Part shown: piece after piece, positions 1-64,000 of the stretch
Layout of the letters: each line of letters starts with the position of its first letter
How positions within the stretch are numbered: position 1 is the first letter of the stretch
Source of the DNA: Bacteroidales bacterium
GTDB lineage: Bacteria > Bacteroidota > Bacteroidia > Bacteroidales > UBA7960
Length of the DNA: 64,000 nucleotides
NCBI GenBank assembly: GCA_003559855.1
Contig: PWJZ01000131.1
Span: 1 to 64,000, forward strand
Direction of reading: 5' to 3'
The notes under the pieces: model-generated
What the model saw: the letters and a program-made list of their open reading frames with translations, nothing else
What the model was told of the DNA's origin: nothing
Databases searched by the model: none
Made by a program: the position numbers and the translations under genes

Positions 1-398
1 TTATGATACTTTTTTTTCAGATTATTATTCTCAAAGTCTTTAAGTAGCTGTTCCCATACACCTTCAGCTTCGCCAATCACAACACAATCAGCATATTGTA
101 GTGCTTCTTCAGGTAGTATTGACGGATGTACTCCCCCAAGAACTACAGTTTTACCGCGTTTTTTAAACTCCCGGCAAAGCTCGTATGCCCTCGGAGCATT
201 TGCTGTCATACAACTTATTCCAACTAAATCGCATTTATGATCGAGATCAATGTCAAATACTTCCTCCTCAATAACTTTTACTTCATGTTCGGGTGAAGTT
301 AATCCCTCCAGGATATAAAGAGCAAGCTGAGGCAACATAAGCTCTTTATTGGTTCGCTTTTCGGCATCTATTGTTGGGGAGATAAGAAGAATTTTCAT
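1..398 (-). CDS. B12-binding domain protein (N-terminal part, probably a B12-binding radical SAM protein), truncated by window edge
   Basis: Reverse-strand translation from ATG at 398: MKILLISPTIDAEKRTNKELMLPQLALYILEGL...VGISCMTANAPRAYELCREFKKRGKTVVLGGVHPSILPEEAL; open through position 1. Confidence 0.8.
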   Translation of the reverse strand, partial: MKILLISPTIDAEKRTNKELMLPQLALYILEGLTSPEHEVKVIEEEVFDIDLDHKCDLVGISCMTANAPRAYELCREFKKRGKTVVLGGVHPSILPEEALQYADCVVIGEAEGVWEQLLKDFENNNLKKKYH

Positions 399-525
399 TA
401 TTGCCTTCTCTTTGAGATATTACTATTTCTTTGATCGATTTGAATTATGTATATGTTACCCAAGTAACATATAATAGTTTGATTTATTGTTATTTTAAAT
501 AAAGAATACACTACAAAAAATCCAA

Positions 526-775
526 AAATATCGTTTCCGGAAGATTTCGCTAATTGACCCTGTCGGATAATGTTTAATTATAATAATTTACAAATGTATT
601 AAAAATAATTAAACCAACAGAGTAAACGCAGATTATAAGTTCATGATATTCAGGTTATATTTATCAATAAAAATCTTCGATTTCCCCCGTTGGATATTTG
701 CTTTTTATAAAATCATACAATGAGGTGAATCTGCGGGTAAAAATAATTTATTAGAGCAGACTCAATAAATAAATT
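526..775. repeat. dispersed intergenic repeat, copy 1 (with extra internal segment)
   Basis: CTGTCGGATAATGTTTAATTATAATAATTTACAAATGTATTAAAAATAATTAAACCAA and GAGGTGAATCTGCGGGTAAAAATA match 18558-18712. Confidence 0.75.
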
Positions 776-813
776 AGAATACTTCGTTCATGATATTTTG
801 AGGAAATTTCATG

Positions 814-1155
814 TTAATATTTTGCTTCACGTTTTTTTGCTTCTTCAAGCCATTTTGGGACAGTTGCTTTCAGAAATCTTTCTTTTTCTGCTCTGATATC
901 ATCCATGGCAAGCCCAAGGTATTCTTGTGCTTTTTCCTTTGTTGTTAGGTCGGACATTTCAATGGGCTGGTGAACATCATATTTTGCAAGTATTCTCGAC
1001 AGGTATATCCGTGCTTCCTGCGCCTTTTGTATTGAAGAACCCAGAACGAAAAGGAAAGCAATAAGGAAACTTTCCCTGTATAGCCATGGAAAACTCAATA
1101 GGCTTTTTGCTCTTCTATTATTGTGATTACTGCTTTCGATAGCTTTATTATCCAT
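814..1155 (-). CDS. hypothetical small protein with one hydrophobic stretch
   Basis: 113 aa ORF; hydrophobic LLSFPWLYRESFLIAFLFVLG near the N-terminus, charged C-terminus; no family recognised. Confidence 0.55.
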   Translation of the reverse strand: MDNKAIESSNHNNRRAKSLLSFPWLYRESFLIAFLFVLGSSIQKAQEARIYLSRILAKYDVHQPIEMSDLTTKEKAQEYLGLAMDDIRAEKERFLKATVPKWLEEAKKREAKY

Positions 1156-1253
1156 TCAAGGTAAAAATTATTGTTTAATAATAAGCAACAATTAATGGCT
1201 GATTGTGTTGCTAAACTGGTTTTTTACCGAAATCTTGCGGCATATAAATTTAC

Positions 1254-1577
1254 TTACTCCTTAATCATCGTCAGCAACATTTTAAACTTTTCCACTGCCA
1301 TAACTGCATGTGGTATATTTGCAGGCATTATGATGGTTTCACCTGCCTTCAGCAAATAAGGTTTTTTGTTTATTGTGATCTCAGTTGTACCTTCAACAAC
1401 CTGCACCATAGCATCAAAAGGAGCGGAATGCTCACTGAGTTTTTGACCTTTGTCAAAAGCAAACAGAGTAATGTTTCCGGTCGATTTTTCCAAAACACGT
1501 TTGCTTACCACGCTGTTGCTTGCATATTCAATATCTTTTTTGAAATTTATTTTTTTGCTGTGTTCAAATGTGCTCAT
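1254..1577 (-). CDS. cupin domain protein
   Basis: 107 aa; KGQKLSEHSAPFDAMVQVVEGTTEITINKKPYLLKAGETIIMPANIPHAV cupin pattern. Confidence 0.85.
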   Translation of the reverse strand: MSTFEHSKKINFKKDIEYASNSVVSKRVLEKSTGNITLFAFDKGQKLSEHSAPFDAMVQVVEGTTEITINKKPYLLKAGETIIMPANIPHAVMAVEKFKMLLTMIKE

Positions 1578-1717
1578 ATTTTTATGGTTTTTCTATTTCA
1601 TTAATTGCATTGCAATTTTTAATGCACCCTGGAATTGTTACGTATTGTTTTCTATTTATCAAAAACTTCTGAACCTGAACAGGTATTAACCCGATTAACC
1701 GGGTTTTTAAAAAACAA

Positions 1718-2149
1718 TCATTGAATCAATTGCGCTTCAAGCACAATATTGGTTGCTTTGAGTGCTTTTGATACCGGACAGGTTTCTTTCGCTATTTTGG
1801 CCACTTCAACAAATTTATCCTTATCGATGCCGGCAACCTTGCCTTTTGTTTTCAATAAAATCTCCGAAATATAAAAACCATTATTTGTTTTTAATAATGT
1901 AACTTCAACTTCGGTCTCTATTTTTTCAGGCTTATAACCCGATTGATCAAGTGTATGAGAAAATGCCATTGAAAAACAACTGGCTTGAGCCGCCCCTATC
2001 AACTCTTCAGGACTTGATAATTTTTTGTTATCCCCAAAACGGGAAGAAAAACTGTATTCCCCTTTATAACCACTTGATTTTAAAGTGTAAACTCCCTTGC
2101 CTTTGGCAAGATTATCTTCCCAAATTGCATTTGCATAAAATTTGTTCAT
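1718..2149 (-). CDS. osmC: OsmC family peroxiredoxin
   Basis: 143 aa; SPEELIGAAQASCFSMAFSHTL ... CPVSKAL, typical OsmC cysteines. Confidence 0.88.
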   Translation of the reverse strand: MNKFYANAIWEDNLAKGKGVYTLKSSGYKGEYSFSSRFGDNKKLSSPEELIGAAQASCFSMAFSHTLDQSGYKPEKIETEVEVTLLKTNNGFYISEILLKTKGKVAGIDKDKFVEVAKIAKETCPVSKALKATNIVLEAQLIQ

Positions 2150-2184
2150 AATTTCAGTTTTATGTTTATAAATATGTAAATTGT

Positions 2185-2199
2185 TTGATATTATATCAA
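2185..2199. promoter_or_regulatory. candidate operator dyad upstream of osmC
   Basis: TTGATATTATATCAA, arms TTGATA/TATCAA, 36 bp upstream of the osmC start codon. Confidence 0.4.
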
Positions 2200-2416
2200 T
2201 TTTAAATTTCTCCGGTTTATATAACCATATAGCTCTCAGAACCCCGGAAAATTAATGAGCAGCTCAATATATAGCACCAAATTACCAGGTTACTGCTTAA
2301 CTTGATTTAAGCATATTGCTATATTGATTTAATTATAAAACAGTTACAAAATTTTTAAAGGTTCAAAATCTTTTATTTCGAACTCTTTTACTTACTTTTG
2401 AAAAAGGGAAAACAAT

Positions 2417-2602
2417 TTACCTGTTACCGTTTATTTCGTCCAGCAGGTCCTGAATATCGTATACACATGAACCGCAACCTGTACCTGCTTCGGTTTCATC
2501 CTGGACCTGTTCAACGGTTGTTAGTTTTTTTTCTTTGATTGCATCTTCGAGTTCACCTTTAGTGATCTCCATGCAATGGCATAATGTTTCTTCTCTTTCC
2601 AT
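2417..2602 (-). CDS. BFD-like [2Fe-2S]-binding protein
   Basis: 61 aa with CHCMEIT ... GTGCGSCVYDIQDLL, four-cysteine BFD-like pattern. Confidence 0.8.
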   Translation of the reverse strand: MEREETLCHCMEITKGELEDAIKEKKLTTVEQVQDETEAGTGCGSCVYDIQDLLDEINGNR

Positions 2603-2646
2603 GATATTTAGTATTAATAATTTTATAAATTCTTGATACGGTATGA

Positions 2647-2698
2647 GTGACGGATAACGAGTTTATTTACCCGTTACTCGTCACTTGTTACCCGTTAC
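2647..2698. repeat. imperfect inverted/direct repeat array between bfd-like gene and hcp
   Basis: GTGACGGATAACGAGT (2647-2662) versus ACCCGTTACTCGTCAC (2669-2684), 13/16 paired; then ACTTGTTACCCGTTAC (2683-2698). Confidence 0.6.
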
Positions 2699-2701
2699 AC
2701 A

Positions 2702-4360
2702 TTAATTTAAAAACAACTTCAAATCATCATCCACCGTGCCTATTGGAGTGATACCAAACTTATCCACCAGCACTTTAGCAACATCTGGCGACAGGAATGC
2801 CGGCAATGTTGGTCCGAGATGGATATTTTTCACACCCAATGAAAGCAGTGCAAGTAATACTATAACGGCTTTTTGTTCATACCATGCGATATTGTATGCA
2901 ATTGGCAATTCATTAACATCGTTTAGTTCGAATACTTCCTTGAGTTTTAGTGCTATTACTGCAAGAGAGTATGAGTCGTTGCATTGGCCTGCATCAAGTA
3001 TTCGCGGTATACCGTTAATATCGCCTAAAGGCAGTTTGTTATAACGATACTTTGCACATCCGGCAGTAAGTATAACAGTGTCTTTGGGTAATTGTTCGGC
3101 AAACTGTGTATAGTATTCCCTGTCTTTCATGCGCCCGTCGCAACCGGCCATAACAAAAAATTTACGTATGGCACCTGTTTTTACTGCATCAACAACCTTG
3201 TCTGAAAGTTGTATTACCTGGTTGTGTGCAAATCCGCCAATGATATCTCCTTTTTCAATTTGTACGGGCGGCTTGCATTTTTTTGCATGCTCAATAATTT
3301 GGCTGAAATCTTTTCTGCCGTTTTCATTCCTTTCCGGTATGTGGATAGCGCCATCAAGGCCTGCAGCACCTGTTGTATAAATGCGATCAGTATAAGTAGC
3401 TTTTTTTGATGGCGGTACTATACAGTTTGTTGTAAAAAGTATGGGTCCGTTGAAGGTTTCAAACTCTTCACGTTGCTTCCACCATGAGTTGCCGTAGTTG
3501 CCAACAAAATGATCATATTTTTTGAAGGCAGGGTAATAGTTTGCCGGCAGCATTTCACTGTGAGTATAAACATCTACGCCTGTACCTTTGGTTTGTTCCA
3601 ACAGGTCTTCCATATCGCGCAGGTCATGTCCGCTGATAAGTATAGCGGGATTGTTTCTCACACCTATATTAACCTTAGTGATCTCAGGATTACCATAATT
3701 TGAAGTGTTGGCTTTATCCAGCACAGCCATTGTTTCGACACCTTTTTGTCCGCATTCCAATACCATTTGGGTCAATTGATCTGCCGTTAAGCTATCATCA
3801 AGAGTTGCAGCAAGGGCTTTTTGCATAAAAGCATATATGTTTTTATTTTCAAAACCCAGGTTAAGAGCATGCTCGGCGTAAGCCGCCATACCTTTTAAAC
3901 CGTATGTAAGCAATTCCCTCAACGATCTTTTGTCTTCATCGGGTGTCATTTGAAGTATACCTGCCTCAGCCGCTTTCTTATCAAATTCTTCCGGATTTGT
4001 TGTATGCCATTTGGCAGCCGCAGGTAATTTACTATCATCAATTTTTACACCAGCATCTTCAAGTTGTTTCCTTAAAGCTTCTTTTAATTTCATTCCATCT
4101 TTTAGCTTTTCAATAAAATGAGATCTGTTGAAGTTGGCATTGGTGATGGTCATAAACAAGCCATATAAAATGAACCTGTTCACCTCAGGATTTTCTATGC
4201 CTTTTTTTCGGCCTGTTTCTGAATATACTGACATGCCTTTAAGCAGATACATCATAACATCCTGTATTCCTGCTATTTCGGGCGTTTTACCGCAAACACC
4301 TGATTTTGTACAGCCTGTGTTATTAGCTGTTTCCTGACACTGAAAACAAAACATATTCAT
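2702..4360 (-). CDS. hcp: hydroxylamine reductase / hybrid cluster protein
   Basis: 552 aa; N-terminal [21 protein letters not shown] (C-x2-C-x8-C-x5-C), plus conserved [23 protein letters not shown]. Confidence 0.96.
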
Positions 4361-4396
4361 AATTTTATATTTTAAGTTATTAAATCCATATATAAT

Positions 4397-5830
4397 TTAT
4401 TGTAAACAAAAGCATTTTTGGTTTTCTTTTTCAGGGCACACTATATACCTGGGTTCGGCATTCATTGCAGCCTCAATTATAGCTTCCGACATGCTCGGAT
4501 GCGGATGCACAGCCTTAATAAGTTCGCCCCTGGTAACTCCCAGGCTTCTCGCTACTACAATTTCAGCTATCATTTCCGTTACATTGTCGCCTATCATATG
4601 AACACCAAGCAATTTGCAATTCTGCCGGTTGAATATCATTTTTATAAAACCTTCCCTTGCTCCGGTAGCATTAGCTTTTCCTGAGGCAACATAAGAATAT
4701 CTGCCTGTTTTTATATCATAACCCGATTTTAAGGCATCTTCTTCTGACATACCTACCGATGCAACTTCCGGCTGGCTGTATATACATTCAGGCACATTAT
4801 CATAATCGAATGGCTCAGGTGCATATCCCAGCATTTTTTCAATACAGATTATTGCTTCATATGATGCTACATGTGCCAATGACGGACCCCTGACCACATC
4901 ACCTATGGCATAATATCCCTGTTGATTTGTCTCATAAAATCTGTTTACCGAAATTTTACCCCCTTCGGTGTTTATCCCCGCATCTTCAAGCCCCAGATTG
5001 TCAATATCCGCTTTTACACCTATTGCTGATAAAACTTTTTCTGCTTCAAAATATTCCAAACCCCGTGATGTTTCAACATTAACAATACAACCATCATTTT
5101 TCTTGCTCACCCCTTTCAATGAAGAACCCGTAATAACCTTTATTCCTGATTTTTTTAAAGACCTCTCCAATGTATTGGTAACATCTTTATCAATACATTT
5201 CAATATCCTGTCATTCTTTTCTATCAATATTACTTCAGTTCCAATTGTGTTATAAAAATGGGCAAACTCGACTCCAATGGCACCTCCGCCAACCACAACC
5301 ATTGATTTTGGCTGTTCCTTTAGTGTCATGGCTTCACGATAACTTATGATATGGTTACCGTCAACTTTTAAATATGGCAGCTCTGAATTTTTCGAACCGG
5401 CGGCTATTATTATTTTGTCGGCGGAAAAGTATTTCACATCATCCGATTTAGTCGCAACCTCTACTCTTTTGCCCGGTAAAATTCTGCCCGTCCCCTCTAT
5501 TGAATCAATATTGTTTTTCTTAAACAAAAACTCTATTCCGCTTCTCATATTTTCCGCAACTTTTCTGCTGCGTTTGATAATTGAATTAAAATCAATTATA
5601 ATGTTTCCATTAATTTTAAATCCATATTCAGAGGATCGCATGATATCATTATACACTTGTGCGCTTTTCAGCAATGCTTTTGTAGGAATGCAACCCCAGT
5701 TTGTACATACTCCTCCTATTACGTCTTTTTCTATTACCGCTACTTTCCTGTCATATTGTGCAGCTCTCACAGCCGCAGTATAGCCGGCAGGCCCGCTACC
5801 CAAAACTATTATATCATAATGTTTTATCAT
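4397..5830 (-). CDS. lpdA: dihydrolipoamide dehydrogenase family flavoprotein
   Basis: 477 aa; GSGPAGYTAAVRAAQ, GGVCTNWGCIPTKALL redox pair, AIGDVV, VHPHPSMSEAI; unusual Cys-containing C-terminus CPEKENQKCFCLQ. Confidence 0.9.
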   Translation of the reverse strand: MIKHYDIIVLGSGPAGYTAAVRAAQYDRKVAVIEKDVIGGVCTNWGCIPTKALLKSAQVYNDIMRSSEYGFKINGNIIIDFNSIIKRSRKVAENMRSGIEFLFKKNNIDSIEGTGRILPGKRVEVATKSDDVKYFSADKIIIAAGSKNSELPYLKVDGNHIISYREAMTLKEQPKSMVVVGGGAIGVEFAHFYNTIGTEVILIEKNDRILKCIDKDVTNTLERSLKKSGIKVITGSSLKGVSKKNDGCIVNVETSRGLEYFEAEKVLSAIGVKADIDNLGLEDAGINTEGGKISVNRFYETNQQGYYAIGDVVRGPSLAHVASYEAIICIEKMLGYAPEPFDYDNVPECIYSQPEVASVGMSEEDALKSGYDIKTGRYSYVASGKANATGAREGFIKMIFNRQNCKLLGVHMIGDNVTEMIAEIVVARSLGVTRGELIKAVHPHPSMSEAIIEAAMNAEPRYIVCPEKENQKCFCLQ

Positions 5831-5990
5831 GTCACTAAAAATTATTTCAGCAAATCATCAAAATATTAGCTTTTTAATAAATAAAAGTAAATCAAAAAAC
5901 GGAACTATAAAATAGATCTTCGATTTTTTTGGTATTTCAACCTCTTTTTAAATGAAATTTATTATTTCGCATTAATGATTCATTATTTTT

Positions 5991-6878
5991 TTACACTGGT
6001 TCCTTTTTTAATGTCCTTCCTGATACCGATACAACTACGACATTTACCACAACTTTTCTTTCAGTTATATTAAGAGCCTGCCTGACCAGTTGCAGCACTC
6101 CACTGCAACATGGTACTTCCATGATTGCCACCGTAATGCTGTTTATCTTTGAATTATCAATAAGTGATGCAATTTTTTTGACATAAATATCCTGCTGCCG
6201 GTCTAATTTCGGACACAAAATTGCCAGAGTTTTCCCTTTAAGCAACTTTGAGTGGAATTCACCCGATGCATAAGCAACACAATCGGCTGCCAACAGCACA
6301 TCAGCGTTTTCAAAATATGGCGCCTGCGGATTGACCAGATGTAACTGAACAGGCCATTGTCTTAATTCAGAAGACTGACTTGTAGTTGATAATGAATTGG
6401 CAGAGTCCGGTTTATCAAAACTCCTGATTTTGGTTCCCGGGCAACTGCTATCACCGATAAATGTTCCTTTCATGTATTTTTCCTTTTTTATTTCTTTTTG
6501 TTTGGACTTCCAATTCTTCAGCTTGCTTAGATCTATATCAATATTGTTTTCTTTGATATAGTTAATACCTTGCTCCACGTATTCATCCTGATTATGATCT
6601 ATCAGGTGGTTAAGGTGAGCAATAACCGTTGCCTCCCCTTTAGGTGAAATACGTTCCATCACCTTGATCTCATCATAAGGTTCGGCTTCACGTTCTACCA
6701 ATGTTATAGCGCCTACAGGGCACTCACCGATGCAGGCACCCAGCCCGTCGCAATAAAGATCGCTTATTATCCTTGCCTTGCCATCTATAATCTGAAGAGC
6801 ACCTTCGTGGCAGCCATCAACGCAAAGACCGCAGCCATTACATAAGTCTTCGTCTATTTTAATTATTGTTTGTTTCAT
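5991..6878 (-). CDS. 4Fe-4S binding protein (di-cluster ferredoxin N-terminus with C-terminal extension)
   Basis: 295 aa; CNGCGLCVDGC and CDGLGACIGECPVGAI motifs. Confidence 0.88.
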   Translation of the reverse strand: MKQTIIKIDEDLCNGCGLCVDGCHEGALQIIDGKARIISDLYCDGLGACIGECPVGAITLVEREAEPYDEIKVMERISPKGEATVIAHLNHLIDHNQDEYVEQGINYIKENNIDIDLSKLKNWKSKQKEIKKEKYMKGTFIGDSSCPGTKIRSFDKPDSANSLSTTSQSSELRQWPVQLHLVNPQAPYFENADVLLAADCVAYASGEFHSKLLKGKTLAILCPKLDRQQDIYVKKIASLIDNSKINSITVAIMEVPCCSGVLQLVRQALNITERKVVVNVVVVSVSGRTLKKEPV

Positions 6879-6962
6879 GAGTTTTTTTTAATGGAACGCT
6901 GATGAGGCTGATTACACTGATTATCGCGGATTTGTAATCTGCGATTTTTCACCTGACCCGCG

Positions 6963-7033
6963 TTCACCCTGTTAGATATTGACTATCAATTATTTATATT
7001 TTTTATTATTGAAATATTATATAACGGGGTAAA
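6963..7033. repeat. MITE-like short element with imperfect terminal inverted repeats
   Basis: TTCACCCTGTTAGATATT at the left end; reverse complement of the right end is TTTACCCCGTTATATAATATT; AT-rich interior. Confidence 0.45.
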
Positions 7034-7063
7034 TCCGTGTTCTATTAATTTATGATTAATTAA

Positions 7064-7849
7064 CTACTGTGCAACCCATCCACCATCAATAACCATAGGA
7101 TGTCCGATTACAAATGATGCATCATCTGAGCATAACCATATTACAGCACTTGCTATCTCTTCCGGTTTTCCAATTCGACCAAGTGGAGTTCCTGCGATTA
7201 GTGCTTCTTCCATATCGGTATTTTTAGATATAATCCTGTCAACCATTTCTGTCCGGACTACTCCGGGGCAAATGGAATTAATCCGTATACCTGATTGTGC
7301 ATATTCAAGGGCTGCAGCTTTAGTTAATTGATTAACACCACCTTTGGATGCTGAATATGCTGTTAATCCCTGAAAACCAACTACACCGGCTATAGAAGAA
7401 ATGTTAACAATAACACCTCTTTGCTGCTTGAGCATTTGTGATATTTCACTTCTCATACATAACCATGTGCCTTTAAGATTTACGTTAATAATGAAATCCC
7501 AATTCTCTTCAGTGCTTTCTGATGTTGGAGCTTGATTTCCCTCTACTCCGGCATTGTTCACAGCGAAATCAAGACTGCCATATGTGTCAACAGTTTTTAG
7601 AATTAGATTTTCAACATCACTGCTTTTCGATACATCTGCCTTGATAAAGATGGCTTCAGAACCTGTTTCTTTGATAAGTCTGACTGTTTCTTCACCTTTT
7701 TCGACATTTACGTCTGAAACAACTACTTTTGCTCCTTCTTTTGCAAAAGATAATGCAATTGCTTTTCCTATTCCGGCTGCTCCACCGGTAACAAGACTAA
7801 CTTTGTTTTCAAATTGTTTTTTCATTTTTTTTGCCCCATGATACTTCAA
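7064..7849 (-). CDS. SDR family oxidoreductase
   Basis: 261 aa; VTGGAAGIGKAIAL, NNAGVEG, YSASKGGVNQLTK. Confidence 0.93.
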   Translation of the reverse strand: MKYHGAKKMKKQFENKVSLVTGGAAGIGKAIALSFAKEGAKVVVSDVNVEKGEETVRLIKETGSEAIFIKADVSKSSDVENLILKTVDTYGSLDFAVNNAGVEGNQAPTSESTEENWDFIINVNLKGTWLCMRSEISQMLKQQRGVIVNISSIAGVVGFQGLTAYSASKGGVNQLTKAAALEYAQSGIRINSICPGVVRTEMVDRIISKNTDMEEALIAGTPLGRIGKPEEIASAVIWLCSDDASFVIGHPMVIDGGWVAQ

Positions 7850-7880
7850 TTAAACATTAGTAAAAATCATTATATATATT

Positions 7881-8282
7881 TTAAAGCTCTAATACTTTTT
7901 TATTCACCAAAAAATCTTCAAATTGTTTTGTCAGTTTTTCCGTAATCCTATCGAAAATACATTTTGAAAACGGACACTTATCACATTCGTATTTGCAATA
8001 ATCCATGCTGATTTCTCCTTCAAATAACCTGTATATTTCATAAAGATTTGTCTTGCCGGGGTCCTTTTTTAAAATATATCCACCGTGTGGTCCACGTGTC
8101 GATGTCAAAAAATTATTTTTTGATAATTGCTGCAATATCTTTGATATGTGATTTTTTGAAAATCCTGTAACCGTTGCAATAGTATTTGCATTTAAAGGAG
8201 TTTTTGATTTTGCAATCACCCCCATACTATGTATCGCTATTATCAAAGCTTCTGATATGTTTAATATTTTCGCCACCGGCAA
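7881..8282 (-). CDS. Rrf2 family transcriptional regulator with Cys cluster
   Basis: 133 aa; winged-HTH LNANTIATVTGFSKNHISKILQQLSKNNFLTSTRGPHGGYIL and CKYECDKCPFSKCIF. Confidence 0.9.
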   Translation of the reverse strand: MPVAKILNISEALIIAIHSMGVIAKSKTPLNANTIATVTGFSKNHISKILQQLSKNNFLTSTRGPHGGYILKKDPGKTNLYEIYRLFEGEISMDYCKYECDKCPFSKCIFDRITEKLTKQFEDFLVNKKVLEL

Positions 8283-8515
8283 ATATTTAAGTTATTCAGT
8301 ATTTTAATACGCTAATATAGATATAATTTTAAAATTGTCAAGAAAAAAGATGTTAAATCATTTTAATATTTACCAGGGTTTAATCATCAGTTATAAACAA
8401 ACCAGCTTCAGGGATAATGATTCAGAATATTTTTCCCGGTATTTATTGGCTGTGGGGCCATATAACCGCAGGCTGAAAACCGCCGTATGTTTTTAACCGG
8501 AGACCGGAAGCTCCT

Positions 8516-8541
8516 ATCTTTGTGCCATATGGCATAAAGAT
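8516..8541. repeat. 26-bp near-perfect palindrome
   Basis: ATCTTTGTGCCATATGGCATAAAGAT; one mismatched pair (G/T, wobble in RNA). Confidence 0.85.
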
Positions 8542-8599
8542 TAAATTTGAATATATTTGTTCTTTGACATTTTGTTTTGTAATACAATTGTCTGGGCTT

Positions 8600-8658
8600 T
8601 CGCATTGGAGATGCTTGAAGGGAGGGCGTAGCCCGACCGGAAAGCATCTCCAATGCGA
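8600..8658. repeat. long perfect inverted repeat (17-bp arms) with nested hairpin
   Basis: TCGCATTGGAGATGCTT (8600-8616) and AAGCATCTCCAATGCGA (8642-8658); loop contains GGGC-GTA-GCCC. Confidence 0.93.
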
Positions 8659-8709
8659 GCTGTTTTGATTAAGCATAGTTTCTAATTTTTTCTCAATAGA
8701 TATACCGAT

Positions 8710-9501
8710 ATGATAAACAATTCATCCTTTGAAAGATGGAGTCGTCTTGAAGCAAAAAGCTTAGACAACCAATTCATTAACGCCATCATTAATGGCCTAA
8801 ACTGTTCTTCTTTTGAAGCAAAAGCGGTTTTGGATACTGTTCACAAGGTTTATGGTGACTTCTTTGATTGTTCTTTAGATTTAGCTCCTGGAAAGGCAAA
8901 ATTTATTGTAATCTCAGCTGAAGAATACCCGTCAGTTAAAATATCAGAGGCGAGTATGGTTAGTGTTACCTTAACCATTAATGACGACAAGGAAGACTTA
9001 GCCATAAAGGAAGCTGAAGGTGTGGTTGCCCTTAGACGGCATAGACTCAATCGTATCTGTCATGAAGCCTTCATGCAGGGTGGTTTGCTTACCGTAGAGG
9101 ATATTGCTAATCGCATATTCTGTTGTGGGGAGCGTACCATTGTTCGGGATCTTAAGTATTTGAGAGAAAAAAACATGTTCGTACCGCTTCGTTCAACCAT
9201 TAAAGATATGGGGCGAACCCTTTCTCATCGATCACTTATCATTAAGGAATGGGTTAAAGGAATTGAGTACACTGATATTGCTCGTAAAATCAATCACAGT
9301 ATCAAGGCAATTAGCAACTATGTACACAAATTCAAGCAAGTAGTAGCACTCATGGAAAATGGGTATGATGTCCATACTATTGCTTTTCTAACCAAAATAT
9401 CTAAACAGCTGGCAGAAGAGTATATTGACATAAAAGCCCACTCAGTCATTGTTCCATCACGCAAAGATGAACTTGAGGACTTGTTAAAAAAAAAATGTTA
9501 A
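8710..9501 (+). CDS. DUF1670-like double-HTH protein (copy 1)
   Basis: 263 aa; RRHRLNRICHEAFMQGGLLTVEDIANRIFCCGERTIVRDLKYLREKNMFVPLRSTIKDMGRTLSHRSLIIKEWVKGIEYTDIARKINHSIKAISNYVHKF resembles the DUF1670 pattern. Confidence 0.75.
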   Translation: MINNSSFERWSRLEAKSLDNQFINAIINGLNCSSFEAKAVLDTVHKVYGDFFDCSLDLAPGKAKFIVISAEEYPSVKISEASMVSVTLTINDDKEDLAIKEAEGVVALRRHRLNRICHEAFMQGGLLTVEDIANRIFCCGERTIVRDLKYLREKNMFVPLRSTIKDMGRTLSHRSLIIKEWVKGIEYTDIARKINHSIKAISNYVHKFKQVVALMENGYDVHTIAFLTKISKQLAEEYIDIKAHSVIVPSRKDELEDLLKKKC

Positions 9502-9520
9502 ACCTGTAGAAAAACACAAT

Positions 9521-10288
9521 ATGTTACCAGTTCCTTCTTCAATTAAGCGCTACAAATCTGCTCATAAAAGATTTCTTAAGCCCTCTATAGAGAACTTTTT
9601 CAAAGTGGAGTTCCCGAAGTTTTTTGGCCCAAACACCCGAAGTCTTATCGCAGATGAGTTAATCAAGATTTTTGATGCAAATAACAGGGATATTAATACT
9701 ATAAAGCCAGGACAGGTACTATGGAATGCTGTTCACAAGCATACCAGGGCGGATGCTAAAAACATGAAGCTAATGCCGGTGGTCCTAACCTTAGTTAATA
9801 ATAATGATATTTCCAACCTTAAGAATGGAATGAAAATTTCTGAGCACAAACAAAACGTCGTAGCTAGAATACTTAGAGAAGCATATGAACAAGATGCATT
9901 GCTTTCAATGAGGGATGTAAGCTTGTTGCTTGCTATAGGCGATTCAAGTGCAACTAAAACCAGAAAAAGTTATGAGAAAAGACACCGTGTAGATCTTCCG
10001 CATCCGGGTAACCTTCAGGATATGGGTTCTTGTATTACACATAAGTACCAAATTATTTTCAAGTATGTGGTTGAAAAAAAAGACCCTTTGATAATTGCTA
10101 AGGAAACAAACCATACCATCAAAGCAGTGGATAACTACCTTAGAAATTTTAACAGGGTTAAAACCTTATACCTTGATGGAAAGGATGAAAAATATATTCA
10201 CATAGTAACCAATTTTTCAATAAGCCTTGTAAAACAATATATTAGCATTATAAACCAATGTTTTAAAAAACAAAATGTTGCGGTATGA
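9521..10288 (+). CDS. DUF1670-like double-HTH protein (copy 2, paralogous to upstream ORF)
   Basis: 255 aa; GQVLWNAVHKHTRAD, ILREAYEQDALLSMRDVSLLLA, LQDMGSCITHKYQIIFKYV, IAKETNHTIKAVDNYLRNFNRV aligns by eye with copy 1. Confidence 0.75.
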   Translation: MLPVPSSIKRYKSAHKRFLKPSIENFFKVEFPKFFGPNTRSLIADELIKIFDANNRDINTIKPGQVLWNAVHKHTRADAKNMKLMPVVLTLVNNNDISNLKNGMKISEHKQNVVARILREAYEQDALLSMRDVSLLLAIGDSSATKTRKSYEKRHRVDLPHPGNLQDMGSCITHKYQIIFKYVVEKKDPLIIAKETNHTIKAVDNYLRNFNRVKTLYLDGKDEKYIHIVTNFSISLVKQYISIINQCFKKQNVAV

Positions 10289-10328
10289 TCAGTATATTTA
10301 TTTTTTTTAATAAAATGCATTTTTACTT

Positions 10329-10393
10329 GTTTAGTCATATGGCTCCTCGGAAGTTTCCAACTTCTCCGTATATCCATCTTGGGATATCTAAAC
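10329..10393. other. structured intergenic segment (closing stem plus two hairpins)
   Basis: GTTTAG (10329-10334)/CTAAAC (10388-10393) enclose CGGAAGTT-TCC-AACTTctCCG and ATATCC-atcttg-GGATAT. Confidence 0.5.
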
Positions 10394-10532
10394 GCCTATA
10401 CCTGAAAAAATATAATCGTTATTTGTGGTTATGAGATTTGTACAAGCTCTGCTAAAAAAATCCTTACTTAAATGCATAAATTCATAATTTTGCAGGTAAG
10501 AATTATTACAAAAACTTACATCAAATTCTAAA

Positions 10533-11144
10533 ATGACAAATTTACTTACCATAACCCAGGCAAGTCAATGGGCCTCAGAACATCTCAAAAGAAACATAAA
10601 ACCTTCAAACATATCATATCTTATACAATACGGGCGAATTAAAAAAATTTCTCATAACGTTGTAACATTTGTTAATAAAAAGGCATTGATACACTATTAC
10701 AAAGAATCCTATACAGGTCAACGTGAGATTAACTGGAAGAAAAATCTGGGCGATGATTTAAATTGGCATCTATCCTTTGACTATCTCCGAGAGGCTGACA
10801 CAACAAAACACGTTCACCGTCTGCATCCTTACAAAGGCAAATTTATAGACAAATGGTATTTGCATCCTGTCAGACAGGAGATTGATTTTATGTTTGATCA
10901 GGTCAGGCAAATTAAAGATATTCGAGCAAAAAAAATTGCCAGTATTATTTTAAGTCGTACAATTCGTTCTTGCAGATCAACTACTCATGCTGATTTAGCT
11001 ACACTTAAAGAACCTGTGACTTCAATATACTACTGTAAAAAACACGGAAAGATATGCAAACCACTTTTCTCTATATTAAGCTGGTGGGGAAGGTATTGTC
11101 AGCAAATAATAATTTATTTTTTAAAAATTGAAATTAGATATTAA
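10533..11144 (+). pseudogene. DNA methyltransferase remnant (N-terminal and middle segments joined; SAM-binding core and C-terminus missing)
   Basis: 203 aa; DTTKHVHRLHPYKGKFI joined directly to DKWYLHPVRQEIDFMF...SRTIRSCRSTTHADLATLKEPVTSIYYCKKHGKICKPLFSI; no DPF/GxGT motif. Confidence 0.75.
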
Positions 11145-11148
11145 TGAT

Positions 11149-12060
11149 ATGAAAAATCATGCGAAGTTATTATATAGCTTTTTAGAAAAGCACAAAAAAA
11201 TGGATTTAATGTTGATCCTGTCAAGGTTTTACGATCAAATACTTTTTCAATTAATAATTCCAATGTTTTAATTAGAGTAGCTTCATATCTAGGAAGAAGA
11301 TATTTTTTTTGGATTAAATTACATTAATGCAGAGGAAATTTACAATTTAGATAATTCACTCATTGCATTTATATGCGGAGATATTAATAAAGCAATTTTT
11401 TTACCTTCTGATGTAATAATAAGCCATTTATCACAAATTAGTCACGATAGAAATGGAGAATACAAAATAAATTTCACAAGAGACCTTGAACTAGTATTGA
11501 GAGGAAGATGGAATCGTTTAAATTGCGAACAGTATATTAACAATTGGGATTTAATTTTGAAGCCAACAAAAATTAACGATCAATCATTTAGTGCTGAAGA
11601 AAGTATTCATAGTTTAATTCAAGGTAGAATAATCCAAATAGGAAATATAAGAGGATATGGTACTTATTGTCCAGATAAAAGTAAGACTTTTAATAAGGAG
11701 AAAATAGGAGAGTTGACAACTATAGATAAATGCCCAAATTTACAATATAGTGATTATAATTCACTACGTAATATCGACGTAATATGGTTTAGAAAAGCAA
11801 ATAAAGCTTTATATCCTGAGTATGCATTTGAAGTAGAAATAACAACTGGAGTTTGGTCAGGTTTTGGTAGATTGGCAACTTTAAAGGAATATTCAACAAA
11901 ACTATATGTTATAACCAATGAAAATAAACGTTTCTATCAAGTATTAAATAGTTTTCCAGATATACAAGACCGTTATACAAACGTTATTCCAGAAGATATT
12001 GGTTTATTGTATTCAGCAGAAAATAATTTGATAAAATTAAGAAAAAACATTAATCTTTAA
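11149..12060 (+). pseudogene. restriction endonuclease-like gene (PD-(D/E)XK-like C-terminus) with two homopolymer frameshifts
   Basis: Frame 1 to A7 (11194-11200), frame 0 to T8 (11303-11310), then frame 1 through ORF 11497-12060; IDVIWFRKANKALYPEYAFEVEITTGVWSGFGRLATLKEY. Confidence 0.65.
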
Positions 12061-12066
12061 TTTATA

Positions 12067-12411
12067 ATGGAACAAGTACAAAAAAAAGAAATTTTATTTT
12101 ATGTATCTCTTGAATGGCTTCAATATGAAGCAAAAAAGATAATAAAAAGAGAGCTAAATAATGATGACGTTTATTCCGCGAAAAAAATTATTGAAAACGG
12201 GTTGTGTGAAAGCATGGACATAGTTTTTAAGTCTGCGATTATGGAGGCTTTGAGAATTAATGATCCCGGGAAATAAAAAGTAAATAAAAGGGAGTTTTGG
12301 AATTTTTTAGGCGGAGATGGAGCGTATAATAACCTGCCCGACTGTTTTGAAATTGCCGGTATAGAATTAAGACCTGAAATAGACGAATGTTTCTTAAAAT
12401 TCAGAAATTAA
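12067..12411 (+). pseudogene. small hypothetical ORF with in-frame TAA at 12274-12276; similarity of coding texture continues to 12411
   Basis: MEQVQKKEILFYVSLEWLQYEAKKII...IMEALRINDPGK*KVNKREFWNFLGGDGAYNNLPDCFEIAGIELRPEIDECFLKFRN* in the same frame. Confidence 0.5.
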
Positions 12412-12469
12412 ACACGGTTTATAATATGATGCATATAAAACAGTAAAATTTGAAAGCTATTCAAGAGAT

Positions 12470-12521
12470 GTAGCCCGCATTAGCTTTTGCATAGGCAGAA
12501 AGCAAAGCAGACTTCGGCTAC
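12470..12521. repeat. REP-like imperfect palindrome
   Basis: GTAGCC (12470-12475)/GGCTAC (12516-12521), inner GCTTTTGC/GCAAAGC. Confidence 0.5.
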
Positions 12522-12763
12522 CTGTCTTATTTAATTTAAATAAAGATAACTTGTATCCTTTTATTTTTATTTACAAATCATTATTATTTTATTTGAATAA
12601 TATGAAATTTTTTTAAACCACTAATCAAATTTTTTTTACTTTTATCATCCATTAACGGCTTTTGGTTTTTTTTATTATCGTACAGAAATTACACTAAATA
12701 TCAAGATTATCGTTTTCAAGTCGAATTAATAGAAGTATAATTAAATCATTACAAAATTACAGT

Positions 12764-13873
12764 ATGAATAGGATTGAAAAAGCGTTGATGCACGGATTGT
12801 TTGTTCATTTGCATCACAACATTGACAAGGCTATAGATTTTGAGGGATTCAGGGAGTTAAACCGTCGGGTGGATAAGGTTTGGCCCGGTGCGTTAGTAGT
12901 GGGTCCTGATGCTAATGATGACGCGGCGGTTTTTAGTCTTCCCGGCATGGAGGGTTTCATTGTCGGCAAGATGGAGAGTCACTGTTCGCCTGCTGTTCCC
13001 GGGCCTTATGATGCTGCTGCCACCGGTGCCGGTGGGGCGATGCGTGATGTGGTTGCTATGGGAGGGCGTCCTGTTTTTCTTCTCGATTTTATCGGCACAA
13101 GACCACTTGACCAGGAGGTGATCGTAGGGCCTTGCGGCTTCTCAGGACGCTGCGATTGCGGCAATTGCAAGGTAATGACCAGCCAGGAAAGGCTTAACAT
13201 TATGATCAAGGGTATCAAGGATATGTGTGCTGAGATGAACGTTTTTGTTGTAGGAGGCGGGTTTTCCACCTCCTTTTCAGATATTGTCCCTGCAGTAGTT
13301 GTTGCTGTGATAGGTAAGCTGACAACAGAAAAACCTCTTACCAAGCCTGCCAAAAATGCCGGAGACAAATTGATCCTTATCGGTGTAACAGGCAACGACG
13401 GCAACGATACACTTTACAGGGCTGGCCTGGCAGATGTGATGCGACCTGCCGTCGCCTTGTTCAAAGAGGAAAAGGTGGCCATGGAAGCCGCACTGGCAGC
13501 TTTCAGCACAGGTAAGGTGAATGCCTGTTCCGACCTTGGCGCTGCCGGTTTAGGCGCAGCAGTATGCGAGTCGGCACGCTACGGTTCGCTGGGAGCAAAA
13601 ATAGAACTCTCAAAAGCACCGGTATCAGTGAAAAATATTACCCCGCAAGAAATACTTATTTGCGAAACCCAGGCACGCTATCTTATCCAGGTCGCACCAG
13701 ATTCCGTTGATCAAGTCATTAAAACCATCCGTTCTAAAACCGATAATGTTGCCGTAATAGGTGAGATAACCGACGATAATAAGGAAGTTTTTGAATATGA
13801 AGGTGAGATTATAGCAGTTATTCCGAACAAACCTTCGAAAGATACCATGGAGGCTTTAAAAAACGGCAAATGA
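12764..13873 (+). CDS. AIR synthase-related (PurM/PurL-like) protein
   Basis: 369 aa; VGPDANDDAAVF, AAATGAGGAMRDVVAMGGRPV, VGGGFSTSFSDIVPAVVVAVIG, SDLGAAGLGAAVCESA; Cys cluster CGFSGRCDCGNC. Confidence 0.8.
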   Translation: MNRIEKALMHGLFVHLHHNIDKAIDFEGFRELNRRVDKVWPGALVVGPDANDDAAVFSLPGMEGFIVGKMESHCSPAVPGPYDAAATGAGGAMRDVVAMGGRPVFLLDFIGTRPLDQEVIVGPCGFSGRCDCGNCKVMTSQERLNIMIKGIKDMCAEMNVFVVGGGFSTSFSDIVPAVVVAVIGKLTTEKPLTKPAKNAGDKLILIGVTGNDGNDTLYRAGLADVMRPAVALFKEEKVAMEAALAAFSTGKVNACSDLGAAGLGAAVCESARYGSLGAKIELSKAPVSVKNITPQEILICETQARYLIQVAPDSVDQVIKTIRSKTDNVAVIGEITDDNKEVFEYEGEIIAVIPNKPSKDTMEALKNGK

Positions 13874-14050
13874 CCGCTAATACTATAATGGAAAAGAAAA
13901 CTAAAAACATTACCGTTCAGTTTCAGGATCAAAAAAGCCGTAACCTGTCACTCATAACTTCTTACATTTCAATAACGATTTGATCTTATAAATTGACTGT
14001 CGTAAAACGACCTGAATAATTCACTAATTTTACCTTTTAATACATTACAA

Positions 14051-15355
14051 GTGTTTTTGGCAGACAGCATGAAAATTGCTTTTTATACATTGGGTTGTAA
14101 ACTGAACTTTTCCGAAACTTCTGCTATAGCAAGAGATTTCGCTATGAGTGATCATTATGACATAATGAAAGTTCCGGATAAAGCCGATATTTATGTGATT
14201 AATTCATGTTCGGTTACTCATAATGCTGAGAGGAAGTGCCGTGAGTTGATACGCAGGTTGCGCAGGCAAAACCCTGTGGCTTTGGTTGCAGTGATCGGTT
14301 GTTATTCTCAAATAAAACCCCGCGAACTCGGCTCAGCCGTCAAGGTTGACATGGTATTGGGAAGCCAGGAGAAATTCCGGCTTTTTGATATTGTTGAACA
14401 ATACAGGAATAATGGAATATTACAGAATTGTGAAAAACGGCCGGAATTCAGTGAATTTTTTCCTGCCTGGTCGGGCGATGATCGTACACGCAAATTTTTG
14501 AAAATTCAGGATGGATGCGATTATGGTTGTTCATATTGTATTGTGCCATTGGCAAGGGGCGGAAGCCGGAGCGATACTACAGCAGCTACCATTGACAGTG
14601 TCAAGAAACTTGCAGCAGGGCAAGTAAAGGAACTGGTGCTTACAGGGGTTAATATCGGTGATTTTGGAAAACAGCACAACGAAACATTCCTGGGATTGCT
14701 TAATGAAATTGACAAGGTTAAAGGTATTGAACGTATCAGGTTATCATCTGTTGAACCCGATCTGCTTTATGATGATATAATCAAACTGGTGGCAGATTCA
14801 GTTAAAATAATGCCTCACTTTCACATTCCTTTACAGTCAGGATCGGACAAGGTACTGAAAGAGATGGGAAGGAAATATGATACCAGGCTTTTTGCACGTA
14901 ACGTTGAACATATCAATAGCCTTATGCCTCTGGCATGTATTGCTGTAGATGTGATTGCCGGCTTTCCGACCGAAACCGGCAAGGATTTCAAAGAAACGGT
15001 CAGCTTCATCGAAAACCTGCCAATATCTTATATGCATGTATTTACTTTCAGTAAAAGAGAAAATACTCCGGCAGCCGGCCTGGAAAAACGGTTTCATTCT
15101 TCAGAAAAAAGCTACAGAAGCAACAGTCTGAAAGAGTTGTCAAAGAAAAAGCTAAATACTTTTTATCGTTTGAACAAGGGCAGGGGAGCAAATGTTTTAT
15201 TTGAAAGTAATACATTTGATGGTTTCATTTCAGGTTTTACATCTAATTACGTGAGGGTTAAAACACCTTACAGCCCTGATTTGCAAAACAATATATGCAA
15301 AGTATTGTTAACTGATTTTAGTGCTGACATGCAGTTTGATTGTAAAATTCTATAA
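14051..15355 (+). CDS. mtaB: tRNA (N6-threonylcarbamoyladenosine(37)-C2)-methylthiotransferase
   Basis: 434 aa; YTLGCKLNFSETSAI, NSCSVTHNAERKCRELIRR, IQDGCDYGCSYCIVPLARG, LTGVNIGDFG. Confidence 0.93.
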   Translation: MFLADSMKIAFYTLGCKLNFSETSAIARDFAMSDHYDIMKVPDKADIYVINSCSVTHNAERKCRELIRRLRRQNPVALVAVIGCYSQIKPRELGSAVKVDMVLGSQEKFRLFDIVEQYRNNGILQNCEKRPEFSEFFPAWSGDDRTRKFLKIQDGCDYGCSYCIVPLARGGSRSDTTAATIDSVKKLAAGQVKELVLTGVNIGDFGKQHNETFLGLLNEIDKVKGIERIRLSSVEPDLLYDDIIKLVADSVKIMPHFHIPLQSGSDKVLKEMGRKYDTRLFARNVEHINSLMPLACIAVDVIAGFPTETGKDFKETVSFIENLPISYMHVFTFSKRENTPAAGLEKRFHSSEKSYRSNSLKELSKKKLNTFYRLNKGRGANVLFESNTFDGFISGFTSNYVRVKTPYSPDLQNNICKVLLTDFSADMQFDCKIL

Positions 15356-15366
15356 AAAAATAATTT

Positions 15367-16182
15367 ATGTATTTGAACAGTAGTGATTTAAAAAACCTTT
15401 GCGGCGATGTTATTCATCTTTCAAGAGAAACAGGTAATTGGATTTTGCATGAAATGCGAAAGCTTGCGGATGAGGATATTGAGTCGAAGGGATTGCATAA
15501 TTTAGTCACGTATGTAGATAAAGGCTCTGAAGAGCTTATAACACGGCAGCTTGAGCAGTTATTGCCTGAAGCAGGATTATTGGCTGAAGAAAATACAATA
15601 AGCCGGCAAGGTAATGAATACACATGGATTGTTGACCCGCTTGACGGCACTACCAATTTCATACATGGAATTCCATGTTTCAGCATAAGTATAGCGCTCA
15701 TGTTAAAAGATAAGCCGGTACTTGGCGTGGTTTACGAGATAAACCGCGATGAAGCTTTTTACGGATGGCAAGGTGGTAAATCATTTTTAAATGACAAGGA
15801 AATAAAAGTATCTGATTCTTCATCGCTTGACGACTCGCTTTTTGCAACCGGTTTTCCTTTTCATGATTATTCGCGTCTGGATGATTATTTTGCTTTGTTT
15901 GAGTATTGTTTAAGAAATACCCGTGGTGTACGGCGGCTGGGTTCGGCGGCTGTTGACCTGGCATATGTTGCCTGTGGGCGGTTTGACGGCTTTTTTGAAT
16001 ACGGCTTAAATCCATGGGACGTTGCTGCAGGCGCTCTTTTGGTGAAACAGGCCGGCGGAAAGGTAAATGACTTTTCCGGTGGTAATAATTACATTTTCGG
16101 CAAAGAGATAGTTGCTACTAACAACATTATAAATAATGAATTTATGAAAATTGTGAAAAACAGCATAGGCAAAAACGCATGA
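15367..16182 (+). CDS. inositol monophosphatase family protein
   Basis: 271 aa; LAEENT, WIVDPLDGTTNFIHGIPCFSISIAL, NPWDVAAGALLVKQAGG. Confidence 0.94.
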   Translation: MYLNSSDLKNLCGDVIHLSRETGNWILHEMRKLADEDIESKGLHNLVTYVDKGSEELITRQLEQLLPEAGLLAEENTISRQGNEYTWIVDPLDGTTNFIHGIPCFSISIALMLKDKPVLGVVYEINRDEAFYGWQGGKSFLNDKEIKVSDSSSLDDSLFATGFPFHDYSRLDDYFALFEYCLRNTRGVRRLGSAAVDLAYVACGRFDGFFEYGLNPWDVAAGALLVKQAGGKVNDFSGGNNYIFGKEIVATNNIINNEFMKIVKNSIGKNA

Positions 16183-16302
16183 CACATACTGAATTAGGCG
16201 GTGCTTACGCGACAGGCAATTCAACAATTGACAAATTGACAAAGCACTTATCAGCTAAATGATTATTTTTGACAAAAATTTCAAACTAATAAAACAAAAA
16301 AC

Positions 16303-16812
16303 ATGAATCCTAGAGTCAGTATCATAATGGGAAGCACATCCGACTGGAAAGTGATGGAGCAGGCAGCAAAATTATTGGATGAGATAGAAATTCCATTTGA
16401 GATTAATGCCTTATCGGCACACAGGACTCCCGAAAGGGTTATGGAATTTACTGAAAATGCTCATAACAGGGGGGTTCAGGTTATCATTGCCGGTGCAGGA
16501 GCTGCCGCCCACCTGCCGGGCGTGATTGCCGCCGGAACGCACCTGCCGGTAATCGGAGTACCGGTGAAATCCTCAAATTCATTGGACGGGTGGGACTCCA
16601 TATTGTCAATATTGCAGATGCCAGCCGGAATACCTGTAGCTACCGTTGCCCTTGATAATGCGCGTAATGCTGCTATCCTTGCAATGCAAATACTATCAAT
16701 CGGAGATGAAAATATCAGGCATAAATTACTACAGTTTAAAAAAGAGCTTAAAAAGAAAGTTGTCCAGGCAAACGATGATCTGAAAGAAGTTAAATTCAGA
16801 TTTAGAGTGTAA
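16303..16812 (+). CDS. purE: 5-(carboxyamino)imidazole ribonucleotide mutase
   Basis: 169 aa; IIMGSTSDWKVMEQAAKLLDEIEIPFEINALSAHRTPERV, IAGAGAAAHLPGVIAAGTHLPVIGVPV. Confidence 0.96.
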   Translation: MNPRVSIIMGSTSDWKVMEQAAKLLDEIEIPFEINALSAHRTPERVMEFTENAHNRGVQVIIAGAGAAAHLPGVIAAGTHLPVIGVPVKSSNSLDGWDSILSILQMPAGIPVATVALDNARNAAILAMQILSIGDENIRHKLLQFKKELKKKVVQANDDLKEVKFRFRV

Positions 16813-16842
16813 CTCTGATAAACCCGGCACTTATTTTAATTC

Positions 16843-16872
16843 TTTGAAATTTATTAAAAGTTTGTAGCTTTG
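16843..16872 (+). promoter_or_regulatory. candidate Bacteroidota promoter for arcC
   Basis: TTTG (16843-16846) - 18 nt - TAGCTTTG (16865-16872), matching the TTTG/TAnnTTTG -33/-7 pattern. Confidence 0.5.
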
Positions 16873-16997
16873 TACTTCTTGATTTGACCAACAATTACTT
16901 TATTATTATTTAAAAGCGGATATTTATCATTTTTTCCGGGGAAATGTTTTTTTGAGAAAAATATGTTTTAATTAAATATCCTTTTAATTTAATTGAT

Positions 16998-17939
16998 ATG
17001 AAAAAGTTATCAGTAATTGCTTTTGGCGGAAACGCATTGTTAAAAAATGGTCAGGCGGGCACCATAGATGAGCAGGAGCAGAATGTTTATGATACGTGTC
17101 ATTACCTTGTTGGTCTTATTAAACTAGGATATGACATTGTTATAAGTCATGGAAACGGCCCTCAGGTTGGAAACATTTTATTACAGCATGAAGCAGGGAA
17201 GCGTCTTTACGGCTTGCCAAAGCAACCAATTGATTTTTGTGTGGCTGAAACGCAGGGTTCTATAGGTTTTATGATTGAACAGCAATTAAGCAATGTTTTG
17301 GCTGAACATGGTATAAAGCGAAACATAGTAACTCTTGTAACCCAGGTTATAGTTGTTAAGGAAGATAAGGCTTTCAGGGATCCCACCAAGCCTGTAGGTC
17401 CGTTTTACTCAAAAGAAGAAGCTGATGAGCTTTCCGGGGATAACGGATGGATATTTCATGAAGATCCCCGCAAACGCGGCTGGCGAAGGGTTGTAGCGTC
17501 TCCCGAACCTGTTGACATTCCTAACTGGAATGCGGTTGAAAAGCTGGTACGCGAAGGAAACATTGTAATTACCGTGGGAGGAGGCGGAATACCGGCATAT
17601 ATTGATGATAAAGGTAAAATAGTCGGTATCGACGCGGTTATAGACAAAGACCTGGCTTCTTCGCTCCTAGCATCTAAGATCAAAGCCGATGAATTTTTTA
17701 TTTTGACCGATATATCCAATGTATACATCAATTTTCATAAACCCGGCGAGAAAAAGCTTGATAAAGTTACTATTGAGCAAATAAAAAAATATCTTGACCA
17801 GGGTCATTTTGCCGAAGGAAGCATGGCACCTAAAGTACGAGCATGCATAAGGTTTATTGAAAACAGCGGCAATGAGGCTATCATTACAAAAGCTTCGCAA
17901 ATTGGCAATAAAAGTGCAGGAACTATTATAACTAAATAA
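16998..17939 (+). CDS. arcC: carbamate kinase
   Basis: 313 aa; IAFGGNALLKNGQAGTIDEQ, ISHGNGPQVGNILLQ, KPVGPFYSKEEA, RVVASPEPVDI. Confidence 0.96.
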   Translation: MKKLSVIAFGGNALLKNGQAGTIDEQEQNVYDTCHYLVGLIKLGYDIVISHGNGPQVGNILLQHEAGKRLYGLPKQPIDFCVAETQGSIGFMIEQQLSNVLAEHGIKRNIVTLVTQVIVVKEDKAFRDPTKPVGPFYSKEEADELSGDNGWIFHEDPRKRGWRRVVASPEPVDIPNWNAVEKLVREGNIVITVGGGGIPAYIDDKGKIVGIDAVIDKDLASSLLASKIKADEFFILTDISNVYINFHKPGEKKLDKVTIEQIKKYLDQGHFAEGSMAPKVRACIRFIENSGNEAIITKASQIGNKSAGTIITK

Positions 17940-18060
17940 ACAGCCGTCGGCAATTATTTCCCATAAACCCGCACAACAAGGCAAAAGCGGCAAATCACAA
18001 TGATACATAACTCATAATTGCAGGCATTTATGTAAGAGATCCCATAATAAAAACTTGCAC

Positions 18061-18396
18061 TCACCTCCGAACCTTATTCTCTATAAACACTATCACATGA
18101 ACCTGTTCCTCCGGATAGGCTTCAGGATCAACCTTTTGTACAACAGCTTTAAAGATATCATAACCGGCATTGAGCACCTTGCTTACTGCCCGGTTGCAGG
18201 ACCTGGGAATATACCCAAGCTTGGTATCTTTAATGTATAGCGCAACGGCATATTTATCGTAGTGATTATCAGGCTCGGTAACCATCTGAAGTTCCTTGCC
18301 TATCCTGATCTCATCGAATAACAGCGCCCCTTCATTATAAGTAAATCCGGCAATATGAAAGTGCGCAAAATGCTCTCTCTTTGATTGTTTTTTCAC
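18061..18396 (-). CDS. stand-alone HIRAN domain protein
   Basis: 111 aa; FHIAGFTYNEGALLFDEIRIGKELQMVTEPDNHYDKYAVALYIKDTKLGYIPRSCNRAVSKVLNAG. Confidence 0.85.
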   Translation of the reverse strand: MKKQSKREHFAHFHIAGFTYNEGALLFDEIRIGKELQMVTEPDNHYDKYAVALYIKDTKLGYIPRSCNRAVSKVLNAGYDIFKAVVQKVDPEAYPEEQVHVIVFIENKVRR

Positions 18397-18557
18397 AATG
18401 CTGAAGTTTTATTTAATGCAAAATTGAAGCAAGGTTGCGACAATCAATGTCGCATTTTATAGAAATCTGAAAATATTGCCCTCCCTGGCGATAAATCATT
18501 GATTACCCTGAAATAATCTCATTTTCCAACATGATAGAAAAAAGTTCACTATTAAAA

Positions 18558-18712
18558 CTCCGGAAATATTGGTTCCAATGGATTTAGCAGATTTAACCTG
18601 TTGGATAACACTTAATTATAATAATTAGCAGATGTGTCAAAAATAATTAATCCAAATGGGGTTAATCTGAGGGTAAATATTTTTCGGAGGGGGCTCAAAC
18701 ATTAAATAAAAA
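18558..18712. repeat. dispersed intergenic repeat, copy 2
   Basis: CTGTTGGATAACACTTAATTATAATAATTAGCAGATGTGTCAAAAATAATTAATCCAA and GGGGTTAATCTGAGGGTAAATATT match 526-775. Confidence 0.75.
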
Positions 18713-18850
18713 CAAGGTCTTTGACATATCCGTACCGGGATTCATATAAAAAACCTGGATAAGCCAGGATTATAACGGATCAGGTACAACCCGTCAGGAA
18801 CACATATTATCAAAAAAACAAATTTTTACAAACAAACGAAAAGCTCAATA

Positions 18851-19726
18851 TTATAGCATACAGGATGGATCAATTTCTTTAACATAATGATTTATTACAT
18901 CCAATTCTTTTGCTGTTTCACATCCATCAAACCCTTTAATATGGTCATAATCAATAATATTCAGGAATGATTCAAGGTAATTATGAGCAACCGGCAAATA
19001 TGACCAGTGCCATTTTTCTTCTTCGTAACCTCCTCCCCTCTTTTGACCATGGGGTGTATATGGCTGGCAAAAGCCGTAGGATCCGGCATTGTTTTTCAGC
19101 CACAGATACACTTTTTTGCCTTCTCCTGATTTAAAATAGCTGTTCTGCAGGCTGTTTAGATCTACATCCGTACCCCAGTGATGTCGTGATGTGCCCGGCA
19201 TGGCACTGAAACGCAATATCTCTTTCGCTCGTTTTACGGGATTGGTAATATTGGTAGCATAAATATCGCCATGAAGCTTTTGGATTCCGTTCCATTTGTT
19301 TTCCCAGATGCGCTTCTGATTGTCAAAGGTACGTATCGCAGAAATTATTACAAGGTCTATACCATCATTTGCTGCAGCCTCGTGCATTTGCAGAAAAGCC
19401 CTATAAGCTTCTTTATGCATAAACATACCCTCACGCGATGCATAGCGGTTATCTATCAAAACCATATTGTCAGATTTCGACGGGTCAATCTTACCCAGCA
19501 GATACTTTTTTTCTATTTCCTGCATATCGTTCATAGCGATTTGTTTTGCCGGATGCTCGCAGGTATTGTATTTTTCAGCGGTTCGTTCGACGGCGGGAGG
19601 TTTGTAAATAGTCCTTCGTGAAGCCCTTCGAGCACGTGACAACACCAAAATTAAGGCAAGTGTAATTACAAGTATCAATACCCAGTAATTGATCTTGTTC
19701 TTTGATTTTTTTTCTCTTTTATTCAT
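18851..19726 (-). CDS. M15 family D-Ala-D-Ala carboxypeptidase (VanY-like), membrane anchored
   Basis: 291 aa; ISAIRTFDNQKRIWE, SAMPGTSRHHWGTDVDLNS, EEEKWHWSYLPVA. Confidence 0.9.
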   Translation of the reverse strand: MNKREKKSKNKINYWVLILVITLALILVLSRARRASRRTIYKPPAVERTAEKYNTCEHPAKQIAMNDMQEIEKKYLLGKIDPSKSDNMVLIDNRYASREGMFMHKEAYRAFLQMHEAAANDGIDLVIISAIRTFDNQKRIWENKWNGIQKLHGDIYATNITNPVKRAKEILRFSAMPGTSRHHWGTDVDLNSLQNSYFKSGEGKKVYLWLKNNAGSYGFCQPYTPHGQKRGGGYEEEKWHWSYLPVAHNYLESFLNIIDYDHIKGFDGCETAKELDVINHYVKEIDPSCML

Positions 19727-19894
19727 AGTTGCCTGCTGCAGATTACTGATCGTTTATTGCTTGTTATTCAACCAATCACCCCAATAACCTTCACCTGTAT
19801 TTTTCACATCAACACACCTTTTTTGAATTCAACAGTCCCGCTATTTCCTGCCAAATCAAACTTTTCTGTCATTCCCCCTCTCAAATGCCGCTCT

Positions 19895-20905
19895 TTATCC
19901 TTTAAGCGCTTCTCTTACTTTTTCCTCCAGTTCTTCCAATAGCTCATGGTTATCGTTAAGCAATTCTTTCACGGCATCTCTGCCTTGCCCGAGCTTCGTA
20001 TTTCCATAGCTGAACCATGAGCCGCTTTTTTTCACGATATCATGATCGGCGGCCAAATCCAGAACTTCACCTGTTCTTGATATTCCTTCTCCATAAATGA
20101 TATCGAATTCGGCTTGCCGGAAAGGAGGGGCAACTTTATTTTTGACCACTTTCACACGTGCCCTGTTGCCTACTACCTTATCACCTTCTTTTATCTGACT
20201 CAGCCTCCTGATGTCAAGTCTTACCGTTGAATAAAACTTAAGAGCATTACCACCTGTTGTTGTTTCGGGGTTTCCAAACATGACACCTATCTTTTCTCTG
20301 AGTTGATTAATAAAAATGCAGCAACTGTTGGTTTTATGTATTGTACCTGCCAGTTTTCGCAGCGCCTGCGACATAAGTCGTGCTTGCAATCCCATTTTTG
20401 AATCGCCCATTTCTCCCTCTATTTCACTGCGCGGGGTCAATGCTGCTACAGAATCAATAACAATTATATCTATAGCTCCTGACCTGATTAGGTTTTCGGT
20501 GATCTCCAGTGCTTGCTCACCGTTATCTGGCTGACTGACCAAAAGATTTTCAATATCAACGCCAAGATTACGTGCATAGGAGCTGTCAAAAGCATGTTCG
20601 GCATCAATAAAAGCAGCAATACCACCCCGCTTCTGGGCCTGGGCAATTGCATGTATTGCAAGTGTGGTCTTACCGGAAGCCTCCGGACCATATATCTCGA
20701 TTATTCTTCCGCGGGGAAAACCGCCCGTACCCAAAGCATAATCCAATGCTATCGAACCGGACGGAATGCTTTCAACCGAAACAACAGCCGAATCTCCAAG
20801 CTTCATGATCGCACCCTTGCCATATGACTTCTCGATCTTATCCAAAGTCAACTTGAGAACTTTCTGCTTCTCGGAATTCTCATTTACGGCTTTTTCTTTA
20901 CTCAT
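19895..20905 (-). CDS. recA: recombinase RecA
   Basis: 336 aa; [74 protein letters not shown]. Confidence 0.98.
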
Positions 20906-20983
20906 AAAAATTCAGTTAAGGTTATACGATAAAATTAAAAGATTTATTCTTCAAAAATACCATATATTTATTTTGCACCCTAA

Positions 20984-21021
20984 ATAAAAATAAAAAAGTT
21001 GCCGACAATTTCCGGCAACTT
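20984..21021 (-). terminator. intrinsic terminator downstream of bcp
   Basis: AAGTTGCCG-loop-CGGCAACTT hairpin followed on the minus strand by a T-rich tract. Confidence 0.8.
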
Positions 21022-21156
21022 ATCAAGATTATTTATACCTACGTAGGATAACAAGTAAAAGCTTCTCGTAATCGTTACCTGTCGCAGTTAATATTTACAA
21101 ACGTCTCTACAGTGAAAAATTACAGAACCGTTAACAAAGCCTGTGTCCTGACAGTA

Positions 21157-21612
21157 TTAATTCTTATCTGCCAATATCTGGCTTGTATGCTCTTTTGTAT
21201 CAACCTTTTCCACAACTTCAGCAATAAATCCGTTTTCATCGATAACAAAAGTTGTACGATGAATTCCGTCTTTTGCTCTTCCTTTTTTAATACCCCATAC
21301 CCCATATGCTTTAAGAATTTCATTGCCTGTATCGGCAATAAGAGGAAAAGGCAGATTATTCTTTTCTATGAATTTCTTATGCGATTTGTCGCTGTCGGCA
21401 CTTACACCCACTACTGCATACCCTTTATTTAACAGCAAATCATAATTATCACGCAAATTACACGCCTGTGCCGTGCAACCAGGTGTACTGTCTTTCGGAT
21501 AAAAATAAAGAACAAGTTTTTTGCCTTTAAAATCATCCAATGAGATCTGTTCGCCATCCTGGTTATTTCCTTTAAAAGCGGGAGCTTTATCTCCAGTTTT
21601 TAAGTGTGTCAT
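21157..21612 (-). CDS. bcp: thioredoxin-dependent thiol peroxidase (Bcp/PrxQ)
   Basis: 151 aa; LVLYFYPKDSTPGCTAQACNLRD. Confidence 0.94.
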   Translation of the reverse strand: MTHLKTGDKAPAFKGNNQDGEQISLDDFKGKKLVLYFYPKDSTPGCTAQACNLRDNYDLLLNKGYAVVGVSADSDKSHKKFIEKNNLPFPLIADTGNEILKAYGVWGIKKGRAKDGIHRTTFVIDENGFIAEVVEKVDTKEHTSQILADKN

Positions 21613-21846
21613 AAAAAAATGATTTTAAAGTTAACAAAGATGAATAATACAAAAACCAAACAACAAGAGAATTAAAATGTTCATTTTTTATCACCGACAA
21701 TTATTCATGACAGATCAGTTTCAGGGGGTATATACTGCAACGAACCGGTACACTGAAATGGCAGCACAGACTTCCAATCAAAATATTAAAACTGATTCAC
21801 TATAAAAGGCAAACGACTTCAACTGCTGAAGAAAAAGCCACAAAGC

Positions 21847-22518
21847 CTATCTCTTCGTTATATTTTTCTGATAATATCTGCAAACCCGCTGAATACTGCA
21901 TTCATTACAATTCGGGTTTCTTGCCTTACAAATATATCGTCCGTGTAGTATAAGCCATTGATGTGCAATCGGCCGTTTTTTTTTCGGAATGTATTTTAAG
22001 AGTTGATTTTCGGCATCCAGGGGTGTTTTTGCATCGGTAGTCAATCCAATACGGGCCGAAACCCTGAAAACATGAGTATCAACAGCAAGAACAGGTTTAT
22101 TATAAATAACTGAAGCTACTACATTTGCAGTTTTTCTGCCAACACCGGGAAGTTTCATCAAATCTTTGGTATCTTCCGGAACAATTCCGTTGAATTCTTC
22201 CTGAACCATTTTTGCCATACCAATAAGATTACGTGTTTTTCTGTTTGGGTATGAACAACTTTTTATTACTTCATATACATCCTTTTCTTTGGCATTGGCA
22301 AGACAGCTCATATCGGAAAACTTTTCAAAAAAAACCGGTGTTATAATATTTACGCGATTATCGGTACATTGGGCAGATAACATTACTGCAACTACCAATT
22401 CATAAGGCGTGGTGTATCTCAGTTCGGTTCCGGCATTTGGATTATTATGGTAAAAATAATCAATGACAAAATCAAATCTGGCTTTTTTGGTTATTCGCTT
22501 TGTTTTATAGATATCCAT
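21847..22518 (-). CDS. nth: endonuclease III
   Basis: 223 aa; MLSAQCTDNRVN, LPGVGRKTANVVASV, VDTHVFRVSARIGL, C-x6-C-x2-C-x5-C tail CKARNPNCNECSIQRVC. Confidence 0.96.
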   Translation of the reverse strand: MDIYKTKRITKKARFDFVIDYFYHNNPNAGTELRYTTPYELVVAVMLSAQCTDNRVNIITPVFFEKFSDMSCLANAKEKDVYEVIKSCSYPNRKTRNLIGMAKMVQEEFNGIVPEDTKDLMKLPGVGRKTANVVASVIYNKPVLAVDTHVFRVSARIGLTTDAKTPLDAENQLLKYIPKKKRPIAHQWLILHGRYICKARNPNCNECSIQRVCRYYQKNITKR

Positions 22519-22532
22519 GACAATAAAAATAA

Positions 22533-23519
22533 TCAGAATTCAAAGCCAATCATCTTGCCTTTTTTCATAATCAGCTCATCATCAAAATAAACATCAGGTT
22601 CTTTGACGAGCCCGTCAAGATGGCTGCTTACCGATATTCTGCCACCCATGGTAAGGTTGTTTCCGAAAGCAATGTGTATAGTTCCAAAAACTTTTTCATC
22701 TTCCAGTATCTGACCTGACAATTTAGCCTTATAATTTGTTCCAATGCCAAATTCAGCAACAGCCCTGGCATCACGACCCGGCTTTTCCAATAGCTTTTTC
22801 AATTTTTCCGCTTCTTCATCTCCTTCAATTTTTTCCGCATATCCATCAACAACTTCAATAAAGACCGGATTTTTCAAAAGCCCTATTCCTGCCATAGAGC
22901 CATCAACCACAATCCTCCCGTACGACTTATCCTCCCACGGTGCAAGGAATACTTCACCGGAGGGAAGATTACCACTTTCACCTTTTTTTCTCAACACACC
23001 CCTGCTCGGGATTATCTTTCTGCCTTTAACCGGCATTGTTATATCTGTGCCTTTTTCAGTTACTACCCTTATAGTATCAACCGTTTTAAGCTTTTCAGCT
23101 ATAAAATCGGTAAGCTTAATTATCCTTTCATAATCCGCATTAAGGCATCTTGACATGATATCTGCATTTATACCGGGCATAGTACCTATTCTCACTCCTT
23201 CTTTGGCTGCATTACGCCTTGCATCGGTATGAGTTAAAGACTTGGCTGTCGGGCATACCACCACATCAACCATTTTCATCAGTTTTCCAACCGCTTCCGG
23301 TGGTTCCTCACCATTTATATCGCGCGATCTCATTTCAAGAAGTAAAGACTCTTTGCATAACTCCTTGCCTGCAATGTGCAACGACTTACCTATCTCGCGC
23401 TTTATCTCGTCAGTTATTATCAATAAAGTTTCATCACTTCTCAATCCCATACAATCGCGCAAAGCTATTATTGACGCATCCATCAATTCTTTCCGGTCTT
23501 CTGTATGCATAATTTTCAA
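22533..23519 (-). CDS. M29-type aminopeptidase (leucyl aminopeptidase-like)
   Basis: 328 aa; AVAEFGIGTNYKAKLSGQILEDEKVFGTIHIAFGNNLTMGG ... SHLDGLVKEPDVYFDDELIM. Confidence 0.85.
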   Translation of the reverse strand: MKIMHTEDRKELMDASIIALRDCMGLRSDETLLIITDEIKREIGKSLHIAGKELCKESLLLEMRSRDINGEEPPEAVGKLMKMVDVVVCPTAKSLTHTDARRNAAKEGVRIGTMPGINADIMSRCLNADYERIIKLTDFIAEKLKTVDTIRVVTEKGTDITMPVKGRKIIPSRGVLRKKGESGNLPSGEVFLAPWEDKSYGRIVVDGSMAGIGLLKNPVFIEVVDGYAEKIEGDEEAEKLKKLLEKPGRDARAVAEFGIGTNYKAKLSGQILEDEKVFGTIHIAFGNNLTMGGRISVSSHLDGLVKEPDVYFDDELIMKKGKMIGFEF

Positions 23520-23944
23520 AATTTACAATCAATAAAATAAAACAATAAAACTTCTTATTCAACAATATTACAAAAAATTTAATACCAAAATATATATTTT
23601 GATCTATTTAAGAACGGTAAAAAAAACGTTTCCTGACAGAAGCTGTTTTATGTTTAACAGAACACAAAAATATTTTTAAAGATTAATTGTATATTAATTT
23701 ATTTAAGTAATTTTATTCCTCGTTTTAATTTTCCAATATCGATTATTTTAATTTTCTCAAGATGTAAATTACTGACAAAAACAATGAAATCTATTTTAAC
23801 CAACATTCACAAAAGATAATTAATAATAATATTTACGGATAACGGATGAAGCACATTTCATTTAATCCGTTAACCTTTGCAATAATATCAGAATTAATAA
23901 CGCTAGCATTAACTAATGTATATTGTTATAAATCAGAATTTTAA

Positions 23945-24829
23945 TTGCAATTTATTCAGATGAAACTATCACATATATCATCATTACGTTTTCTGGTAGT
24001 ATTTGCGACTTATTTTTTAAGCAGTCTTATCGCTGAAAATCTGTTTCCCTTCAATATTTATACATATGAAGGTGTGAATCATTTGTTTTTTTATGTTATT
24101 TATATCATATGCATCCTGATAAAAACTTTTCTACTGGTTTGGCTTATCAACACTATTAATCAAAACAGGATAAAACTAATAGTTACGGTCATTTTTATAA
24201 TGTACGGGTTACAAACCTTTGTTATTTTAACAGAGATATGGTACTTCAAGGATGTTTATAATTTTGGCGCCTCCGATATAAAGGTTTTTATTTTACAAAA
24301 CTTATTTACTTTACTAATAACTGTTCCGGTTGCGGTTTGGATTTACGGGCTTTATGACAGGGATGTATTGCCGGGGAAAAAAATTACTTTTTCATTAAAA
24401 TGGATATGGTTGTCGCTAATATACATCCTGATATACTTTGTTTTCAGATATACTATAATAAGAATTTCAGATACGGTAAGAGGTTTTTACTGGGAAGAGA
24501 GTGAAATTTTAAATTTGTTTGAATTTATAAAAATAAACCTGGAATCATACAGGGGTATTGTCTTTTTTCAGGCTACCCGCGGATTTTTATATATAGTTTT
24601 TTCATCCCCTGTAATTTATTGGTACAGGGGAAAGGAAAAGAACAAGCTGATACTTTTGATATTGCTGATGGGGTTTCTTCCTTCATTACAGCTTCTTGAA
24701 CCAAACCCGCTGATGAATTATTATATGGTCAGGCTTTCACTATTTTTAGGAATTGTACTTTCAAATACAATATATGCGGGAGTGATATACTTTTTACTTT
24801 CGAAATTTTCAGTATCAAATCAACGCTGA
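23945..24829 (+). CDS. multi-pass membrane protein, unknown function
   Basis: 294 aa with many hydrophobic segments; no family recognised. Confidence 0.7.
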   Translation: MQFIQMKLSHISSLRFLVVFATYFLSSLIAENLFPFNIYTYEGVNHLFFYVIYIICILIKTFLLVWLINTINQNRIKLIVTVIFIMYGLQTFVILTEIWYFKDVYNFGASDIKVFILQNLFTLLITVPVAVWIYGLYDRDVLPGKKITFSLKWIWLSLIYILIYFVFRYTIIRISDTVRGFYWEESEILNLFEFIKINLESYRGIVFFQATRGFLYIVFSSPVIYWYRGKEKNKLILLILLMGFLPSLQLLEPNPLMNYYMVRLSLFLGIVLSNTIYAGVIYFLLSKFSVSNQR

Positions 24830-24850
24830 AAACATTTCAAATTCAATACT

Positions 24851-25513
24851 TTATTTTAAAGGTATCCGGTAAAATACTGAATAATTGAAATCGAAAGCCG
24901 TAATGTTTGAGCCACTTCCAAAACCGGCAATTCTGTAGGGCTGCATTGAGGTGTGGTTGGCTCCTGACACGATCACTCTGAATCTGACTGACCATCCCAT
25001 AAACAAATTGGCAAACAATTCCGTTTTTAATCCACCCGCCAGTTCACCCCAGTGGACATCAAAACCTGTACTTTCCACGAATGTGGTATATGTTCCCCAA
25101 TATCCATCAGAAACAACGACATTGTCGGCTCCATGCGTTTGTTTGCCATAGCCGTAACGTATTCCAAAATATACAATATCATTGTCCTCTAAGGTTTCCC
25201 TTCCTAAAATATTAAAATCCACTCCTGTTCTAATAAACCATCCATCGCTGTAATAATCAAAGTTTTCACGGCTGACGTCAACACCGATAATACCACCTTC
25301 AATTGTTCCAAACCAGTTTTTTATGAACTCAAAATCAACGGATGCTTCATATTGACGGATCTCGGGCTCAAATATCATACGTGCCGGGTAAGAAATCTCA
25401 ACACCAAAGCGAACCGCAGAATGATAATCATTATCTTTCTGCGAATATATATCGCCCGGAATCAATATCTTAACCGGGATCAGAATACAATATAAAATGA
25501 ATATGCTCCTCAT
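24851..25513 (-). CDS. DUF6048-like outer-membrane beta-barrel-type protein
   Basis: 220 aa; signal-like start, alternating beta pattern, FGIRYGYGKQTH; overlaps upstream ORF by 44 bp. Confidence 0.65.
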   Translation of the reverse strand: MRSIFILYCILIPVKILIPGDIYSQKDNDYHSAVRFGVEISYPARMIFEPEIRQYEASVDFEFIKNWFGTIEGGIIGVDVSRENFDYYSDGWFIRTGVDFNILGRETLEDNDIVYFGIRYGYGKQTHGADNVVVSDGYWGTYTTFVESTGFDVHWGELAGGLKTELFANLFMGWSVRFRVIVSGANHTSMQPYRIAGFGSGSNITAFDFNYSVFYRIPLK

Positions 25514-25973
25514 TTACGTTCGTTACATTTCGCTCCTTTACAGAATAAGATTTAATAAAATTATTGGTTATTTCAATATCAAGGATCTCAAAAAAAATTA
25601 CAAAGCCACATTCTATTGATACCAGTGTCAGATTACGTTCATAAAAAACTTTCAATGTATCAGTTTTTCCAGGAACCATAAATAAAAAGCCGCAACTGTC
25701 GCGTGACATATCCAGTGGTATTTCGACCCTCCCCACGTTAGATTGGTTATCATACAATAAAGAATCATGTCCCGTACCTTTCACGCTAAGGCTGTCTAAA
25801 CTTTCCGGAAAGCGTTCGCCATCTTCAGATATATAAAAACCAACTCGCAGCGGATTAGCTGTAATATCCTCGCACAATTCTTCCTGGCAGCCAACCATTA
25901 TGGTCCAAAAAAGAACAAACAGCAGTGCTTTGATTATCGGAAAAAGATCTGGCACAGGATTATCATTAATCAT
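25470..25973 (-). CDS. DUF6452-like lipoprotein
   Basis: 167 aa; lipobox-like WTIMVGCQEELCEDITANPLRVGFY; adjacent to DUF6048-like ORF. Confidence 0.65.
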   Translation of the reverse strand: MINDNPVPDLFPIIKALLFVLFWTIMVGCQEELCEDITANPLRVGFYISEDGERFPESLDSLSVKGTGHDSLLYDNQSNVGRVEIPLDMSRDSCGFLFMVPGKTDTLKVFYERNLTLVSIECGFVIFFEILDIEITNNFIKSYSVKERNVTNVNEEHIHFILYSDPG

Positions 25974-25995
25974 ATTTATATGATCTAATTTTTAT

Positions 25996-28449
25996 TTATG
26001 AAAGGATTTTTGTTTTCTGCTTTTGTTTTTGCAGTGCAACATCTGTCAATTCGATCATTTCATTAATATATTGAAAATTAAGCCCTTCCACATACAATGG
26101 ATTTATCTCTTCGACATCTTTTTTGTTATGGACGGAAAGAATAATATCGGTAACTTTAGCACGTTTGGCGGCGAGTATTTTTTCTTTAATACCGCCAACG
26201 GGCAGCACTTTTCCGCGAAGAGTTATTTCACCTGTCATTGCAACATCCGGTTTTGCTTTACGTTGTGTAAAAGCCGAAGCCAAAGCGGTAAAAATCGTTA
26301 TTCCGGCAGAAGGGCCATCTTTTGGGGTAGCGCCCTCAGGCACATGTATATGAACCTTACATTTTCCGAAAATATCAGGATCTAAATTTAACATATCTGC
26401 ATGTGATTTCATATATTCGTATGCCAGTGTTGCCGATTCTTTCATCACATCGCCCAAGCTTCCGGTCATGGACAATTCGCCTTTCCCCTGACTTATGCTT
26501 ACTTCCACATACAACACCTCACCTCCCGACCATGTCCATGCCAATCCTTTTACTACGCCCGCTACATCATGTTTTGAATAAGTGTCGCGATAATAGGGCG
26601 GTAAGCCAAGGATTTTGTGCAACTCATCGACTTTGACAGTCTTTTTTACATCTTCCCCTAAAACTATTGATTTGGCTTTATTCCTGATGATATTTGCAAT
26701 ATTTTTTTCCAGCATACGCACTCCCGATTCGCGGGTATACTCGGAAATAACCCTTTCGAGCACATGCCTGTTAAAAGTAAGTTGATTTTTCTTCAATCCG
26801 TGCTCTTTCATTTGTTTTGGGATCAGATGCCTTCTGGCTATTTCCACCTTTTCCTCAAGTATGTACCCGCTTAGGTTTATTACTTCCATACGGTCTTTCA
26901 AAGCAGGATGTACTTGAAGGAGCGAATTTGCTGTTGCTATAAACATAACCCTGGAAAGATCGTAATCAATTTCAAGGTAATTGTCGTGAAAGGCTACGTT
27001 CTGTTCCGGATCGAGCACTTCCAGCAAAGCTGATGCCGGATCGCCCCTGAAAGTCTGCTGACCGACCTTATCTACTTCATCGAGAACAAAAACCGGGTTT
27101 GAAGACTTTGCTTTTTTAATATTTTGTATTATTCTGCCGGGCATAGCGCCAACGTATGTCCGACGGTGCCCGCGTATCTCAGCCTCGTCACGCAAACCAC
27201 CCAAAGACATCCGTATGTAATTACGTCCAATTGCCCTTGAAATAGACTTTCCCAGCGAGGTTTTCCCAACGCCCGGAGGTCCAACAAAACACAAAATGGG
27301 TGATTTCATATCACCCTTAAGTTTCAACACCGCCAAATACTCCAGAATGCGATCTTTTATCTTTTCCAGACCATAATGATCGTCATCGAGTATTTTTGCA
27401 GCACGCTTCAAATCAAAATTGTCAGGAGTATAGGATTCCCACGGCAATTCAACCAAAGTATCAAGATAATTCATTTGCATTGAATACTCCATAGCCGATG
27501 GATTCATTCGCTGCAACTTACTCAACTCCTTTTCAAACACCTCTTTAACACGTCTGCTCCATTTTTTATTTTTAGCTTTTTCTTTAAGTTCATTAAACTG
27601 CTGTTCATGAGGAGTACCTCCAAGTTCTTCCTGGATCTTTTTCAGCTGCTGGCTCAAAATATAATCGCGCTGCTGCTTATCTATGTCAACTTTTACTTTC
27701 GACTGTATCTGATTTTTTAGCTCAACAGCCTGCAATTCCCTTGTGAGAAGACCCAACACAATATTGGCTCTTGTTTTCAGGTCTTTGATCTCAAGCAGAT
27801 CTTGCTTTTCGGCAACCTCAACATTCAGATTAGATGCAATAAAATTGACCAAAAATGAATAGCTTTTAATATTTTTCAGGGCAAGAGCCGCTTCACTTGG
27901 TATGTTGGGCGAAAGTTTAATAATCTTTACTGCAAGGTCTTTTATAGTGGAAATCAGGGCTTTAAAACTCTGATCTACTTTCACTTTCTTATCAGAGTCA
28001 TCATAAGCACTTATCCTTGCAAGGTGATATGGTTCTTTGCGGGTTAACTCTTCAAGGCGGAATCGTTTTTTACCCTGAATAATAACAGTGGTACTACCAT
28101 CAGGCATATGCAATATCTTAACAATGCCTGCAATGGTTCCGACCCGGTGAAGGTCTTTCAGATCAGGATCTTCAACGTCAGGATCCTTTTGTGCCACAAC
28201 TCCGATAATCCTTTCCTTTTTATATATCTCTTTAACAAGCCTGATAGATTTATCACGGCTCAGGGTTATCGGAATAACCACACCCGGAAACAACACCGTA
28301 TTTTTCAATGGTAATATGGGAAGCAAATCGGGAAGTTTTTCAGCTTCTATCTTTTTTTCTTCTTCGGTTGAAAGCATCGGAATAAAATTCTTTCCGGCAT
28401 CTGTCAAATCTGAAAAATCAGAACCATCACTGTTTAGAAAAATTTCCAT
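25996..28449 (-). CDS. lon: ATP-dependent protease Lon
   Basis: 817 aa; CFVGPPGVGKTSLGKSISRAIGR, EVLDPEQNVAFHDNYLEIDYDLS, PEGATPKDGPSAGITI. Confidence 0.97.
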   Translation of the reverse strand: MEIFLNSDGSDFSDLTDAGKNFIPMLSTEEEKKIEAEKLPDLLPILPLKNTVLFPGVVIPITLSRDKSIRLVKEIYKKERIIGVVAQKDPDVEDPDLKDLHRVGTIAGIVKILHMPDGSTTVIIQGKKRFRLEELTRKEPYHLARISAYDDSDKKVKVDQSFKALISTIKDLAVKIIKLSPNIPSEAALALKNIKSYSFLVNFIASNLNVEVAEKQDLLEIKDLKTRANIVLGLLTRELQAVELKNQIQSKVKVDIDKQQRDYILSQQLKKIQEELGGTPHEQQFNELKEKAKNKKWSRRVKEVFEKELSKLQRMNPSAMEYSMQMNYLDTLVELPWESYTPDNFDLKRAAKILDDDHYGLEKIKDRILEYLAVLKLKGDMKSPILCFVGPPGVGKTSLGKSISRAIGRNYIRMSLGGLRDEAEIRGHRRTYVGAMPGRIIQNIKKAKSSNPVFVLDEVDKVGQQTFRGDPASALLEVLDPEQNVAFHDNYLEIDYDLSRVMFIATANSLLQVHPALKDRMEVINLSGYILEEKVEIARRHLIPKQMKEHGLKKNQLTFNRHVLERVISEYTRESGVRMLEKNIANIIRNKAKSIVLGEDVKKTVKVDELHKILGLPPYYRDTYSKHDVAGVVKGLAWTWSGGEVLYVEVSISQGKGELSMTGSLGDVMKESATLAYEYMKSHADMLNLDPDIFGKCKVHIHVPEGATPKDGPSAGITIFTALASAFTQRKAKPDVAMTGEITLRGKVLPVGGIKEKILAAKRAKVTDIILSVHNKKDVEEINPLYVEGLNFQYINEMIELTDVALQKQKQKTKILS

Positions 28450-28502
28450 ATATAAAATCTAAATATTTCGTACATAAAAAACTTACACACTGATACAGAA
28501 GA

Positions 28503-29690
28503 TCACAATTTTCTGTAATTAAACGTATTATCATAAACAGTGCGAATAATTGATTCATCATTTTTATCAAATACTTTATTCCTTCTTTTATAAACCCTTT
28601 TTGCAAGCTGAACGGCTTTTTCAATTTCGAAAACTGAAAAGCCTGATGCACTTCCCCAGGAGAAGGATGGTATAAAATTTCTCATGAACCCCGTTCCGAA
28701 AATATTGGCATTTACGCCAACTACCGTGCCTGTGTTAAACATAGTGTTTATTCCACATTTAGAATGATCACCCAAAAATGTACCACAAAACTGCAGTTCC
28801 GTTTCGACAAAACTGTTTTCGATGTAACTCCACACCCTTACAGGTTCGTAATTGTTTTTCAAATTTGATACTGTTGTATTGGCACCGAGATTACACCATT
28901 CGCCAATCACACTGTGTCCTAGAAAACCATCATGCACCTTGTTGGAATATCCGAAAATTACCGAGTTGATAATTTCGCCACCCACTTTAGCATAAGGCCC
29001 TATAGTTGTATTTCCATATACCCTGGCTCCCATTCTTACAACAGCACCCCGGCATATTGCTGCCGGGCCCCGCACTATGCTGCCATCCATAATATGAGCA
29101 TCTTCACCAATATATACAGGACCTTCCGAACAATTTATTATTGCATTCTCAACTTTAGCACCTCTCTCGACAAAAACGTTATCAGGTTCAACAACACGGT
29201 TTGAAGTTCCTATACTTTGTGATTTCCTGCCCCTGGTAAGCAATTCATAATCATCTTTTAATACTTGCTCGTTAAAAACAAAAATATCCCATATATTTCT
29301 GATTTTTCTCGGCTTGCTTGAAGTTATCATGGGAGTAACCCCTTCAATAAGATCAAGATCAAAATTATCAATATCTTTAGCTTTCAACCTGAGTGCAATT
29401 ATCGTATCATCTACCACTAAAGTCTGGTTAGCTTCTAACTTACCAATTTCTCTGATTATCTGCTCATCAGGTAAAATACTGCCGTTTATCAAAATATTGT
29501 CATTTTTTTTAACAATCGGATATTTCACACTAAGATAATCTTCGGTAAGCGAGGATGTTTTGACTTTAAGTAATTTTTCCCACTTTTCACGTATGGTAAG
29601 TATTCCAACTCTTATATCTGCTATTGGTCTGATAAAAGTGAACGGCAACAGGCTGTTTCTGGTTTGATCTCCAAATAATATATAATTCAT
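28503..29690 (-). CDS. GlmU-related putative sugar nucleotidyltransferase with left-handed beta-helix domain
   Basis: 395 aa; N-terminal SLLPFTFIRPIADIRVGILTIREKWE; hexapeptide repeats and STVSNLKNNYEPVRVW, FCGTFLGDHSKCGINTMFNTGTVVGVNANIFG. Confidence 0.85.
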   Translation of the reverse strand: MNYILFGDQTRNSLLPFTFIRPIADIRVGILTIREKWEKLLKVKTSSLTEDYLSVKYPIVKKNDNILINGSILPDEQIIREIGKLEANQTLVVDDTIIALRLKAKDIDNFDLDLIEGVTPMITSSKPRKIRNIWDIFVFNEQVLKDDYELLTRGRKSQSIGTSNRVVEPDNVFVERGAKVENAIINCSEGPVYIGEDAHIMDGSIVRGPAAICRGAVVRMGARVYGNTTIGPYAKVGGEIINSVIFGYSNKVHDGFLGHSVIGEWCNLGANTTVSNLKNNYEPVRVWSYIENSFVETELQFCGTFLGDHSKCGINTMFNTGTVVGVNANIFGTGFMRNFIPSFSWGSASGFSVFEIEKAVQLAKRVYKRRNKVFDKNDESIIRTVYDNTFNYRKL

Positions 29691-29750
29691 TACATTTTTT
29701 ATTTATGGTTTTAATAAATCTATCACGGCTTAAAGATATAAAAAATATCT

Positions 29751-29777
29751 AAAAAAAAAGCCCTTAATCAAGGGCTT
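29751..29777 (-). terminator. intrinsic terminator downstream of rpmE2
   Basis: AAGCCCTT-aatc-AAGGGCTT hairpin with T-tract on the minus strand. Confidence 0.85.
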
Positions 29778-29804
29778 CAAAATACAAATTATATAAATAT
29801 TTTT

Positions 29805-30071
29805 TCAGCTTTTTTCGTCTTTGATATGCTTTTTGTACTTACTTCTGTACTTATCAACACGTCCGGCACTATCTACCAGCTTTTGTTTACCGGTAAAGAA
29901 AGGATGCGAAGTGTGTGAGATTTCCAGTTTAATCAAGGGATATTCCTCACCGTCTTCCCACTTTATTTTTTCCTTGCTAAATGCCGTAGACCTGGTCAAA
30001 AATGCATAATCATTTGACATATCTTTAAAAACCACAAACCGGTAATTCTTCGGATGGATATCTTTTTTCAT
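29805..30071 (-). CDS. rpmE2: 50S ribosomal protein L31 type B
   Basis: 88 aa; [29 protein letters not shown] ... [30 protein letters not shown]; no Zn-binding cysteines. Confidence 0.96.
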
Positions 30072-30312
30072 TAGTCTGATCTTTTATTGAGTGTTAATGA
30101 AAGTTTTATAATTATATTATATTCTTTAACTGCTGTAATGAGCAATAATAATTTACCAAAAGTTTATTTTTACTTTTTTGAATTTGCAAAGATACTCATT
30201 TTTAAAAACATACCAAAGTAAAAAACAACACTTTTTAATCCTATTTTTGTAATATATTTTTTTATGCATAAATTTTCTTAAATTTGACATTTTATTATTC
30301 AGAAACAATTAA

Positions 30313-31329
<1,017 letters not shown>

Positions 31330-31393
31330 CCGCCAACCGGTATCAGAAAACTTCACCGTTCAGGCAGTTGTTAACACTTACCTGAACCATAAG

Positions 31394-31434
31394 AAAAAGC
31401 TGTTCATGTCTTTAAAACATGAGCAGCTTTTTTT
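31394..31434. terminator. hairpin terminator between convergent gap and lpxH, overlapping the lpxH 3' end
   Basis: AAAAAGCTGttCATGTctttaaaACATGagCAGCTTTTT, symmetric A/T tracts. Confidence 0.8.
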
Positions 31435-32225
31435 GGGGAGCTGAAATATTCAAGTTTTAAATTCTTTCCGTCATAAACAGCGTAAGAAAAATTTTTTATC
31501 CAATCGCCCGTATTCACATATAGGCTGTTTTCACCAACACGTATTGACAAAGGTATATGACGGTGACCGAAAACAAAATAATCATAATGCCTTTTAGTAA
31601 GCTTATACTTACAATACAACACCAAACGTTCCTCATCCTCACCCCTGTAGTCATCACCATCATTACTGTTACGGCTTTGACGAGATAAAAAACCTGCTAA
31701 AGAAATGCCAATCCGGGGATGCAAAAAAGAGAATATGCGTTGACTTATTTTGTTTTGAAATATTTTTTTCATGATCTTATAGCTTTTGTCGTCGGGACCC
31801 AAACCATCACCATGACCGATCATGAAATATTTGTCGCCTATCAATTTTTCAATCGGCTTTTTGTATACCTTCATATTAACCTCTTTCTGAAAATATCCGC
31901 TGTTCCACATATCATGGTTGCCGGTAAAATAATATACCATTATTCCCGAATCTGTCAATTCCGATAACTTGCCCAGTAAACGGATGTAGCCCTTGGGAAC
32001 CACTTTCTTGTATTCAAACCAAAAATCAAATATATCCCCAAGCAGATAAATCTCCTTTGCCTGTGATTTGATCGTATCAAGCCACATAACAAGCAGCTTT
32101 TCTCTCTTTAAGCTCGACTGATAATCGGGTATGCCCAGATGAGCATCAGATAAAAAATATATATTATTTTTGGATGAATTATCTGAAAAACTTGTTTTAT
32201 TTGAATCTAATGGAGTGTTAACCAT
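31404..32225 (-). CDS. lpxH: UDP-2,3-diacylglucosamine diphosphatase
   Basis: 273 aa; FLSDAHLGIP, LLGDIFDFWFEYK, YFTGNHDMW, MIGHGDGLGP, VFGHRHIP. Confidence 0.92.
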   Translation of the reverse strand: MVNTPLDSNKTSFSDNSSKNNIYFLSDAHLGIPDYQSSLKREKLLVMWLDTIKSQAKEIYLLGDIFDFWFEYKKVVPKGYIRLLGKLSELTDSGIMVYYFTGNHDMWNSGYFQKEVNMKVYKKPIEKLIGDKYFMIGHGDGLGPDDKSYKIMKKIFQNKISQRIFSFLHPRIGISLAGFLSRQSRNSNDGDDYRGEDEERLVLYCKYKLTKRHYDYFVFGHRHIPLSIRVGENSLYVNTGDWIKNFSYAVYDGKNLKLEYFSSPKKAAHVLKT

Positions 32226-32432
32226 TATTAATATGCTTTTTTCCTTTATTCAAATATAATGACAACTTTTTATCGCTAAGATAATTATTTATAAGCAAAT
32301 TTAAACAGGAATTATCAAATTATATCAGAAAAGAGAAAAACTAATAAAATTCACCACACTGATCGGCGGATCAATATACCAAAAAGCATGATTGAAAATT
32401 ATTGTTGTCCGCTTAAGTTAAAAGAAACTCTG

Positions 32433-32943
32433 CAAGATTGCCTCCGGTTAGCCCGCAAGCCCGGTTTTTCACTCCACTTCATTGCGTTCTAAAATGACAA
32501 GAAAAACAGAGAAGCTTTTCAAAGCCACCCTTTATAAATATATTGCTAAAGTTCACCTGGAGGTGCTTGTTGACCCTGCAAAACTACAGTCCGGCGGGAG
32601 CGTGAATGTGATAAGGCCCGGAATTGCGTCAAAAGGGTTTGTCAATCTTTGTATGCAATTACTGACTCATCGCAGATCAGTATGATAGCTAAGTTTTGCC
32701 TTAACTTTCCGGTTACTCTTTTTTTTGAAGGGCGTGCAACTGAATATCACATTTAATTACTATATACTTATCATTAATTTGTTCATACCGCATGAAATTA
32801 CCTGACATATTTTATTACACACTCTGAAAAAGAAATTTAAAAGAAAACACGTGATAAATTCAACAAATCATGCATTTTGATAAAAGCTGTAATTAGCAGC
32901 GAAGTGAGAAACACTGCTTGCGGGCTGACCGAAGGCAATCTTG
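32433..32943. repeat. REP-like inverted repeat pair flanking about 0.4 kb of non-coding/decayed sequence
   Basis: CAAGATTGCCTCCGGTTAGCCCGCAAGC (from 32433) versus reverse complement of 32916-32943 CAAGATTGCCTTCGGTCAGCCCGCAAGC. Confidence 0.8.
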
Positions 32944-33142
32944 TTAATTTAATCAGGCAATAGTGATAAAAAAATATTCTAAAATAAAATAAATTATTGC
33001 TGGAATTTAATATTTAATTGTATCTTTAAACCTTAAACGAAATCTTTTGAACGATCTAATTTTAAATATCAACTTGTTTTGATCCAATAAAAATGCAAAT
33101 AATTAACTAAAAAACAATTAATAAAAAACTAAAAATCATAAA

Positions 33143-33730
33143 ATGAATAAACTTTTATTATCACTAAACAAAATCTCGGAAACAAGCATCGACCCCAACA
33201 TTATAAAAAATTTCCTTGACAAGCTTGATTTTACTGCTATCAATTACCAGGATATTATTTCTGATTATGATCTGAAGCAATATAACAAGATTATGATAAA
33301 GAATAAGCCTGTACAGCTTTTTATGGTTACATGGCCTCCGCAGAAAAGTCTTCCGATCCATCAGCATAATAAATACTGGGGTTATATAGCCATTTTGGAA
33401 GGCACTATTTCCGAATCGTTATACTCTTTTGATAAAAATAATAAAATTTTAAGTATTCATCCTTCAAGAAGTATAAAAAAAGGTGAAATCATTTATGAAC
33501 CATTGAATATTATTCATCAATTAACCAATCCTTCTCCGATCGATATCAGCATTTCTTTGCATTTTTATTATCCTACCGAATATGATTATGAGGGCACTTT
33601 GGTGTTTGATTTAGAGAACAAAAAAATAGCCGAACTTAATAAGGATGCTCCCTTTGTAAGCTGGAATCATCCGGACAAATTTTACAAAAAAATTGAGGAT
33701 GACGCGTTTAAGATCAGCAAGATGTGGTAA
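33143..33730 (+). CDS. cysteine dioxygenase-like cupin protein
   Basis: 195 aa; MVTWPPQKSLPIHQHNKYWGYIAILEGTISESLY ... YEPLNIIHQLTNPSPIDISISLHFY. Confidence 0.7.
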   Translation: MNKLLLSLNKISETSIDPNIIKNFLDKLDFTAINYQDIISDYDLKQYNKIMIKNKPVQLFMVTWPPQKSLPIHQHNKYWGYIAILEGTISESLYSFDKNNKILSIHPSRSIKKGEIIYEPLNIIHQLTNPSPIDISISLHFYYPTEYDYEGTLVFDLENKKIAELNKDAPFVSWNHPDKFYKKIEDDAFKISKMW

Positions 33731-33802
33731 CATTCCTCTCAGTTGTATTTGCAGTTAAACTGTAAACGATAAATGGCAAAAAAATAATTTTTTATCCGCC
33801 TT

Positions 33803-34969
33803 TTATAAGAGATCTGCCAGGTATTCTTCAAGATGCCTGTGGTCAACATCTTTGGCAACTATTTTTCCTTTTCTGTCTAACAGAACGGTATATGGAATGC
33901 CTTCAATATTATAAAGGCTTACTACGGGCGAATTAAAATACCTGAGATCGCTGACCTGTATCCAGCCAATATTGCTTTTCTCAATTGTTTTAAGCCATTG
34001 CTCGCGTGTTCTGTCGAGCGACACGCCATATATTTCAAAACCACGGTCCTGGTATTTTTCATATATTTCTTTCAATATTTCATTGGTAATTCTGCAGGGA
34101 TCATGCCACGAGGCCCAAAAGTCAATCAGCACAACATTACCTCTCAGCGACGATAGTGAGATATTATTGCCTTCGGGATCGGGAAGGATAATTTCCGGTG
34201 CTGTATTTCCTACAGCAAGTTTTTCTTCTGCTAGCTGCCTTTGCATTTTCCTTCTTTTAACATCACTGACCCTCTTTCTTAGGTCAATAACATGCCGGTT
34301 GGTCGGATATACCTCCGAAAGCGATTTGCTTAACTTTTTGAAGTACTTGAAATCTTCTGTTTCTCTCAGAATTACCTTGTCTCCGAAATATTGATATAAA
34401 GCTATCAATGATGCCAGCGAGTGAGGGTTATCCTTAATAAATTTCTTTACATATTGCCTGTGGTCTTCAAAAATATTAGTATAAGCCTTGTTAAGCTCAT
34501 GCCGGATTTGCTCAAAATCAGGACTATAACGGCTTTTCCTGTATAGATCAGCAAGAGAATCAACTTTTGCCATATTTGCATACAAACGATCATTCAGCTC
34601 AAACAGCAGCGATGTGCCTTCCGAGCCTTCAACCCTGCATGTTTCACGAAGATCTTTAGCATTTCCGGTCAAATTGATAGTTTCACCAGGTTCTATTAAT
34701 AAGGTAACGAAATTATCACGGCTTTCACGAAGAATGTAAAATCCGGCTTCGTCCATTTCCATCCTGAAAACAAACCTGCCCGATGCATCTGTAGTAATAC
34801 TGTCAAGTACTAACAAATCGGCAGGGGTTAACTCTTCAATAGTTATTGTCAATTTTTCGTCGGTATCAAAACTCCCTTTCAGAATAAATTCATGATAATC
34901 TTCTTTATCTTCAGTTTTACAACCTAACAGTAAAAACCCCAGAAAAACAAAAAAGAAAAACCTTTTCAT
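33803..34969 (-). CDS. TlpA/AhpC-type thioredoxin-fold lipoprotein with DUF4369-like N-terminus
   Basis: 388 aa; lipobox FLLLGCKTE; IDFWASWHDPCRITNEIL (CxxC variant lacking first Cys: HDPC). Confidence 0.88.
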   Translation of the reverse strand: MKRFFFFVFLGFLLLGCKTEDKEDYHEFILKGSFDTDEKLTITIEELTPADLLVLDSITTDASGRFVFRMEMDEAGFYILRESRDNFVTLLIEPGETINLTGNAKDLRETCRVEGSEGTSLLFELNDRLYANMAKVDSLADLYRKSRYSPDFEQIRHELNKAYTNIFEDHRQYVKKFIKDNPHSLASLIALYQYFGDKVILRETEDFKYFKKLSKSLSEVYPTNRHVIDLRKRVSDVKRRKMQRQLAEEKLAVGNTAPEIILPDPEGNNISLSSLRGNVVLIDFWASWHDPCRITNEILKEIYEKYQDRGFEIYGVSLDRTREQWLKTIEKSNIGWIQVSDLRYFNSPVVSLYNIEGIPYTVLLDRKGKIVAKDVDHRHLEEYLADLL

Positions 34970-35210
34970 GGCCGGTTAGTTTAATTATTCATATGGTTTC
35001 ACCACCTCTTAAATAGCAAATATATAGGTTTTTTAACTTGTTTCCAAGCATTTAAGATTTTTTAACCACTCTGTTTGTCAAAAAGATTACAGAAGATGCA
35101 GAATTTTTCCGCTTCGCAGAGTTAAAAGTGTTATGGGTTATTTTCGAAAAAATTCTTTGCCATAAAAATTCCACTGCAAATGATTTAATAATCTTCCGGC
35201 AAAAAATTTA

Positions 35211-35726
35211 TCAGCGGCGATACGGTTTGCTTACCAGGAAAAATCCTGTAAAAACCAGTGCAAAGGTAACCAGTGAACTTACTATGCTTCGCCACAGTGT
35301 GGCAAAAAATTGCGTGAAGCTGAATGCCTCCAGAAAAAACAAAAAAGTATGGTGTAAAAATATTAGTATAATACTGTAAGTAATCACCCATGAACTATTC
35401 ATATTATGTAAACCGGGAAAAGTTTTCGGTTCAAATTCTTTTTTAACGGATATTACATGTATTACTCCGGGGCGTAAAAATGCCATAAAAAGAGTAGCTG
35501 ATGTATGCAATCCCGCGGTATCACAAAACATATCAATGGTTACTCCCAGTATGAATGCCAGAATAAGCAACAGATATTTAGGTATGTCGAAAGGAAGTAT
35601 CAAAATAAAAAACACATATAAAAACGGATTTATATAACCGCTGATTTGAATCTTATTCAGCACAAAAACCTGTAAAACAACAAGAATAAAAAACCCTGCC
35701 AAGTACTTTAAAATAGTTTTTCGCAT
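35211..35726 (-). CDS. mreD: rod shape-determining protein MreD
   Basis: 171 aa hydrophobic; follows mreC; NKIQISGYINPFLYVFFILILPFDIPKYLLLILAFILGVTIDMFCDTAGLHTSATLFMAFLRP. Confidence 0.85.
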   Translation of the reverse strand: MRKTILKYLAGFFILVVLQVFVLNKIQISGYINPFLYVFFILILPFDIPKYLLLILAFILGVTIDMFCDTAGLHTSATLFMAFLRPGVIHVISVKKEFEPKTFPGLHNMNSSWVITYSIILIFLHHTFLFFLEAFSFTQFFATLWRSIVSSLVTFALVFTGFFLVSKPYRR

Positions 35727-35742
35727 TTGCTTAAAATAAATA

Positions 35743-36585
35743 TTACCAATAAATCAGTTTGGTTCTTGCCGTAAGCTCCAAATACTCCTGCTCCTCCCCG
35801 AAAATATTTTTCACAACATAAACATAATTCAGGTTATTAAAGTCTTCAAATAAATCAATATCAACCGTTATGAAGCTTTCACCTTTTTTTATATTGTAAT
35901 CTGATATCGTACCGATAAGAATACCTTCAGGAAAAATTTTACTGTATCCGCTTGTAATTATGGTATCACCGGGTTGTAAATCAACATGAGGCGGAATATG
36001 TTTCATTGTTACTTTCCGGTAATTGGGCTTATCCCATAAAACAGTACCGAGATGGTCGTTTTTCAATATTTTGGCACTAATACGCGTGTCTATGTGCAGT
36101 AAAGACAAAACGGAGCTGAAATGTGGCGAAACATCTTTTACAATACCGATAACCCCCTGAGAAGTTATTATGCCCATATCAGGCTCAATTCCATGGAGAC
36201 TGCCTTTATTAAGTGTCAGATAGTTATTACGACGATTTACCGAATTGTTAATTACCCGTGCACTCAGATAGGTAAACTGTCTTCTGTAAACGGAATCCTG
36301 AAAATGAAAAACATCCTGATCAGTTTTCAAAAATGAATAAGCAGTTTGGTTGATAAGGTTTTGGTTTTCCTCTGCCAGTTGTTCATTGATCCTTTTTAGA
36401 AAAAAATATTCCCCTATATTCGTATACTTAAGATATAGCTGCCCTGTGACATAATTTGCCGAATTGATCCAAAACGACCGGTGATAATGATTGTTTTGTA
36501 TCAGCATAATAAAAGCAACAGCCTGCAAAGCGATGAACAGTAAAAAGAAATGATTTTTTGCAATAAAATTAAACAGGTTGCGCAT
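35743..36585 (-). CDS. mreC: rod shape-determining protein MreC
   Basis: 280 aa; YLSARVINNSVNRRNNYLTLNKGSLHGIEPDMGIITSQGVIGIVKDVSPHFSSVLSLLH. Confidence 0.93.
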   Translation of the reverse strand: MRNLFNFIAKNHFFLLFIALQAVAFIMLIQNNHYHRSFWINSANYVTGQLYLKYTNIGEYFFLKRINEQLAEENQNLINQTAYSFLKTDQDVFHFQDSVYRRQFTYLSARVINNSVNRRNNYLTLNKGSLHGIEPDMGIITSQGVIGIVKDVSPHFSSVLSLLHIDTRISAKILKNDHLGTVLWDKPNYRKVTMKHIPPHVDLQPGDTIITSGYSKIFPEGILIGTISDYNIKKGESFITVDIDLFEDFNNLNYVYVVKNIFGEEQEYLELTARTKLIYW

Positions 36586-36747
36586 TTTAAAATTGTTGCT
36601 TTTTGCCAGTTGCCATGATATGTTTACCCCGTTGAATAAACGATTTTAATGCTACAGTTGTTTTACTGAATATTTCATTTAATATTTCAACTCTGCACAC
36701 TATGAGTTAAGAGTGCAGACCCGTCAAGGTTTCTGTCCTGTTATTTA

Positions 36748-37770
36748 TTATTTTATGAGAAACGTAAACTTATCAAAGTTTTTCAGTGCAATACTAGTAC
36801 CTCTTACAATGGCTCTTAGGGGGTCTTCGGCAAGGTGTACCGGCAATTTGGTTTTCATGGCCACTCGTTTGCCGAGTCCTTTAAGCAATGATCCGCCGCC
36901 AGCCATATAGATACCTGTTTGATATATATCTGCTGCCAGTTCGGGAGGGGTCATTTCCAAGGCATTAAGCACTGCAGCTTCAATTTTTGATATTGATTTG
37001 TCGAGTGCTTGTGCAATTTCCGCATAATTTACGATGATCTCCCTGGGTATTCCTGTCATTATATCTCTTCCATGAACTGCCAGGTCGGGCGGGGGGTCAT
37101 CGATCTCGGTCATAGCCGCACCTACAATGATCTTAATCTTTTCGGCTGTTCGTTCTCCTATAAGAATATTGTGCTGTTTACGCATATACTCTTCAATATC
37201 ATTGTTGAACTCATCACCTGCTATTCTGATAGACACATTCGACACGATGCCTCCCAGAGATATAACGGCAATCTCGCTTGTTCCTCCTCCAATATCAATC
37301 ACAATGTTGCCTATAGGTTCAAGCACATCAATACCAATGCCTATTGCTGCAGCCATAGGTTCATGTATAAGCCTTACATTTTTTGCGCCGGCCTGTTCAC
37401 AACTGTCTCGTACCGCACGCTCCTCTACCTCGGTAATACCTGAAGGAATGCATATTACCATTTTTAAGGACGGCGGAAAAAGCGGCTTTTTTTTATCGAT
37501 CATTTTAATCATCTCCCTTATCATTGCCTCAGCCGCCTGAAAATCAGCAATAACACCGTCACGTAACGGACGTATTGTCTTGATATTCTCGTGAGTCTTG
37601 CCGTGCATCATTAAAGCCTGATTTCCAACAGCAATGATTTTTCCCGTAGCATGCTCCAATGCCACTATGGAAGGCTCCTCAACCACAACCTTATCATTAT
37701 GAATTATCAAAGTGTTTGATGTTCCCAGATCAATGGCTATTTCTCTGGTTAAGAATGAAAATAACCCCAT
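36748..37770 (-). CDS. mreB: rod shape-determining protein MreB
   Basis: 340 aa; REIAIDLGTSNTLI, IGNIVIDIGGGTSEIAVISLGGIV. Confidence 0.97.
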   Translation of the reverse strand: MGLFSFLTREIAIDLGTSNTLIIHNDKVVVEEPSIVALEHATGKIIAVGNQALMMHGKTHENIKTIRPLRDGVIADFQAAEAMIREMIKMIDKKKPLFPPSLKMVICIPSGITEVEERAVRDSCEQAGAKNVRLIHEPMAAAIGIGIDVLEPIGNIVIDIGGGTSEIAVISLGGIVSNVSIRIAGDEFNNDIEEYMRKQHNILIGERTAEKIKIIVGAAMTEIDDPPPDLAVHGRDIMTGIPREIIVNYAEIAQALDKSISKIEAAVLNALEMTPPELAADIYQTGIYMAGGGSLLKGLGKRVAMKTKLPVHLAEDPLRAIVRGTSIALKNFDKFTFLIK

Positions 37771-37803
37771 ATATCGTAATATTGCTAATTAAAAAATTAA
37801 TAT

Positions 37804-39342
37804 TTAATGTTTGAAATGCCTGATACCTGTAAATACCATTGACATATTATTTTTATCACAAAAACCAATACTTTCCTTATCCCTTATTGAACCTCCCGGT
37901 TGTATGACAGATTTGATACCTGCATTAAATGCTATTTCAACACAGTCGGGAAACGGAAAAAAGGCATCTGAAGCCATAACTGCATCATCAAGATCAAGAC
38001 CAAATTCTTTTGCTTTGTCAATAGCATGTTTTAAAGCATCTACCCTTGAAGTCTGACCTGCACCACTGCCGAGCAGGTGATTGTCTTTTGCAATAACTAT
38101 AGCGTTCGATTTGGTATGCTTTACTATTTTATTAGCAAAAATAAGATCTTCAACCTGTCTGTCTGAGGGTTTTTCCGCAGTTACAATATCCCATTTTCCC
38201 GGTCCGGCTGTTTGAGTATCCCGATCCTGAACCAAAACACCTTTCATAATAGTTCTGAATTGTTTTTCGGGCAAAGAAAAATCCTTTTTTCTTTCAAGGA
38301 TATTTCTGTTCTTTTTACTGCTCAGCAATTTCAAAGCTTCTTTATCATAACCGGGAGCTATAATAACTTCAAAGAACAAATCATTTATATGATACGCACA
38401 TTGAGTGGTAATGTTGCGATTTGAAACCAAAATACCCCCAAAAGCGGCTGCCGGATCCGACGAAAGCGCCTTTTGATAAGCCTCTGCAATATCATCTGCC
38501 GAAGCAACCCCGCATGCATTGGTGTGCTTGATTATCGCAAATGTCGGTAGCTCAAATTCTTCTATCAGATTAACAGCCGCGTCAATATCGAGCAAATTAT
38601 TGTAGGACAAAGGTTTTCCCTGTATTTTGTGAAAAACATCATCAAGGTTTCCATAATATACACCTTTTTGATGTGGATTTTCGCCATAACGTAACATATT
38701 TGCATCAGGCATGCTTACCTTGAATGAGTCGGGGATATCACCGGATAAGAACTGATAAATTGCCATATCATAAACGGAGGAAACATCAAACGCCCTGGCT
38801 GCATACTTTCTGCGCTGTTCATAAGTCACATATCCGTTCTGACTTCTTAGAATATCAGCTGAATCAGTATAACCAGATGCGGAAGATACTACCCAAATAT
38901 CGCTGAAGTTTTTTGCTGCTGCCCTGATAAGGGATATGCCACCTATATCAATTTTTTCAATGATCTCTTCGAAGGAAGCACCGCTCTTTACCGTAGCTGC
39001 AAACGGATATAAATCAACAATAACCATATCTATTGATGGTATGTCATATCGCTCAGCTTCTGACTGGTGAGCCGGATCTTGCTTTCTTGATAAAATGGCT
39101 CCAAAAATTTTCGGATGAAGCGTCTTTACACGTCCTCCAAAAATTGAAGGATAAGAAGTAATGGTTTCAACAGAAGTAACATCAAACCCTTTTTCTTTCA
39201 TATACTGCATTGTGCCCCCGGTAGAATAAAAAGTAACATCCAACTTTTTCAACTCCTTCAACAAGGGCAAAACAGGCTCCTTGTTAAAAACTGTCACCAA
39301 AACATTCTTAACTAGTTTGTTATCCTCATTTGCTTTAGTCAT
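37804..39342 (-). CDS. purH: bifunctional AICAR transformylase/IMP cyclohydrolase
   Basis: 512 aa; GGRVKTLHPKIFGAIL, RYGENPHQKGVYYG, IKHTNACGVA. Confidence 0.97.
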   Translation of the reverse strand: MTKANEDNKLVKNVLVTVFNKEPVLPLLKELKKLDVTFYSTGGTMQYMKEKGFDVTSVETITSYPSIFGGRVKTLHPKIFGAILSRKQDPAHQSEAERYDIPSIDMVIVDLYPFAATVKSGASFEEIIEKIDIGGISLIRAAAKNFSDIWVVSSASGYTDSADILRSQNGYVTYEQRRKYAARAFDVSSVYDMAIYQFLSGDIPDSFKVSMPDANMLRYGENPHQKGVYYGNLDDVFHKIQGKPLSYNNLLDIDAAVNLIEEFELPTFAIIKHTNACGVASADDIAEAYQKALSSDPAAAFGGILVSNRNITTQCAYHINDLFFEVIIAPGYDKEALKLLSSKKNRNILERKKDFSLPEKQFRTIMKGVLVQDRDTQTAGPGKWDIVTAEKPSDRQVEDLIFANKIVKHTKSNAIVIAKDNHLLGSGAGQTSRVDALKHAIDKAKEFGLDLDDAVMASDAFFPFPDCVEIAFNAGIKSVIQPGGSIRDKESIGFCDKNNMSMVFTGIRHFKH

Positions 39343-39444
39343 TATAAAGCTTATTTAATTACACATCAATAGTTTAAAGAAACCGGCAAAAGTTAAATAA
39401 TATATTAATAAAAACAATCTGATAATATAAAAAACCTATTACTT

Positions 39445-40377
39445 TTGCAACTTCAAATTTTTGGCGAAATTAATCTAAAATCTGATATTATGTCATTTAT
39501 TGTTAAAGAAAAAAAATTTTCAAAAAAATGGTTTATATCTTATTCTCTTATACTGACGGGCTCTATAATACTTGCAGCCGGTTTTGTATTTTTCATCACA
39601 CCATATAAAATCGTTCCGGGCGGAGTTTACGGCATCGGAATTGTTTTGTATCACCTGGTAGGTGCTCCGGTGGGTTTAACAGGATTGATATTAAATATAC
39701 CACTGACAATAATCGGGATAAGAATTCTCGGTCCGCGGTTTGGTGTTAAAACCATCATTGGTTTCATACTTGCATCGGTTTTCATAGACGTTTTGACCTA
39801 TTTGTGGGGAGAAACCCCGCTTGTTGAGAATGATGCTTTATTGTCATGCATTTTTGGAGGTGTACTTATAGGTTTGGGGCTTGGATTGATATTTAAATCA
39901 AAAGCTACTTCCGGAGGTTCTGATATTATAGCCATGATAATGTCAAAATATTCAAGGATACCGGTAGGACAATCACTTATAATTGTTGATGCGTGCATTG
40001 TGTTAATAGGTCTTATTTCATTTGGTGATTGGAAAATACCGCTTTATTCGTGGATTGTGATATTCATTTCGGGTAAAGTAATTGATACTGTACTTGAGGG
40101 GATAGACTATGAAAAAACCATGTTCATTATATCTGATAAGTATAATGAAATAAGCCAAAAAATCCTTCATGACCTGGACAGGGGCGGTACATTTATTGAA
40201 GGTAAGGGTATGTATAATAATGTTGAAAAGAAGATAATCTTTGTTAACGTAAACAGGAGGGAGATGGCAATTTTGCAGGATTATATACGCCAGATTGATC
40301 CCGAAGCATTTATTACAGTTATTAATGCCAGTAAGATACTGGGTGAAGGTTTCAAGCCTCTTACACCAGAGGATTGA
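39445..40377 (+). CDS. YitT family membrane protein (DUF2179 C-terminus)
   Basis: 310 aa; TPYKIVPGGVYGIGIVLYHLVGAPVGLTGLILNIPL, SKATSGGSDIIAMIMSKY; likely true start ATG 39490 (MSFIVKEKK). Confidence 0.9.
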   Translation: MQLQIFGEINLKSDIMSFIVKEKKFSKKWFISYSLILTGSIILAAGFVFFITPYKIVPGGVYGIGIVLYHLVGAPVGLTGLILNIPLTIIGIRILGPRFGVKTIIGFILASVFIDVLTYLWGETPLVENDALLSCIFGGVLIGLGLGLIFKSKATSGGSDIIAMIMSKYSRIPVGQSLIIVDACIVLIGLISFGDWKIPLYSWIVIFISGKVIDTVLEGIDYEKTMFIISDKYNEISQKILHDLDRGGTFIEGKGMYNNVEKKIIFVNVNRREMAILQDYIRQIDPEAFITVINASKILGEGFKPLTPED

Positions 40378-40408
40378 CAGTTGTACATACTAAATATTGC
40401 TCTGCCAT

Positions 40409-41608
40409 TTACAGTGTTCGCCCGGAGTATGATTTCAATGCTGCTTCAAGACACATCATAGCTGTTTTAAGGTCTTCAACATTAAGCACATAACTAATTC
40501 TTACTTCATCAATACCGGCTCCGGCGGTTGAATAAAAGCCGGTTGCCGGTGCCAGCATCACTGTTTGATTATCATAATCGAATTCTTCCAAAAGCCATTG
40601 ACAAAACTTGTCGGTATCATCAACAGGCAATCTGGCTGTTACATAAAAAGCTCCGTTAGGATTGGGACAGATGACTCCTTCCATATTATTTAATGCCTTC
40701 ACCACTGTATTTCGTCTTGCCGAATATTCGGCAATCATTTCATGAAAATAGCTGTCGGGGGTATCCATAGCGGCTTCTGCCGCAAACTGACCCAATGACG
40801 GAGGGCTTAGCCTTGCCTGGGCAAACTTCATGGCAGTCTTCATTACCTCTTTATTACGTGATATCATTGAACCGATACGAATGCCACATGCGCTGTAACG
40901 TTTTGAAACCGAGTCAATCAGTACAATATTATCGTCCACACCTTTAAGGTTCATTACTGAAAAGTGCGACCTGCCGTCATAGCAGAACTCCCTGTAAACC
41001 TCATCGGCAAACAGGTACAGATCATATTTTTTTACTGTCTCACGCAACACTTCCAGCTCATCATACGAATAAAGGTAACCTGTTGGATTATTCGGATTAC
41101 ATATGATAATCGCTTTTGTTGCCGGGGTAATCACTTTTTCGAATTCTGAAATAGGTGGTAACGAAAAGTCTTCTTCTATTTTTGAGATTATAGGTTTTAT
41201 TTTGACACCTGCGCTGGTAGCAAAACCATTATAATTAGCATAAAAAGGCTCGGGAATAATTATTTCATCCCCGGGATTGAGGCAGGTTTGTACCGCAAAA
41301 AGAATAGCTTCAGAGGCTCCTGCAGTAACAATAATATCCTCAGGTTCGATGTGTATGTCATGCCTCGCATAATACTCGCATAATTTGCGTCGGTATGATA
41401 TTATACCGGCCGAATGGCTATACTCGATAACCCTTACTTTCAGGTTATGCATGGCATTAATCATTGAGCGTGGCGTTTCCAGATCTGGTTGTCCGATATT
41501 CAGGTGAAACACCCTGATGCCTTTTTTCTTGGCTTCCTCGGCAAACGGCACCAGCTTTCTTATAGGCGACTCGGGCATATCATGCCCCTTTTGTGATATT
41601 TTAGGCAT
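40409..41608 (-). CDS. pyridoxal phosphate-dependent aminotransferase (class I/II)
   Basis: 399 aa; VFHLNIGQPDLETP, NPNNPTGYLYS, ADEVYREFCYDG, DSVSKRYSACGIRIG. Confidence 0.93.
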   Translation of the reverse strand: MPKISQKGHDMPESPIRKLVPFAEEAKKKGIRVFHLNIGQPDLETPRSMINAMHNLKVRVIEYSHSAGIISYRRKLCEYYARHDIHIEPEDIIVTAGASEAILFAVQTCLNPGDEIIIPEPFYANYNGFATSAGVKIKPIISKIEEDFSLPPISEFEKVITPATKAIIICNPNNPTGYLYSYDELEVLRETVKKYDLYLFADEVYREFCYDGRSHFSVMNLKGVDDNIVLIDSVSKRYSACGIRIGSMISRNKEVMKTAMKFAQARLSPPSLGQFAAEAAMDTPDSYFHEMIAEYSARRNTVVKALNNMEGVICPNPNGAFYVTARLPVDDTDKFCQWLLEEFDYDNQTVMLAPATGFYSTAGAGIDEVRISYVLNVEDLKTAMMCLEAALKSYSGRTL

Positions 41609-41927
41609 TTTTTGTAATACTTAATATATTTCGAAAATAACAAAAATAGTTCTAAAGCAAAGTGTGTAATAACATGTTAAAAAAAAACTGTCATAGTTGA
41701 AAAAAACAAAAATAAGAATAAATGTTAAGTAAAAAGAATTTTGCAGGAAGTACATTTAAATTCACTCTGCAGGATATATAATTTGGTCAACAGGGCAAAC
41801 TCAACAACCCTCTAAACGGTGAAGTCACCAACTAAGTCAGACTTAAAAAATAATCAGCTTTGCATTTACAGAAAGACACTATTATACACACAAAGGATAC
41901 TACTCACAACTTTCCTGTGCTGTAAAA

Positions 41928-43172
41928 TCAATCAAGGGTATGGACTACCAGGCCGCTTCTGAGTTTGGGTTCAAACCATGTTGTCTTGGGCGGCATTATA
42001 TTTCCTGTGTCGGCTATATCCATAAGCTGTTTCATAATAACCGGGTACAAGGCAAAAGCCACTTTCATATCACCGCTGTCAACCCGTCTCTCCAACTCTT
42101 TTAAACCACGGATACCTCCTACAAAATCTATTCTCTTGTCAGTACGAAGATCTTTTATACCCAATATTTCATCCAGCACATATTTTGACAGAACTGTAAC
42201 GTCCAACACTCCAATCGGGTCATTATCATCATAAGTGTTATCTTTGGCAACCATTGAGTACCATTTCCCTTCGAGATACATACCAAAAGTATGTAACTTT
42301 TCGGGTTTAAAGAGTTCCGTACCTTTTTCTTCCACGACAAAATTTTCCTTCAGTTTATTTATGAACTCTTCTTTACTCAGGCCGTTCAAATCTTTCACCA
42401 CTCTGTTGTAATCAATAATTGTCAGTTGATTATCGGGGAACAAAACTGCCATAAAAAAGTTATACTCTTCATCTCCGGTATGATTGGGGTTTTTCTGTTT
42501 CTTTTCATTACCAACCAGTGCAGCGGCAGCAGTTCGATGATGACCATCTGCTATATAAAAACAGGGTATTTCATTAAAAAGCCTCTCTATCGTTTCAATA
42601 TCCTGATCATCTTCAACGATCCAAAAATGATGTCCGAATCCATCATCAGCAATGAAATCATAAACAGGTTTTTCTTTTACAATCCTTGCAACAATATCGT
42701 CTAGATCTTTATTTGCATGGTAAGTAAAAAAAACCGGTTCGGCATTTGCATTTGTGATTCTTACGTGGTTCATACGATCTTCTTCCTTATCGGGTCTTGT
42801 AAGCTCATGTTTCTTAATGTTCCCGTTCATATAGTCCTCCACTCCCGCACAACCCACAATGCCATACTGGGTTTTTTTGCCCCATGTTTGTGCATATACA
42901 TAAAAGTGGCTCTTTTTGTCCTGAACAAGATATCCTTTATCAATAAATTTTCGGAAGTTCTCCTTTGCCTTATCGTACACAACCTGTGAGTAAAGATCAA
43001 TGTTTTCGGGCAACTCTATTTCCGGTTTTACCACTCTTAAAAAGCAGTAAGGATTATCGCCTGCTTCCTTTCTTGCCTCTTGCGAATTCAGCACATCATA
43101 AGGTCTTGATGCCAAATCCTTAACAATTTCTTTTGGCGGGCGATAACCCTTAAATGGTTTAAATATTGCCAT
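41928..43172 (-). CDS. DUF1015 family protein
   Basis: 414 aa; FKGYRPPKEIVKDLASRPYDVLNSQEA, CFYIADGHHRTAAAALV, RTDKRIDFVGG. Confidence 0.9.
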   Translation of the reverse strand: MAIFKPFKGYRPPKEIVKDLASRPYDVLNSQEARKEAGDNPYCFLRVVKPEIELPENIDLYSQVVYDKAKENFRKFIDKGYLVQDKKSHFYVYAQTWGKKTQYGIVGCAGVEDYMNGNIKKHELTRPDKEEDRMNHVRITNANAEPVFFTYHANKDLDDIVARIVKEKPVYDFIADDGFGHHFWIVEDDQDIETIERLFNEIPCFYIADGHHRTAAAALVGNEKKQKNPNHTGDEEYNFFMAVLFPDNQLTIIDYNRVVKDLNGLSKEEFINKLKENFVVEEKGTELFKPEKLHTFGMYLEGKWYSMVAKDNTYDDNDPIGVLDVTVLSKYVLDEILGIKDLRTDKRIDFVGGIRGLKELERRVDSGDMKVAFALYPVIMKQLMDIADTGNIMPPKTTWFEPKLRSGLVVHTLD

Positions 43173-43181
43173 ATGAGTATA

Positions 43182-44105
43182 TTATTTATTAACCTGAAAT
43201 TTGGTATCACCTTTTTCAAGATAATTCACAATTTGTCGGGCTGCTGCTATTCCTGCTTTAATGTTGGCTTCGGAGGTTTGAGCGCCCATCTTTTTTGTAG
43301 TAAAGACATAGCGTTTTTTGTAATTGCTTTCTATATTTTCTTTACAATCGGGTGCCACATCCGACAAATAAGAAAAATCCGGTCTTTCTTCAAATGTTTT
43401 CAGCAATTCATCTTCATTAACAACTTCTTTACGTGCCGTATTAACGATTGTTGCTCCTTTTGGCATTAAAGAAATCAGTTGATAGCCAATTGATCTTATT
43501 GTTTCCTCGTTTGCCGGAATGTTAAGAGAAACGTACTGGCAGGTTTTGTAGAGTTCTTCGGCACTTCCGACAACTTTCACGCCATATTTTTCAATCTCGA
43601 TTTTTGGCACATAAGGATCATAAGCATAAATAATCATTCCAAACCCCTTTGCAATTTCGGCAACGAATTTTCCGACATTTCCAAAAGCATGAATGCCTAG
43701 TTTTTTACCACGGAGTTCTTTCCCTGACGTGCCGTCAAAGCCATTTCTGGCCTGATATATCATCATGCCAAAAGCCAGTTCTGCCACTGCATTTGAATTT
43801 TGTCCGGGTGTATTCATGGCTACTATACCTTTTTCGGAGCAGGCATCAAGGTCAAGGTTATCGTAACCTGCACCCGCGCGAACAACAATTTTCAGATTAG
43901 CAGCAGCCTCAATTATCTCGCGGGTAACTTTGTCACTTCGTACCACAAGCGCATCCACATCTTCAACAGCTTTCTTGAATTCATCAACATCAGTGTATTT
44001 CTCAAGCAAATTAAGCTGGTAACCAGCTTCCTCCAAAACAATTTTAATTTGCTCAACAGCCGCCGGAGCAAAAGGCTTTTCCGTTGCTATTAATACTTTT
44101 TTCAT
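43182..44105 (-). CDS. serA: D-3-phosphoglycerate dehydrogenase
   Basis: 307 aa; RAGAGYDNLDLDACSEKGIVAMNTPGQNSNAVAELAFG, LGIHAFGNVGKFVAEIAKGFGM; no ACT domain. Confidence 0.93.
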   Translation of the reverse strand: MKKVLIATEKPFAPAAVEQIKIVLEEAGYQLNLLEKYTDVDEFKKAVEDVDALVVRSDKVTREIIEAAANLKIVVRAGAGYDNLDLDACSEKGIVAMNTPGQNSNAVAELAFGMMIYQARNGFDGTSGKELRGKKLGIHAFGNVGKFVAEIAKGFGMIIYAYDPYVPKIEIEKYGVKVVGSAEELYKTCQYVSLNIPANEETIRSIGYQLISLMPKGATIVNTARKEVVNEDELLKTFEERPDFSYLSDVAPDCKENIESNYKKRYVFTTKKMGAQTSEANIKAGIAAARQIVNYLEKGDTKFQVNK

Positions 44106-44494
44106 AATGATTGGTTTTTTTGTTATTAATAAAAAAATATATATTTAAATATTGTTTTTTTAAGCAACCAATAGTTAGTTCTATACCGGTTACTATAATT
44201 ACTGCAATCTGTTTTTACAAAATACCTTTTATTACAATACTTTCAGTTAAATCTCACCAAACCGTAATATTAAATGAATAATTTTTGTATTTACATCAAT
44301 TAAGCCAAATTACCACGCAAAAAACCGTTGCAAATTTATTTAACAAGAAGTTATATAATCAAATTCATGCTTTCAGCCATTTCATATTGAAAATTCTCCC
44401 GGTTATTTACTTATTATTACTTAAAAATACCGGCCCGCCGCAATATCAGGGATAATAAACATTTTGCACCGACTCCAAACTCAACAAACGAAAC

Positions 44495-45568
44495 CTATTT
44501 AGCATACTTTTGTTCGAACTCTTTCATGGTATTCACCAGTTCTTTAACACTTTCAACCGGCAAAGCGTTGTAGATAGAAGCCCTGAAGCCGCCGACCGAC
44601 CTGTGTCCTTTCAGACCCACCATGTTCTTTTGAGCCGTCAAATCAAGAAAGTCTTTTTCCAAATCTTTAAAATCCGGATTCATAACAAAACAGACATTCA
44701 TAACAGACCGTGATTCTTTTTCGGCGGTACCTATAAACATAAGGTTTCTTTCAATTTCATCATACAACAGTTTTGCTTTTTCATCATTTCGTTGTTTCAT
44801 TTTTTCCAATCCACCCAGCTTTTTTATCCATCTCAATGTTTCAAGGCAGGTGTAGATAGGCAAACAAGGGGGTGTGTTGAACATTGAGCCGTTTTCTATG
44901 TGGGTTTTATAATCGAGCATTGTAGGTATCTGACGGCTTACTTTACCGAGAATGTCTTCACGAATGATGACAAAAGTTGCCCCGGCTGGTCCGAGATTTT
45001 TCTGTGCACCACCGTATATCAAACCATATTTTGAAACATCAAGGGGTCTGCTCAAAATATCTGATGACACATCGGCAATCAAAGGAACAGGACTGTCGAG
45101 GTCTTCCTTGATCTGCGTTCCGAAAATAGTATTGTTAGTAGTTATATGAAAATAATCTGCATCTTCAGGTATAACATAGCCCCTGGGGATGTAATTAAAG
45201 TTATTATCGGCTGAAGAGCCGACAACTTCAACGGTACCAAAAAATTTCGCCTCTTTAATAGCCTTTTTTGCCCACGAACCCGTTTCAAGGTATGCAGCCT
45301 TAAAAGCAAGCAAATTATAAGGTACCATACAAAACTGTAAACTGGCTCCCCCGCCTAAGAACAATACATGATAACCTTCAGGAACATCGAGTATCTCTTT
45401 GAATAAAGCCTGAGCTTCATCCATTACAGCCTGAAAATCTTTGCTGCGATGCGATATTTCCATGACTGATAAGCCCATACCGTTAAGATCTTTAACAGCT
45501 TTTGCCGTGTTTTCTATAACTTCATTTGCCAATATAGAAGGACCGGCACTAAAATTGTGTTTTTTCAT
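44495..45568 (-). CDS. serC: 3-phosphoserine/phosphohydroxythreonine transaminase
   Basis: 357 aa; [51 protein letters not shown]. Confidence 0.97.
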
Positions 45569-45709
45569 AAATGATTAGTTTAAAGTATTAATAGCTTAAT
45601 TAACCAAATTTAATTGTAATAATATTATAATATCGTTTTGCAATTTTACCATAAAAAATTTTTTTTACCAAAAAAAAAACAAAAAAAAACATCAAAACAT
45701 ACAACATCA

Positions 45710-46633
45710 TCACTGGTTTTCAAAAATTTCCTCAAGTCTTTTCGGCTCAGGAACTTCCCTTAATTTAACCCGTGCATCAATATCAGGTACAAAAACCCAT
45801 TCCCCTTGCTCAAAAACAAAACCGTCGTAGATATTCGCCTCAGGTCTGTAAAACTGATAATGTCCTTTCAGAAAATCATCCAACGGCCCAAGCCTGTCAA
45901 ATATTATCAACCACACCGGTCGTCTCTCCCTGTCATTGTTGATATTAATGAATTGACGGTCGTAATTCAAAAACATAGACACCCTGGCTGAATAATTAAA
46001 AACAATGCGCTTATTAACATTTTCTTTATATTGAAAAACCTGCTTCCCGAAATAAGGCTTCCCGCTGTCGCCAATAACTAATGGTTCAATGACACGCTGT
46101 CTTATCAAAGGATTTTTGCCACGCCAGCCAAGCAAGGTATAATGATCAACACCCTCATAACAAAAATGGATCAATTCGTAGTAGTACGCCCCAAACCACT
46201 TATTGTGATTAAGCACCTCAAATTCAGGCTCAGCAATTTCATACGATCTGTCGTTCAATGAATAAACAACATAATTATCATTTGAATGATCTATCACCTG
46301 AAAAAATCCAAAATATTTGAAATGCCCGTCTTTTAAGGGAACGTACCAGGTTATTATCCTGAAACGCTGATCAGGAGATCGCAATAAAGAAATTGTTTCC
46401 AGCGAATCAAACGGATATTCAAATGAACCTTCTTTTTCAAGCGTCTCCCGAAACAAATCATATAATTTGTCATTTTGCCTTATACGCTTATCATCCTGAT
46501 AGTATTCAACTATTGAAACGGCTTTATTATTAAGTTTCTGTTCAAGGGCCGAAAAGTCATTGTTGTTCTGTGCAAAAATATTGGCAGCAATGGTGTAAAG
46601 AAAAACTATAACAATTATTTTAGCTACCATCAT
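45710..46633 (-). CDS. secreted hypothetical protein
   Basis: 307 aa; N-terminal signal MMVAKIIVIVFLYTIAANIFAQN. Confidence 0.75.
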   Translation of the reverse strand: MMVAKIIVIVFLYTIAANIFAQNNNDFSALEQKLNNKAVSIVEYYQDDKRIRQNDKLYDLFRETLEKEGSFEYPFDSLETISLLRSPDQRFRIITWYVPLKDGHFKYFGFFQVIDHSNDNYVVYSLNDRSYEIAEPEFEVLNHNKWFGAYYYELIHFCYEGVDHYTLLGWRGKNPLIRQRVIEPLVIGDSGKPYFGKQVFQYKENVNKRIVFNYSARVSMFLNYDRQFININNDRERRPVWLIIFDRLGPLDDFLKGHYQFYRPEANIYDGFVFEQGEWVFVPDIDARVKLREVPEPKRLEEIFENQ

Positions 46634-46904
46634 ATGAGGTATTTTAGCCTTTCCGGGTAAATATTTTTAAAACTAATTGTCAACCTGAACTATAACTTTA
46701 TTTGAAACTCAAAAATAAATAAAAAAATTACGCATTACGATATTTTCTTTTTGCAGAACACAAATCGTGCAAATAACAGCTAGATAATTTTGCTTAATAA
46801 AATAACATGACTGAATTCATAGCTATTTAACGGGGTAAATTAAAATTTTTTTATTATTTGAGATATGTAATTTCCTGTTAATATTTATCCGGATTCTTCT
46901 GTTA

Positions 46905-48584
46905 TTAATTGTTTGTTTTTTGTCTGCGCTTTCCCTTGGAGTTTTCACGAAAACCATTTCCGTCAGATTCGTTACTCTCTTCAGCCTCTATTCGAACTCC
47001 TTTATATGTAGTTCGGTTTAGTTTACCGATAATTTTTCCTGCCAGATGACTTTCAACTTCAACAGATGATGTTCGCTTATAAATCTCAATTTGACCAATC
47101 TCAACATTTCGGGCTCCTGGTGCATTGACAAATAATTTAATTATTTCTCGCTTAGTGATGTTCTTTCCTTTACCAACATTAAAAAAGACCCTTGACATTG
47201 AACGTCCGCCGGACATTTCACGTTTAAAAGCTGTCGGCTTGCTGCTACGCATAGTTTTTTCATCGACATTCAGGTCAGGTGCATCTTTATAATATTCTAA
47301 AAACCTATTGAACTCCTGTGAAATAAACCTTTTTATGACTTCTTCTTTCGGTAAATCACTCAACATTTCATACACTTTGTCCATGTATGGATCAATTTGA
47401 TTGTGGGTCACCGTTGAGTTTTGCATGCGTTCAACCAATGAAAAAAGCTGACGTTCACATATTTCTTTACCAAACGGCACAGGGTATTGAGTGAACTTTT
47501 TGCGTGTCATTTTTTCTATTTGCGCAATTCGTCCACGCTCTTTCATATGTATTATTGAAACGGCTAGCCCCTCTTTTCCTGCCCTACCTGTTCGCCCTGT
47601 ACGATGGGTGTATACTTCATTATCGTCAGGGAGGTTGTAGTTAATAATATGTGTTAGATTACTTACATCAAGGCCTCTTGCAGCTACATCGGTTGCAACC
47701 AGTACCCTGAGTTTTTTCTCACGGAATTTAAGCATAACATAATCTCGTTGTACCTGCGTAAGGTCGCCGTGCAGAGCTTCGGCATTGTATCCATCGCTCA
47801 TAAGCGATGTAGCTACATCTTTGGTCTCCTGTCGTGTACGGCAAAATACAATGCCATATATATCGGGGTAAAAATCGACGATGCGTTTCAATGCAGTGTA
47901 ACGATCCCTGGCCTGAACCATGTAATATATGTGCGACACATTTTCAGCACCTGCATTTTTCTTTCCAATTGTAATCTCAATAGGATCATGCATATATTTT
48001 TTTGTAATTGCCATAATTTCGTGTGCCATGGTTGCCGAAAACAGCATAGTGTTTTTTTCTACAGGGGTTTGCGCCAGAATGGCATCAACATCATCCCGAA
48101 AACCCATTTTCAGCATTTCATCAGCTTCATCAAGTACCAAGGTCATAATCTTAGACAAATCTATACGCTTGCGGCGTACCAAGTCGTGAATACGACCGGG
48201 AGTTGCCACAACTACATGTGCTCCGTGCTTCAACACATTTATTTGCTTATCCATAGAAGCGCCACCATAAACAGCAATAGTTTTTAACCCATTTATGAAC
48301 CTACTGTAATTTTCAATGTCGCGGGAAATTTGTACGCATAGCTCTCGAGTAGGGCTCAAAATTAACAGTTGAGGATAAGTAGCACTAACGTCAATACTTT
48401 CAAGAACAGGAAGACTATATGCTGCGGTCTTACCCGTACCCGTTTGTGCCAAACCTATAAGGTCGCACTTTTTCCCCATCAAAACAGAAATTACTTTTTC
48501 CTGGATTGGCGTGGCATGTTCAAATCCCAAAGCTTCAACTCCACGTATAATTTGTGGAGAAAGCCCCATTTCTTTAAATAACAT
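46905..48584 (-). CDS. DEAD/DEAH box RNA helicase with DbpA-type RNA-binding domain
   Basis: 559 aa; AQTGTGKTAAYSLP, LVLDEADEMLKMGF, SATMAHEI, HRTGRTGRAGKEG, C-terminal RVFFNVGKGKNITKREIIKLFV. Confidence 0.95.
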   Translation of the reverse strand: MLFKEMGLSPQIIRGVEALGFEHATPIQEKVISVLMGKKCDLIGLAQTGTGKTAAYSLPVLESIDVSATYPQLLILSPTRELCVQISRDIENYSRFINGLKTIAVYGGASMDKQINVLKHGAHVVVATPGRIHDLVRRKRIDLSKIMTLVLDEADEMLKMGFRDDVDAILAQTPVEKNTMLFSATMAHEIMAITKKYMHDPIEITIGKKNAGAENVSHIYYMVQARDRYTALKRIVDFYPDIYGIVFCRTRQETKDVATSLMSDGYNAEALHGDLTQVQRDYVMLKFREKKLRVLVATDVAARGLDVSNLTHIINYNLPDDNEVYTHRTGRTGRAGKEGLAVSIIHMKERGRIAQIEKMTRKKFTQYPVPFGKEICERQLFSLVERMQNSTVTHNQIDPYMDKVYEMLSDLPKEEVIKRFISQEFNRFLEYYKDAPDLNVDEKTMRSSKPTAFKREMSGGRSMSRVFFNVGKGKNITKREIIKLFVNAPGARNVEIGQIEIYKRTSSVEVESHLAGKIIGKLNRTTYKGVRIEAEESNESDGNGFRENSKGKRRQKTNN

Positions 48585-49228
48585 AATTAATTGTTTTTAA
48601 GGCTTTCCATATCTTCTTTACCTATGATGACAGGTTGACCTGTTAATAATAATTTCAACAGAATGTCATACACAAGCCCCAATCACAAAAACCAGTATCA
48701 GGAAGCGGAATCTTTCAGATGCGACCGAAAAACAGTGTGAATTGTTTTAATAATGGTGGGATCGTTCAAAAACATTCTCTTAAAAAACCGGTGCAAAGAT
48801 AAACAAAATATATAAGAAACAATATATTTGTAAAAAATAAATTAAAAAAATATGATTAGCTCTATTCCGGCAAAATATTATTTTGATGTGCTATAAGTAT
48901 ACCCTTTGTAAATCTTCTTGAAAATCTTAGTGCAAAACTTCGACAAGCTCAGTACAGCGCTTTGTATAATAGCTTTTTCACAAAGTACTCAAAGAATACT
49001 CAAAGTTTCTCCAAAAAAGATTACAAGCAAGTCATGTCACTATATTTTCATGTAACTATTCAAAAATATGGAATTGAAAGAATAAATCAGAAATATCACA
49101 TATCGTAAGAAATCCGGAGTCCTTCGGAAAAAAATAAGTTTTTGCCTATATCCCTGACACATTACAACATGATTATAATTCTCCAATAAAAAAATCTATT
49201 TTTGTATTATTTATAAAAACAAAAAATA

Positions 49229-50299
49229 ATGCAATTAAATTTGGATAAAAGAATAAAGACATTTATTGAGTTAGGAAAATTCCTTGATAATTTTCTTAAT
49301 AATAAACTTGAAAATACCGCAAAAGCATCATTTCTTAATGAAAAAATCAATGCTGCTGACCGGCAAAATCCATGGTTTGACAAAGAAAACATCCTTCATT
49401 CACTATCAGGCATCAGCTATATGCTTAAAAAAGAAAAACTAAACGATTGGCTGATGGAATATGAAAAGGAACTGCAAAAACCTTTTAATCCAAAAAACAT
49501 AGTTGTTGTGATGGCAGGTAATATACCACTTGTAAATTTTCATGATTTTTTGTGCGTATTGATAACCGGTCATAATTTTATCGGAAAGCTTTCATCAAAC
49601 GATGAGATACTGCCTGTTGCCCTTGCTGATCTTTTGACTGCCATTGAACCCGAATACAAGGACAAGATAGTGTTTACCTCAGACAAGCTTTCAGGTTTTG
49701 ATGGTGTTATTGCCACCGGAAGCAACAATGCTGCAAGATATTTCGAATATTATTTTGGCAAGCATCCCCATATAATCAGGAAAAACCGCAATAGTGTTGC
49801 AATATTAAAAGGCAATGAAATCAACAACCAGTTAAGTGCATTGTCGGAAGATATTTTCAGATATTACGGACTCGGATGCAGAAATGTATCAAAACTACTG
49901 GTGCCGGAAAACTATTCTTTCACTAGATTTTTTGAATCAATTGAAGAATGGAAAATCATTATGGATTTTTATAAATATAAAAACAATTATGAATATTACA
50001 AGGCAATGTTTTTGGTTAATCAAACCCCTCACTTTGACAATGGTTTTTTGTTATTGAAAAAAGACAATGATTTGTCGTCACCTCTTTCGGTAATATATTA
50101 CCAGGAATATGGATCAAAAGATGACATAGATTCATATTTGTCAGAAAACAAGGATTTGATACAATGTACGGTTTTATCCGAAACCGGTTGTCTTGATCAG
50201 GCATTTGCCCCGGGACCATTCGGAAAAACGCAGTTTCCCGAATTATGGGAATATTCCGACGGCATAGACACAATCGATTTTCTGCTAAACATCAGTTAG
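49229..50299 (+). CDS. LuxC-like acyl-CoA reductase
   Basis: 356 aa; VVMAGNIPLVNFHDFLCVLITGHNFIGKLSSND, YYGLGCRNVSKLLVP. Confidence 0.85.
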   Translation: MQLNLDKRIKTFIELGKFLDNFLNNKLENTAKASFLNEKINAADRQNPWFDKENILHSLSGISYMLKKEKLNDWLMEYEKELQKPFNPKNIVVVMAGNIPLVNFHDFLCVLITGHNFIGKLSSNDEILPVALADLLTAIEPEYKDKIVFTSDKLSGFDGVIATGSNNAARYFEYYFGKHPHIIRKNRNSVAILKGNEINNQLSALSEDIFRYYGLGCRNVSKLLVPENYSFTRFFESIEEWKIIMDFYKYKNNYEYYKAMFLVNQTPHFDNGFLLLKKDNDLSSPLSVIYYQEYGSKDDIDSYLSENKDLIQCTVLSETGCLDQAFAPGPFGKTQFPELWEYSDGIDTIDFLLNIS

Positions 50300-52721
50300 C
50301 AGACTGTAATTCAGGTATTTCGATAACCTTATTCAACGAACCCAAACTTCCTTCAAAATCCAATCCTTCTATTCGTATCAGATATTTACCGGGATCCAAA
50401 TTTTTGAAAAAATCTATTGTTATTTTGCCTTTTTCATTAGCTTCAACTATGGGTTCCCATAATAAAGTTTGGTATTCGTCAGGTTTTCTTTCTCTTTCCA
50501 ATTCTTCTTCGCTTTGCACGTAGAATTCTCTGGGCACATGATATCCCATAAATTTATATATAAATGATCTTATATTTTCTACTCCTCCTCGTTTCGAATA
50601 AGCGAGTAATGCTCCGTTGGCTCCCCTGACGCCCAAAATAGCAGCACTTGTTCCTTTAAAAACTTCCACCCTGTCGATATCGTTAGGATCCATTAGAAGA
50701 AATCTTGACTGATCAATAGGTATCTGATCAATGAAGAATGCGGGCTGACTGCTGCCCATAATACTGGTAGGGCCTCTTAATAACAGTTGACCGGTACGAT
50801 CAAAACGCAACCCCGTTATCCTCCCTCTTAATACTTCACCAAGAGTGCTGTAAGGAATTTTAATATCTTCCATATAAACAACCTGATCAGGATTCACAAG
50901 ATAATGCACATCCGACGATTCCGAAGGGTCAAACCTGGAATCATCAGTCATCTCTTCACCCGACGGACGCCTGCTGACACGCACCCAGTCATTGCCACGC
51001 TCCGTTATTTTATGCTCCCGGGTATGAATATTAAATGAATATTTTTTTTCCGCAAGGTCGGCAGATTCTATTTCTATCCTAAGGTTGGTACCAAAATCAG
51101 TACGGCTTGCAACAAATTCTGCTTTAAACAAACCGTAATATTCAAGATCACTGAATATAAAATTGCCGTCTTTATCGGCTTCGGTTCGATATGAGCTTTC
51201 ATCATCACCATGTACAAGCATCTCAACATTGGCAAAATCAACGCCCCGGCGCGCTGATGGAGTAGTTACCTTACCTCCTATTGAAAGCCCGGTAAGAATA
51301 TCATATCTGATTTCCGGAAATTTACCCGAAGCAATGCTTTCAAGGTCAAAACGACGCCATCCGTGAGTCATCATCAATACATCCAAAGCTTCGGAAGCTT
51401 TATCATTATTACTATCAAAATAAAATTCAGGATCCTCGATGTAACCTTTTAAATCAGAATTAATAAGAAATTCAGACATTATGCTGTTATGAATATTGGT
51501 GTTTTCAGACACTTTTGCAATACTCATCGAAAAAGAGCCTTCAACTGTATCCCCTTCAGTATCAGCAATAATGATTGTCAAACGGTCAGGGTTTTCTTCT
51601 TCGACAGATAATCCCTCCATATCAATATTCAAATAATCCTGTTTATCTATAAAAACAAGCCTTTCTGCCAAAGGCACCGCATTATTATCAAAAAACGTAA
51701 TTTGCGAAATGCCGGCATCAAATTTATCTTTCGGAATATCCAGCCTGGCTTTATCATCAACAAGAGAAAACTCCTCAAAAAACCTTACATCACCACGCGT
51801 TAATGCAATCAATGCCAAATGATCATCAACATCCCCCTCACCATTAATTTTTACATGTATGTTATCCGAATCAGGATGATTTTCTACTCTCAAAACATAT
51901 CCCGAACGATATACCCGCGGTAATTTAAACATATCCTCTCTTCCGTCAGGAAAAGCTATTGACGCATAATATTTTTGACCCGACACAGGCATGAACTCAA
52001 AATACCCCATTCCATTATGTATGCTTTCAAAATCAGTTATAACATCACCATTTTGGTTTTTCAGCCTTCCGTTTATATCGACACCTTTACCGGTTTTATT
52101 ATTTGCTTTGAAAGCTATCCGGTTTAAGGTGCCGCCAATAATATTTCCCCCTTCCGGATAGAAATTGAAATGAAAATCTTCTTTCTTACTTTCCAGGTTT
52201 CGGTTAAACCTCCGATTCTTACGCGCTTCAAGCCACGAAATATAATTTTCTTCTTCCAGATTCTCTATATATACAGGAGCTTCATAAATATTATCTGAAT
52301 CAAAATTCAACATCCACGTTGTATATGCCCTGACAACATAATTACCATCGGGAATAGAATCAGGAATTTGAATGTCACCCCAGGCTAAGCCGTTTTCAAG
52401 ATTCAACACTCTCAAAGCTATGTTTTCATTACTAGTATCATAGAGTTCTACAAATAAATTATGGCTCAGGTTATCAGGTAAATGCGTTGCGGCATTAACC
52501 AAATATGCCTTGAACCATATATTCTCACCGGGATAATAATATCCTTTATCGAGGTGAAGATAAATTTTCTGCTGGGGAAAATACTTTGCGTATTCCTGCA
52601 GATTACCAACAGCATTTTCCAGCTTTTTATTCTGGGCATCAGCTGAAAGCATCAGAAATAAAAAAAAGAAAATTATGCCTGATATTTTTGTTGTTTTAAA
52701 ACTTTTTCTCAGTAAGAACAT
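50292..52721 (-). CDS. secreted protein with MG2-like domain and TonB-receptor-plug-like domain (no beta-barrel)
   Basis: 809 aa; PQQKIYLHLDKGYYYPGENIWFKAYLVNA; QLLLRGPTSIMGSSQPAFFIDQIPIDQSRFLLMDPNDIDRVEVFKGTSAAILGVRGANGAL. Confidence 0.85.
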   Translation of the reverse strand: MFLLRKSFKTTKISGIIFFFLFLMLSADAQNKKLENAVGNLQEYAKYFPQQKIYLHLDKGYYYPGENIWFKAYLVNAATHLPDNLSHNLFVELYDTSNENIALRVLNLENGLAWGDIQIPDSIPDGNYVVRAYTTWMLNFDSDNIYEAPVYIENLEEENYISWLEARKNRRFNRNLESKKEDFHFNFYPEGGNIIGGTLNRIAFKANNKTGKGVDINGRLKNQNGDVITDFESIHNGMGYFEFMPVSGQKYYASIAFPDGREDMFKLPRVYRSGYVLRVENHPDSDNIHVKINGEGDVDDHLALIALTRGDVRFFEEFSLVDDKARLDIPKDKFDAGISQITFFDNNAVPLAERLVFIDKQDYLNIDMEGLSVEEENPDRLTIIIADTEGDTVEGSFSMSIAKVSENTNIHNSIMSEFLINSDLKGYIEDPEFYFDSNNDKASEALDVLMMTHGWRRFDLESIASGKFPEIRYDILTGLSIGGKVTTPSARRGVDFANVEMLVHGDDESSYRTEADKDGNFIFSDLEYYGLFKAEFVASRTDFGTNLRIEIESADLAEKKYSFNIHTREHKITERGNDWVRVSRRPSGEEMTDDSRFDPSESSDVHYLVNPDQVVYMEDIKIPYSTLGEVLRGRITGLRFDRTGQLLLRGPTSIMGSSQPAFFIDQIPIDQSRFLLMDPNDIDRVEVFKGTSAAILGVRGANGALLAYSKRGGVENIRSFIYKFMGYHVPREFYVQSEEELERERKPDEYQTLLWEPIVEANEKGKITIDFFKNLDPGKYLIRIEGLDFEGSLGSLNKVIEIPELQSAN

Positions 52722-52986
52722 ATTATTTTATTTTTAATTTGTAACTGTAAATATAATAAAATTAACATTCAATTTCAACATTTTAACAAAAAATATAATT
52801 TGAACTTAATACTAATATATTTAATCTGTTATTTAAACAATTATTGCATACAAAAGTTGTGTATTATGTTCAATTTTATAATATGCCATTTACAAATTAT
52901 TGTATCTGCCATAAAATTTTTAAATTAGCGGATATTTTTTTAGAATTTAATTTACATCATAATATTTATAAAAAACATCTCAACAG

Positions 52987-53712
52987 ATGAAAAGCAGGTC
53001 AATCAGCACGTTTTCGTTTTTATCACTGGTTCCAATGGCAATATTGCTAAGTTGTATTTTATTGATTTCATTCACTGATGATTTTCGTCAGCAGCGTGAA
53101 CAGATGGTTCGCAGGCAGTTGCAAGCCCGGGGCATTACTGACAGCAGGACTATTGAAGCTATGCGCAATACCGAGCGGCACCGTTTTGTTCCTGCAGGCC
53201 AGCAACGATTTGCTTACGAGGACCGCCCGCTTCCGATCGGGCATGGTCAAACCATTTCCCAACCTTATATTGTTGCTTATATGACGCAGATAATAGAACC
53301 AAAAAGCCATTACAGGGTGCTGGAAATCGGTACCGGTTCGGGTTATCATGCCGCTGTTCTATCCGAAATAGTGGATGAAGTATTTACAATCGAGATAATT
53401 GAGGCGCTTGGAAAACAAGCTGATGAAGTTATAGATAGGCTGGGATATGACAACATCCATGTAAAAACAGCAGACGGTTATTACGGGTGGGAAGAACATG
53501 CTCCTTTTGATGCGATAGTTGTAACGGCGGCAGCAGAGTATATACCGCCACCACTGGTTGAGCAATTGAAAGAAGGAGGGAAAATGATAATTCCCGTCGG
53601 TTCACCTTTCAGGGTTCAGCAACTCATGCTGGTAGAAAAAAAAGACGGAAGAATAACCACAAGAAATCTGATGCCTGTCAGATTTGTGCCTTTCCGCCGG
53701 GCTGATAATTGA
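52987..53712 (+). CDS. pcm: protein-L-isoaspartate(D-aspartate) O-methyltransferase
   Basis: 241 aa; MRNTERHRFVPAGQQRFAYEDRPLPIGHGQTISQPYIVAYM, VLEIGTGSGYHAAVLSEI. Confidence 0.95.
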   Translation: MKSRSISTFSFLSLVPMAILLSCILLISFTDDFRQQREQMVRRQLQARGITDSRTIEAMRNTERHRFVPAGQQRFAYEDRPLPIGHGQTISQPYIVAYMTQIIEPKSHYRVLEIGTGSGYHAAVLSEIVDEVFTIEIIEALGKQADEVIDRLGYDNIHVKTADGYYGWEEHAPFDAIVVTAAAEYIPPPLVEQLKEGGKMIIPVGSPFRVQQLMLVEKKDGRITTRNLMPVRFVPFRRADN

Positions 53713-56174
53713 TTTATGAGAATCAGACAGAAAATATATTGTTGTACATTATGATAAAATATCCGAAAAAACCGGGTTTTGAACCACGGCTTCTTTTGGC
53801 TTTGGGGCTTCATTCTGTGGCTATTATTGCTTACCAGTTGGTGCTCATGCAGATGCTTTCGTTCATTCAGTGGCACCATTTTGCATATATGATAATATCG
53901 ATAGCCATGCTTGGTTTTGGTGCCAGCGGCACGCTAGTTGTTATTGCCAGGAAATGGTTCATAAAAAGAGCCGGCTGGCTGATACCAATGCTTATGATAA
54001 TATCCGGTCTTGCAATGGCTGTCACATTCCCCATTTCAAGACAGGAAATAATACAATTTGACCTTTATATTCTTTTTACCGAAATACGTCAGTTTCCGAG
54101 ATTAGCAGCAAACTATGTTTTATTTTTCCTTCCCTTTTTCTTTGGAGCATTGGCAATAGGCCTTATTTTCATAATACATGCAAAAAAAATAGGTGTCTAT
54201 TATTTTTCCAACCTGGCAGGCTCCGGAATTGGCGGGATACTGGTCCTTTTAATGCTCTCATATTTCTATCCGCAACAGGCATTTCCCTTAATAGCTTTGT
54301 TACCCGTAATATCAGGAGTAATAATATATTCAAAGAAATATAAAAAAGCCCAGATTGCACTTACCGGTATTTCTGTGGCAATATCAATATTGTTTTTTAT
54401 AAGACCTCCCGACATTACCATATCGGAATATAAGAGCCTTTCAAATACCATGACTCTGCCCGATGCCGAAGTTATTTACAGCGAGCCTTCTATATATGGG
54501 GTTATTGACGTTGTCAGCTCTCCGGCCATCAGATATGCACCCGGCGTCAGCCTGGCTTTCGATAAAGATGTTCCGGTTAAACCAAGTGTTTTCCTCAATG
54601 GCAACATGTACGGAGCTATTCCTAAACACGACGACTCTGCAAAATATAATATTCACGATTATACAACCATGGCCTTGCCTTACATTATGAACGACCGCGA
54701 CTCTGTCCTGGTATTAAAAGCATCTACAGGCACCGCTATTTCACACGCCCTGAACAATGAAGCTGATCATACTGACGGTGCGATCGAAAACAAAGCGGTG
54801 ATAAATCTGCTTAAAAACGAATTTGCCGGAAAAAGCAATAACCTTTTTCACCATCCGAAAATAAATATAATACATCAGGAGTCCAGAGCATTTTTAAATG
54901 AGAATCACGGCAAACGATCATATAACCATATAGTGCTGCCGCTTCTTGATGCTTTTGGCGGAACGGCAGGTCTGAACGCTCTCCATGAAGAATATGCACT
55001 GACACTTGAGGCATTTCAATTGATGTGGGATATGCTCAAACCCAACGGCGTAATAACCATATCATCATGGATGGATTACCCCCCGAGAACAACATTAAAA
55101 ATATTTTCAACCCTGTGCGAACTGGCAAAAAATAATAATATTGACAATGCTCATAAGCATATAGTAGCAATAAGAAGCTGGGGTACTATAACTTTTGCAA
55201 TCAAAAAAACCCCGGTAAATTTTATTGAAACACAAAAAATAAGAAGGTTTTCTGACGAAAAATTCTTTGACCCCGTAATTCTTCCTGATATTCAACCCCA
55301 TGAAAGGACAAAGTACAATGTCATGGAAGATACTTCTTTTTTCGACTACATTGATGAGATTATGTTTACTGACCGTACCGATATTTATCATGACTATGGT
55401 TTTCATATAAAACCGGCAACGGATGACAAGCCATATTTTTCACAATTTATGCGATTACGTTCGGTAAGATACCTGGCCGAAGTTTTCGGGCCGGCTCAGA
55501 TGCCCTTTTTGGAACTCGGCTACCTCATAGTATTGATGACATTTATTCAAAGTTTTGTACTTGCCCTGCTGTTCATAATCGTTCCTCTTTTTTTTCTGAG
55601 AAGAACAGGTCGGGGCAAATTGCCTACATTATTATATTTCGGTGCACTCGGGCTGGGCTACATGTTTGTCGAAATAATACTTATACAGCGGTTTATTTTA
55701 TTCTTTGGTCATCCCATATTTGCAATAACAGCAGTAATAAGTACCATGTTGCTAAGCAGCGGTGCCGGAAGCTATTTTTCATCAAAGATCAATGATGTAA
55801 CAAAATCGGCATCAAAGGTAAATCTAATTATAGCGGGCATTCTATTGCTTTATGCCGTGGGGCTTACCCCAATACTTGAGGCTACAATCGGCAGCCATGA
55901 TATATTAAAGATCATAGTTGCACTGATATTTATAGCATTACCCGCTTTTTTCATGGGTATGCCATTCCCTTTGGGCATAAAACATTTATCAAAAAGCAAC
56001 GAAAGCCATATCGGCTGGGCATGGGGTATCAACGGCTCCGTGTCGGTAATAGCAACTTCTCTGGCTATGTTGATCGCCGTAGAAGGTGGCTTCAGGATAG
56101 TCATTACGGTAGCCCTCATAAGTTACCTGCTGGCTTTCGGAGCCATGAAATTGTATAAACGTATCATTGTTTAA
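53709..56174 (+). CDS. spermidine synthase-like multi-pass membrane protein
   Basis: 821 aa; TM segments on both sides of a soluble spermine/spermidine synthase-like region (VLVLKASTGTAISHALNNEADHTDGAIENKAVINL); alternative start ATG 53751 (MIKYPKKPGFEPR). Confidence 0.8.
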   Translation: MIYENQTENILLYIMIKYPKKPGFEPRLLLALGLHSVAIIAYQLVLMQMLSFIQWHHFAYMIISIAMLGFGASGTLVVIARKWFIKRAGWLIPMLMIISGLAMAVTFPISRQEIIQFDLYILFTEIRQFPRLAANYVLFFLPFFFGALAIGLIFIIHAKKIGVYYFSNLAGSGIGGILVLLMLSYFYPQQAFPLIALLPVISGVIIYSKKYKKAQIALTGISVAISILFFIRPPDITISEYKSLSNTMTLPDAEVIYSEPSIYGVIDVVSSPAIRYAPGVSLAFDKDVPVKPSVFLNGNMYGAIPKHDDSAKYNIHDYTTMALPYIMNDRDSVLVLKASTGTAISHALNNEADHTDGAIENKAVINLLKNEFAGKSNNLFHHPKINIIHQESRAFLNENHGKRSYNHIVLPLLDAFGGTAGLNALHEEYALTLEAFQLMWDMLKPNGVITISSWMDYPPRTTLKIFSTLCELAKNNNIDNAHKHIVAIRSWGTITFAIKKTPVNFIETQKIRRFSDEKFFDPVILPDIQPHERTKYNVMEDTSFFDYIDEIMFTDRTDIYHDYGFHIKPATDDKPYFSQFMRLRSVRYLAEVFGPAQMPFLELGYLIVLMTFIQSFVLALLFIIVPLFFLRRTGRGKLPTLLYFGALGLGYMFVEIILIQRFILFFGHPIFAITAVISTMLLSSGAGSYFSSKINDVTKSASKVNLIIAGILLLYAVGLTPILEATIGSHDILKIIVALIFIALPAFFMGMPFPLGIKHLSKSNESHIGWAWGINGSVSVIATSLAMLIAVEGGFRIVITVALISYLLAFGAMKLYKRIIV

Positions 56175-56178
56175 GCAA

Positions 56179-56967
56179 ATGATTACCAATCCGCAAAACC
56201 AAAGGATAAAAAATATATTGAAGCTGCAGGAAAAGTCGTCGGAACGGAAGAAGAAAAAAAAATTCGTTATCGAAGGCAGACGTGAGCTATCAATTGCACA
56301 ACAATGCAATGTTGATATTGCTGAATTATATATATGTGAAGATATTTTTACGGAAGATCCTGCCTATCCTGTCATAACCGGCAATATCAAAAAAATCAGT
56401 GTCGGTAAAAATGTTTACAACAAAATTGCTTACAGGGGCGACAGTGAGGGTATAATAGGCACAGCCAATATTAAAGACAGCCGCTTGTCGGATATCACAT
56501 TATCATCACTTCCGCTAATATTGATAGCGGAGAATATTGAAAAGCCCGGCAATTTGGGAGCCATTCTGAGGACTGCCGATGCAGCCGGCGTTGATACAGT
56601 TATAGTATGTTCACAGCAAACAGACATATATAATCCCAATGTGATACGTTCCAGCACAGGAAGCATTTTTTCAAACCAGGTAGTCACATGCAACAACGAC
56701 GAAGCAATAAAATGGCTGAATAAAAACTCCATCCCCGTTTTTTCTGCCATACCTGGCAGTGATACCTGTTATTACGACATTAATTACAGAAAGCCGGCAG
56801 CTATTGTCTTTGGGGCCGAATCAGAAGGTTTGTCGGAAAAGTGGGTTAAGGTAAGCGAAAAAACAATAAATATACCTATGACCGGTAAAGCAGACAGCCT
56901 TAATGTATCAGTAAGCACGGCAATAGTTTTGTTTGAAGCAATACGGCAAAGACGAACAATTTTATAA
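56179..56967 (+). CDS. SpoU/TrmH family RNA methyltransferase
   Basis: RIKNILKLQEKSSERKKKKKFVIEGRREL, AENIEKPGNLGAILRTADAAGVDTVIV, IVFGAESEGLS, IPMTGKADSLNVSVSTAI; ATG 56179 preferred over the track start at 56167. Confidence 0.93.
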   Translation: MITNPQNQRIKNILKLQEKSSERKKKKKFVIEGRRELSIAQQCNVDIAELYICEDIFTEDPAYPVITGNIKKISVGKNVYNKIAYRGDSEGIIGTANIKDSRLSDITLSSLPLILIAENIEKPGNLGAILRTADAAGVDTVIVCSQQTDIYNPNVIRSSTGSIFSNQVVTCNNDEAIKWLNKNSIPVFSAIPGSDTCYYDINYRKPAAIVFGAESEGLSEKWVKVSEKTINIPMTGKADSLNVSVSTAIVLFEAIRQRRTIL

Positions 56968-56996
56968 TTTGGCAAAAAGCTTACCACAACCTTATA

Positions 56997-57887
56997 TCAA
57001 TTGTCATCTTTTCTTATCAACCCCATAGGATCAATAAAAGGTTTGAAAATCACATGTTTTGATGAATAGACATCATCTTTAGCAGGGTCGGGAATAATAT
57101 TCAGAACAGGGAAGTCAGATTTATCAACTATCTGCTCTGCTGAATTTTTGGAAAAAACATCCTTGAAAAGATCACCTATCTCTGCAACGATCATGATCAT
57201 GTCGGCTTTTATCTTTTCGGCATAATCCAGCACTACATCGTGGATCACAGCACCCGGCTGAATGATTATTTCAGCCGTTACGTCAACACCGGCTTGTTTT
57301 ATATATTCAGTAACTTTTTTCATAATAACTTCTTTCTTGATCTTCCACACCGAACTTGTTGTCGACAAAAACCCTATAATACATATCGTTGCGTCAAAAT
57401 ATTTAGCGAATTTTATTGCATATCTGATCTTTTGAGTGCTTTCAAGTGTAAAATCAATGGGCAACACAATATTCTTATAACCTTTGTGAACATGTTTCTT
57501 TTTGACCACCAGCACGGGCACCTTCGAAGATGTGATAACCTTATAGGCATAGCTGCCCACAATATACTGCAATCCTTTTTTGCCATGTATACCCATAATA
57601 ATAAACTCGGCATTAACTTCTTCCGCCACTTTGCTTATAGTTGTAAAAATACTACCCTCTTCAATTCGATATGAAACATCCAACCCTGTATCCTCGCTAA
57701 TCTTTGAGGTTTGTTGCTCAAGCTTCATTCTGATCTCCTCTTCATATTTTTTCTTTGTCAGCACATGCAACAAAATGATCTTCCTGTTTAATAACCGGGC
57801 TATTTCAACTGCATGGTTCAAAGCACATTCAACGACAGGAGTCAAATCAGTGGGCACCAGGATCATATTCTTCTCGTGGTTTTTCAT
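56997..57887 (-). CDS. universal stress protein, two UspA domains
   Basis: 296 aa; ILVPTDLTPVVECALNHAVEIARLLN ... FIIMGIHGKKGLQYIVGSYAYKVITSSKVPVLVVK ... NIVLPIDFTLESTQKIRYAIKFAKYF. Confidence 0.93.
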   Translation of the reverse strand: MKNHEKNMILVPTDLTPVVECALNHAVEIARLLNRKIILLHVLTKKKYEEEIRMKLEQQTSKISEDTGLDVSYRIEEGSIFTTISKVAEEVNAEFIIMGIHGKKGLQYIVGSYAYKVITSSKVPVLVVKKKHVHKGYKNIVLPIDFTLESTQKIRYAIKFAKYFDATICIIGFLSTTSSVWKIKKEVIMKKVTEYIKQAGVDVTAEIIIQPGAVIHDVVLDYAEKIKADMIMIVAEIGDLFKDVFSKNSAEQIVDKSDFPVLNIIPDPAKDDVYSSKHVIFKPFIDPMGLIRKDDN

Positions 57888-57994
57888 CTTTCTATCAGGT
57901 TTTTATATATTTCATATGGTGGTTGTGTGTCTGCCTTTTTAACATGCCGGCTAATACAAAAAGGTCATAAATAACCCTGCATGCAATGTTAAAG

Positions 57995-58918
57995 TCATAA
58001 TTTTTTATGCTGTTGTTCCATTAGGCCCAGAGGATCAACAAATGAAGTAACCACACCGGGACTGAATTTCACCGAAGGGATTACGCTAAACACGGGAATT
58101 TCCGACTTATATATGATTTCCTGGGCTGTTGAGCCGATGAAAAAGGGCACAAAATGCTTCTTTTGTTGAGTAATAACAATTATAAGATCTGCATCTGTTT
58201 TTCCGGCATGCTTAATTATAGTTTTACATACCGGTTCACCCTTGCTTTCAACAATCTCAGCTGTGCAACGTAATCCATTTCTGGTTATCATGTTCTTTAC
58301 CTGGGTTAATTGAACCTGTTTGAACAATTTATTCATTTTGTTATCTCGTGGAAGAACCGATAATATATTTATCGTTGAACCAAAATATCCGCCAAGTTTA
58401 ATGGCATGTTGTATTGGTCTTTGTATCGGTTTTGTAAAATCAAGAGGCAACAGTATATTTCTGAATTCGTTAAAATAGTCGTCGCCTTTTATTGATATTA
58501 CCGGACAGGGAGCCTCCCTTATTACATTGAAAGTATTGCTTCCTATAAATTTTCTTTGCAATTTTTCAATATCATTGTTTTTACCTATAATTATAAGGAT
58601 AACCTCGTTGTCAATCGCTGCCTGAATTATCTGCTCATAAGGCTTTCCCTTGGCAATTAACGAATTAACATGAATGTTGGAGTCAACAAACATTTCCTTT
58701 GCTATTTTTTCAAGTTCGTTTAATCTCTCTTTAGCCTTTAAAAGGATCTTCCTATAATACTCCTCATGCGAAAAAAAGCTTTTCATAATGTTTGTTTCCT
58801 CAACAACATGCAGAAGTATCAGCTCGGCATCGAACAATTTTGCCAAGTGATAAGATTGCTTCACTGCTTTCAGGGATTGTTCCTCAAAATCAACTGCCAC
58901 CAATATCTTATTTCTCAT
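57995..58918 (-). CDS. universal stress protein, two UspA domains
   Basis: 307 aa; ILVAVDFEEQSLKAVKQSYHLAKLFDAELILLHVVEE ... ILLPLDFTKPIQRPIQHAIKLGGYFG. Confidence 0.92.
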   Translation of the reverse strand: MRNKILVAVDFEEQSLKAVKQSYHLAKLFDAELILLHVVEETNIMKSFFSHEEYYRKILLKAKERLNELEKIAKEMFVDSNIHVNSLIAKGKPYEQIIQAAIDNEVILIIIGKNNDIEKLQRKFIGSNTFNVIREAPCPVISIKGDDYFNEFRNILLPLDFTKPIQRPIQHAIKLGGYFGSTINILSVLPRDNKMNKLFKQVQLTQVKNMITRNGLRCTAEIVESKGEPVCKTIIKHAGKTDADLIIVITQQKKHFVPFFIGSTAQEIIYKSEIPVFSVIPSVKFSPGVVTSFVDPLGLMEQQHKKL

Positions 58919-59405
58919 TATACTCTTTTCTAATTTTGAATATGGCTACTCACAGACCACGGCTTTTCACCATTCAGATCTTTTAACATCTCATTTTAAA
59001 CCCAATAAACCAAAAATACAAAAAAATTGAAAAAAAGCTATATTTTTTATGTAAAAACAATAACGATTACCTTAGTATTGCGTGTGAATAAAATGTGTTT
59101 AAAGTTCTGTTTTATAATAATATATATCAGTTAATATTTGCGTTATCAGTATTAATTTCATTATATAACGGGTGTTAATATATAATATAGAGCACATAAC
59201 TTGTCAGCCGTTACTGGTAATCCGCTACTATTATTACTCCATTCTGTTTGCTTATAGACGGGGATATCGTTTGACAGCGTTGCTTGTAGGACCATTTCGG
59301 GTTCAATAAGTTCATCTTTCTTTTAAAACCTAAGTGTTTCAGGCTTTCACATAATGATCCGGAATATAATTTTGCACATGGATTACAGTTTGATCAAGCC
59401 TTAAT

Positions 59406-61019
59406 CTACAATTCATAAAATAGTGGAGCCCCCGGGCCAATAGGAGCGCCTATCTGTATCCAAATTATTAACATAACCAGCCATGATATCAGAAACACTA
59501 TGGAATAGGGCAACATAGTTGCTATTATTGTGCCAATTCCTGCATTTTTATCATATTTTTCGATAAATGCAACAATCATGGCAAAATAAGACATCATGGG
59601 TGCTATAATATTCGTAACACTGTCGCCCACCCTATAGGCGAGTTGTGTAAATTCGGGCGAATAACCCAGCAACATGAACATCGGGATAAAAACAGGCGCC
59701 ATAATAGCCCATTTTGCACTTGCACTACCTATAACAAGGTTAATAAATGCAGAGATCAGAACGAGGCTGATGACCAGTGGAATACGCCCCATACCGACCG
59801 ACCCTATAAGTTCGGCACCCTGTATGGCAAATATCAAGCCAAGGTTTGTCCAGTTGAAATAAGCCACAAATTGCGCGGCAAAAAACACCAAAACAATATA
59901 AGTACCCAGGGTTGACATTGATTTTCCCATGCCTTTGATAACATCACTGTCATTTTTAAGAGTTTTTGCCCCGATTCCATATACTAATCCCAGTATACCG
60001 GCTACAAGAAAAATTATTGCAACAATGCCCGACATAAAGGGTGATCGCAACAGATCGCCTGTTTCGGGGTCACGCAAAAACCCTGAAAATGGAACATGCT
60101 GCCAGAAGCCTTCATTAATAGGTACCGCACTCCATAGCAATATTATCACAAGTATTACGAAAGCCACCATTGTAAATTTCAGCCCTCGTTTTTCGAGGTT
60201 TGTTATTCCTTTGATTTTTTCCGGTTTTGCTTCGCCCTTGTAGCTGCCAAGTCGTGGCACAATAACCTTTTCGGTCAGCCATGTTCCGATAATTGCAATA
60301 AAAAATGTGCTTACAAACATGAAATAATAATTTGCCGCAGGATTTACAACGTATGCAGAATCAATTATCCTTGCGGCTTCTTCCGACAACCCTGCAAGCA
60401 AAGGATCTATTGTACCTAACAAAAGGTTGGCGCTGTATCCGCCTGATACCCCGGCAAAAGCCGCAGCAATCCCGGCAATCGGGTGCCTGCCAACCGCCAG
60501 GAATATCAAACCTCCCAAAGGAACCAATACAACATAACCAACCTCGCTTGCAGTATTTGACAATATGCCTGCAAAAACTATGGCAAACGTCAAAAGCTTC
60601 CTGGGAGCAGAGATCACCAATAATCGCAATGAAGTAGACATCAAACCACTGGCTTCAGCTATCCCTATACCCAGCAAAGCCGTTAAAACCGTCCCCAGAG
60701 GAGCAAAAGAAGTAAAATTGTAAACCATATTTTCCATAATCATATGAAAACCCTCATTGGTCAACAAATTAAAAGGCTTTACAACTTCTCCCGTACCCGG
60801 ATGAACCGTAGATATGTTAAAAGCAGAAGCTAACCCGCTAAGAAATATTATCAACACAGCAAACATGGCAAACAACGTCGCCGGATGCGGCAGCATGTTC
60901 CCCACACGCTCAATACCGCCTAATATCCTCGAAATAATGTTGTCGTTATTGTTCATCTGTAAATATTTTTGTTTTTCTCCAATTATTATTTTCTTTCGTA
61001 AAATGGTAACAATTGACAA
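59406..61019 (-). CDS. AbgT family transporter
   Basis: 537 aa; [90 protein letters not shown]. Confidence 0.95.
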
Positions 61020-61312
61020 GTAACATCCGCCAGATGAAAACCCCTCAAAAGCCCTAATCGCCGGTTACCCTTATCTTATTACTAATTGCAACCGCCCTCT
61101 GTATCCGTAATCATTGAACTCCCTTCCACCGGAATTCAAACTACCTTCAAATCATAAAAATAATTATCATCACAGATTTAATCCCGCAACGCCAAAAAGG
61201 AGCCCGTCAAATTACCGGCAAAAATAATCAAATTGCAAATACCGGAATACCTGTAAAACAAGAATATATATTTAAACTTATATAATATATGATTTTTTCT
61301 ACATATTAAATT

Positions 61313-62254
61313 TTACCCGAAAAGCTTGCCCTGCCATGTATTTTTTTGTTCGAATTTCTTTTCAATTTTTTCCAGTATCTGATAATATCTCATTTCTCCC
61401 CATTTTTTCCCCAAATTATATTTCGGCGGCACTTCTCCGCAAAAACGGTCAATAAGCATCCGCGGAGCTAATCGTTCCGTAAAGGAAACAATAAAATCAA
61501 CATATTCGTCCAATTCGAAAAGTTCAAATTGTTTGGGATATGACAGATACTGTTGAGCCATTTTAGTTCCTTTTACAATCTGAAGCTGATGAAACTTCAC
61601 GCTATTTATGGGTAAAGCTGATATGATCTTTGCCTGGTTGAGCATTTGCAGTTGTGTTTCACCGGGCAACCCGAAAATAATATGAGCGGTAACATGCAAA
61701 CCCCTCTCTGAAGCCAGCTTTATTGCTCTGACCGACTGATCAAAAGTATGCCCCCTGTTTATGCGTTTTAAAGTAGAATCATAACAACTCTCAATACCTA
61801 ATTCGAGCGAAACAAACTTTGAAGCAGAAATATCCTCCAACAGATCCAGAACCTGACTGTTAATGCAATCGGGTCTCGTACCAACCGATATACCCATTAT
61901 ATCCTCATGAACAAGTGCCTCCCTGTACTTTTCTTCCAATAATTCAACAGAACCATACGTGTTTGTATAAGCCTGAAAATAAGCGATAAATCCGGAAATG
62001 TTTTTATATCTTCTTTTTAAAAAAGCAATTCCCTGATCAAGTTGTGCGGTTATTGATTTCGAAGGATTGCAATAAGAGGGATTAAATGCTTCATTGTTGC
62101 AATAAGTGCAGCCACCATATCCAATTGTTCCGTCTCTGTTAGGACAGGAAAACCCGGCATTGAGGCTTACCTTTTGTAACCTGCCGCCATACTTCCTTTG
62201 AGTATAAGCCGTCCAGGAATTAAATCTCCTGTTATCTTCCCAGTAATAGTTCAA
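61313..62254 (-). CDS. TIGR01212 family radical SAM protein (YhcC-like)
   Basis: 313 aa; RKYGGRLQKVSLNAGFSCPNRDGTIGYGGCTYCNNEAFNPSY, ISVGTRPDCIN, SLELGIESCYDSTLKRINRGH. Confidence 0.95.
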   Translation of the reverse strand: MNYYWEDNRRFNSWTAYTQRKYGGRLQKVSLNAGFSCPNRDGTIGYGGCTYCNNEAFNPSYCNPSKSITAQLDQGIAFLKRRYKNISGFIAYFQAYTNTYGSVELLEEKYREALVHEDIMGISVGTRPDCINSQVLDLLEDISASKFVSLELGIESCYDSTLKRINRGHTFDQSVRAIKLASERGLHVTAHIIFGLPGETQLQMLNQAKIISALPINSVKFHQLQIVKGTKMAQQYLSYPKQFELFELDEYVDFIVSFTERLAPRMLIDRFCGEVPPKYNLGKKWGEMRYYQILEKIEKKFEQKNTWQGKLFG

Positions 62255-62448
62255 TGATTTTTTGTTTTAATCTCCTATATAACTAATTGCAACACTTTGA
62301 ATTTTAGCGGTCTGACCATATAAGAGTTTTAAATAATTATGAATTTAACGCAATGGTGCAATGTTGCAGAGCATAAACAGCTTTTAAAGCCGGTGCGAAA
62401 TACTAAGTTAATTATTTATAATAAGTTGTGCTAAGATAGCTGAATTTT

Positions 62449-62498
62449 AAGTACGCGAAGAGAAAAAATCATTTATGATTTTTTTCCTTAGCGTCCTT
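62449..62498. repeat. 50-bp imperfect palindrome
   Basis: AAGTACGCGAAGAGAAAAAATCAT/TTATGATTTTTTTCCTTAGCGTCCTT. Confidence 0.65.
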
Positions 62499-62731
62499 GC
62501 GACTCGTGAATCTTTTTTTGAGATGCTTTCTTCCGGTCTTCTGCACATTTGTTATTTTTTTATTATAAAAAGATAAAATGCCATTTATTAAATACAAGGG
62601 TGAATTATGCAGCACTGTATAACAAAAAAACAAGTGCTTTTTAGTTATCCGGATTGAGGTTCAATTTATATAAATTGCGAACACTTTACGGTGCAAAATT
62701 ATAATGTCTTAAACTTTTTATTTGCAGAGGG

Positions 62732-64000
62732 TTAATCAATATTCCTGGCACAACGGACACTATATCCGAACCTCTTGTGGGATTGGCTGCGGTATACGCT
62801 GCCAATGGGGCATGCCATGCTACGGAACCAGGCAAGGTTTGTATCTGATTCAGTAGAACCCCACCAGCTGCCGCTGTAACCCATATAAAGGAAGCCGCCG
62901 ATACTGTCGCCACGGCTGCCGCCCGGCAAAGCAGAAAAACCAAACTCATCTGTTCCATAATGTATGTTGTTGAAGTCCCATCGCGGATGCTCAGAGGTGG
63001 CACATTCGCCCCCCAGAGGCGAATCAACCTGGCGGCAGGATTTCAGAGCATTGCCGGCCCCATCAACAGTATTTGTATTTTCAATGCCGTGTTCATTTTT
63101 CAAATAATCCAAAAAATCATCCCAATCCTCGTCAGAAGGTACATACCAGCCCGCAGGGCAAAGTCCCCTGCTGTCATCAACACCGTACCAGTTGTATAAT
63201 TTCCCATAAGCTTCTACCATTTCTGCTTCAGAATCAATACCATCAACATCTTCATGAGGATAAACGGCATAAGCACCCTCATTTGTATTTACCCATTCGG
63301 AGTTACTCAAACCGCCAGGTATAGCTATTCCATTATTATATGTGGCAGTACGCAGATTTTCAGCCATCCATTCTATTCCACCAATGCAAACAGTTTGGTA
63401 AAAATTGCCGTCAATATCGGTAACGCCATCGCCAGGAATACCGTCGTATGTGTTAAAGTTAGCAGTAAGTGTTACATCTTCAGCCGGCATTATGTAAATA
63501 AAACTCGCATCAGTGCTGAACACATTATTTTCTTCATCCGTCCAGTTTATAAAATCATAGCAATTATTGGCATTGGCGGTAATATTTACTTCTTGGCCTT
63601 CATCATAATCGCCTCCACCTTCTACTGTACCTCCTTCATGGGGTTCTGCCTCAAGAGTAAGAGTGTATCTCGGAAAGCTAATATCAAAAATATAATCCGT
63701 GTCAGTTTCCGGAATATCAGTAATAACATCATAAGCTACATTGCCAAAATCACTGGTAACGTATCCCGTAAACTTAAATTCATCACCCGGTTCGAAAGGG
63801 AAATCTGTCTCTGATGTTAATTGTTGTGTTTTGGTTTGAGATAATAGCCCCGTATAAGTTATCTTTGAAGAAGACCTGCTTCCTTTTCTAATTTGTATCA
63901 TCAGGCGTTTTTGCATGTAGTTATTTGAGCTCACGGTCAAAAGATAGCTTTGAAGGTTGCATGCATGAAAAGTAAAATGATGTATGCCTCGTTCCAGCGT
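62732..64000 (-). CDS. surface protein with Bacterial-repeat/InlB-B-like module and C-terminal FISUMP domain; 5' end beyond window
   Basis: YTLTLEAEPHEGGTVEGGGDYDEGQEVNITANANNCYDFINWTDEENNVFSTDASFIYIMPAEDVTLTANF then DIDGNFYQTVCIGGIEWMAENLRTATYNNG ... GFSALPGGSRG ... GYSVRCARNID; frame stays open to 64000 (TLERGIHHFTFHACNLQSYLL...). Confidence 0.85.
   Translation of the reverse strand, partial: TLERGIHHFTFHACNLQSYLLTVSSNNYMQKRLMIQIRKGSRSSSKITYTGLLSQTKTQQLTSETDFPFEPGDEFKFTGYVTSDFGNVAYDVITDIPETDTDYIFDISFPRYTLTLEAEPHEGGTVEGGGDYDEGQEVNITANANNCYDFINWTDEENNVFSTDASFIYIMPAEDVTLTANFNTYDGIPGDGVTDIDGNFYQTVCIGGIEWMAENLRTATYNNGIAIPGGLSNSEWVNTNEGAYAVYPHEDVDGIDSEAEMVEAYGKLYNWYGVDDSRGLCPAGWYVPSDEDWDDFLDYLKNEHGIENTNTVDGAGNALKSCRQVDSPLGGECATSEHPRWDFNNIHYGTDEFGFSALPGGSRGDSIGGFLYMGYSGSWWGSTESDTNLAWFRSMACPIGSVYRSQSHKRFGYSVRCARNID

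What the first reader, a model, noticed from the sequence alone, without database searches (positions are those of the whole stretch)
8710..10288. Tandem pair of diverged DUF1670-like double-HTH proteins in an accessory island
Two consecutive same-strand ORFs separated by 19 bp share a C-terminal architecture: an 'REAYEQ/HEAFMQ...LL..D' HTH, then 'DMG..(I/L)(T/S)H(K/R)', then a second HTH 'IA(R/K).(I/T)NH(S/T)IKA(I/V).NY(V/L).(K/N)F'. They differ at the N-terminus. I recognise the DUF1670 pattern, but no function is established to my knowledge and no catalytic domain is evident. A two-gene operon of paralogous DNA-binding proteins, embedded in palindromes, fits a self-regulating mobile unit, a heterodimeric recombination/replication factor, or a regulatory pair. 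This is the best candidate in the window for an undescribed system.
Basis: partly seen in the sequence, partly recalled or inferred. Interest (0 to 1): 0.7.

Follow-up and report, generated by a model that had tools for sequence, protein, structure and literature searches.

The report
Two-gene insertion sequence of DUF1670 proteins
The two unexplained DNA-binding genes are the only cargo of a small jumping element that occurs in many Bacteroidota; most of its relatives insert exactly at the last codon of genes for secreted proteins and carry a replacement last codon and stop codon, yet neither gene resembles any known DNA-cutting or DNA-joining enzyme.

Summary
The ORFs at 8710-9501 (A) and 9521-10288 (B) are real DUF1670 proteins (PF07900, E 5e-43 and 2e-48) and ancient paralogues. 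They are the whole coding content of an insertion-sequence-like element of about 1.83 kb (8516-10341). The same A-then-B unit recurs patchily across Bacteroidota. In genome G415 three element types exist as 1.72-1.74 kb repeat contigs whose ends are shared by many contig ends (at least 4-6 copies each); G700 has at least two near-identical copies.

Both ends carry a subfamily-specific palindrome, usually around CANNTG. The window's flanks are two halves of a multicopy repeat that is uninterrupted elsewhere in the same genome and genus, with GCTCCT on both sides. In related subfamilies 30 of 31 insertions lie exactly at the terminal Lys-stop of a type IX secretion (T9SS) cargo gene. The element appears to supply its own AAA-TAA/TAG, preserving the protein end. 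The one exception is a DNA mimic of that site. Five solo palindromes at such genes look like excision scars.

Best explanation: A and B act together as the element's recombinase. Mobility is shown by comparison; catalysis is inferred, because no nuclease or recombinase fold was found. No paper in the searched library mentions DUF1670.

The parts
8516..10341 (+). the whole element, about 1826 bp (exact borders uncertain within the shared 6 bp GCTCCT)
   Evidence: flanks 8462-8515 and 10342-10415 are contiguous in uninterrupted repeat copies in the same genome and in G002
8462..8515 (.). left half of the interrupted target repeat
   Evidence: uninterrupted copies L088-L092
8510..8515 (.). GCTCCT, left copy of the flanking 6-bp direct repeat
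   Evidence: sequence; overlap of the two flank matches in empty copies
8516..8541 (.). left end palindrome ATCTTTGTGCCATATGGCATAAAGAT; core GCCATATGGC at 8524-8533
   Evidence: same core in L061, L062, L063, L107
8600..8658 (.). internal hairpin with GGGCGTAGCCCGA in the upper stem, between left end and gene A
   Evidence: 28-nt arms, 3-nt spacer; the same upper stem with different lower stems in L061, L062, L063, L107
8710..9501 (+). gene A, DUF1670 protein, 263 aa
   Evidence: PF07900 4.6e-43; A clade in tree
9521..10288 (+). gene B, DUF1670 protein, 255 aa
   Evidence: PF07900 1.6e-48; B clade in tree
10334..10343 (.). right end palindrome GTCATATGGC
   Evidence: sequence; corresponding right-end palindromes in L061-L063, L098
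10342..10347 (.). GCTCCT, right copy of the flanking 6-bp direct repeat (overlaps the palindrome by 2 bp)
10342..10415 (.). right half of the interrupted target repeat

Best explanation
The pair is the complete gene content of a compact transposable element (an insertion sequence) whose ends are short palindromes. SHOWN by comparison: the element is mobile; A and B always travel together; its ends are palindromes specific to each A/B subfamily; and it inserts at precise sites. Those sites are hairpin repeats for most copies of the window's subfamily and the terminal Lys-stop codons of T9SS cargo genes for two other subfamilies. INFERRED: A and B bind the palindromic ends and the target through their helix-turn-helix domains and together carry out site-specific insertion. 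INFERRED: in the T9SS groups the incoming element keeps its own AAA-TAA/TAG next to its palindrome, so the gene regains its last lysine and stop codon while the original Lys-stop is pushed to the far side. INFERRED: recombination between the two end palindromes can remove the element and leave a solo-palindrome scar. UNKNOWN: which residues cut and join DNA, and whether a host enzyme or another transposase does the chemistry.
For: Empty target repeats in the same genome and genus. Whole-element contigs of 1722-1737 bp in G415 with 127-bp ends shared by 11, 7 and 8 other contig ends; two copies 100% and 99.4% identical in G700. A-then-B order in every intact locus. Mirror-like A and B clades with end palindromes that follow the same groups. 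30 of 31 gene-side junctions at T9SS terminal Lys-stop, the 31st a DNA mimic; ten of ten tested ORF ends match TIGR04183. Gene-side hexamer fixed per element type, far-side hexamer variable. Solo palindromes at five T9SS genes in G126. dN/dS 0.03-0.17 where dS was not saturated. No other sizeable gene fits in the 1.7-kb units.
Against: No catalytic domain or fold found in either protein. Y1 transposases occur in all 18 carrier genomes tested, so a helper is possible. The window's own genome has only one copy. Solo palindromes could be targets rather than scars. The two junctions of a single G415 copy could not be paired.
Confidence: 0.72

Rival explanations
1. The element is moved in trans by another enzyme, for example an IS200/REP-type Y1 transposase acting on its hairpin ends; A and B are accessory or regulatory proteins that bind the same palindromes.
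For: Palindromic ends and hairpin-loop targets recall IS200/IS605 and REP systems (own knowledge); Y1_Tnp found in 18 of 18 carrier genomes; a Y1 gene lies directly beside the pair in G050; no catalytic fold in A or B.
Against: The Y1 gene is not part of the other copies. End palindromes follow A/B subfamily rather than host. Groups I and II target a gene end, not a hairpin. Strong constraint on two always-linked proteins. The Y1 rate in non-carrier genomes was not measured.
Confidence: 0.2
2. The palindrome with its short flanks is a pre-existing small repeat (attachment site) at T9SS gene ends and in hairpin repeats; a circular element with one palindrome integrates into it by palindrome-to-palindrome recombination. 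Solo palindromes are then unoccupied sites, not scars.
For: Five solo sites in G126, one in G700 with the same flanks as full copies, and palindromes of the window's type without an element in G000 and G002.
Against: The empty copies of the window's target repeat contain no palindrome. In L107 the neighbouring intact repeat unit has CCCCTGACGGGG without palindrome. The palindromes match the element type found in the same genome. It does not explain how the palindromes came to sit exactly at T9SS stop codons.
Confidence: 0.15
3. A stable chromosomal regulatory gene pair controlling neighbouring genes through the flanking palindromes.
For: Two helix-turn-helix proteins next to palindromes in the window alone.
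Against: Empty sites, dispersed identical copies, patchy distribution (13 of 397 Bacteroidota genomes) and strict target choice.
Confidence: 0.02

Closest known systems
PF07900 (DUF1670)
   Same: Both proteins match the family over nearly its full length.
   Different: The family has no assigned function, and no paper in the searched library names it. The mobile element, its ends, its targets and the fixed A+B pairing are what is added here.
IS110 / IS1111 insertion sequences (seekRNA- or bridge-RNA-guided)
   Same: Little or no target duplication, strict target choice, subterminal repeats in IS1111 (PMC11187229 abstract); targets in hairpin repeats for some members (own knowledge).
   Different: They encode one DEDD transposase and have a long noncoding region giving a guide RNA. 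Here there are two helix-turn-helix proteins, no DEDD match, and only about 60 nt of noncoding DNA at the left in groups I and II.
IS200/IS605 and REP-associated Y1 transposase systems
   Same: Hairpin ends, no simple target duplication, hairpin-loop targets in the window's group.
   Different: No Y1 protein encoded by the element; target in groups I and II is a coding-gene end.
Tyrosine- or serine-recombinase integrative elements that restore a target gene end (e.g. at tRNA genes)
   Same: The element appears to carry the last bases of the target gene and restores it on insertion; the paired paralogues recall XerC/XerD (resemblance only).
   Different: No integrase match by sequence or fold; element of only 1.7-1.8 kb; many targets per genome instead of one.
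ISDol1, ISA1214 and other unclassified (ISNCY) insertion sequences
   Same: Similar size; ISA1214 has two ORFs (from memory).
   Different: digIS built an ISDol1 model among its transposase catalytic-domain HMMs (PMC8147514), so ISDol1 has such a domain. ISfinder could not be searched here, so an ISfinder entry of this type remains possible.

Membership tests
DUF1670 (PF07900) | profile match above the curated cut-off | tested here: met
   147.6 and 165.4 bits, cut-off 25
Insertion sequence (compact transposable element) | discrete unit with defined ends, absent from otherwise intact target copies | tested here: met
   empty target repeats; split DUF4922 gene in L009/L050
Insertion sequence (compact transposable element) | several dispersed near-identical copies in one genome | tested here: met
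   G415 and G700; not in the window's own genome, which has one copy
Insertion sequence (compact transposable element) | encodes its own transposase | tested here: inconclusive
   only A and B are encoded; no known transposase domain; their activity was not testable
DDE transposase IS families | DDE catalytic domain | tested here: not met
   no Pfam, NCBIfam or PHROG transposase catalytic match and no fold match
IS110 / IS1111 | DEDD transposase plus long noncoding region for a guide RNA | tested here: not met
   no DEDD match; left noncoding stretch about 60 nt in groups I and II
IS200/IS605 | Y1 (HUH) transposase encoded by the element | tested here: not met
   only A and B in the 1.7-kb units; Y1 genes elsewhere in carrier genomes
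Tyrosine/serine recombinase element | integrase or resolvase catalytic domain | tested here: not met
   only a sub-threshold match to the resolvase helix-turn-helix (HTH_7, E 0.038, below cut-off)
Phage- or plasmid-borne system | relatives in phage, viral or plasmid collections | tested here: not met
   no matches

The most novel reading that the evidence does not exclude
A and B form a heteromeric DNA recombinase of a class not seen before (no DDE, DEDD, HUH, serine- or tyrosine-recombinase fold). By recognising about 24 bp of DNA it inserts its element just before the last codon of T9SS cargo genes and rebuilds that codon and the stop, and it excises through palindrome-to-palindrome recombination.
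Probability: 0.5. Interest if true: 0.92.

Novelty: new variant of a known kind. Interest (0 to 1): 0.82.

Why it matters
It gives a testable function to a Pfam family that has had none: movement of DNA by a pair of paralogous helix-turn-helix proteins with no recognisable nuclease. If the pair is the enzyme, it is a new class of recombinase. The target rule (insert before the terminal lysine codon of secreted-protein genes and restore it) is a clear case of a transposable element that spares protein-coding hosts and has many safe sites per genome. A compact two-protein, sequence-specific system would interest genome engineers. It also tells annotators that DUF1670 genes mark mobile elements, not regulators.

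Tried and rejected
(1) Regulatory pair: rejected by the multicopy and empty-site data. (2) Y1 transposase upstream in G050 as part of the element: not found in the other copies; two other Y1 copies of G050 that were compared are different elements and gave no empty site. (3) Known fold or catalytic domain: fold searches of both AlphaFold models and profile searches gave only helix-turn-helix-like or insignificant hits. (4) Simple 6-bp target duplication for all groups: fits the window (GCTCCT/GCTCCT), but in G415 the gene-side hexamer is fixed per element type while the far side varies, so it looks element-borne; in G700 and G750 only CT (or CTA) is shared. (5) Known RNA in the element: none in Rfam. 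(8) The alignment of internal hairpins used wrong coordinates for L107 and was not used.

Full report
WHAT IS THERE. The window holds two adjacent + strand ORFs, A (8710-9501, 263 aa) and B (9521-10288, 255 aa). Both are nearly full-length DUF1670 proteins (PF07900; E 4.6e-43 and 1.6e-48) and align with each other at 28% identity over 188 aa. AlphaFold models from alignments of related loci (mean pLDDT about 80, pTM 0.46-0.47) show the same order of secondary structure in both: an N-terminal alpha/beta region of about 100 residues, then helices that I read as a winged helix-turn-helix and two further helix-turn-helix-like units. Neither matches a nuclease, transposase or recombinase catalytic domain by sequence or by fold.

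THE PAIR IS A MOBILE ELEMENT. In the own genome DUF1670 occurs only here, and four same-genus genomes lack it. A DNA search with the region showed that window 8462-8515 and 10342-10415 are two halves of one repeat of about 130 bp. Uninterrupted copies lie elsewhere in the same genome (C69, C108) and in same-genus G002 (C70, C139, C56, C92). GCTCCT stands on both sides of the insert (8510-8515 and 10342-10347), giving an insert of about 1826 bp (8516-10341). The right junction lacks one base compared with the empty repeats, and the exact boundary is uncertain within the shared 6 bp.

DISTRIBUTION AND COPY NUMBER. Across Bacteroidota the family is patchy: 13 of 397 genomes drawn from the phylum, 17 of 80 in one family, 6 of 393 in the window's order. 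Wherever both genes are intact they are A then B on one strand. In G415 three contigs consist of nothing but the element: C62 1737 bp, C63 1737 bp, C64 1722 bp. C64 shares perfect 127-bp ends with 11 other contig ends and C62 with 7. Eight further contig ends that match C62 less well are ends of the C63 type. This is the assembly signature of at least 6, 4 and 4 dispersed identical copies. In G700 the element is at two loci at least, 100% and 99.4% identical over 619 bp. Coding sequences are under strong purifying selection (dN/dS 0.03-0.17 in the pairs where dS was not saturated). No relatives were found in phage, plasmid or viral collections.

ENDS. Copies with readable ends have a short palindrome at both ends, close outside the genes, in all but one subtype around CANNTG. 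The arms are specific to the A/B subfamily: GCCATATGGC or GTCATATGAC (window, L061, L062, L063, L098, L107; group III), GTATCANNTGATAC or GGTCANNTGACC (group I), CGACANNTGTCG, GGACANNTGTCC or the TGCCAAATGTCCCC type (group II). L056 has GGAAAATCTTCC, without the CANNTG core. A tree of 39 proteins puts A and B in separate, strongly supported clades, with the same three groups inside each. So A and B have been inherited together since before the family diversified, and the end sequences track them.

TARGETS OF GROUPS I AND II. One end lies directly after the stop codon of an ORF with a T9SS C-terminal sorting domain (protein ends such as KKMILLK). This holds for 14 of 15 anchored loci with flanks, 13 of 13 gene-side junctions in G415 and 3 further junctions in G126: 30 of 31. 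Ten of ten tested ORF ends match TIGR04183 above its cut-off. The exception, L050, splits a DUF4922 gene in two (profile positions 1-80 and 74-145). On the antisense strand the DNA at that junction reads AGAAAAATGTTTATTGTA|AAATAA, which fits the consensus of the other sites. Hence the DNA sequence, not the gene, appears to be what is recognised.

STOP-CODON RESTORATION. In G415 the six bases on the gene side are constant for each element type (AAATAG in C62 and C64, AAATAA in C63), whereas the far side shows AAR plus a stop codon that varies from copy to copy (AAATAA, AAGTAA, AAATAG, AAGTGA). The simplest reading is that the element inserts just before the last lysine codon, supplies its own Lys-stop, and displaces the original. 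This is inferred, because the two junctions of one copy could not be paired and no unoccupied allele of the same gene was seen. In other loci the two hexamers are identical (L051, L057, L060, L066) or differ by one or two bases.

TARGETS OF GROUP III. These copies mostly sit inside hairpin repeats. L061 lies between ATTCTGCCCC and GGGGCAGAAT. In L107 the element splits CCCCTGACGGGG, a unit of a tandem repeat with an intact neighbouring unit. In G700 it lies between CCCCTA and TAAAGGGG arms. The window's target repeat, shown by the empty copies, reads GGAAGCTCCTTCGGAAGTTTCC at the site.

SOLO PALINDROMES. Five places in G126 have a T9SS gene end, then the element-type hexamer, one palindrome and the right-hand tail, but no element. 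G700 C11 has one palindrome between the same flanks as the full copies. Palindromes of the window's type without an element also occur in G002 and in the window's own genome at C20. I read the G126 and G700 cases as scars of palindrome-by-palindrome excision; attachment sites waiting for an element are the rival.

MECHANISM. Shown: mobility, strict co-occurrence of A and B, end palindromes tracking the pair, and site-specific target choice. Inferred: A and B bind the palindromes and the target and carry out the recombination together, and the element restores the target's Lys-stop. Open: the catalytic residues. Help from another enzyme is not excluded: Y1 transposases occur in all 18 carrier genomes tested, but the rate in non-carriers is unknown.

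NOVELTY. No paper in the searched library (5.39 million) contains DUF1670 or PF07900, and a search linking transposon targets with T9SS found nothing relevant. digIS, which models IS transposase catalytic domains, includes ISDol1, so that unclassified group is not the same thing. ISfinder itself could not be searched. The element is an insertion sequence in kind; its protein pair and its target rule are new as far as these tools can tell.

Noticed in passing
window 10533-11144 and 11497-12060 (+): Fragment of a type II DNA methyltransferase (PADLOC MTase_II, 3.9e-73) followed by a weak type II restriction-enzyme match (6e-5): a decayed restriction-modification locus beside the element.
   Followed up: partly
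window 8600-8658; also L061, L062, L063, L107, and L056 on the other strand: Internal hairpin whose upper stem GGGCGTAGCCCGA (or close variant) is kept while the lower stem is replaced by other complementary sequences; a regulatory RNA or a binding site inside the element is possible.
   Followed up: partly
L224 (G000 contig C20:35306-35320): A solo palindrome of the window's type inside a 38-nt near-perfect hairpin, GTCCCGATCTTTGTGCCATATGGTGCAAAGATCGGGAC, with no element beside it.
   Followed up: partly
window 8462-8515 and 10342-10415; L088-L093: A multicopy intergenic repeat of about 130 bp shared by this genus; its origin was not examined.
   Followed up: partly
L003 44-400 (G050): An IS200-type Y1 transposase gene lies directly upstream of the pair in G050, and the right flank is within another coding ORF.
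   Followed up: partly
L192 1-220 (G415 contig C48): The far-side flank of one C63-type element continues as AAATAACGACAAATGT, the start of a second left end: an older insertion or scar at the same gene end.
   Followed up: no
The genome search control panel: DUF1670 also matches in Methanosarcina acetivorans; T9SS is not known from archaea (own knowledge), so the targets there must differ.
   Followed up: no
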